From a virus: DNA of 30,280 nucleotides. The stretch spans positions 1-30,280 of IMG/VR virus record IMGVR_UViG_3300006875_000094; one strand, written 5' to 3'. Below are positions 1 to 30,280 of the stretch, one piece after another. The notes under the pieces are model-generated. The model saw only the letters and a list, made by a program, of their open reading frames with translations. It was not told where the DNA came from and did no database searches. Both the position numbers and the translations under genes were made by a program. Positions within the stretch are counted from its first letter, which is position 1. Every line of letters starts with the position of its first letter.

Positions 1-89
1 AGCTTATCAGCATCCATCTTGCGTACTGCATCATTGACACCGAACTTGCGGTGCATATCAGCGATATCTTGTACCCAGTCGTTGCTCAT
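1..89 (-). CDS. Probable MazG-like nucleotide pyrophosphohydrolase, N-terminus only
   Basis: Only the first 29 or so codons are inside the window; the frame is open to the left edge. The protein starts MSNDWVQDIADMHRKFGV. A tryptophan near residue 5 followed by DI.DMH.KFGV resembles the N-terminus of small phage all-alpha pyrophosphohydrolases of the MazG/phosphoribosyl-ATP pyrophosphatase group, which hydrolyse nucleoside triphosphates. The catalytic EExxE region would lie beyond the window, so the function is a tentative inference from the N-terminus. The ATG at 89-87 overlaps the TGA of the upstream gene (ATGA), which implies translational coupling to it. Confidence 0.5.
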   Translation of the reverse strand, partial: MSNDWVQDIADMHRKFGVNDAVRKMDADK

Positions 90-442
90 ACGGCGCCGCG
101 TGTTGGGTCGTAACCAGTGGTGTCTACGTTTTCGTTATTGGCGAAATCAAACTTTTGCTGGTTTGGATCTTCCTGAACTTCAGGTTGGGCCGGCTCGTAG
201 TTGTAATCTTCCTCACGGATATCTGGCTCATCTGAGAACGGAACGAACTCAATCGTGCCGTTGTCTAACATATAGCCGCAGGCCTTCAGAAAGTCCTGGA
301 AACATTCGCATAATTCTGCGTGTGTAAGATCCTCTGCGCGCTCGACATCAAATGTAATTGTGCGAGGAGGAGATGAATAGTTGATACCTTGGTAACCCTC
401 GGTAGTATAACTGAACGTGAATGATGAATTATGATTTGGCAT
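86..442 (-). CDS. Hypothetical protein, 118 aa
   Basis: I do not recognise the function. The N-terminal half is beta-like and polar (FTFSY, ITFDVE). It is followed by a helical stretch (DLTHAELCECFQDFLKACGY) typical of a small conserved phage protein, then an acidic tail rich in E, D, N, P and Y after about residue 70. Such an acidic tail is probably disordered and may mediate binding. The ATG at 442 sits 6 nt after a TATCAT box that has TTTACT 17 nt upstream, so it probably begins its own transcript just downstream of gene 43. It overlaps the next gene by 4 nt (ATGA). There is no Shine-Dalgarno sequence. Confidence 0.75.
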   Translation of the reverse strand: MPNHNSSFTFSYTTEGYQGINYSSPPRTITFDVERAEDLTHAELCECFQDFLKACGYMLDNGTIEFVPFSDEPDIREEDYNYEPAQPEVQEDPNQQKFDFANNENVDTTGYDPTRGAV

Positions 443-448
443 GTTGGT

Positions 449-477
449 ATGATATGATGGTTAACGGACAAAGTAAA
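449..477 (-). promoter_or_regulatory. Candidate promoter for the 118-aa gene
   Basis: On the minus strand TTTACT (477-472) is followed by 17 nt and TATCAT (454-449), then 6 nt to the ATG at 442. It matches the pattern seen before gp43 and the CobT-like gene. The predicted transcription start coincides with the start codon. The element lies immediately after the gp43 stop codon. Confidence 0.45.
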
Positions 478-480
478 TTA

Positions 481-3063
481 TCAAGTGAAGAATTGTTCGA
501 GAGTCACTTCCTTGGTAGGATTCATTCGAATCGCCTTAAAGATTGGATCGAGGGGATCAAGAAACGTTTTCTCGAACTGGACCTCGCGGTCCACAAAATT
601 GTCTAGCTTGAACTCCTTCGGAAGAGATTCGGGGAAAGAGATGACGTTCTCGTGAATCGGATTCGGTTCTGCCAGGTAGACAAACTTGATCTTGTCACCC
701 TCTCGGATGAGTGGGTACTTCTTGGTGAGACGATTCTTTCTGACCAGATTATTGTAAAGAAGAGCGCCTCGGACATGGATCGGAGTTCCCTTCTCGTAGA
801 TTCGATTTGAGATCACTTGTTCGTCGAAGAGACTCGGCTCATCGATCTGCTTCTTGTTTCGTGGCATCCACTTCTCGATGTCACTGATACCACGAGGGAA
901 AGAGATCTCATCAACAGGCATAGCCATGAACTTCGATCGAAACTCTGACAGGGCCTTCTTTACGTCTTCCTCAGTTCCGCTCATGATGAGCTTGAACATG
1001 TTGCCCATCTCATCACGGCAGATCTCGGGAGTCGAAGACTTGACCGCCTCGATTCCCATCATCTTGATCTTCGGCTCGGCATACTGGACGCCTTCGTTGT
1101 TCAGGACGTTCAGGATGTAATGCTTCTTGGCCGTCCAGATGGCACGATCAGCAATGGCCTCTCGCTTCATCACCATACGATTCTTCGGGCAGAACGTCTT
1201 TGTGGCCAGATTCTGCATTGCTTCCTCCAGAACCGGTTCGACTGCCTTCTTGCAGAACTCATCGAGGAACTTGCAAGGATTCTTCGGATCAAACTTCTGT
1301 ACGAGTTTGTCCATTGAGACGTACAAAGAATCGGTATCGATCGCGATCACGTAGTCCTTACCCTCGGTCTTCAGAGTTTTGTTCATGAAGGCATTGACGG
1401 CCTTCTCCGCCGCTCGAATGGCTGTCTGACCAGTGAGAGTGATTCCCTCGGCCACCCGCAGATCAAAGTACCTGAAGTAGATGTTGCCGCACGCACCGTA
1501 GAGACTGTTCAGAAGGATCTTGACGGCGATTTGGTGATTCTCCAGTCGAGAGATCTCGCGCTCACACTGGCGACGAGCTTCCTTGTCGGACTTCGGAAGT
1601 GTCTCAAGCTTCTTCTTTTCGGCCAGCATGGCCTGCTTCAGGCTGACACGCTGATTGTAGATCTCGTCGACCAACCGAGGAATCACTCCTTGAACGTCTG
1701 ACCTGAAGTGAACACCATTTGCTGCCATGATGTTGTTATGGACCGGAGTGAATGGTCTGTCTGACAGCAACATGTCCGGATCGATGCCAGGCGTAATGTC
1801 ACCCTGTCCACCGATGATGGTCTCGGGAGACATGTTGTACTGTACGAACAGATTCGGGTACATCGAGTTCACGTCGAACGAGCAAACCCAATTGTGCTTG
1901 CCCACGGCCACGTCCTTCACGTATCCGCCCGGGTACGGGACCCGCTTTCTCTCCTCAATGAATGCAGGTATGGTCACGTTCCTCTTGCACAGGTCTCGGT
2001 AGATGATCGAGTCCCATATTGCGGTCGTGCCGAGAGTGTCGATGTAATTGACACCACCGATGTACGCTATGGTGAGTGCCAGAGTGATCAGGCCGAGCTT
2101 GTCCTCGAAGCGTTCAATCAGCTCAACGTCCTTCAAGTTGTAATTGAAGAAGGTCTGAGGATCGTTATCGTAAAGCTCCTGAAGCGTGCCATCATACTGG
2201 ATCTTGTCGTCACCCAGAACCACCTTGGCGATGTGAGACAGCTTGTAGGACTCTTGGTTTCCGTAGGTGTGAGTCGTGAACTTCTTGAAGAGATCCAGAT
2301 AGTCTAGCTGTGAAATACCCAGGAGATCGATGAAGGTCGCTTCACGGGATCGCCCCTTGAACGAGATCTTTTCTTCCTCGCACATCTTCCAGGGTGAAAG
2401 ATGGAGTGCGAGCTCTTCACCTAGGACGCCGCGGATACGAGCATACAGATACGCCACGTCAAAGAGACGGCTGTTCCAGCCAGTCACAATGTCTGGAGTA
2501 TTCTTCGGGTTGAACCACCATTTGAGGAAGTCCATCAACATGGCCTTCTCGTTTACGAATTGGTGAACCTCGACCTTCGCCTTGACAGAGGAATTGGTCT
2601 CATCATAGGCTTTCATGCACCACAGATGGAAGCAATCCTCTTTGTTGTTCTTCAGGGCGATGGACAAGATCTCTTGGTCACCGGTCTCAACGTTCGGAAA
2701 CCCGTTGTCGGAACGAGTCTCGATGTCTATGCTGACCACCTGGATCAGATCACGCTGAAAGAGAATGTTTCCAGGAAACTGTTTTTGGATGAACTGAGAA
2801 ACGAATCTCGTGTTGCCCCAGAGTGGGATCTTGAGATCCTCGCACATCTTCTTGTCCTGATATGCTTCCTTGATCGAGGCGTACTGCACCTCGCGTAGCT
2901 TCTTTCCATCCAGAGAAACCCAGGTGCTATCCTCAAACTGCTTGGCCGCCTCCTTGAAAAGGGTGGGCTGAAAATTGATCTTCTTTTTGACTCGAGATCC
3001 GTCCTCGTAACCTCGGTACAGGATCTTACCGTCCTTCGAAAGGACATTTGTGTAGAACGTCAT
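481..3063 (-). CDS. 43: DNA polymerase, family B (T4 gp43-like)
   Basis: Replicative polymerase with a 3'-5' proofreading exonuclease, about 860 aa (T4: 898). The exonuclease motifs are complete: Exo I SIDIETR near residue 113, Exo II GWNSRLFDVAY near 200, Exo III YNLKDVEL near 310. The polymerase motifs are also present: A FDVNSMYPN near 398, B KILLNSLYGACGN near 520, C IDTDSLYV near 577, then a KKHY motif. The C-terminus ends TLEQFFT, resembling the clamp-binding tail of T4/RB69 gp43. The frame opens with TTG at 3069, but I chose the ATG at 3063 (MTFYTNVL), which is the more usual codon. It follows a promoter-like element with only 7 nt between the -10 box and the ATG. It lies downstream of hsp20 and is separated from it by a strong terminator. 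Confidence 0.97.
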   Translation of the reverse strand: MTFYTNVLSKDGKILYRGYEDGSRVKKKINFQPTLFKEAAKQFEDSTWVSLDGKKLREVQYASIKEAYQDKKMCEDLKIPLWGNTRFVSQFIQKQFPGNILFQRDLIQVVSIDIETRSDNGFPNVETGDQEILSIALKNNKEDCFHLWCMKAYDETNSSVKAKVEVHQFVNEKAMLMDFLKWWFNPKNTPDIVTGWNSRLFDVAYLYARIRGVLGEELALHLSPWKMCEEEKISFKGRSREATFIDLLGISQLDYLDLFKKFTTHTYGNQESYKLSHIAKVVLGDDKIQYDGTLQELYDNDPQTFFNYNLKDVELIERFEDKLGLITLALTIAYIGGVNYIDTLGTTAIWDSIIYRDLCKRNVTIPAFIEERKRVPYPGGYVKDVAVGKHNWVCSFDVNSMYPNLFVQYNMSPETIIGGQGDITPGIDPDMLLSDRPFTPVHNNIMAANGVHFRSDVQGVIPRLVDEIYNQRVSLKQAMLAEKKKLETLPKSDKEARRQCEREISRLENHQIAVKILLNSLYGACGNIYFRYFDLRVAEGITLTGQTAIRAAEKAVNAFMNKTLKTEGKDYVIAIDTDSLYVSMDKLVQKFDPKNPCKFLDEFCKKAVEPVLEEAMQNLATKTFCPKNRMVMKREAIADRAIWTAKKHYILNVLNNEGVQYAEPKIKMMGIEAVKSSTPEICRDEMGNMFKLIMSGTEEDVKKALSEFRSKFMAMPVDEISFPRGISDIEKWMPRNKKQIDEPSLFDEQVISNRIYEKGTPIHVRGALLYNNLVRKNRLTKKYPLIREGDKIKFVYLAEPNPIHENVISFPESLPKEFKLDNFVDREVQFEKTFLDPLDPIFKAIRMNPTKEVTLEQFFT

Positions 3064-3070
3064 ACTCAAT

Positions 3071-3098
3071 ACCCTAACACGACCGGTACAAAAGTAAA
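3071..3098 (-). promoter_or_regulatory. Candidate promoter for gene 43
   Basis: On the minus strand TTTACT (3098-3093) is followed by 16 nt and TAGGGT (3076-3071). The spacer contains ACCGGTCGTG, an identical decamer also present in the spacer of the CobT-like gene promoter (10972-10981). Only 7 nt separate the -10 box from the ATG. It sits immediately downstream of the hsp20 terminator, as expected for a promoter that restarts transcription. Confidence 0.6.
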
Positions 3099-3099
3099 C

Positions 3100-3128
3100 A
3101 AAAAACGGCGGCCGTTTCCAGCCGCCGT
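3100..3128 (-). terminator. Rho-independent terminator after hsp20
   Basis: On the minus strand an 8-bp perfect GC-rich stem, ACGGCGGC paired with GCCGCCGT, has an 8-nt loop and runs directly into six T. It lies 21 nt after the hsp20 stop codon and isolates gene 43 from the hsp20 transcript. Confidence 0.9.
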
Positions 3129-3149
3129 GTCATTCTCAATGAATCAATG

Positions 3150-3608
3150 TCAATCTTTCAGGAATGACTTCTTTGTTTTCTTTGTCTCTGCTCCAATCTC
3201 GATCTTTCGCGGGCGCTCTTCCTCTGGAATCACGCGCTCGAGCTTGATGGCCAGAATGCCATCCTCGAGATCTGCTCCGTTCACCTGAACGTGTTCACCC
3301 AGAGTGAAGGTACGCACGAACTCACGGGAAGAGATTCCCTTGTGAGAATACGTACGAGTATCCTCCTTCTTTCCGGTGACAGTGAGAATCGAATCCTTCA
3401 ATTGGATATCCAGATTCTCATGCTTGAACCCCGCAACCGCAATCTCGATGAGGAAATTATCCTCGTCGATCTGAACAATGTTGTGCGGCGGGTAGTTGTT
3501 CGTGTTGTTCACCGTATTACGGGACAACTCATCGAACAGACGTTCGAATCCCACGAAGTTTGAACGTGGGAATGTGAATGACGCATTATTGGTAGTATAC
3601 GTTGTCAT
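3150..3608 (-). CDS. hsp20: Small heat-shock protein, Hsp20/alpha-crystallin family
   Basis: ATP-independent holdase chaperone of 152 aa. The N-terminal arm (FVGFERLFDELSRNT) is IbpA-like. The alpha-crystallin domain runs from about residue 40 to 135 and includes FLIEIAVAGF, the LTVTGKKE strand and REFVRTFTLGEHV. It ends with an ..GILAIKLERVIPEE strand and a basic KKTKK tail. Small Hsp20s are frequent in marine T4-like phages and are thought to help fold or protect phage proteins. The start is decided by a strong AGGAGGAAA ribosome binding site about 7 nt before ATG 3608, the best in the window, which implies high expression. A GATAAATA late-type element lies about 90 nt upstream and a terminator follows. 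It sits between regA and gene 43, where T4 has nothing similar. Confidence 0.93.
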   Translation of the reverse strand: MTTYTTNNASFTFPRSNFVGFERLFDELSRNTVNNTNNYPPHNIVQIDEDNFLIEIAVAGFKHENLDIQLKDSILTVTGKKEDTRTYSHKGISSREFVRTFTLGEHVQVNGADLEDGILAIKLERVIPEEERPRKIEIGAETKKTKKSFLKD

Positions 3609-3698
3609 CTGACTTTCCTCCTAATGATAGCAAGGTTAACTAACTTCCACCGGCCCCAAAAGGGCACCGATGGTTGCCGACGGTATTGCCGGCAAATT

Positions 3699-3706
3699 TA
3701 TTTATC
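3699..3706 (-). promoter_or_regulatory. Late-promoter-like element (GATAAATA) upstream of hsp20
   Basis: GATAAATA on the minus strand overlaps the regA stop codon and differs by one base from the T4 late consensus TATAAATA. It is followed by a leader of about 90 nt. The leader contains two imperfect hairpins (TTGCCG/CGGCAA, and a GCCC-TTTT-GGGG stem) before the strong ribosome binding site of hsp20. Confidence 0.4.
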
Positions 3707-4088
3707 AGGATTTCGTGTTGCCGATAGAATACTTCGGCAGCAGTTCCCACTGATTCTTCTCTTTGTGAGGAATGATCTTAATCTGGCGTAACGGTGCTTT
3801 TTCCCGGCACTGTTCGGTATTCACGATGGAAGCCAGTCCCCAGTCTGAAAGAAGAGTGGCAATTGTGTTTCGCCTCTGAACATCGTTCACGTTCAGATTT
3901 GAAGGCTTACCATCCAGCAAGAACAATTCCTTGAAGTGAACTATGAAATAACGGCCCTGCTTGTGCAGGATGTGGCAAGACTGGTAAAGCTTGTTTGTCT
4001 CTTTTCTGGAGGCGACACCGATTCTGGTCAGCGTCTCTCGGATTTTCAGGAAGTCATCAGGCTGACTCAGCGTGACCTCAAGCATCAT
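3705..4088 (-). CDS. regA: RegA-like translational repressor
   Basis: RegA binds the initiation regions of early phage mRNAs and blocks translation. In T4 the targets include genes 44, 45 and regA itself. The protein shows MLEVTLSQPDDFLKIRETL at its start, LYQSCHILHKQGRYFIVHF in the middle, RRNTIATLLSDWGL, and an ending WELLPKYSIGN, closely following T4 RegA (122 aa). I set the start at the ATG pair 4088/4085 because T4 RegA begins at this point. The frame is open upstream to a GTG at 4160, which would add 24 residues inside the end of gene 62. Neither start has a clear Shine-Dalgarno sequence. The order 44-62-regA-43 is that of T4, apart from the insertions noted here. Confidence 0.93.
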   Translation of the reverse strand: MMLEVTLSQPDDFLKIRETLTRIGVASRKETNKLYQSCHILHKQGRYFIVHFKELFLLDGKPSNLNVNDVQRRNTIATLLSDWGLASIVNTEQCREKAPLRQIKIIPHKEKNQWELLPKYSIGNTKS

Positions 4089-4128
4089 TGCAGGAGTCCA
4101 CTCGACCGGAGTTTCGTCGATCTGAGTG

Positions 4129-4524
4129 CTAGCCTGAGGCTTTATTTCCTGATTTTCCACCTTTGTCGATTTTAGATTTGAGTTCGCTTATTTGTGCTGC
4201 ACTCAGGATCGACAAAGCAGACCTAGCCTTTTCATTACTGTAGCCATAGTATTCTTTGACAATCATGAGGTCTTCAGTTTCCTGGGGTTTAATCCATTTG
4301 CTGAAGCGTTTATTCTTTCTCACCGTATTTATCAAAAACGAATACTGGAGAGGCTTATCTGCATGATGCAGCCGATTCATCTCATTTGCCAATAGGACCG
4401 TATCCGAGAAATACGATAGCCCACGGTTCACCATGAAGCTATTGTAGGCGTTCTCGGATACAGAGTCAACCATCAGATTTTCCTTCGAATGGTTGATGCT
4501 ATTGAGATAGTCGAAGAAGTTCAC
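4129..4524 (-). CDS. 62: Clamp loader small subunit (T4 gp62-like)
   Basis: Partner of the gp44 AAA+ subunits in the complex that opens and loads the gp45 clamp. I place the start at GTG 4524, which overlaps the TGA of the upstream 74-aa gene as GTGA and gives VNFFDYLNSIN, where the family's N-terminus is expected. The alternative ATG at 4548 adds eight residues and overlaps the upstream gene by 28 nt. The result is 131 aa, shorter than T4 gp62 (187 aa) but similar to the compact form I recall from marine T4-like phages. Recognisable features are YNSFMVNRGLSYF, DTVLLANEMN, a KNKRFSKWIK basic motif and an ARSALSILSAAQI helix. Identification rests on pattern and neighbours. Confidence 0.85.
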   Translation of the reverse strand: MNFFDYLNSINHSKENLMVDSVSENAYNSFMVNRGLSYFSDTVLLANEMNRLHHADKPLQYSFLINTVRKNKRFSKWIKPQETEDLMIVKEYYGYSNEKARSALSILSAAQISELKSKIDKGGKSGNKASG

Positions 4525-4745
4525 CTGGAAATGAAGTCCGCGAAGCATTCAGGCTGAACCCAAACATAAAGTTCGTTGTCATCCTGGACGTAGTAATCAA
4601 AGCGCGATTCGCCTGGGCCGAGAGCCACGGGATCCATATCAAGTATGGCATAGCGCTTTCCTACAGTGAGTTTACGATCTGCTGGCGCCATGACGCAAAC
4701 CATGGATCCAAAGGCTTTGTGAGGGAGCGTGTTTGGCCAGTTCAT
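4521..4745 (-). CDS. Hypothetical protein, 74 aa, between clamp-loader genes 44 and 62
   Basis: I do not recognise this protein. The start at ATG 4745 is fixed by its 4-nt ATGA overlap with the gene 44 stop; it begins MNWPNTLPHKAFGSMV. A longer reading to 4781 exists but would run inside gene 44. The sequence suggests a compact beta-barrel, SH3-like at most: VCVMAPADRKLTVGKRYAIL, a turn GPGESRF, then DYYVQDDNELYVWVQPECF. It is coupled on both sides (ATGA in, GTGA out), so it is translated with the clamp loader in close stoichiometry. In T4, genes 44 and 62 are directly adjacent. Confidence 0.8.
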   Translation of the reverse strand: MNWPNTLPHKAFGSMVCVMAPADRKLTVGKRYAILDMDPVALGPGESRFDYYVQDDNELYVWVQPECFADFISR

Positions 4746-5698
4746 TTCCATTCGATCGATGCCATCAGTTCGGTCATGCATGCAACCATGTTGAGCTCAT
4801 GATCTGCCACGAAGGCATCCTTGTACTGGTATTCTGCCAGAATGAGAACAACCTGAGGAACTGACTGAGGCTTCGCATACTCGACCATGTTGTCAAATAC
4901 TTTTCGGAAGATTGCAGCAGGTTCAGTGTCGATGTTGTTGGATACCCAGGCACGCATGGACTTGAAGTCCTTTTCCTTCAGGGATTTCATGAGGATCGAG
5001 ATGTTAACGTCACTAAGGTTCGAGAGAAGACCGGTATCGATCTTCCCTGAAGAGCTGTAACGCTGACACTCGTTGATGATACGACGCCAGTCTGGCGCGT
5101 GCTTCATGACGAGCTCGATCAGGACCTTATCGTCAAACTCGACCTTCTCGGTCTTCAGAATGTGAATCAGCCTCTTGTAGAACTTTGCTGCAACGTCAAC
5201 AAGCTGCTTTTTGCTGGTATTGAACTCAATAACGGCACAGCGAGAGTGCAGGGGTTCAATGATCCGATTCTTGAAGTTGCATGTCAGGATGAACCTGCAA
5301 TTGTTTGAGAACTCCTCGATGAATCCACGAAGGGCTGGTTGAGTCGACTGAGGATTCAGGTAGTCTGCCTCGTCAAGGATAACTACCTTGTGGTTGTCAC
5401 TCGTGAGAGAAACTGAGGAAGCAAACTGCTTGATCTTGTTTCTGAGCGTGTCGATTCCTGATTCTTCAGATCCGTTGATCAGGATGTAGTCCAGATTCAG
5501 CTCGTTGCACAGCGCACGAGCCACTGTGGTTTTGCCAAGACCTGCAGTTCCAGTGAGAAGCATGTTGTGCAACTCACCGGAGTCAACTACTCCCTGAAAC
5601 GTTTTCTTCAGATGTTCAGGCAGAACACAGTCAGAAATGGTTGTGGGCCGATACTTCTCGACCCACAGATGTTCACGATTCGAGTCTGCTTCCTTCAT
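4742..5698 (-). CDS. 44: Clamp loader large subunit, AAA+ ATPase (T4 gp44-like)
   Basis: ATPase that with gp62 loads the sliding clamp at primer-template junctions; 318 aa against 319 in T4. The N-terminus has the clamp-loader signature WVEKYRPTTISDCVLP. The Walker A GTAGLGKTT is near residue 50, Walker B VVILDEAD near 105, and the arginine-finger SRC motif (HSRC) near 151. The C-terminal collar helices end MASIEWK, close to the T4 ending EMQWK. I chose ATG 5698. A TTG at 5710 would add four residues and lie 1 nt from the preceding stop. No Shine-Dalgarno sequence is visible, and coupling to the DsbA-like gene is likely. Its start region is a potential RegA target by analogy with T4. Confidence 0.96.
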   Translation of the reverse strand: MKEADSNREHLWVEKYRPTTISDCVLPEHLKKTFQGVVDSGELHNMLLTGTAGLGKTTVARALCNELNLDYILINGSEESGIDTLRNKIKQFASSVSLTSDNHKVVILDEADYLNPQSTQPALRGFIEEFSNNCRFILTCNFKNRIIEPLHSRCAVIEFNTSKKQLVDVAAKFYKRLIHILKTEKVEFDDKVLIELVMKHAPDWRRIINECQRYSSSGKIDTGLLSNLSDVNISILMKSLKEKDFKSMRAWVSNNIDTEPAAIFRKVFDNMVEYAKPQSVPQVVLILAEYQYKDAFVADHELNMVACMTELMASIEWK

Positions 5699-5711
5699 GG
5701 GGACAATCAAA

Positions 5712-5966
5712 TCACGAAACGATGGTCTTGTAAATCGCCTTGATTTCTGATGCTTCGGATTCGAACTCGGAGACGCTCTGTTTGTGGTAGAGCTTCGCTA
5801 CCTTGGACATGGTCTTCTTCGGAGTCTTGTACTTGTCCTCGAGTGCGTTCAGGATCTCCTTGATCTGAGAACGAGACGTCTCGATGTTGGTATACTCCTC
5901 AGAGATCTGGTCGAGGGCTTTACGGATCGCTGCGCGATCTTCAATAGATGTAGGGATGTTGCTCAT
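5712..5966 (-). CDS. dsbA: DsbA-like double-stranded DNA-binding protein
   Basis: 84 aa, highly charged, predicted all-helical. The second half, KTMSKVAKLYHKQSVSEFE followed by SEASEIKAIYKTIVS, parallels T4 DsbA (89 aa), which ends with an LALYHK..FEAE..E...LYDTV pattern. T4 DsbA binds dsDNA and has been linked to late transcription. Here the gene stands just before the clamp-loader genes, not beside gene 33. No promoter is obvious, but a terminator immediately upstream implies its own transcription start or read-through. Identification rests on length and motif similarity. Confidence 0.68.
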   Translation of the reverse strand: MSNIPTSIEDRAAIRKALDQISEEYTNIETSRSQIKEILNALEDKYKTPKKTMSKVAKLYHKQSVSEFESEASEIKAIYKTIVS

Positions 5967-5980
5967 GATAAAAATTGGTC

Positions 5981-6015
5981 AAAAAAGAAGGCGCGTTCTT
6001 TACAGACTACGCGCC
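5981..6015 (-). terminator. Rho-independent terminator before the dsbA/44/62/regA group
   Basis: On the minus strand a 7-bp perfect GC stem, GGCGCGT paired with ACGCGCC, has a 12-nt loop and is followed by TTCTTTTTT. It lies 26 nt after the stop of the 94-aa gene. A TCCGATCGGA palindrome lies just before the stem. Confidence 0.8.
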
Positions 6016-6041
6016 AAAAGTCCGATCGGATTTGCTATCCG

Positions 6042-6326
6042 TTAGCTCTGTGGAAGAGCGGCGCCTGGAACGGTTTCAACACCGCCGGCTGGAGCGGCTG
6101 CTCCACCCTGCTGATCCTTCGGGGTATTAGCCTTCAGGAACTCGACGAAACGAGTACGGAGCGTGCCGATTGCGGAGAGCTCAGGACCCTCGAATGCTCC
6201 GCGTTTGGAGCATACGTCGATCATTTGAACCACTGCGGCCAGATCGTTAAGACCGAGCTGCGGAGGTGTGTTGGTTTGACCCGCTTCAGGAGCGGTAGCG
6301 TTGGTTGTATCTGCTTGGTTTTCCAT
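6042..6326 (-). CDS. Conserved small protein of unknown function, 94 aa
   Basis: Low-complexity N-terminus (MENQADTTNATAPEAGQTNT), a folded helical core (LNDLAAVVQMIDVCSKRGAFEG, then ELSAIGTLRTRFVEFLKAN), and a Gly/Ala/Pro-rich tail. The core pattern, with the GAF turn between two helices, recalls a small protein I have seen near clamp genes in marine T4-like phages; no function is known to me. It follows gene 45 after 30 nt and is followed by a terminator, so it is the last gene of that transcript. The position suggests a role beside the clamp, but this is inference from neighbourhood only. Confidence 0.75.
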   Translation of the reverse strand: MENQADTTNATAPEAGQTNTPPQLGLNDLAAVVQMIDVCSKRGAFEGPELSAIGTLRTRFVEFLKANTPKDQQGGAAAPAGGVETVPGAALPQS

Positions 6327-6356
6327 GTTGTGTTGTACCTAGGTTTGTTCGACTTC

Positions 6357-7028
6357 TTAGGAACCGAACGTCGACTCTTTTTCAAGAGCGATCCAGTATT
6401 CAACTGGAATACTGGTGTTCTTGAAGTGGCTGATCAATTTAGAACTGAACGAGACCACGTAATCACCCGTCATCATTTTTAGGTGGCTGATGGGTATGAT
6501 GAGCGAGAAGACCTTGGTGCAAGCATTCTTCTCGTCCACCACAATCGTGTATTTATTCGAACTCTTGTCCTTCGGATTGACAATGTTCGCTGAAATCCTA
6601 CCATTTTTGCCCTCGAGTTGGATCGAGCTGTGGCCTAACACAGATGCCGCCTTCTTCAGGCGATTCATAGAATCTGACGTCAGATTTAGAACTACCTCAG
6701 GCGCTGGCATAGACACTCTCCTCGTAGGTACCGTGAGGGTGTCGAGGGCTGCATACCGGTATTCGATGGATGTGTTGCCATCACGAATTGTGACCGATGT
6801 CTTTCCGAACTCAAGCTGAGGTTGATCAACTAGCGTGAGGATAGATAGGAACTCGTTCAGATCGTAGATGCCAAATTCTTGTGGCATCACCTCTGCGATT
6901 TTTGCAGATCCCATCATGGTCTTTGCGTCCGAGACCGTATCCACGATGGATCCCTGCTTGAACAGCAGATTTGGGTTGATGGCCGCGAAGTTTTTGAGGA
7001 TCTCGATTGTGTTTTGTGAGAGTACCAT
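6357..7028 (-). CDS. 45: Sliding clamp, DNA polymerase processivity factor (T4 gp45-like)
   Basis: Trimeric ring that tethers gp43 to DNA and, in T4, also activates late transcription through gp33 and gp55. It is 223 aa (T4: 228). It begins MVLSQNTIEILKNFAAINPN, matching the T4 pattern (KLSKDTTALLKNFATIN). Other shared points are FGIYDLNEFLSILTLV (T4 VAIYDLNGFLGILSLV), the SLIIPISHLKMMTGDY strand and the ending YWIALEKES. The start has no Shine-Dalgarno sequence. A 12-bp perfect inverted repeat stands just upstream, within the leader. In T4 the gene 45 initiation region is a RegA target, and a RegA homologue is encoded nearby. Confidence 0.95.
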   Translation of the reverse strand: MVLSQNTIEILKNFAAINPNLLFKQGSIVDTVSDAKTMMGSAKIAEVMPQEFGIYDLNEFLSILTLVDQPQLEFGKTSVTIRDGNTSIEYRYAALDTLTVPTRRVSMPAPEVVLNLTSDSMNRLKKAASVLGHSSIQLEGKNGRISANIVNPKDKSSNKYTIVVDEKNACTKVFSLIIPISHLKMMTGDYVVSFSSKLISHFKNTSIPVEYWIALEKESTFGS

Positions 7029-7043
7029 GATGGATAAAAGTGG

Positions 7044-7075
7044 ATTGGCTGTAGGATTTTTGCCCTACAGCCAAT
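7044..7075 (-). repeat. 12-bp perfect inverted repeat in the leader of gene 45
   Basis: ATTGGCTGTAGG and CCTACAGCCAAT are separated by 8 nt, between the winged-helix gene stop and the gene 45 ATG (15 nt away). There is no strong T tract after it (CCACTTTTATCC), so it is more likely an mRNA hairpin for processing, stability or translational control, or a weak attenuator, than a full terminator. Confidence 0.7.
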
Positions 7076-7090
7076 GTTGTAGCCTAGAAC

Positions 7091-7330
7091 TTAGCGGAGG
7101 TTCTGAGCGCTACGAGCGGTGTCATAGCGGTACTTGAAGATACGGCGACCGGTCTTCTTGTCCTTATGACGGTTGGTCCAGATGACGTGACCCTCGTCAC
7201 GGAGCTGCGCAACGACTGCCGAAGGATTGGCAATCGCGAGGCGGCGCTCGAGCTCAGTGATGGTGAACTCCTTGCCGTTAGCAAGGAACTTGATCATACG
7301 CGTCTTCTGGTTTGTGTTGGTCTTAGCCAT
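7091..7330 (-). CDS. Small winged-helix DNA-binding protein
   Basis: 79 aa with a clear helix-turn-helix layout: RMIKFLANGKEFTITELERR (helix 1 and start of helix 2), LAIANPSAVVAQLRDEGH (recognition helix), then a wing VIWTNRHKDKKTGRRIFKYR. Basic residues line the wing. Similar small wHTH proteins occur in marine T4-like phages; they are presumed transcriptional or replication regulators, with no defined role that I know of. The gene has its own promoter-like element and two inverted repeats upstream, and precedes gene 45 by 62 nt. It could therefore regulate itself and the clamp. Function is inferred from fold and position. Confidence 0.8.
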   Translation of the reverse strand: MAKTNTNQKTRMIKFLANGKEFTITELERRLAIANPSAVVAQLRDEGHVIWTNRHKDKKTGRRIFKYRYDTARSAQNLR

Positions 7331-7365
7331 GGTATTATGTTTTCAATGATCCATCTTTGTTTTAA

Positions 7366-7396
7366 GTTGCATGGTGCGGATCACTCACCATGCAAC
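7366..7396 (-). repeat. 11-bp perfect inverted repeat at the expected start of the winged-helix transcript
   Basis: GTTGCATGGTG and CACCATGCAAC are separated by 9 nt. The repeat begins 1 nt after the TAGGAT -10 box at 7398, so it covers the predicted transcription start. It could be an operator for the downstream winged-helix protein or a 5' mRNA hairpin. No T tract long enough for an efficient terminator follows (TTAAAACAAAG). Confidence 0.7.
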
Positions 7397-7397
7397 G

Positions 7398-7425
7398 ATC
7401 CTAAACTGTTTCCTGTTTTTGTAAA
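7398..7425 (-). promoter_or_regulatory. Candidate promoter for the winged-helix/gene 45 group
   Basis: On the minus strand TTTACA (7425-7420), 16 nt, TAGGAT (7403-7398), with the same hexamers and spacing as the CobT-like gene promoter. An 8-bp inverted repeat, TCCTGTTT/AAACAGGA (7411-7430, 4-nt loop), overlaps the -35 box and could act as a second operator or as the end signal of the AAA+ gene transcript. The leader to ATG 7330 is about 60 nt. Confidence 0.55.
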
Positions 7426-7441
7426 CAGGATTTGCTGGGAA

Positions 7442-8617
7442 TTAGAAGGAGGCTGCGTTTGCTGCCTCCGCGGTAACCGGAGCATCAGCCGGAGTTACTG
7501 ACGGTTCGCGAACCGGCTGAACCATCGGATCGATCTTCGTGTAAAGATCCAAGAACGCAGTTTTGGTATCGAGATCGAAGCGACTGATGCACATCTGAAC
7601 AGCCTTGAGGCGATCCTCGAAGATCTTGTAGGAATGGGCGATGTGGCAGAGACGTCGGGTCGAGATGACCTCGTCAACGCCATCATCGGCAAAGGTCTTG
7701 CGAATGACCTCTGCCCACGTGCAGAGCTTCTCAGCGAAGTCCTCGTCACGGCGGCCGTACTTCTCCATGTGGCGGAGGACAATCTTCTTCTCCGTGGCGA
7801 ATGCGGCGTAAGGCTGCTCGATGGTGGCCACAAACCGCTCGAGGAACGCCTCGTCGATAATGGTGGCTGCCACAAATCGGCCATCGTCAGAGCCCTTGCC
7901 CTTTGTGTTGGCCGTCGCGATAACATTGAACCCCGGAGACGGATGAATCACTTCACCGGTCTTCTTAATCAAAACAGGCTTGCCCTCAAGAACACCCTGC
8001 AAGCACATGATTTTGTTGGTCGCTCGATCGATCTCATCGACGAGTAAGATGGCGCCTCGTTCCATGGCCTTGATGACCGGACCTTTGGCAAACACCGTAT
8101 CGCCATTGAGAAGTCGGAAACCACCGATGAGGTCGTCTTCGTCTGTCTCCGGGGAAATTTGGACTCGGATGTACTCGCGGCCGAGAGAGGCACAGGCTTG
8201 TTCGACCATCATGGTCTTGCCATTGCCAGAGAGGCCAGCGATATAGATCGGATAGAAAGTTTTGGCCTTGATGATCTGGGCCACGTCAGAGTAGGCACCC
8301 CATGGTACGTAGGTCTCGTCCTGCGAAGGGACGTACGAGTCCTCGTTGATTGTCGAGGAGATCGCAGCCGAAAGCTTCATGACAGGAGTTGCAGCGACCG
8401 GCTTTTGAGGAAGCGGCTCCGTGGACTTCTTGATGACTCGAGTGAGGTCGTAAAGGCCACGAGAAACCTTGAACTCGTCGCCGATGAGTTCGGCTGCACC
8501 CTTGAAACCGAAGCCGAGCTCTACGGCTACGTCATCGATCTGCTTACGGCGGAACTGAACTTGGTCAGGGTACTTCTCGGACAGGACCGAGATAATCTTG
8601 AGGGATGTGTCTTTCAT
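7442..8617 (-). CDS. cobS: MoxR/CobS-type AAA+ ATPase
   Basis: 391 aa. A small N-terminal domain (residues 1-60, basic and possibly winged-helix) and a linker precede one AAA+ module. Walker A GLSGNGKT is at 128-135, Walker B LLVDEID at 191-197, sensor 1 VIATANT near 233, arginine finger LERF near 259-262, and sensor 2 STRR near 319. The order and spacing are those of the MoxR group (CobS, NorQ, CbbQ, GvpN), which remodel VWA-domain partners. CobS with CobT forms the AAA+ part of aerobic cobalt chelatase for B12. Phage homologues are usually named cobS, but that role is unproven, and the large chelatase subunit CobN is not in this window. The CobT-like gene lies directly upstream, which supports a MoxR-VWA pair. 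The Pro/Ala-rich C-terminal tail after residue 365 is probably flexible. Confidence 0.9.
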   Translation of the reverse strand: MKDTSLKIISVLSEKYPDQVQFRRKQIDDVAVELGFGFKGAAELIGDEFKVSRGLYDLTRVIKKSTEPLPQKPVAATPVMKLSAAISSTINEDSYVPSQDETYVPWGAYSDVAQIIKAKTFYPIYIAGLSGNGKTMMVEQACASLGREYIRVQISPETDEDDLIGGFRLLNGDTVFAKGPVIKAMERGAILLVDEIDRATNKIMCLQGVLEGKPVLIKKTGEVIHPSPGFNVIATANTKGKGSDDGRFVAATIIDEAFLERFVATIEQPYAAFATEKKIVLRHMEKYGRRDEDFAEKLCTWAEVIRKTFADDGVDEVISTRRLCHIAHSYKIFEDRLKAVQMCISRFDLDTKTAFLDLYTKIDPMVQPVREPSVTPADAPVTAEAANAASF

Positions 8618-8714
8618 GATCTAAGAAGAAATCAAACTACGCAGACATTCTACACTATTTCGCGGCTCTCGTACACAGATTTGTTGCGGTATAAGTTGTT
8701 GGTGTTCTAACCAC

Positions 8715-10958
8715 TTAGGCAACAGCCTCTGAGAACTTCGTCACGAAGATGCGATTGCCCTTCTTAGAGGCAGAGAAATTCTTGAACTGGCGAGCGATCT
8801 TGCTGCGCGTCATGTCAGGCGTGATCTCTAGCTCCTCGTCCTCGATGTCGAGGTCATTGCCAGATCCCACGATGAAGAAGCTGTCGTAGCCATAGGCACC
8901 AGGAAGAGAGAGGAAACCATCTTCCTTGTAGGACTGCTCGTACTTCGGCATCAGCGTGTTCCAGTTCTTCATACGGCGGATGGCTGCAGCGATCGTGTTG
9001 TTGAGCACCCAGCGGCCGGCAGGGATAAAGAAGCCCATCGTATCACAGCCGGTCGTGATCTTAAGGTTCTCGAGCAGCTTTTCGGTCATATTACCATGGT
9101 CCGCAGTGAGGACTCGACCGTGGATCTTGAACGAGGTCTTGGCATAGAGCTGATAGCCAAGAACACTAGGAGAACCGACTCGGTTGTCAAACCTCACATT
9201 GGATAGACCGACGCGGAGAGGATTACCGGCACCGTCGGTCAGGAAGATCGCGGTGACCTTGTCAAAGTTGTGCTGAGCACGGAAATCCTTGATGATATCG
9301 TGAGCGATCACGATCGTCTCGTTGAGAGGAGTACTGCCAAGTGTCTCGACACCAGACTTGCAGGAATCGTTCTGCGCGCGGAGCCACATGCTATAGATGG
9401 CATCATTGAACTCCGTCTTGCTAAGATCAGAGTTGACCAGATCGAGGAGAATCGTATTGGAAACGAGGACTTTATCCGTACCGCCACCGATGACCGTAGC
9501 GTACTCGACCGACTTGTTTCGCTGCGAAATGTCACTCGTGAATCCATACACCTTGAAGGGGATACCGGCCTGACGGCAGAAGAGAGCCATGTTGATGAGG
9601 TGCTTCAGGACAGAGGGAAGCACCCGAGCCATCGAGCCAGAGTAGTCCACGAACATCACCATTCCATGATTCTTGGCGTTGGCCAGCTTGGTGACGCTGA
9701 GGAACACATCATCGCTCGTACGATAGGCATGCAGGCGATTGAGGTCGAGCGAACCAGTCTTGGACGTCGTGGCTCGAGAATACTGATGGGCAGACTTACG
9801 GAGGTCAAACTCCTTGACCATCATACCGATGACCTTCCGATTGGCCTTGAGGAAGTCGTTGAACCTCTCGCGGGCCACGGGGTTGTTAAAAGACTCGGAG
9901 AAATAAACGCTCCGCATACGGCGAGTCTTAAGCTCATCGTAGGGCATGATGTTCTCCATGCACTCGGCGCGCGTCGGGGCCTTGGCGAAGCAGGTCTGAA
10001 GGGTCTCCTTCGATTTGTCCAGAAGCTTCTCAGCGTTGAGATCGAAGCTGCGCTGAGTTGAGACATCCAGATTCGTATCCGGATTGGCGAAGTCGGTAGG
10101 CTTGTCCGTGCTGCTAGAAGTACCTTCCTGCTCGGTTTTCTCGGCCGTGTCCTTGGCGCCACTTGCGTCCTGAGGATCAGGCTTCTCAGACGTCTGCTCG
10201 CCTTTCTCGTCAGAATCATTCTGCATCGAGTCGCCCTTCTTGTCATCAGACGAAGAATCGTCCGAGTCATCCTCCGCGGAGGTCTCTGCGGTATCCTTGG
10301 AGGAATCCGAGCTCTGCTCCTGCTGGCTAGACTGTTCGCCTTCGCTCTCCTCGCGGCCATCCTGAGACTGGGGCTGCGGGGGCTGAGGAATCTGTGGCTC
10401 CTGCTGTTTAGCGGCAGCCTCTTTGACGAACTTCTCGAGATCGAGGGCGGCCTGAACGACCTCATCCCACGTCTGAGCAGCTTCGATCTGCGCTTTGATC
10501 TTGAGCTCGTCGGGGCTAAAGTAAATGTCGATCAGATTCCGAAGCTTGAATTTGATGTTGAGGCGGTCAGGAAGATTGAGCTTGCCAGTACCGGTCTTGT
10601 TGATGCCAAAGAAGTCGGCGGCAGCAAGGTCAGCATAGCCTCGAGCGAAGCAGGAGATCAGGCCAGGATACTGGTTTTGGATCATCCGCTCGATGCGAAC
10701 ATCCTCGACGAGATTGATGTAATCCTGCCGAGCACCCCGCATATCCTTGTGGAAGTCGGTGGGGGTGAACAGAGCGTGGCCAACCTCGTGGCCGACGAGC
10801 AGATCGTAGACGTCTTTGCCCTTGTTCTGCCAGATGGGGAGGCCAAGGGTGCGGGACTCCACGTCAAAGAAGGCGGTCTGAAAGTTGCCGTGCTGGATCG
10901 TGATGTTCTCCTTCGAGAGCAGTCGGGCCAGCGTGCCCTGTGCAGTGGAATTCATCAT
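8715..10958 (-). CDS. cobT: CobT-like protein: HExxH metalloprotease-like domain fused to a VWA domain
   Basis: 747 aa. The N-terminal domain has the zinc-protease motif HEVGHALF at residues 57-64 and NLVEDVRIER at 82-91, where E85 could supply a third metal ligand as in gluzincins. Residues 185-290 are a highly acidic Ser/Gln/Glu/Asp linker. The C-terminal VWA domain has an intact MIDAS site: DYSGS at 438-442, the threonine of GSTPLNE near 543, and the aspartate of LTDGAGN near 575. The layout (acidic linker plus C-terminal VWA) is that of CobT, but the intact HExxH suggests peptidase or metal-binding activity. It ends 97 nt before the MoxR/CobS-type ATPase gene, its likely partner. A promoter-like element ends 6 nt before the ATG pair at 10958/10955, which predicts a leaderless or very short leader. 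Called CobT-like by architecture; its biological role is unknown. Confidence 0.88.
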   Translation of the reverse strand: MMNSTAQGTLARLLSKENITIQHGNFQTAFFDVESRTLGLPIWQNKGKDVYDLLVGHEVGHALFTPTDFHKDMRGARQDYINLVEDVRIERMIQNQYPGLISCFARGYADLAAADFFGINKTGTGKLNLPDRLNIKFKLRNLIDIYFSPDELKIKAQIEAAQTWDEVVQAALDLEKFVKEAAAKQQEPQIPQPPQPQSQDGREESEGEQSSQQEQSSDSSKDTAETSAEDDSDDSSSDDKKGDSMQNDSDEKGEQTSEKPDPQDASGAKDTAEKTEQEGTSSSTDKPTDFANPDTNLDVSTQRSFDLNAEKLLDKSKETLQTCFAKAPTRAECMENIMPYDELKTRRMRSVYFSESFNNPVARERFNDFLKANRKVIGMMVKEFDLRKSAHQYSRATTSKTGSLDLNRLHAYRTSDDVFLSVTKLANAKNHGMVMFVDYSGSMARVLPSVLKHLINMALFCRQAGIPFKVYGFTSDISQRNKSVEYATVIGGGTDKVLVSNTILLDLVNSDLSKTEFNDAIYSMWLRAQNDSCKSGVETLGSTPLNETIVIAHDIIKDFRAQHNFDKVTAIFLTDGAGNPLRVGLSNVRFDNRVGSPSVLGYQLYAKTSFKIHGRVLTADHGNMTEKLLENLKITTGCDTMGFFIPAGRWVLNNTIAAAIRRMKNWNTLMPKYEQSYKEDGFLSLPGAYGYDSFFIVGSGNDLDIEDEELEITPDMTRSKIARQFKNFSASKKGNRIFVTKFSEAVA

Positions 10959-10964
10959 GACAGA

Positions 10965-10992
10965 ATCCTAGCACGACCGGTGCTGGTGTAAA
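10965..10992 (-). promoter_or_regulatory. Candidate promoter for the CobT-like/AAA+ pair
   Basis: On the minus strand TTTACA (10992-10987), 16 nt, TAGGAT (10970-10965), then 6 nt to the ATG at 10958. The spacer contains ACCGGTCGTG, identical to the decamer in the gene 43 promoter. This recurrence in two unlinked places makes chance unlikely. Confidence 0.62.
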
Positions 10993-11043
10993 TAACTCAG
11001 TTTGCTTTTGTTTGCAAACTCTTCACCATCAACAACTTAAACC

Positions 11044-12762
11044 TTATTTTTGTTTGATCTGCGAGAAGTTTTTGACCTTCTCAAACTCGATTTTGTTCGG
11101 GAACTTGCTGTCCAGAGCATCGGTCTTGTGAGAGATGATGAAGACTGAGGTACCGGCATCTAGGGTCTTCAGGATCTTCATGAGGTTCTCCACACCATCG
11201 GCATCCATCGAGGAATCAAAGGTCTCGTCTAGAACCAGCAGGTTCGTGCTCACCGAGTTCTTCATCTTGGCAATCTGACGCCACGTGAAAAGAAGAGCAA
11301 GGTCGATTCGCTGCTTCTCTCCCTCAGAGAAAGATGGATACGAGAAGTCATCGCGGTAGCGAGACTTGATCGTCTCCTCGAACGCTTCGTCCAGGTTGAA
11401 CGAGACAAAGAAGTCGAGAGTCTGCAGGTACTGGTTGATGAGCTTGTTCATCACCGGCAAGTACTGGCGAATGATCTTCGTCTTGATGCCGGTATCCTTC
11501 AGCATCTCGGACATTGCTTGGTTGTAGGCGCCTTGCTCGTAGTAGATTGATTTCTGCGTGGACAGATTTTCCTTCAGGTCCAGGAGTTCCTCGAGTTTCT
11601 TCTCGGCCTCCTCGAGGCTGGCGTCTTTCATCTCTGCATTTTCCTGCTGGAACTCTGAGATGTATTTGGTATGAAGTTGAATCTGAGAACGGTTAGTCCG
11701 AATGAGCTGTTGGATTTCGTCCAGACGGTTCATCGTGGTAGAGATCTCTCCAAGAGAATCTTCGACCTTCTTCAGTTCTTCTGCGAGTTTTGCCTGACCA
11801 TCGGTCAATTCTCTGGCAGATTCTTTGCAGGCATGAAGCTTCTCGGCTTTAAATGTAGGAACAAGCATCTGCGAGCATGTGGGGCAGTTATCGTGGTTTT
11901 CGTAGAACTTTGCATCCTTAACCACCCTCTGCATGTTCGACTTGATCTGGGCCTGATAGGACAGCAGGGCCTGTCTCTTTTCCTCGGTCTTCTTCAGCGA
12001 AGAACGTATGTCGTTTGGAACTCGATCGGCCTCTGCCTGAAGCTCTTCGTTTTTGGCCTGAAGTTGCTGAACGATTTGAGTGTGTTCCTCAATCTTCTTC
12101 AGATTCTTCTTGACGTTATCGGCATTGCGATGTTTGATCTCATCGATGAACTTGTGTTGCATCGAGATCGTACGGTCATTGACATCGGCCTCATGAGCAG
12201 TTGCTCCTAGCTTGTCCCGAAGCTGTGCAGACTTCTCTTTGAGGATCGTGTTCATCTTCGTGAACACATTGATGTCCAGCAGATCCTCGATCACTTCTCG
12301 CCGGTGCTGAGCCGGAAGCTGCATGAACGGGATGAAGGACGAGGATCCGAGAACCACGATCTGATGGAAGGACTTGTGGTTGAGCTTGAGTATATTCTGC
12401 TCCAGAACCTTCTGGTAGTCCATCGCATGCGATTCCTGGTTCACCATCTTCCCATTCTGCCAGATCTCAAAGATGCTGGGTTTGATTCCACGTCGAACTA
12501 GAAACTCTGTTTTTCCTACAGTAAACGCAACCTCGACTTCACAGTTCTTTCCATTGATCGAGTTCACGAGCTGTGGCTTGTTGATGTCTCGATGTGGCTT
12601 TCCGAAGAGAGCGAACGAGAGAGCATCAAGCATCGTGGACTTACCTGCCCCGTTTGGTCCGACCACTAGAGTGGACGAACGGTTGTCCAGGTTTATCTCG
12701 GTAAAGTCATCCCCCGTGGAGAGGAAGTTCTTCCACTTAATATGACGAAATGTAATTGCCAT
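11044..12762 (-). CDS. 46: Recombination endonuclease subunit, Rad50-like (T4 gp46)
   Basis: SMC-type ATPase that with gp47 resects DNA ends for recombination-dependent replication and host DNA degradation. It is 572 aa (T4: 560). Walker A GPNGAGKS is at residues 35-42. Two long coiled-coil arms flank a zinc hook (DNCPTCSQM, CxxC) in the middle. The ABC signature FSEGEKQRIDLALLF and Walker B LLVLDETFDSSMD are near the C-terminus, followed by an ISHK switch. It begins 3 nt after the gene 47 stop (12766), with AAGG before the ATG, so the two are made together. Confidence 0.96.
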   Translation of the reverse strand: MAITFRHIKWKNFLSTGDDFTEINLDNRSSTLVVGPNGAGKSTMLDALSFALFGKPHRDINKPQLVNSINGKNCEVEVAFTVGKTEFLVRRGIKPSIFEIWQNGKMVNQESHAMDYQKVLEQNILKLNHKSFHQIVVLGSSSFIPFMQLPAQHRREVIEDLLDINVFTKMNTILKEKSAQLRDKLGATAHEADVNDRTISMQHKFIDEIKHRNADNVKKNLKKIEEHTQIVQQLQAKNEELQAEADRVPNDIRSSLKKTEEKRQALLSYQAQIKSNMQRVVKDAKFYENHDNCPTCSQMLVPTFKAEKLHACKESARELTDGQAKLAEELKKVEDSLGEISTTMNRLDEIQQLIRTNRSQIQLHTKYISEFQQENAEMKDASLEEAEKKLEELLDLKENLSTQKSIYYEQGAYNQAMSEMLKDTGIKTKIIRQYLPVMNKLINQYLQTLDFFVSFNLDEAFEETIKSRYRDDFSYPSFSEGEKQRIDLALLFTWRQIAKMKNSVSTNLLVLDETFDSSMDADGVENLMKILKTLDAGTSVFIISHKTDALDSKFPNKIEFEKVKNFSQIKQK

Positions 12763-12765
12763 GCC

Positions 12766-13830
12766 TTAAACGGCCTCAAGATTTTGTGCCTCTGCGTACA
12801 GTTCGCGAAGCTTGATTTTAATCGTGTCCTTGTTCAGTTCAGTTTCAACTGCATCAACATATGTATCCATCAGCGTGGCGGTATCGGTGATGGCATCAAC
12901 AGCATCAGAGGAAATACGGTCTCCGCTGAATTCGTCATAGCTCTCGGCAATCTTCAATTCGAACGGATCCTGTTTCTGCAGGCGATCGATAAAGCGGTCG
13001 AACTTGAAGAAGTCAGTCTTGTTCGCCACGACGACCTTCACGAACTTACCCTTGGCATCGGTTACGTCGATGGTGTCCGGGTCGAGTCGTGCATCGTTGT
13101 AGATGAACTTGCAGTAGATCTCGTGAGGATTGCGGATCTCGTGAAGCTCCCGTGTGGCCGTATCGAACACGTGGAAATACTTCCAGTCGCCCTCGTCTGC
13201 CCAGGTCATCTCGAACTGAGTTCCTAAATAGTGGATGTTGCCCTTCTTCGACTTGGTATGGAAGTGTCCTGACCAGACCTGCTCAAAGCGAGAGAACAGC
13301 GCAGGATCCATTCCGCCGTGAGACTGAACACCCTTCATCATATCGAAACCATTCAGTTCGAGGTGACCGCCGAGGATCGAGGCATTGCACGTCTCCACGA
13401 ACTTCATCGACTCTGCATGGTTCTCTGGATTGATCCATGGGAGAAGAGCCACATTGCAGCCGTCATAGTTCATGACCTTTGGCTGCATCACGATGTTGAC
13501 GTTCTCCAGGAAGTATCCCAGAAGTTCTTTCAACGAGCAGAGCTCATTCGTATTCTTGTAGACCACGTCATGGTTACCAGGAATGATGTCCATCGTCATC
13601 CCCAGTTCACACATTGGTTCCAGGAACGTCTTGCGGTTATGGTTCAGCGCCTTGAAGTTGATGAACTTCCGATGATCGTAATAGTCCCCCAGGTGAAGGA
13701 TCTGCTTGATCCCATGCTTCTCGCAGTACGGGAAGAATACTTCGCCATAAAACTTGGCGAAGTAGTCCAAGAAAACGTCGGAGGAATTACGAACTCCGCA
13801 GTGTGTGTCGTTGAGAACTGCAATCAGCAT
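12766..13830 (-). CDS. 47: Recombination endonuclease subunit, Mre11-like (T4 gp47)
   Basis: Calcineurin-like metallophosphoesterase nuclease partner of gp46; 354 aa (T4: 339). All the metal-binding motifs are visible in order: LNDTHCG near residue 8, HLGDYYDHR near 47, PGNHDVVY near 84, GGHLELNG and the SGHFHTK motif near 200. The C-terminal third (PFELKIAESYDEFSGD onward) is the capping region and the likely gp46-binding region. The ATG at 13830 overlaps the end of gene 55 by 7 nt, so translation is probably coupled to the sigma factor gene. Confidence 0.96.
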   Translation of the reverse strand: MLIAVLNDTHCGVRNSSDVFLDYFAKFYGEVFFPYCEKHGIKQILHLGDYYDHRKFINFKALNHNRKTFLEPMCELGMTMDIIPGNHDVVYKNTNELCSLKELLGYFLENVNIVMQPKVMNYDGCNVALLPWINPENHAESMKFVETCNASILGGHLELNGFDMMKGVQSHGGMDPALFSRFEQVWSGHFHTKSKKGNIHYLGTQFEMTWADEGDWKYFHVFDTATRELHEIRNPHEIYCKFIYNDARLDPDTIDVTDAKGKFVKVVVANKTDFFKFDRFIDRLQKQDPFELKIAESYDEFSGDRISSDAVDAITDTATLMDTYVDAVETELNKDTIKIKLRELYAEAQNLEAV

Positions 13831-14432
13831 ATCATGTCAAGCTGAGACTTTGACTTGTGTTTCTTCTTGAACTCTTTGATCTTCTTGTCCACTTCGTTCT
13901 TCCGATCGATACGCTTCTTGAGGACGTTGATGAAGCCAGCATCTTGAATGATTGCTCCGCCAAATTCATCCTCGGTGTTAGACATGAAATCCTCAAGACC
14001 GGCGTGCTCGATGAACTTAAACTTAATGTCCTGCTGCTTCTTCTCCTTCATGATACGGCGAATGAAGGCATAGTAGCAGATCTGCGTGAAGTACGCAAAG
14101 GCATTCGGGTACCCGGTGCGAGTCGTGGCAGCAATGTTGTAATTCATGATGGCCTTGATGCAATTCTCCACAGCATCCATGACCATCTCTTCACGATAGG
14201 TGTAACGAATGAAATTAGGCTTGTGAGAAAGACCCTCGGCGATCTTGAGAAAGCAACGGCCGATGTACTCTGTGATCCGTGGAACTTCCTTTGAGTCCTT
14301 CTCGGCAGCCCTTACGGACTGCACATACTCGAGAACAGCCTGTGAGAATTCACGGTTGTTCACATAGTGTTCGCCTTCCCGTTTTGATTTCTTCACGGGA
14401 GGTTTGATTAGTGTGTCAGTTTCAGTTGTCAT
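13824..14432 (-). CDS. 55: Late-promoter sigma factor (T4 gp55-like)
   Basis: Phage sigma factor that directs host RNA polymerase to TATAAATA late promoters; 202 aa (T4: 185). The shared pattern includes YVNNREFSQAVLEY near residue 24, IAEGLSHKPNF, REEMVMDAVENCIKAIMNYN, and NAFAYFTQICYYAFIRRIMKEK. The last is the conserved core-binding segment of this family and resembles T4 [21 protein letters not shown]. The C-terminus is basic (KKHKSKSQLDMIC); the hydrophobic/acidic clamp-binding tail of T4 gp55 (SLDFLYE) is not evident. GGTGAGGATGG upstream is a possible ribosome binding site. A promoter-like element and an 11-bp inverted repeat precede it. Late-type octamers elsewhere in the window fit its presence. 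Confidence 0.93.
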   Translation of the reverse strand: MTTETDTLIKPPVKKSKREGEHYVNNREFSQAVLEYVQSVRAAEKDSKEVPRITEYIGRCFLKIAEGLSHKPNFIRYTYREEMVMDAVENCIKAIMNYNIAATTRTGYPNAFAYFTQICYYAFIRRIMKEKKQQDIKFKFIEHAGLEDFMSNTEDEFGGAIIQDAGFINVLKKRIDRKNEVDKKIKEFKKKHKSKSQLDMIC

Positions 14433-14460
14433 TCGTCATGATATTTCCATCCTCACCATA

Positions 14461-14488
14461 ACACTAACTAACCTGCACCAATTGTAAA
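14461..14488 (-). promoter_or_regulatory. Candidate promoter for gene 55
   Basis: On the minus strand TTTACA (14488-14483), 16 nt, TAGTGT (14466-14461). The same -35 box and spacing occur in the other early-type elements here. The ATG is 28 nt further on. The -35 hexamer is the end of one arm of the 11-bp inverted repeat at 14483-14520. Confidence 0.5.
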
Positions 14489-14520
14489 ATAGAAAGCTTT
14501 GGCCAACTATCTATTTTACA
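14483..14520. repeat. 11-bp perfect inverted repeat at the gene 55 promoter
   Basis: TGTAAAATAGA and TCTATTTTACA are separated by 16 nt. Each outer end supplies a TTTACA hexamer, one for the gene 55 promoter on the minus strand. The other, on the plus strand (14515-14520), has TATTTT 17 nt later (14538-14543). The stem is AT-rich and has no T tract suited to a terminator, so an operator or activator site is more likely. It lies in the longest intergenic gap (14433-14573). That gap also holds a 6-bp stem, ACTGCC/GGCAGT (14547-14570), after the previous gene. Confidence 0.7.
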
Positions 14521-14573
14521 CCGACCTCGATATCCGGTATTTTGTAACTGCCTTGGACAGAGGGGGCAGTATA

Positions 14574-14966
14574 TCAGTTGTTCCGGTAGTCTAGGCCATC
14601 CTGGCCAAAGTTCAGGTTATCCCAGAATGATTTAGGTTGTTTCTTCTCAGCTGGTGCAGGTGACTCGCCTGATTTGAGATCACGGATCCCTATCAATTCA
14701 CCATAATGCGTAGTGAGATTTTCATCTGGCAGTGCAGCAGAGATGATATGGTCCTTGCGAATCATGTGCACACGAGTAGCAGAACCTAAGAACCAATCTG
14801 AGTAAAACGTTGAGGCCTTGATGCCATCAGCACTCTTTTCGGTGATCACATTGATGATGTACGGATCTTTGATGAGAAGATTCTTGTCAGTATCCGAAAC
14901 AACCTGGCAGATCACCGTTTCTCCGGAGACCAGTTTAAGAACTACTCCGATGTCGTCGAATGTCAT
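14574..14966 (-). CDS. Small beta-rich, possibly Sm-like protein between uvsW and gene 55
   Basis: 130 aa. The N-terminal 85 residues look like a small beta-barrel (VVLKLVSGETVICQVVSDTD, LLIKDPYIINVI, RVHMIRKDHIISAALPD). This is reminiscent of Sm-like/LSm proteins of phages, which start with a LxSGE..V turn. A Pro/Lys linker and a conserved-looking aromatic/acidic tail (SFWDNLNFGQDGLDY) follow. The ATG overlaps the uvsW stop (ATGA), so it is coupled to the helicase. I do not know its function; RNA binding or a protein-protein adaptor are possibilities only. Confidence 0.72.
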   Translation of the reverse strand: MTFDDIGVVLKLVSGETVICQVVSDTDKNLLIKDPYIINVITEKSADGIKASTFYSDWFLGSATRVHMIRKDHIISAALPDENLTTHYGELIGIRDLKSGESPAPAEKKQPKSFWDNLNFGQDGLDYRNN

Positions 14967-16492
14967 TGAATTGGTACCTCGTGGATCTTAAATGTGAATT
15001 TCTCTGAGCCGTACAGTTTGATTCTCTCGGCAGCGTGGTTCAGCGTGTAATTTCTATGTTTCTTCCAGTGAAGATCATCAGCGATGTCAAACACCTTTGT
15101 GGGTCTTCCATCATCTGATTTTCTGAGGCCTCTGCCGATTGACTGAAGTATTCTTATTTGAGATTTGGATGGTGACGCGAAGATGATGTTGTGCAGGTTT
15201 CTGATATTTATACCGGTGGAAAACGTACCCATGGATGCCACAATGATCGCATCCTTCTCCTTCTCAGTGATGGCACGGATTCTTTCACGCTCATCGGTTT
15301 CAACGTCACCAGAAACGAAGAACAGTTGACGAGTCCTACGAGGGAGTTCGTTGAGCTTCTCGTCGATCATCTGGTACAACGGTTTGCCATGTTTCTCCAC
15401 GTAGTTGTACAGGATCAGGGTATTTCCATCCTGAGCCATAGCGAGATTTCGAATGAACTTATTTCTTCCCTGGTGACCTATGATAAAGTCGATCTCCTGC
15501 TGGTAATCGTATTTCTTTGTGTCCTGACAAACCAGATCGGAATACTTCATGAGCAGAACATCGATCGAGAGTTGTGCCAGAGCATTCGAATCCATCAGCT
15601 CCTTCGTGGTCGTGACACGGTGAACTGGGCCAAACAATCCCTCGAGAACTAATTTATGAGTCTGTGTGCCATCCAAGGTTCCGGTCGTACCGATACGGTA
15701 CTTGGCATCCCGTAACTTTTCCATGATGGAACTCAACGATTTTGCCTTGAACGTGTGTGCCTCGTCTCCCACGACCATTCCGTATGGTTCGAACCACCGA
15801 GCATCCATCTTGTAGATGGACTGCCAGGTCGTAATGACCACACGAGAGTTGATATCCATCTTTTCTTTGCCGGAGTAGATTCGATGGCACTCCGTCTCAT
15901 TGTCCCAGCTCTCGTCCAGAGTTGAATAGTCCTTGAAGTCGGTGAACATCTGTTCGACCAGGGACGTTGTCGGGACGATGAGCAAAACCTTTTTAGATGG
16001 ATTCTCCTCCAGGAAATACCGGATCAGGCAGTAGATGATGAGCGATTTACCGGATGCTGTAGGACTGAGCAGAAGAGAACGGTAATGAACCAGCGCGTGA
16101 TGAATCGCCTCGAGCTGGTAGTCTCGGGGCTCGATCGCTTTTCCGTTAGCATAAAGCTGTAAGGTATCCGTAAAGGTCTTGACAGCATCCAGATCTAGAT
16201 ACGCCTGGGCATCGGCTCTTCCGTAGTAATCAGAATCGACGTGCTCGAGCGTGCAACCACGAACCTCTGCAAATTCATCGAGGTATGGTATCAGGCCCCC
16301 GTACAGCGTCTTGGCTCGAGAATCGAACAAACGGATCTTGCCATCCCAGAACTTGTTCTTGTAGGCCGGCATGAACTTTGCCCCTGGGACCATAAATGTA
16401 AAAAAATCTGTTAATTCATATGCAGTAGATGGTTCGCATTCGATGGTTACAAACACTTCATTCTTCTTTTTAACTTTGAGAATTTCAGACAT
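14963..16492 (-). CDS. uvsW: UvsW-like ATP-dependent DNA/RNA helicase
   Basis: SF2 helicase that in T4 unwinds branched recombination intermediates and R-loops, shutting off origin replication; 509 aa (T4 UvsW about 500). The N-terminal domain (1-100) carries aromatic and basic patches for DNA binding. PRDYQLEAIHH is the Q-like motif near 122. Walker A PTASGKS is at 144-150, motif II GDEAH near 242, motif III GTTGTL near 268, and motif VI QSIGRGLRKS near 448. The 5' end overlaps the homing endonuclease stop by 8 nt. In T4 it is a late gene. A perfect TATAAATA lies inside it (15205-15212), but at a coding position (TGINIRN) that could be chance. Confidence 0.95.
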   Translation of the reverse strand: MSEILKVKKKNEVFVTIECEPSTAYELTDFFTFMVPGAKFMPAYKNKFWDGKIRLFDSRAKTLYGGLIPYLDEFAEVRGCTLEHVDSDYYGRADAQAYLDLDAVKTFTDTLQLYANGKAIEPRDYQLEAIHHALVHYRSLLLSPTASGKSLIIYCLIRYFLEENPSKKVLLIVPTTSLVEQMFTDFKDYSTLDESWDNETECHRIYSGKEKMDINSRVVITTWQSIYKMDARWFEPYGMVVGDEAHTFKAKSLSSIMEKLRDAKYRIGTTGTLDGTQTHKLVLEGLFGPVHRVTTTKELMDSNALAQLSIDVLLMKYSDLVCQDTKKYDYQQEIDFIIGHQGRNKFIRNLAMAQDGNTLILYNYVEKHGKPLYQMIDEKLNELPRRTRQLFFVSGDVETDERERIRAITEKEKDAIIVASMGTFSTGINIRNLHNIIFASPSKSQIRILQSIGRGLRKSDDGRPTKVFDIADDLHWKKHRNYTLNHAAERIKLYGSEKFTFKIHEVPIQ

Positions 16493-17069
16493 GTTTGGTG
16501 GCTTTTCCAGATTTTACCCATGATGATATTGTTGAAGGAGCCACGCCCAATAATTTAGCGGCTTCTCTTCCAGACGAATACGTGACACCATCTATCGTGA
16601 CGCTTTTAGATATGGCTTTAGCTTTTTTCTGCTTGTGTTCTTTAGATTGCTTGGTTCCCAATACTGCTAGTCTAGCAGCTTCAGTCGCCCCGGTTTTAAC
16701 AAAGTTTATTCCCTTGCGTTTTAGCGTCTCGCTTATTTTTTTCTTACGTTCTTCTGTCACAGGTCTTCCCGCTCCACTTCCGCCGTAGGAATAATTATAT
16801 CCGTGCCCGTCATAGGCATGGGAATTTTGCTGCCTGATATGGAATTCTTCCAGAACACGAAGTGTATACTCCTGATCATTGCTCTCTTCTAGGATTTGCC
16901 AATCGAAGGCATCCTTGCCGTATTTTGCAATTGCTCTGTGGAAGTGCCACTGCGGATCACGCTCGGCTTCCCACAGATGCTGGTTTTTTCTACGTTCAAA
17001 ATTATCAGTGTAGCCAACATATTTCTTTCCGTTAATCCGATTGGTTGCGCAGTAAATGAAGAAGGGCAT
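16485..17069 (-). CDS. GIY-YIG homing endonuclease with NUMOD-type DNA-binding repeats
   Basis: 194 aa free-standing homing endonuclease. The nuclease domain has FIYC (in place of GIY) at 4-7, KYVGYT at 16-21, catalytic-type arginines in FERRKN (26-27) and a glutamate in LEEFHI (74-75), ending GYNYSYGG. A NUMOD3-like segment follows (GRPVTEERKKKISETLKR). Then comes a NUMOD1/IENR1-like helix-turn-helix (TIDGVTYSSGREAAKLLGVA). It separates uvsY from uvsW, genes that are close neighbours in T4. Its DNA looks richer in A/T than the flanking genes, which fits recent entry. TATAAATA ends 5 nt before its ATG at 17069. No intron boundaries are visible, so it probably targets an intergenic or adjacent gene site in related phages. 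Confidence 0.9.
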   Translation of the reverse strand: MPFFIYCATNRINGKKYVGYTDNFERRKNQHLWEAERDPQWHFHRAIAKYGKDAFDWQILEESNDQEYTLRVLEEFHIRQQNSHAYDGHGYNYSYGGSGAGRPVTEERKKKISETLKRKGINFVKTGATEAARLAVLGTKQSKEHKQKKAKAISKSVTIDGVTYSSGREAAKLLGVAPSTISSWVKSGKATKHV

Positions 17070-17074
17070 AAGTG

Positions 17075-17082
17075 TATTTATA
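17075..17082 (-). promoter_or_regulatory. Late promoter-like TATAAATA before the homing endonuclease
   Basis: Perfect match to the T4 late consensus on the minus strand, ending 5 nt before the ATG at 17069. The predicted transcription start therefore falls on the start codon. Late-only expression is typical of free-standing T4 homing endonucleases. Confidence 0.6.
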
Positions 17083-17098
17083 CCCAGGATGTTTTACC

Positions 17099-17545
17099 TC
17101 AGACACCGCTCGTGAACTTTTTCCATTCGATCATATTTTTTATATGGCTATGCCGCCACTTCACGGAGTCTAGGATCTCCTGAAGAGTTTCGACCAAAGT
17201 CTTGAGGTAAATGATCTGAGCCTCTGACTTCTGCAGTTCAGGATCAGAATTGAAGTAGTAGTCCATGTCGGACTTCATGATCTTCAGGCCATTGAATGGA
17301 TCGTACGGCCAACCATACTTGTCGATGGTCTCCTTGTCTAGCTTGCCGTTGAAGTGAAGCCACTTGTCTCGCAGCAGAGTCTTCTGGTCAAGCTCAAACT
17401 TCTTCAATCTGAGCTTAGCGGTTGACAGGAGCTCCAGATATTTCGCATGCAGTCGGGCGGTTTGTTTTGACGCCTCATCGAGGTTTAGGTCATCGATGAC
17501 GGAATCTTTTTTCCACATCTCGTGGATCTCTTCAATGTTGATCAT
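17099..17545 (-). CDS. uvsY: UvsY-like recombination mediator
   Basis: UvsY loads the UvsX recombinase onto gp32-coated single-stranded DNA. This protein is 148 aa (T4: 137) and mostly helical. Family features are the opening IEEIHEMWKKDSVIDDLNLD (T4 LQEELKKDVFID), a central LHAKYLELLSTAKLRLKK helix, a KTLLRDKW basic segment, and the ending RHSHIKNMIEWKKFTSG (T4 AIKHIQDMRAFEAGK). It lies upstream of uvsW with the homing endonuclease in between. There is no clear Shine-Dalgarno sequence; TATATT stands just before the start. UvsX is not in the window. Confidence 0.92.
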   Translation of the reverse strand: MINIEEIHEMWKKDSVIDDLNLDEASKQTARLHAKYLELLSTAKLRLKKFELDQKTLLRDKWLHFNGKLDKETIDKYGWPYDPFNGLKIMKSDMDYYFNSDPELQKSEAQIIYLKTLVETLQEILDSVKWRHSHIKNMIEWKKFTSGV

Positions 17546-17571
17546 AATATAATGGACTGTAAGTATCTATC

Positions 17572-18039
17572 TTACTTCAGAAAGTAGAAATGGGAATACT
17601 GAAATGAGGCATCAGCGATGACATACTCCACGTCAGTGTTCTGCGTATGGAAGTCGATTGCTCCGATCGAGACTGGAAATGCCTCAACAAATCGAACCTG
17701 GCGTATCACATTGTTGCTGCTGGTCAGAATGTGCAGAGTGATATCGTACGCGTTGATTGTGCCGGTGTTCGCGTTATCCACCATCCAGTTAAACAGCTCG
17801 ATGTAATTATCCATGTTCTCCGTGACCATGTATCGGATATCTAGTGGTGCATAGATCACCTTTTCTCCGGGATATGAGTTCTGTTTATTACGAAATGGGG
17901 AATTTGCCTCGGTGGCAGAAACAGAAGGCAGAGGCGAGGAAATGCAGAAGTACTCGGTATTTGAAAACTTGGTCGAGTCGATCGTCAGCTTGAACCCGTT
18001 CGGGGACAGCAGGTTTTTATTCAGCGTGAGATTGTTCAT
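17572..18039 (-). CDS. Tail-tube-like virion protein (gp19/gp54 superfamily)
   Basis: 155 aa, starting at ATG 18039 (MNNLTLNKNLLS). The frame opens six codons earlier with a GTG at 18057 that lies in the T tract of a terminator, so I reject that start. The core SYPGEKVIYAPLDIRYMV, followed by DNYIELFNWMVD, and the final EYVIADASFQYSHF strand match the tail-tube fold seen in gp19, gp48 and gp54 and in tube-like proteins of marine T4-like phages. It could be a minor tube or initiator protein or the phage's gp3-position tail protein; I cannot decide. It has its own late-type element (GATAAATA) 5 nt before the ATG and follows the gp23 terminator. Confidence 0.72.
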   Translation of the reverse strand: MNNLTLNKNLLSPNGFKLTIDSTKFSNTEYFCISSPLPSVSATEANSPFRNKQNSYPGEKVIYAPLDIRYMVTENMDNYIELFNWMVDNANTGTINAYDITLHILTSSNNVIRQVRFVEAFPVSIGAIDFHTQNTDVEYVIADASFQYSHFYFLK

Positions 18040-18044
18040 GCCAT

Positions 18045-18052
18045 TATTTATC
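18045..18052 (-). promoter_or_regulatory. Late-promoter-like GATAAATA before the tail-tube-like gene
   Basis: One mismatch to TATAAATA on the minus strand. It lies between the gp23 terminator and the ATG at 18039, with 5 nt to the start codon, so a transcript starting from it would have essentially no leader. Confidence 0.5.
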
Positions 18053-18057
18053 GTCAC

Positions 18058-18086
18058 AAAAAGAGGGCCCCCTTTCGAGGGCCCTC
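18058..18086 (-). terminator. Rho-independent terminator after the major capsid gene
   Basis: On the minus strand an 8-bp perfect stem, GAGGGCCC paired with GGGCCCTC, has an 8-nt loop and is followed by five T. It lies 31 nt after the gene 23 stop and ends the capsid transcript. Confidence 0.92.
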
Positions 18087-18117
18087 AATTAGTGTATCAG
18101 TTACTTCGGCTGACGTA

Positions 18118-19446
18118 TTAGACGTCGAGCAGGTCAGTGACCTTGAAGATACGGAAGTAACGGTTGGCGCGGTTGGTTCCGAGACCGTTGTCGGTCTGGG
18201 TTCCAGCGACTGTGGCCTCAGCAAACGGATTGGCGACCATGCCGTAGCGGGTCTTGAATCCGATGCGTGGCTGGAAGTCGGACTGACCGACTGCGCGGAC
18301 CATCGTGAGTGGCACGTATGGGGCGTAGAAGAGTCCAGCGTCGTATGGGTTCGTTCCACGATATCCAACCGTGACATAGTCATCGGTAGCATATGGATCG
18401 ATGTAAACCTTGGTGCGACCATTGAGAACACCAGCGAAGGTGTTGCCAGTGTCGTCAACCTCGAGGTTCGTGCTCAGGGCAGGAGCATAATCCAGCACGC
18501 CGGCAGCGGCGAGGGCTGTTGCAACGTCGGATGAGCAGAGGATGAAGTTACCCTTACCACGGCGTGTTGCCTTGGCGATCTGGTTGGCTTCGCGCTCGAT
18601 CTGAACGAGGAGACCCTTGAACTTTTCAACGTTCCAACGACCATCAGCATCGGTCTTCAGCGAGAAGGTACCGGCGGCTGTGATATTGGAGCTCTGGGCG
18701 CCAAGGATGGCCTTGACGTTGATCGTGCGGATAACTTCGCGATTGATTTCAGCGAGGATTTCAGCCGAGAGGATGTTGGCGAGCTCGGACTCAGCATCGA
18801 GACCGTGAACGGCCTTGAGGTCCTGAGCGAGTTCCATTGTGTATTCGGCCTTCAGAGCGCGTGAACGAGCTGTGACGGTAGCCTTCTCGATCGAGAATGC
18901 CATTTCGCCGAAAGCAGAACCGGTGTTACCGAGAGCTTCAGCAGAAGCTGTCGTAATTGCGCGACCAACAACGAAGTCATCAGCGATTGTGTCGGCTGGT
19001 GTGGTGTCGGTGCCAGGAAGTGAGGAAGAGCTTCCGCCCTGTGTTCCTGAACCTGAGAATCCGGAATTAGCTTCGTTGAAGAGAGCTTCAGTTCCACCTT
19101 GTGTGGAGTACTTGCTCTTCATAGCGAAGATCAGTCCGGTAGGACCGCTCATTGGCTGGACGCCAGCGATATCATAAGCGATCAGGTTTGGCATCGAGCG
19201 ACGAACGAGGCTGATGAGGATTGGATCCCAGTTAGCCAGATTGCCTGTTCCACCAGTGGTGGCGTTGGCTGCTGTCTCGGTGATGGCCTGGAAGCTTGAC
19301 TGCGCACGCTCTTCGCGGAGGGCGCGCTCTTGCTGCTCGAGGATGACTGCGGTAACTGCCTTGCGGTAGTTATCCTTGATGGAAGGCAGATCCTTGTGCT
19401 CAAGGATTGGTGCCCACTTCTTTTGTAGGTTTTCTGAGTTGAACAT
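18118..19446 (-). CDS. 23: Major capsid protein (T4 gp23-like)
   Basis: HK97-fold shell protein, 442 aa (T4: 521). The compact size is like that of marine T4-like phages. N-terminal delta region about residues 1-57: MFNSENLQKKWAPILEH, the usual opening of gp23. AITE (54-57) fits the gp21 cleavage rule (I/L)xE, so the mature protein probably starts near T58 (TAANATTGG). Further family marks are LIAYDIAGVQPMSGPTGLIF near 88, and FYAPYVPLTMVRAVGQSDF with QPRIGFKTRYGMVANPF near the C-terminus. The start has a clear TTAGGAG ribosome binding site. A terminator follows. Vertex protein gp24 is not seen, as in other members that may use gp23 alone or another vertex protein. Confidence 0.97.
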   Translation of the reverse strand: MFNSENLQKKWAPILEHKDLPSIKDNYRKAVTAVILEQQERALREERAQSSFQAITETAANATTGGTGNLANWDPILISLVRRSMPNLIAYDIAGVQPMSGPTGLIFAMKSKYSTQGGTEALFNEANSGFSGSGTQGGSSSSLPGTDTTPADTIADDFVVGRAITTASAEALGNTGSAFGEMAFSIEKATVTARSRALKAEYTMELAQDLKAVHGLDAESELANILSAEILAEINREVIRTINVKAILGAQSSNITAAGTFSLKTDADGRWNVEKFKGLLVQIEREANQIAKATRRGKGNFILCSSDVATALAAAGVLDYAPALSTNLEVDDTGNTFAGVLNGRTKVYIDPYATDDYVTVGYRGTNPYDAGLFYAPYVPLTMVRAVGQSDFQPRIGFKTRYGMVANPFAEATVAGTQTDNGLGTNRANRYFRIFKVTDLLDV

Positions 19447-19485
19447 TTTTGTAATTACTCCTAACTGTGTGTGCGTGTTACGCTG

Positions 19486-19501
19486 AAAGCCTTATGGCTT
19501 T
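19486..19501 (-). repeat. Small hairpin at the gene 22 stop codon
   Basis: AAAGCC and GGCTTT flank a 4-nt loop that contains the TAA stop of gene 22. The stem is 6 bp with no T tract. It may mark mRNA processing between scaffold and capsid genes; the effect is unknown. Confidence 0.4.
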
Positions 19502-20877
19502 ACTGTGCGTGAAATTGCTGCGGAAGCGGCGGCCATGAGTGGGCTGAGTTCAGCATCCTCTGTGATCGTCGATTCTACCGCGGTTTGGGTTGTTTGGGAC
19601 TTAACAGCTGGCTTGCGGAAGTATGACTCCTTGATGCTCTGGACCTTCTTTGTGAAGACCTCAGCGTTCTCGAAATCAACATCCTCAACTAGCGAAACGA
19701 GTTTGGCAGCCTCTGTTGAAGCCAGGTCCTTCGAAGCCTCTGCGATCACTTGCGTGCGCTCGAGCTTAGCGACTGACTCTGTGAGCTTCATGTTAGACTC
19801 TGTGGCCTTGAGCAGTTGTTCCTCAAGCTTGGAAACTTCCGTGTTGAGTGTATCAACCAGGTTTTCCTTGCCCTCTGGGACCTCGATGTATGATTCAGTG
19901 AAGACGTTCTTCAACGCTCCAATGAAGTTCTCGGCGATCTCAGTACGGAGTCCGGACTCGACTGCAACCTTGTTCTCTTCCATCCAGGTCTGAACAACAT
20001 AGTTCAGATAAGAATCAACCTTCTCGGCCAGCTGAGTGGTCACCGTGGCGACTTCCTCGTTCAGGCGAGCGTTGTAATTCTTCTCGATGAGAGCGACTTC
20101 GGATGCTACCTTTGTCTTGACTGCGGATTCGAACAGACTTGAGGCCTTCGAACGGAAATCCTCGGTGAGTGACTTTTCAGCCTGCAGAAGAACCTTCAGT
20201 GACTCATTGGTCTCGTCTTTGTCTTCTTCCTCTCCGTCATTTTCCTGTTCACCGGCATCGTCTGTCTCTGTCTCAGTTTCCTTTTCAGCCTCGCCATTTT
20301 CTTGGCCAGGCATATCGGAAGGCTGAGCTTCTGCTGCAGGATACTGGACCTCATCGGCACCAGGATCTCCAGCGGCTTCCTTCTTCTCGTCTTTATCGGT
20401 GCTATTGTCACCCGTCTGCATTGGAGATGGCTCCTCAGCTTTCGGTGGCAGTGCTGGGTTTGCCAGCGTACTGTAGACATTAGCGACCTCTTCGGTCTTC
20501 ATGTTGACTAACTGTTGGTATACGGCATTGATGAGACCTGCCTTCGTCTTTGGAGGTTCGGCTGTTGGTGCTGCATTAGCTGCAGCATCAGCGGCGGCTT
20601 GCGCCTTCTTCTGCTCCTCTGGTTCATCGACCTTTCCAGGTCCCTGACCGACGTGGTCTTCCTTGCCGGCCTCTGCAGGAGCAGAACCGTCAATGGCGCT
20701 CTTAGTCTCGGCATTTGCCTTTACGGCATCCGTGGCCTCTGAGCCTGTCTCATCTTTCTTTTGGGATGACTCTTCACCCGAAACTGCAACCTCTTCAACG
20801 AGTCCATCCTTGCGTAGTTCCTCAACAGTGATGTCTTCGATCAGATCGAATTGACCTTTCTTGATTTTCTTAGACAT
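19492..20877 (-). CDS. 22: Prohead scaffold protein (T4 gp22-like, enlarged)
   Basis: Internal scaffold of the prohead, degraded by gp21 during maturation. 461 aa, much longer than T4 gp22 (269). Residues 1-235 are extremely acidic and low in complexity (repeats of E, D, K, A, P, such as EKETETETDDAGEQ). The rest (from about 240) is a long helical coiled-coil region (LLQAEKSLTEDFRSKA, EVSKLEEQLLKATESNMKLT) like the T4 core domain. The ending is AASAAISRTVKP. Position between genes 21 and 23 is conserved. The acidic N-terminal half is the unusual part, and could be the source of internal acidic peptides. The start has no Shine-Dalgarno sequence; coupling with gene 21 is possible (27 nt gap). 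Confidence 0.88.
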   Translation of the reverse strand: MSKKIKKGQFDLIEDITVEELRKDGLVEEVAVSGEESSQKKDETGSEATDAVKANAETKSAIDGSAPAEAGKEDHVGQGPGKVDEPEEQKKAQAAADAAANAAPTAEPPKTKAGLINAVYQQLVNMKTEEVANVYSTLANPALPPKAEEPSPMQTGDNSTDKDEKKEAAGDPGADEVQYPAAEAQPSDMPGQENGEAEKETETETDDAGEQENDGEEEDKDETNESLKVLLQAEKSLTEDFRSKASSLFESAVKTKVASEVALIEKNYNARLNEEVATVTTQLAEKVDSYLNYVVQTWMEENKVAVESGLRTEIAENFIGALKNVFTESYIEVPEGKENLVDTLNTEVSKLEEQLLKATESNMKLTESVAKLERTQVIAEASKDLASTEAAKLVSLVEDVDFENAEVFTKKVQSIKESYFRKPAVKSQTTQTAVESTITEDAELSPLMAAASAAISRTVKP

Positions 20878-20904
20878 GTGTGCTGTGTACTACTAATGTA
20901 GCGG

Positions 20905-21555
20905 TTATAGTTTTGAGAGGAAATCATTCCAAACCTTCAGCTGCGCCTCTGCGAGACGCTGTGAAGATGCGTTCTTAATTTCAGTCTCATACTTTTCAAT
21001 TTGCTGAGCTTTCAGGACACCATTATCCCAGACCCATTCGACGCCCTCCATGATCCCGTTGACGAAAGCATCGGGAGCGGAAGGATCTTGAACGATGTCG
21101 ACGGTGGAGAGGATAAAATCATCCGAGACCTCCATGATTCCGTCTCTGCCCTGTTTCAGCGATCCCATACCACGAGTAGAGACACCTAACTGGACGCCGC
21201 CTTCGATTAAACCTTTCACGATCTTACCCATCGGCGTGTCTAGTATCAGTGCCTTTCCGACAACGTTGTTACCGTCCCACTTGAGTTCGGTAATACGATG
21301 TGAAACTTTATCCAGGTTGACCGTCGGGCCATCTGGGTGATTCAGCTCACCCACTGCACGGCCGGTACGAACCTGCTCATTGATGTACTTCTCAACCGCC
21401 GGCTTCAGTACCCCCAATGGGTAGCGGCGACGGTTGCGATTCGGCTTTTCAGCCTGCATGAAGACTCCCTCGAGACGGACCTTCTTGATTCCGCCCTCGG
21501 CGGCTTCGGTGATGTATTGTAGTCCTGAGTCGTTAAATTCGGTGACGAGTTTCAT
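20905..21555 (-). CDS. 21: Prohead maturation protease (T4 gp21-like)
   Basis: Serine protease of the herpesvirus-assemblin fold that cleaves scaffold and capsid proteins after (I/L)xE; 216 aa (T4: 212). Catalytic histidine H73 is in GELNHPDG and the catalytic serine S126 in GVSTRGMG; DIVQDPSAPDAFVN near 153 follows. ITE near residues 15-17 is a possible self-cleavage site. The N-terminal VFMQAEKPNRNRRRYPLGVL is conserved in the family. It lies 6 nt downstream of the prohead-core gene and 27 nt upstream of its substrate scaffold. Confidence 0.95.
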   Translation of the reverse strand: MKLVTEFNDSGLQYITEAAEGGIKKVRLEGVFMQAEKPNRNRRRYPLGVLKPAVEKYINEQVRTGRAVGELNHPDGPTVNLDKVSHRITELKWDGNNVVGKALILDTPMGKIVKGLIEGGVQLGVSTRGMGSLKQGRDGIMEVSDDFILSTVDIVQDPSAPDAFVNGIMEGVEWVWDNGVLKAQQIEKYETEIKNASSQRLAEAQLKVWNDFLSKL

Positions 21556-21561
21556 GCGAGA

Positions 21562-22017
21562 TTAGCAATTCCACTTCTTGAGGGCGAGAGCCTTGCGCGT
21601 CGGCTCACCGTTTGGTTTCTTCATAGGTCCCTTGACCCCAGACATACGTGCGCAGAAAGACTTGCGGCGGTTATACGCCTTGCTACCCTTCTTCAGTTCT
21701 GAAGGCTTCTTTGTGACTGGCGCCTGAAGATTTCCACCAGTCTTACGGTTGTAGTGGTCTCTTCCCTTTTGGGTCAGACCGCCAGTTGAGCTCTTGTGGC
21801 CCTTGGCGTCAACCGCTGCCTCATCAATAGCTTCTTCCTCAGAGAGTTCAACGGATTCTTCGACTGCCTGATTATAGATCTGACTTGCAACTGCCATCTT
21901 GCGGTCGTCCAGGGCAGCATTGATCTTCTCGGACATCGCACGGTTAAATGAATCCTGTGCGCCAGAGGCGTCACCGGTTCGTAGTGCATCGATCATCGAG
22001 TAAATATTGCTGCTCAT
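21562..22017 (-). CDS. Prohead core-like N-terminus with a DUF6321-like C-terminal domain
   Basis: 151 aa. Residues 1-55 (IYSMIDALRTGDASGAQ, AMSEKINAALDDRK) look like the prohead core proteins (gp67/gp68) normally found between genes 20 and 21. After an acidic stretch (EESVELSEEEAIDEAAVD), the C-terminal 75 residues (GGLTQKGRDHYNRKTGGNL, KPSELKKGSKAYNRRKSFC, PTRKALALKKWNC) match a small conserved basic phage/bacterial domain I know as DUF6321, of unknown role. LSE sites (57-59) would let gp21 release the basic C-terminal part. Preceded by a perfect TATAAATA 12 nt before the ATG. Confidence 0.78.
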   Translation of the reverse strand: MSSNIYSMIDALRTGDASGAQDSFNRAMSEKINAALDDRKMAVASQIYNQAVEESVELSEEEAIDEAAVDAKGHKSSTGGLTQKGRDHYNRKTGGNLQAPVTKKPSELKKGSKAYNRRKSFCARMSGVKGPMKKPNGEPTRKALALKKWNC

Positions 22018-22029
22018 TTTGCGTAGTCT

Positions 22030-22037
22030 TATTTATA
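22030..22037 (-). promoter_or_regulatory. Late promoter-like TATAAATA upstream of the prohead-core gene
   Basis: Perfect consensus on the minus strand, 12 nt before ATG 22017 and just after the gene 20 stop. It can drive the core-21-22-23 group up to the terminator at 18058. Confidence 0.62.
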
Positions 22038-22062
22038 GGTTGAAATGCCTTGACTCTAGGTA

Positions 22063-23646
22063 TTAGGCCGATCGGTCGAAGGTCTCGTTCGCAGAGATAT
22101 CCTCAACTCCAGAGCCAGTATCCGCTTGAGGATTCTCCATCATCTGCTGGGCAGCTGCCTCAGCCTCTGTACTCATCTCCTCTGTCATCTCCTCAATGTC
22201 TTCCTCAGTCTGGCGAAGGACATGGCGACGAACCCAGTTCTCTGAATAATACTTTCCAACGAATGGAGTGATGGCATTCAGCTGCTCGATGCGGCCGGCA
22301 AGGATCTCGGCATCCTTCATTTCCGAGAAGAAGTTATCCCTGCGGAAGTCAATGCGAATATGCTCCTTCAGTTCATCCCAGTCTTCCTCGGTAATGACAT
22401 TCTTGAGAAGAAGCTGGGTACGCAGGAGCTCCATGAACACCGCGGAGAACTTCTTGCGAAGCTTGTCAATGAATTTCTGGAAATTGACCTCATCGCGAGT
22501 GATCTCAGATGACTTACCCAGGTTGAAACCGTTGTCAGGTTCCAGGCGAGAGATCGGAACGTTCAGAGAACGATAGAGTTTTTTCTGGAAGAAGAGGATG
22601 TCCTCGATCTGAGAAAGATTGTCACCGCCAGGAAGTGTGGTGATCTCTGTACCGCGGCCGCCCTCGCGGCGAGGCAGCCAGAAGTCTTCCAACATCGACA
22701 TATGCTTACGGTCGTCACGAATCTCTCCGGTCTGGGCATCATAGACCAGCTTGTTGCGATACTGGTTCATGATCGTACGCATGTACTCCTCGGCCTTACC
22801 CTTTGGCAGGTTACCAACGTCGATGTAGAAGATACGACGTTCAGGAGCACGGGAGAGACGATAGATCACCAGCGCGTCCTCCATCATGCGGAGCTGGTTG
22901 ACCGGCTTCAGTGCCTTGTGCAGAGGGGAAAGAACACGCTTACGCGAAGCGTCCAGGATACCCGATGTGATATAGCAGATGGCATCCTTGTTGATCTTCA
23001 GACCAACATCAGACTTCTGCAGACCGCCATCCTGGTAAAGGTAATACTCATCCAGAGTACGCACCACGCGGGCGCCCGTCACCGGATCGGTTTCTTCCTT
23101 GATCTCGCGGACCTTGCGAATACGCAGAGCATCGACTCCACGGATCTCCTGGATACCGTTGCGAGGGTTCTCTTCGTCCACGATAATGTGATAGTACAAA
23201 CGACCATCGACATACCATCTACGGAAAATATCCTGTCCGTTCAGGTTAAAATTGAGTAGGCGGAGAACGTGGTCGAACTCCTCCTTGATTGCCTTTTTGA
23301 TCGAGCTCGGCTGCTCTAGGTCATCTACGTTCAGATCGACCGGATTCTCGTTGTACTCATGAATGATCGACTCATTCACGATGTTCTCAATGGCCATGTC
23401 ACACTCCGGCTGTTCGGCTGCAATGCGGTACTTACGAATGAGATCGACGTCAGTCTTCGCCGCATCTCCCTCCAGATCCAAGTACTGACCATAGTACCCA
23501 CCAGCTGCAATGGCAGTCGATCCATCATCCGAGGTCGGTGGAACAAACGATACCGCCTGCTTCTCGAGGTTCTTCCTCTTGATCAGCTCGCGATCGTTGG
23601 AGTCATCCTCCTTGCCGAATGTGAATCCAAAGAATTTGAGTGCCAT
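22063..23646 (-). CDS. 20: Portal protein (T4 gp20-like)
   Basis: Dodecameric portal at the special vertex, docking site for terminase and neck; 527 aa (T4: 524). Recognisable features are YGQYLDLEGDAAKTDVDLIR near residue 52, QPECDMAIENIVNESI near 78, the ERRIFYIDVGNLPKGKAEEY segment near 282, HMSMLEDFWLPRREGGRGTE, and RLEPDNGFNLGKSSEITRDE; all are hallmark blocks of gp20. It ends with a Glu/Met-rich helix and a flexible tail. There is no Shine-Dalgarno sequence. A strong terminator-like hairpin lies between gene 19 and this gene, so a start inside 23647-23682 or read-through is needed. Confidence 0.96.
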   Translation of the reverse strand: MALKFFGFTFGKEDDSNDRELIKRKNLEKQAVSFVPPTSDDGSTAIAAGGYYGQYLDLEGDAAKTDVDLIRKYRIAAEQPECDMAIENIVNESIIHEYNENPVDLNVDDLEQPSSIKKAIKEEFDHVLRLLNFNLNGQDIFRRWYVDGRLYYHIIVDEENPRNGIQEIRGVDALRIRKVREIKEETDPVTGARVVRTLDEYYLYQDGGLQKSDVGLKINKDAICYITSGILDASRKRVLSPLHKALKPVNQLRMMEDALVIYRLSRAPERRIFYIDVGNLPKGKAEEYMRTIMNQYRNKLVYDAQTGEIRDDRKHMSMLEDFWLPRREGGRGTEITTLPGGDNLSQIEDILFFQKKLYRSLNVPISRLEPDNGFNLGKSSEITRDEVNFQKFIDKLRKKFSAVFMELLRTQLLLKNVITEEDWDELKEHIRIDFRRDNFFSEMKDAEILAGRIEQLNAITPFVGKYYSENWVRRHVLRQTEEDIEEMTEEMSTEAEAAAQQMMENPQADTGSGVEDISANETFDRSA

Positions 23647-23676
23647 GACGAGATGTTTTGTGGGGGTTTCTTAACG

Positions 23677-23711
23677 AATAAAGGCGTGGGGGCCAAAAAC
23701 ACCCCCACGCC
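23677..23711 (-). terminator. Terminator-like hairpin between genes 19 and 20
   Basis: On the minus strand a 10-bp perfect stem, GGCGTGGGGG paired with CCCCCACGCC, has a 9-nt T-rich loop and is followed by TTTATT. It lies 26 nt after the gene 19 stop. It could end or reduce transcription of the sheath/tube genes before the portal gene. Confidence 0.82.
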
Positions 23712-23714
23712 AAT

Positions 23715-23722
23715 TATTTATT
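23715..23722 (-). promoter_or_regulatory. Weak late-type element (AATAAATA) upstream of gene 20
   Basis: One mismatch to TATAAATA on the minus strand, 68 nt before the gene 20 ATG, but with the terminator-like hairpin in between. Its use as a promoter is uncertain. Confidence 0.25.
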
Positions 23723-23737
23723 GAGGAAAAACTACCA

Positions 23738-24265
23738 TTAAGTAGTCGTATTTGATTCCCAGTAGGTGACCTGGAACTCGACACCGAACTCCTCGATCGT
23801 GTTCTCTGAGTCGTAGCTCAGATCGATTGCGGAGACGTTTGAGACCCAGCATCCGCGGAAGTCGTACTTCTTCAGTACGGTGCCGTCCTTATTGAGCTGC
23901 TCAACAGCCAGGTCAGCCATATAATCCGAAGGATTTGTCAGACCGGTGTTTGCTGCATGCTGGTTGATACCGTTCATCCAGCGCTCGAAGGAATTGCGGA
24001 GCTCGAATCCCGTGTCATTGATGACTGTGACGCCCCATGGTTCAAACACGCGATCTCCCGCGATTTGAATCTGACGACCACGGAATGGGATCGTGATCGG
24101 AGCGATGAGTGATGATGGAAGAGCTGCGGACTTGATGAGGAAGGACGCAAGCTCAACATTTCCGGCAGCATAGGCAGGGAAGTTCGCGGTAACCTTGAAC
24201 AGGTTATTGCGTGCTCCACCACCGACTAGCTTTGCCTTGAAATCATTGATTCCTAGATTAGCCAT
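23738..24265 (-). CDS. 19: Tail tube protein (T4 gp19-like)
   Basis: Main tube subunit, 175 aa (T4: 163). Family marks are FKVTANFPAYAAGNVELASF near residue 23, SAALPSSLIAPITIPFRGRQ, FEPWGVTVINDTGFELRNSF and a final EFGVEFQVTYWES strand. The fold is that of a beta-barrel tube protein. The start has an AAAGGAGAA ribosome binding site, one of the few strong ones, in keeping with the high copy number. It follows gene 18 after about 27 nt and is followed by a terminator-like hairpin. Confidence 0.95.
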   Translation of the reverse strand: MANLGINDFKAKLVGGGARNNLFKVTANFPAYAAGNVELASFLIKSAALPSSLIAPITIPFRGRQIQIAGDRVFEPWGVTVINDTGFELRNSFERWMNGINQHAANTGLTNPSDYMADLAVEQLNKDGTVLKKYDFRGCWVSNVSAIDLSYDSENTIEEFGVEFQVTYWESNTTT

Positions 24266-24292
24266 TGTAAGTGTTCTCCTTTAGTTGATGGT

Positions 24293-26002
24293 TTAGCTTC
24301 CAGTCAGCTCGGAGAACTCAACGCCAGTGCGAGTGGCGATAAAGTTCAGAGTGATGAAGTTGATTGAACGGGCTGGCTTGATGTAGATGTCAGCACGGAA
24401 CTCATTGCGGTCGATAACATCACCAGTATTGTTGGTCTCGTCACAGACGACCTTGAAGTCGGTGATACCACGACGGCCCTGAACGTCACGCAGGAATGGC
24501 TCGACCATGTTGCGGAACATTGCGCGGGTGAATTCGTCGTTCAGCTCGAAGAGCTGGAACTTAGCCGCTGTGGAGATTGACTTCTCCAAGGTGATGAAGA
24601 GACGACGGACGTTGATGCGATCGAAGGCCGATGGCTTGGCGAGGGCGGTCTTGTCTCCGTAGAGAACTGTGCCCTGGCCAGGGAAGCTCACGATCGGATT
24701 GATACGTGCCTTGTAGAGCGTATCGCGATCCGCCTGCTTTGGATTGAATGCAATCTTGGTGACTCCGAGGAGCTGGCCACGATTGAATCCGGCAGGTGAG
24801 AACCAGGCATCGGCAACGTTATCTGTGTATGCACAGAGACCGGCGACATGTCCGGCGGCTGGGATCCAGCGATAGACGTCATTGTACTTGTCGTAGATCT
24901 TCAGCGCTGTACTGTCAACAACAGCATAGGAGGTCGAGGTCAGCGTATCAGCCCAGGCCTTGACATCGGTCGTTGGCGTGGCGGTTCCGACGCTATCCTC
25001 AGTTGGAGGAGAAACGAAGGCCACAACATCCTTACGGGCATTAGCGATCGAGATCAGCTTTGCTGCAATGGTATTAACACCATTTGCATCGTTGACCGAG
25101 AACAGCAGATTCACATCAACTGTTTCGGCATCAGCGAAGAGGTCGATACCGGTCGAGATCTCGGCTGCACCGGCTGCAGTACCATCCACACCTCCAGATA
25201 GAGAGAATGGAAGAATTATTGTCTCCGTATCATATGCGATGCCGCCGCTCGCAGCTTCGCCTGAATTCTGAAGGGTTGTTCCAGCGCCGTCAACCGCGTC
25301 GAACAGGTCGAGCCAGTAGATGTACTTTGAGTTGGCGTTGATGACGTTCTTATAGTAGTTAGAAGTGCCGTCATCCTTCACTGCGTCAGATCCTTGAGAA
25401 GCATATGCAAACTTCTCAAGAACCGTGCCCTTCGTTCCGCTGATCAGACCATCTTCGTCGATGACCACGATGTGCAGTTCATCATTAGATGAACCGTACT
25501 TTGCGGCGTATAAACTTGTTCCTGGGGCTCCATCGAACTCACCAGCGAATGTCCAGCCAGTGAATGCTGTCGAGCTAGAGCAAACCTCAACCTTGAGTGA
25601 ATTTCCTAAAACTCCTGGGCAACGAGCGCCGAAAGCGCCGACGTTGGCTGAACCGCCGGCATACGAATTATCGTATTCCTCGCGATTTTTGATCAGCAGT
25701 CCTGAGTTACCACCGGATCCCGAGGTAGCATTACGTGCAGTTGAATGAACAACACGAACGACCTTGAGGGCGTTGGCATACTTCAGGAATGAAGCAGCGG
25801 TGAAAAATGATTTTGCGGTCGTGTCGTTTGGAGTTCCGAAAGTCTCGGCGAGTTCCTTCTCGCTGCTGACCGTACGGATCTCTTCGGCAGGACCCCAGTT
25901 GAAAGCTCCGGTGAATCCACCAATTGAGGTGGACACAGCCGGAACGACATTGGTCAAGTCAATTTCGTTGACTTGAACTCCGGGTGATACTTGGAATGCC
26001 AT
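24293..26002 (-). CDS. 18: Tail sheath protein (T4 gp18-like)
   Basis: Contractile sheath subunit, 569 aa (T4: 659). The opening FQVSPGVQVNEIDLTN, followed by GFTGAFNWGPAEE, is typical. The variable surface domains lie in the middle (about residues 90-330). The conserved C-terminal domain has FAWFSPAGFNRG-like WFSPAGFNRGQLLGV, INPIVSFPGQGTVLYGDKTA, INVRRLFITLEKSI, and MVEPFLRDVQGRRGITDF. It is preceded by a perfect late TATAAATA about 63 nt upstream and coexpressed with the tube gene. There is no obvious Shine-Dalgarno sequence. Confidence 0.96.
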   Translation of the reverse strand: MAFQVSPGVQVNEIDLTNVVPAVSTSIGGFTGAFNWGPAEEIRTVSSEKELAETFGTPNDTTAKSFFTAASFLKYANALKVVRVVHSTARNATSGSGGNSGLLIKNREEYDNSYAGGSANVGAFGARCPGVLGNSLKVEVCSSSTAFTGWTFAGEFDGAPGTSLYAAKYGSSNDELHIVVIDEDGLISGTKGTVLEKFAYASQGSDAVKDDGTSNYYKNVINANSKYIYWLDLFDAVDGAGTTLQNSGEAASGGIAYDTETIILPFSLSGGVDGTAAGAAEISTGIDLFADAETVDVNLLFSVNDANGVNTIAAKLISIANARKDVVAFVSPPTEDSVGTATPTTDVKAWADTLTSTSYAVVDSTALKIYDKYNDVYRWIPAAGHVAGLCAYTDNVADAWFSPAGFNRGQLLGVTKIAFNPKQADRDTLYKARINPIVSFPGQGTVLYGDKTALAKPSAFDRINVRRLFITLEKSISTAAKFQLFELNDEFTRAMFRNMVEPFLRDVQGRRGITDFKVVCDETNNTGDVIDRNEFRADIYIKPARSINFITLNFIATRTGVEFSELTGS

Positions 26003-26065
26003 GAGTTTTTAGGATGCTCAAAGTTAGGGTTTGATGTGAAACATAATACGGATATTCGCTGCCTT

Positions 26066-26073
26066 TATTTATA
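26066..26073 (-). promoter_or_regulatory. Late promoter-like TATAAATA upstream of gene 18
   Basis: Perfect consensus on the minus strand in the 87-nt gap between genes 17 and 18. The site is nearly palindromic, so TATAAATA also reads on the plus strand at 26070-26077, but no gene follows on that strand. The leader to ATG 26002 would be about 58 nt. Confidence 0.65.
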
Positions 26074-26089
26074 AATAGCTGTTTTTGGG

Positions 26090-27715
26090 CTAATAGGTCG
26101 AACTTTCCCAAACGTTTCCATCCGAGTCAACGAATCGGCCTTCATCCTCGGTATTTTTCTCAAGATTCCCGAGTATTCCCACAGGAGCCACATCTTCCTC
26201 CACCAGGCGCAATCTCTCATTGTATAACATGTCGCGGATATCCATGCTCGACATGTTCACGAAGATGTCGGTCGCCACGAACCAGGCAAATACCACGAGT
26301 GCCATGACCGTATCGTCGTGATTACCCTCGGCGGCCTCATAGGATGATCCGACCGCCTCAAATGTACTGAGCTCCTGGATCGTATCGGCATCCGGAATGA
26401 TCAGCTTCTTTCCCTCGATCAGATCCTTCAGATTGGAACAACCGATCCGCTTCGTCTTCTTGGTGGTGGTCAGACCGATCGATCCGTTCTTGACCGCCGA
26501 CTCCACGAACATATTCTCGTATTCTAGGTCGTAATACAGGCCATTGCACACCACCGATCCCTGGTCGTTGCTCTCCACGATGATGTATGCCTTATTGTAG
26601 GTCTTAGCATACTTGTAGATCGTATCAGGGAAAATGAGTGGAGACACAAGGGCATCACGATAGGTGGCCACAACCTTGAATGGGCGGGCAGTCACGTCAA
26701 CGATAGAGAAGGTAGAGAAGTCCTGGTTGCGTCCCTTGGCCACATCAACCGCCATCACGTAGTTGTGATCTGATATCGGTTTCTCATACACCTTGACCCC
26801 ATTCTGTGTATAGATTGGATTCTCGGCCTTGAGTGATAGCAAGGTCTCGGCATTGATCAGTGTGTTTCCGGTACCATGAAACGAATTTCCGAACTCTTGC
26901 TGGAACTGCAGCTCAGAGGTATTGGCCACCGTCTGGCGCTTCCATTCCTCGTCTCGACCCGGTACATCCCACCAGTCGACTCGGAATGGCTTGAACTCAT
27001 TGATGCCCTGAACGGCTCCCTCCCAGATCTTATGAAACTGGTTGCCGACGCCATTGGCCGTCGATGTGATGATGACTCGAGAGGTCTTACCCGATGAAAC
27101 GACGGGATAGGTCGAGGTATAGAAAGTCGTGGCATTCTCGACGAAGGCAAACTCGTCCATGAACAACAGGTTGACCGAGAGACCGCGGATCGAACTGCCG
27201 GACGTGGCGGCCGCAATGATTCGAGAGTTATTCGAGAACTCGATGGATCCCTTGTTGAGAGCTCGGCAACCGGGTTGCAGGAAGAACGGTAGATTCTCCA
27301 GCGCCAGGGTTACGCGCGCCAGCATCTCTCGGGCGGTGGCCGCTTTATTGGCCAGGATCGCGATCGTCTTGTCGGGCTGGAAGAGTGCAAACCAGAGCAG
27401 GTAGATGACCGATGAGATCGACTTACCTGACTGACGGCAGGCCAGAACGATGGAGAATCGGTGAGTGTTAAAATGCTCGAACATCTTTCCCTGATAGGGA
27501 TACGGCTCAAACGCCACCAGGCCTCGGTCCAGAGAAATCACTTTCACGTAGGTCCGGGCAAAATACTCCGGATCCTTCATACACTTCAGGTATTCCGAGA
27601 CCTCGATCTCGGTGAATTTCTGCTGGACTCCGTCTCGCTTGACGCTCGGGTTGCCTAGATACCCAAGTTCAGCGTTCTTGACGAACATCCCTTGGTTGTT
27701 CTGCGGCGGCGACAT
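26090..27715 (-). CDS. 17: Terminase large subunit, packaging ATPase-nuclease (T4 gp17-like)
   Basis: DNA packaging motor, 541 aa (T4: 610). The ATPase domain has Walker A CRQSGKS at 93-99, Walker B LLFMDE at 183-188, and the coupling motif ITSTANG near 217. The RNase H-like nuclease triad is D324 (AVDVAKG), E381 (IIVESND) and D467/D468 (NHDDTV). The start at ATG 27715 is supported by AAAGGA 5 nt upstream, although it overlaps gene 16 by 47 nt. The C-terminal tail after about residue 500 is acidic. It acts with gp16 at the gp20 portal. Confidence 0.97.
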   Translation of the reverse strand: MSPPQNNQGMFVKNAELGYLGNPSVKRDGVQQKFTEIEVSEYLKCMKDPEYFARTYVKVISLDRGLVAFEPYPYQGKMFEHFNTHRFSIVLACRQSGKSISSVIYLLWFALFQPDKTIAILANKAATAREMLARVTLALENLPFFLQPGCRALNKGSIEFSNNSRIIAAATSGSSIRGLSVNLLFMDEFAFVENATTFYTSTYPVVSSGKTSRVIITSTANGVGNQFHKIWEGAVQGINEFKPFRVDWWDVPGRDEEWKRQTVANTSELQFQQEFGNSFHGTGNTLINAETLLSLKAENPIYTQNGVKVYEKPISDHNYVMAVDVAKGRNQDFSTFSIVDVTARPFKVVATYRDALVSPLIFPDTIYKYAKTYNKAYIIVESNDQGSVVCNGLYYDLEYENMFVESAVKNGSIGLTTTKKTKRIGCSNLKDLIEGKKLIIPDADTIQELSTFEAVGSSYEAAEGNHDDTVMALVVFAWFVATDIFVNMSSMDIRDMLYNERLRLVEEDVAPVGILGNLEKNTEDEGRFVDSDGNVWESSTY

Positions 27716-28103
27716 TTTGTTCCTTTAGCTGAGAGATGAGGTGCTTCTGAAGATCCGTAGTGGAACCCAGAAACAAGTTATTCTGAGTCAGAGACGGTTT
27801 TTCTGATTGTACTTTTTCGTCTTTCTTCTGTATATCTTTCTTGGCCTTCTGCAACGCCATCAGCTTGTCAGTCATGTCTGATGTGTTCTTCAGCATGTTA
27901 CTGAGTACCTCAAAGGCACGCGGATGCTCTGACTGCATGGCCAGACTCAACATCTGTTCGATCGCCTCGTTCGACTTACTGACCAGGTTACGATACGTCT
28001 CTCGAGAGAACTCGTAGTCGTCCTGAACATGGTCAGACGGGGGAACAGGAACCTCTGGTAGGTTCTCCTCCAGTCTCTTTATCATCTCTTTTGATTTGTC
28101 CAT
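27669..28103 (-). CDS. 16: Terminase small subunit (T4 gp16-like)
   Basis: Regulatory subunit that recognises DNA and stimulates gp17; 144 aa (T4: 164). It has an acidic/proline N-terminus, then a central helical hairpin, YRNLVSKSNEAIEQMLSLA and PRAFEVLSNMLKNTSDMTDK, which forms the oligomer core in the family. A KKDIQKKDEK basic segment and a NNLFLGSTTDLQKHL motif follow. Position before gene 17 and the overlap with it support the call. Confidence 0.9.
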   Translation of the reverse strand: MDKSKEMIKRLEENLPEVPVPPSDHVQDDYEFSRETYRNLVSKSNEAIEQMLSLAMQSEHPRAFEVLSNMLKNTSDMTDKLMALQKAKKDIQKKDEKVQSEKPSLTQNNLFLGSTTDLQKHLISQLKEQNVAAAEQPRDVRQER

Positions 28104-28121
28104 GATATAGAGGTCAGAGGA

Positions 28122-28865
28122 TTAGTTAAAGTCCGTGAACGGAATAATCTGAGTCGTGATCGTACCAGTCGGAGTCAACTGCTCGATGTCCAGGCGTTCC
28201 ATTCCGTCAAGAGTCGTGGGATTACGAAAATCGACCAGAACGTTTTGAATGACTTCCTTATCATTGACCTGGCCATAGAATCTCAGGCGCGTCTCAAAGT
28301 CCAGAGTATAGATGATCGCCCGGCGCTGAACGAAGTCGCCCTCATAGTCCTCATTCATCTGTACACCGGTGAGAACGAATGGAACATCGGTCTTGAGGTT
28401 GAGCTCGTCCAGATCTTTGATGGTGACAGTATACTCCGGCTGAAAGTGAGGAAGGATCTGCTCGAGAACTTGCAGAGCATCATCCTGATTCTTCGCCATG
28501 ATGGAAAGCTGCAGGCCCATGCGGTATGGGGCATAAGTACGAATGACCTTACGGCTGGCAGGATCAGACGCCGAAAATGTCAATGTGTTGTTACGATTGA
28601 TCTTTGTGGTCGCATCGTAGGTTAAGGTGACGATCTCAAACGACATGCGCGGCAGCTTCATAGCAACTTTAGCATCATCTAGGCCGGGCTGTTCATCTAG
28701 ACGTGCCAGGAACTTCTGCTTTGGTCCGTAGGCCAGAGGAACCCGTGTGATGTTCACGACCTTTCCTGTAGCATCTTTGCGAACCACGGAAATGTTATTG
28801 AAGAGCGTCCCGAAGACGGACACCATCTTGCGAATCGTGGCGTGATAGTAGTGTCCACTAAACAT
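28122..28865 (-). CDS. 15: Tail completion/sheath stabiliser protein (T4 gp15-like)
   Basis: Terminates the tail tube and sheath and joins the tail to the head; 247 aa (T4: 272). Typical blocks are FSGHYYHATIRKMVSVFGTL at the start, VPLAYGPKQKFLARL near 43, KLPRMSFEIVTLTYD, YAPYRMGLQLSIMAKNQDDA, VLEQILPHFQPEYTVTI, and DVPFVLTGVQMNEDYEGDF. The ATG overlaps the gene 14 stop by 8 nt, so the two are coupled. Confidence 0.94.
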   Translation of the reverse strand: MFSGHYYHATIRKMVSVFGTLFNNISVVRKDATGKVVNITRVPLAYGPKQKFLARLDEQPGLDDAKVAMKLPRMSFEIVTLTYDATTKINRNNTLTFSASDPASRKVIRTYAPYRMGLQLSIMAKNQDDALQVLEQILPHFQPEYTVTIKDLDELNLKTDVPFVLTGVQMNEDYEGDFVQRRAIIYTLDFETRLRFYGQVNDKEVIQNVLVDFRNPTTLDGMERLDIEQLTPTGTITTQIIPFTDFN

Positions 28866-29811
28866 TTGATGGGTCTCCGAATGGATTGCTCTCCGTGAAG
28901 TCGATGATCGTGTCCGCTGTCACTTCCATTGCTCGGTTTTGTGCTCCCTGTGCGTTGTTTACGAATGTCAGGTTGGTCTGAGTATTATCGATCTCATAGG
29001 CCACAGTGATATTCCACTGTGCACCCGAAGTGAGTCCGATCAACTTGTCCGTCGCTCCCGTCGTGACACGGAACTTGGCAAATTCTCCAGTATTGGTAGA
29101 GATTCCGCCGATGGCGATCTTATATGCCGCGGTCGGTGATTCTTTGTCGATCTTTAAGATCTTTCCATAGATTTCCTGTGCAGGATTTCCGCCAGCGGCT
29201 GGAACCAGAACCTGCTTGACATCCTCTCCGATCGTGAACAATGGACCGGTACCAGAAATCTCAAAGAAGTATTCGGTGCTAAACTTCTGTTCAAGTCTAT
29301 CAAGTTCAGGAATTCCAGTATTGACTTCCTCGTTGGAGTACTCAAAGAGCTCGCAACGTAGCTTGTACACAGGGAACTTCGAGAGTTGATAGAATGGAGA
29401 CTGATGATCTACAAACTTAATCTCCATGAAGCTCTTTGAGAGAGGTAGATAGATCAGGTCACCTTCAGCCGGGCGGGTTGAGATGATGCCATTGTTCCAG
29501 ATTCCGACGAGTTTGTCCCAGGTACGCTTGGCAACCACGAATGTTGCCTGGTCACGAATCTCCAGACCAAACTTCGTCATGAGAGCTCCATCTCCCTCAA
29601 AACCATCCACGTTCTCGAGGTACATCTCAACCATATAGGCATCATCGAACTTTGATTCGACGGCCTCGTTCAGAATCATGTCACGAGAAATCATATTACG
29701 CGGCAGATAGTAGCAGTCCTGCCCGTAAATCTTCAACGACTCTACGATCAGATCCTCGTAGAGGTTCTGCTCGGACCTGACGTTCTGAGAGAAATAAACG
29801 TTGCGAGCCAT
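28858..29811 (-). CDS. 14: Neck protein (T4 gp14-like)
   Basis: Head-completion protein of the neck, 317 aa (T4: 256). N-terminal signature EQNLYEDLIVESLKIYGQ, then YYLPRNMISRDMIL, VEMYLENVDGFEGDGALMTK, PAEGDLIYLPLSKSFMEIKF, and SPFYQLSKFPVYKLRCELFE. The last 130 residues (from about 185: GTGPLFTIGEDVKQVL, IYGKILKIDKESPTAAYKI) form an additional beta-rich domain beyond the size of T4 gp14, which resembles the longer marine phage form. It lies 3 nt after gene 13. Confidence 0.93.
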   Translation of the reverse strand: MARNVYFSQNVRSEQNLYEDLIVESLKIYGQDCYYLPRNMISRDMILNEAVESKFDDAYMVEMYLENVDGFEGDGALMTKFGLEIRDQATFVVAKRTWDKLVGIWNNGIISTRPAEGDLIYLPLSKSFMEIKFVDHQSPFYQLSKFPVYKLRCELFEYSNEEVNTGIPELDRLEQKFSTEYFFEISGTGPLFTIGEDVKQVLVPAAGGNPAQEIYGKILKIDKESPTAAYKIAIGGISTNTGEFAKFRVTTGATDKLIGLTSGAQWNITVAYEIDNTQTNLTFVNNAQGAQNRAMEVTADTIIDFTESNPFGDPSNV

Positions 29812-29814
29812 GGA

Positions 29815-30280
29815 TTATCCCACGAAGAAGTCTACCGGCTTCTCGTACTTCAACTCCATCTCGTCCTCAAGCTGTTTGATCTCTTCGATCGCCTCCTGGT
29901 AAATTTGCTGCCCGTTCATCGTGACTCCACCTGGAAGCTGGATGCCCTCAAACTTCTTCAGGTTGATACCCCACTGACGCTTGATGAGAGCCGTGGTGTA
30001 CTTCTTCAGGAACATATCGTTGTAGATATCGGTGTATGTTTCTGGATCGATCGCAGAGTACGCATCGACCATAATGTATTCTCCCGCCGCGGCACGATAT
30101 CCCCAATCAAGATCTATATACAGGCGATTCATGTGGCGGTTAAATCGTACTGGTGGAACGCCGTTGAGCTGCATATCCAGCATCTCCAGGAACTGGCGTG
30201 TCATCTCATAGTTGACCAGAGCGCCGGCATACTGAAGGTCATAGACGTCATTCAGGTGCATCTGATAGCGCGCAGACCAC
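29815..30280 (-). CDS. 13: Neck protein (T4 gp13-like), C-terminal part
   Basis: The frame is open to the right edge, reading WSARYQMHLNDVYDLQYAG. The ATG at 30261 is internal, so the 5' part, about half of the gene, is off the window. The visible part holds RFNRHMNRLYIDLDWGYRA, EYIMVDAYSAIDPETYTDIY, a KKYTTALIKRQWGINLKKFE segment and LPGGVTMNGQQIYQEAIEEI, all gp13 hallmarks, and ends KPVDFFVG. gp13 binds the head after packaging, together with gp14. T4 gp13 is 309 aa. Confidence 0.93.
   Translation of the reverse strand, partial: WSARYQMHLNDVYDLQYAGALVNYEMTRQFLEMLDMQLNGVPPVRFNRHMNRLYIDLDWGYRAAAGEYIMVDAYSAIDPETYTDIYNDMFLKKYTTALIKRQWGINLKKFEGIQLPGGVTMNGQQIYQEAIEEIKQLEDEMELKYEKPVDFFVG

Follow-up and report, generated by a model that had tools for sequence, protein, structure and literature searches.

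What is the function of the two adjacent genes that separate gp46 from gp45 in this T4-like virus? They lie in a stretch of 30,280 nucleotides (IMG/VR virus record IMGVR_UViG_3300006875_000094, positions 1 to 30,280), which we call the window. The pair is already named in hundreds of cyanophages, either as cobST or as 'peptidase' and 'CobS', and marine T4-like cyanophages share a core of 25 genes that includes cobS (PMC3037559). In the accessible portions of several papers cobS is treated as a cobalamin gene (PMC2984593, PMC5083919, PMC8651126), and an accessible passage states that the cyanophage cobT was 'mistakenly annotated as a peptidase'. The window proteins strongly match both of these families (PHROG 249 and 459; PMC3037559, PMC8651126), but the tests reported here do not support the B12 reading given in the accessible text. 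In titles, abstract openings and term counts we found no paper naming the cyanophage pair as a MoxR-vWA-metalloprotease system, and term searches of the available text of three transcriptome papers (PMC7238727, PMC5082946, PMC12753301) returned no mention of it.

The locus and its two proteins

As the first-pass annotation had it, the pair sits inside the replication module, on the minus strand like its neighbors. Upstream is gp46, the SbcC-like recombination nuclease subunit (11044..12762, minus strand, PHROG 77), and downstream the gp45 sliding clamp (6357..7028, minus strand, PHROG 223). The two genes are 97 bases apart, and between the ATPase and gp45 there is a small gene for an HTH_39 winged-helix protein of 79 aa (7091..7330, minus strand; PF14090, 31.1 bits vs 21.3). 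The same annotation had described an intact AAA+ module next to a 747-aa protein with HEVGHALF, an acidic linker and an intact MIDAS, and both descriptions held, with the active-site motifs of the two proteins established by sequence and conservation and their AAA+ and VWA folds by models.

The ATPase (391 aa; 7442..8617, minus strand; PHROG 249, 'porphyrin biosynthesis'/CobS-like) is encoded by an intact ORF. Its Walker A (GLSGNGKT, residues 128-135, 8213..8236, minus strand) and Walker B (ILLVDE, residues 190-195, 8033..8050, minus strand, with D194/E195) were recognized by motif and conservation, and the arginines R261, R306, R321 and R322 presumably act as arginine finger and sensor 2. Every checked position was the same in all 65 distinct sequences, the one of the window included, except T135 (T in 63, S in 2); partial ORFs and exact duplicates had been removed before this count and that of the VWA protein given below. 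The protein scored 74.2 bits against AAA_5 (E 1.3e-20, curated cut-off 22) and 24.8 bits against CbbQ_C (curated cut-off 20.6), and is a MoxR-type AAA+ ATPase of the CbbQ/NorQ/CobS branch. The N-terminal ~62 aa (8432..8617, minus strand) form a small domain in the AF2 model, with the order helix-strand-helix-helix-strand-strand, an order of secondary structures that suggests a winged-helix-like fold. No significant family was found for this domain, the best PDB matches being designed repeat proteins and those in Pfam being weak and dispersed. The ATPase of phage phiOC does not have it.

The second protein (747 aa; 8715..10958, minus strand; PHROG 459 'peptidase', E 1e-170) is also encoded by an intact ORF. 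Near its N-terminus is the motif HEVGHALF (57-64), of which HEVGH (residues 57-61, 10776..10790, minus strand) is the predicted metal site, followed by N82-x-x-E85-D86 (10701..10715, minus strand) and R88. Here E85 is the predicted third metal ligand, a role that we assume by comparison with gluzincins, and the others would be support residues. This combination of H57, E58 and H61 with a downstream glutamate is of gluzincin type and invariant. The HExxH, NxxED-region and MIDAS residues were the same in all 82 distinct full-length sequences, including that of the window. Most of these had been fetched by a scan with two patterns, one of them NxxEDxRI, which makes the count for NxxED circular in part; neither pattern was HExxH, whose chance expectation from composition is 0.012 per protein. 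In the model the domain has short strands at 20-23, 30-32 and 37-40 and blocks at pLDDT 76-94, with HExxH inside helix 48-64 and NxxED inside helix 78-96. From these sequence features we predict a zincin-type metallopeptidase domain.

A flexible acidic and Ser-rich linker (residues 188-293, 10080..10397, minus strand, pLDDT under 50) follows, and then the VWA domain (residues ~428-747, 8718..9677, minus strand). The MIDAS of the latter comprises the conserved motif DYSGSM (residues 438-443, 9630..9647, minus strand) with D438/S440/S442 and, further on, T543 and D575. The protein is a paired VWA co-chaperone with a MIDAS. When the models were compared with MoxR-VWA systems, as had been proposed, the VWA domain matched that of NorD (VIA-align Z 16.5, rmsd 5.3, 259 aligned) and the MIDAS domains of MDN1/Rea1 (Z 13.7-15.2, human MDN1 15.2), and the ATPase matched CbbQ (Z 25.3) and NorQ (Z 23.7). 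The NorQ-NorD and CbbQ (CbbQO) activases are structurally the closest, with the match to NorD confined to the VWA part. Their clients are NO reductase and Rubisco. Midasin (MDN1/Rea1) also combines an AAA+ ring, an acidic linker and a MIDAS domain, and its AAA+ region matched the ATPase over four stretches (phmmer E 4e-45), but it is one giant eukaryotic protein and to our knowledge has no protease domain. The PDB fold search with the full protein gave aligned rows that were all inside residues 322-747, i.e. VWA matches, and a search of the viral structure library yielded VWA proteins from many phages. In PADLOC at E<=0.1 the ATPase had a single match, PDC-S27 (E 0.034), and the VWA protein had none.

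A promoter type common to the pair and gp43 had also been proposed. The shared element is real: the 28-base pattern TTTAC-N6-ACCGGTCGTGYTAGGRT has two exact copies in the window and none in 100 shuffles. One copy (TTTAC-N6-ACCGGTCGTGCTAGGAT, 10965..10992, minus strand) is upstream of the VWA gene and the other (3071-3098) just upstream of gp43. It resembles a promoter (TTTACN-16-TAGGRT), but its last bases coincide with the position of a ribosome-binding site (AGGR 7-8 bases before the ATG), so that either a promoter or a translational operator is possible.

Relatives in phages, plasmids and genomic islands

The first-pass annotation considered the pair an unusual investment. Actually it is common in the cyanophage group, where each gene is carried by 450 records under the names 'peptidase' and 'CobS'; in Syn9 the pair is gp150/gp153. 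The recurrent pairing and the position in a replication/recombination block are established by conservation: the genes were on one strand with a gap of at most 600 bases in 70 of 79 loci, gp46/gp47 were upstream in 49 of the 61 loci with enough flank (missing in 12), and gp45/gp44 downstream in 29 of 41 (missing in 12). This neighborhood is weak evidence in phages, because the whole block is inherited together. Two of the 41 loci with more than 5 kb downstream, L025 and L072, have the VWA gene and no ATPase downstream. In other phages the annotated pairs are accompanied by primase, ligase, helicase, polymerase or SSB genes. Two pelagiphages, whose host is SAR11, carry the pair, and the genes annotated as VWA and AAA in the Thermus phage P74-26 are in a minus-strand replication block, with the structural genes on the plus strand.

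A similar module, MoxR - DUF3150 - HExxH-VWA, is found in conjugative plasmids and genomic islands of bacteria. The N-domain of the phage protein is homologous to that of this mobile-element family (hhalign 99.7%, E 4e-26), and the motifs, the MoxR partner and the recombination neighbors are also in common. The module differs in having its own DUF3150 gene, with the order ATPase-DUF3150-VWA in plasmids, whereas the two genes of the window are only separated by the 97 bases. A literature search for DUF3150 returned 0 papers. After weak or piecewise VWA rows had been dropped or merged (24 places), 13 of 18 genomes had RecT within 15 kb of the module and on its strand, where 0.115 was expected; RecT was on another contig in two genomes and absent from three. 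In two conjugative plasmids and one genomic island, genes for SSB, RecT and exonuclease adjoin the module. A plasmid of the marine bacterium Marinobacter salarius, pHL2708Z5, is among the carriers. According to the accessible text of PMC2791158, deleting bet, exo, s067, s068 and s070 of SXT lowers transfer 10-fold or less; judging from the gene order, s067-s070 would include the module. HExxH was retained in 17 of the 18 genome loci, the exception being L119, and is missing in two phage relatives annotated as the same pair, the nickie 'cobT' and the P74-26 VWA protein. Therefore the protease is not always needed.

A proposed remodelling machine and its alternatives

The explanation that we favor, with about even confidence for and against it, is an AAA+/metalloprotease machine acting on replication-recombination complexes, whose proteins it would remodel or clip; its client and its proteolysis are presumed. 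The two genes would encode a single machine, in which a MoxR/NorQ-type AAA+ ring (391 aa) works with a VWA co-chaperone (747 aa) that would carry the zincin-type metallopeptidase domain on its flexible acidic linker of ~105 residues. By analogy with NorQ-NorD and midasin, the VWA domain may dock onto the ring and the MIDAS metal may grip an acidic residue of the client; ATP turnover would then pull the client apart and the tethered protease would clip it. The neighboring genes in phages, in conjugative plasmids and in genomic islands are the reason to propose that the client comes from a nucleoprotein complex of replication or recombination; it could be a phage protein, a host protein or one stuck on DNA.

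Alternatively, the pair could be a chaperone and a protease that assemble and process structural proteins of the virion, and MoxR-VWA pairs are general assembly chaperones. A MoxR AAA+ ATPase with a vWA protein bearing an N-terminal metallopeptidase domain was previously described in T4-like jumbo phages of group 2.2, and virion assembly was proposed for it, in the accessible text of PMC7824862, on the model of a MoxR-vWA pair that has been reported for the tail of the Acidianus two-tailed virus. By its description in that text, the group 2.2 pair (ASV44728/ASV44729) is like ours in architecture and gene pairing; cyanophages belong to group 2.1. Against virion assembly, the pair is in the replication block with an upstream element in common with gp43, whereas the four late-type TATAAATA sites of the minus strand (15212, 17082, 22037 and 26073) are elsewhere. 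Besides, the P74-26 genes are apart from the structural genes, and relatives are found in conjugative plasmids, which make no virion. We consider this alternative unlikely.

Somewhat less probable still is a role in host take-over or counter-defence, in which the machine would dismantle a host or defence complex such as a nuclease complex attacking recombining DNA ends. Its retention next to recombination genes in mobile elements of very different kinds would fit, but there was no convincing match to a defence family, and the strong conservation and a recurring arrangement with replication genes point to a core role rather than to one in an arms race. A NorQD-like maturation of a metal center of some phage or host metalloenzyme, with the HExxH domain handling metal and cutting no protein, is improbable. 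NorQ/NorD and CbbQ are the closest folds, and CobT is a homologue via the plasmid/ICE family, but no metalloenzyme gene was noticed as a constant neighbor in the annotated loci examined, and the invariant HExxH with its glutamate is the signature of a protease.

Cobaltochelatase and the relationship to CobT

The least probable reading, and a very doubtful one, is that phage CobST drive the CobN of the host and so raise the B12 supply for nucleotide synthesis. In its favor, the ATPase and CobS are homologues within one AAA+ superfamily, and the plasmid/ICE VWA relatives and some phage relatives do match the CobT family. A partner could also exist in some hosts, since PF02514, the family of CobN and of the Mg-chelatase ChlH, was found in 57 of 61 Prochlorococcus-genus genomes; CobT was found in none of the 61. 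However, the ATPase reached only 61.7 bits (E 6e-17) against the CobS equivalog TIGR01650, whose cut-off is 558.55. In a tree with an arbitrary root and a warning of long branches, 23 phage ATPases (every fourth one, to which those of the window and of the named phages L006-L011 were added) and 20 CobS were each on one side of a branch with support 100/98 and 100/99. The VWA protein of the window had no match to the CobT families PF06213 and PF11775 at E<=1.

HExxH, constant in the phage-type proteins, was found in the matching domain of none of 56 alphaproteobacterial CobT, a set of the 22 best-scoring loci extended to other matched genomes that includes two fragments. One of them, L162, bears HEPAH in an upstream extension, on account of which it was omitted from A6. 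CobN was not found in the window, as had been noted before, and PF02514 was absent from all nine longer phage records with the pair that were searched, some of which may be incomplete. A Prochlorococcus PF02514 protein used as query matched only 2 of 50,697 phage records. In 8 of the 9 phage records there is a gene for the small subunit of a class I RNR, and the own RNR of such phages should not need B12. SAR11, the host of the two pelagiphages, is called B12 auxotrophic in the accessible text of PMC9296465.

By these tests, and contrary to what is in print, the pair does not qualify as an ordinary cobaltochelatase, because the CobS cut-off was missed, CobT has no HExxH in the matching domain and CobN is absent from the nine phage records searched. 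The earlier proposal that remodelling is at least as likely as B12 synthesis can be put more strongly, given that the cut-off was missed widely and that there was, in addition, no CobT match.

Over most of its length, CobT shows homology to the VWA family of the plasmids and ICEs (hhalign 99.6%). When the profiles of the phage protein and CobT were compared directly, the hhalign alignment covered no more than part of the VWA (85.8%). The link of the N-domain runs via the plasmid/ICE family, and for this reason CobT as a protease-dead relative is a two-step inference. Extending the remodelling machine that we favor, one ancient MoxR AAA+ ring with a VWA-tethered metalloprotease might serve recombination and replication in phages, plasmids and islands, dismantling or clipping proteins on DNA in carriers that would include tailed phages of bacteria and archaea, with CobT as its protease-dead relative and 'cobS' as its motor. 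We put this forward tentatively, as a reading more apt to fail than to hold. If true, it would give a possible function to a core gene pair that is very widespread in ocean viruses but unexplained, and would add a further, testable partner to the recombination systems of phages and plasmids. If 'cobS' is the motor of a protein-remodelling protease, the claims about viral B12 metabolism that rest on cobS and on the viral 'cobT' need revision, and the printed statement of a mistaken peptidase annotation is open to direct testing. Among the 56 CobT, one (L191) has the stretch NALEDARIE without HExxH.

The pair, its conservation and its predicted structure

The window is a virus record of 30,280 bases. 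On its minus strand the gene order is gp55, gp47, gp46, a 747-aa VWA protein (8715-10958), a 391-aa ATPase (7442-8617), a 79-aa HTH_39 winged-helix protein (7091-7330), gp45, gp44, the clamp-loader A subunit (gp62), RegA, Hsp20 and finally gp43. Small ORFs lie between these genes. The VWA protein matched PHROG 459 ("peptidase") with an E value of 1e-170 and the ATPase PHROG 249 ("porphyrin biosynthesis") with 2.8e-110. We consider it very probable that the two are a MoxR-VWA pair in which the VWA protein bears a metalloprotease-type domain; that its client would lie within replication/recombination complexes is a tentative prediction, with chances a little short of even. A pair of the same kind is known in other T4-like jumbo phages (excerpt of PMC7824862), and the present analysis adds an explicit CobS/CobT test and the link to the recombination modules of conjugative elements.

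The intact AAA+ module, protease motif and MIDAS of the first-pass annotation were borne out by the relatives. H57, E58, H61, N82, E85, D86 and R88 were the same in all 82 distinct full-length VWA sequences, most of which share 27-36% identity with the window protein, although the NxxED count is partly circular because NxxEDxRI was one of the two search patterns (HExxH was not one). The MIDAS residues D438, S440, S442, T543 and D575 were equally invariant in this set, and so were the Walker A lysine, D194/E195, R261, R306, R321 and R322 in 65 ATPases.

We built AF2 models from window and viral-contig proteins (mean pLDDT 73.6 for the VWA protein and 85.3 for the ATPase). In fold searches the VWA part matched the NorD VWA (Z 16.5, rmsd 5.3, 259 aligned residues) and the human MDN1 MIDAS (Z 15.2, rmsd 3.0, 214 aligned), with other VWA domains next at Z 12-13. 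The ATPase matched CbbQ (Z 25.3, rmsd 2.3, 261 aligned) and NorQ (Z 23.7, rmsd 2.4, 250 aligned), and the first match outside these two had Z 16.4. Solved CobS is near by sequence (E 5.4e-18) and absent among the ATPase fold matches listed, so that the fold cannot choose between the sister families CbbQ, NorQ and CobS. The N-domain of the VWA protein was modelled as three short strands, an HExxH helix and an NxxED helix, a predicted layout that would fit a gluzincin.

By tblastn, the VWA protein matched 463 and the ATPase 554 of 50,697 phage records, the latter list taking in remoter AAA_5 ATPases from other phages. By record name, Synechococcus accounted for 365 entries in each list, "Cyanophage" for 61 and Prochlorococcus for 24. 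Both genes were also present in the pelagiphages Mosig and HTVC008M, Stenotrophomonas phage DLP6 and Ochrobactrum phage OC. At the loci retrieved, both genes were on the same strand, a median of 105 bases apart (at most 600 in 70/79). Where the flanks sufficed, gp46/gp47 were upstream of the pair in 49 of 61 loci, and gp45/gp44 lay on its downstream side in 29 of 41. Besides, cobS is among 25 cyanophage core genes (excerpt of PMC3037559) and cobST has been described as core (excerpt of PMC8651126). Given this frequency and recurrent arrangement, the pair is ordinary for this phage group, and not the unusual investment it had been taken for. Two loci (L025 and L072) had a VWA gene with no ATPase in the ca. 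6 kb downstream; in L025, gp55 and gp47 were downstream of the VWA gene, not upstream.

Comparison with the cobaltochelatase

By these tests the pair is not a cobaltochelatase. The ATPase scored 61.7 bits against a CobS equivalog cut-off of 558.55, and the VWA protein had no match to the CobT families at E<=1. In a maximum likelihood tree of 68 ATPases, with several long branches, 23 phage sequences and 20 CobS each stood on one side of a branch (support 100/98 and 100/99). The ATPase of phage CRP-810, on a long branch, grouped next to CobS, which may mean that a few of the phage pairs are closer to CobST.

PF06213 was matched in 55 of 76 genomes of the class of a Robiginitomaculum bin (Alphaproteobacteria) and in a Rhodobacteraceae bin. 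CobT was read from all 56 (two reads were fragments), and in none did the CobT domain contain HExxH; the only one found (L162) was in an upstream extension outside this domain. NxxED was often exchanged for forms like xxxEQARxE. One CobT (L191) retains NALEDARIE without HExxH and may be a transitional form linking the protease-type and CobT-type N-domains. When the bacterial HExxH-VWA family of plasmids and islands was aligned to CobT with hhalign (99.6%, E 1.2e-24), HEAAH fell on AYALR.

The published B12 reading is that phage CobST hijack the CobN of the host, its setting being CobN present and CobT absent (excerpt of PMC8651126). Prochlorococcus-genus genomes agree with that setting, 57/61 having PF02514 proteins and 0/61 CobT, so a partner could exist in hosts of this genus. 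Against it stand the CobS, CobT and HExxH results and the lack of PF02514 (CobN/ChlH) in all nine phage records carrying the pair that were searched, which extends beyond the window the earlier remark that no CobN was found there. When a PF02514 protein of Prochlorococcus, regarded as CobN on account of its length, was searched against the 50,697 phage records, only two matched, both unannotated (OQ572414.1, 16877-19957; MT837301.1, 2222-5122). Eight of the nine records had a class I RNR small subunit. SAR11 has been termed a B12 auxotroph (excerpt of PMC9296465).

Relatives in other phages and in mobile elements

In nickie and SSU5, pairs annotated as CobT/CobS or "porphyrin biosynthesis" had primase, ligase and polymerase genes as neighbours. 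Annotated pairs were also found near ligase, polymerase and SSB in RHEph10 and near primase, helicase and polymerase in ICP2; in DLP6 the pair came after polymerase, UvsX and helicase genes. In P74-26, DnaB and a Holliday junction resolvase were near a VWA and an AAA_5 gene. An exception was CRP-810, whose pair was close to an endonuclease V gene and an integrase, towards the record end. HExxH was present in SSU5, RHEph10, CRP-810, Bacteroides phage BS162P1, ICP2 and the halovirus HVTV-1, and absent from the VWA partners of nickie (5983-8067) and P74-26 (26358-28049, minus strand), which, judging from sequence, may be naturally protease-dead forms of the phage pair. In HVTV-1 an annotated SprT-like gene (31534-32250, minus strand), 2-4 kb from the VWA/AAA_5 genes, may be another HExxH-type protease accompanying this machine.

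Searches of genomes and plasmids revealed a VWA family in bacteria with an N-domain homologous to that of the phage protein (99.7%, E 4e-26, the alignment spanning HExxH and NxxED). HExxH was retained in 17 of 18 genome loci (all but L119) and in both plasmid loci. A MoxR ATPase was a usual neighbour, as was a DUF3150 protein, commonly the third component of the mobile-element module (loci L132, L133, L139 and most of L115-L131); we found no mention of DUF3150 in the literature searched. Conjugative plasmids of Providencia and Marinobacter had the order ssb, recT, exonuclease, ATPase, DUF3150 (PF11348, E 7e-67) and VWA. A Salmonella island had ATPase, an unnamed gene, SSB, RecT, a YqaJ exonuclease-type gene, DUF3150 and VWA, the last five Pfam-confirmed; its VWA protein matched 1,386 of 72,556 plasmid records, and in 848 the match spanned 80% or more of the protein.

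In 13 of 18 genomes, against 0.115 expected, RecT was on the same contig and strand as the VWA gene and no more than 15 kb away (17/24 counted by VWA place); it was on another contig in two genomes and not found in three. The 18 proteins formed nine clusters at 60% identity, six of them with a linked genome, so the linkage spans several lineages. In SXT, deleting bet, exo, s067, s068 and s070 lowers transfer by at most 10-fold (excerpt of PMC2791158).

Regulatory elements

An exact 28-base element (pattern TTTACN-16-TAGGRT, conserved core ACCGGTCGTG) was found on the minus strand upstream of gp43 (3071-3098) and of the VWA gene (10965-10992), two matches against none in 100 shuffles. A promoter-like site, TTTACA-16-TAGGAT (7425-7398), precedes the HTH_39 gene. 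The pair had been said to share a promoter type with gp43. The shared element stands, its nature less so: its last bases are at the ribosome-binding-site position of both genes, and it could thus be either a translational operator overlapping that site or a phage-specific promoter class, and sigma-70-like sites across the region were in no excess (9 vs 9.3 in shuffles). Sites with TATAAATA, the late promoter consensus of T4, were at 15212, 17082, 22037 and 26073 (minus strand) and 26070 (plus strand), none near the pair. The element common to gp43 and the distance of these late-type sites suggest that the pair may be regulated with gp43 rather than with late genes. Immediately downstream of the TATAAATA site at 17075-17082 there is a GIY-YIG homing endonuclease whose DNA-binding domain is of the I-TevI type (PF01541, PF20987; 16485-17069, minus strand).
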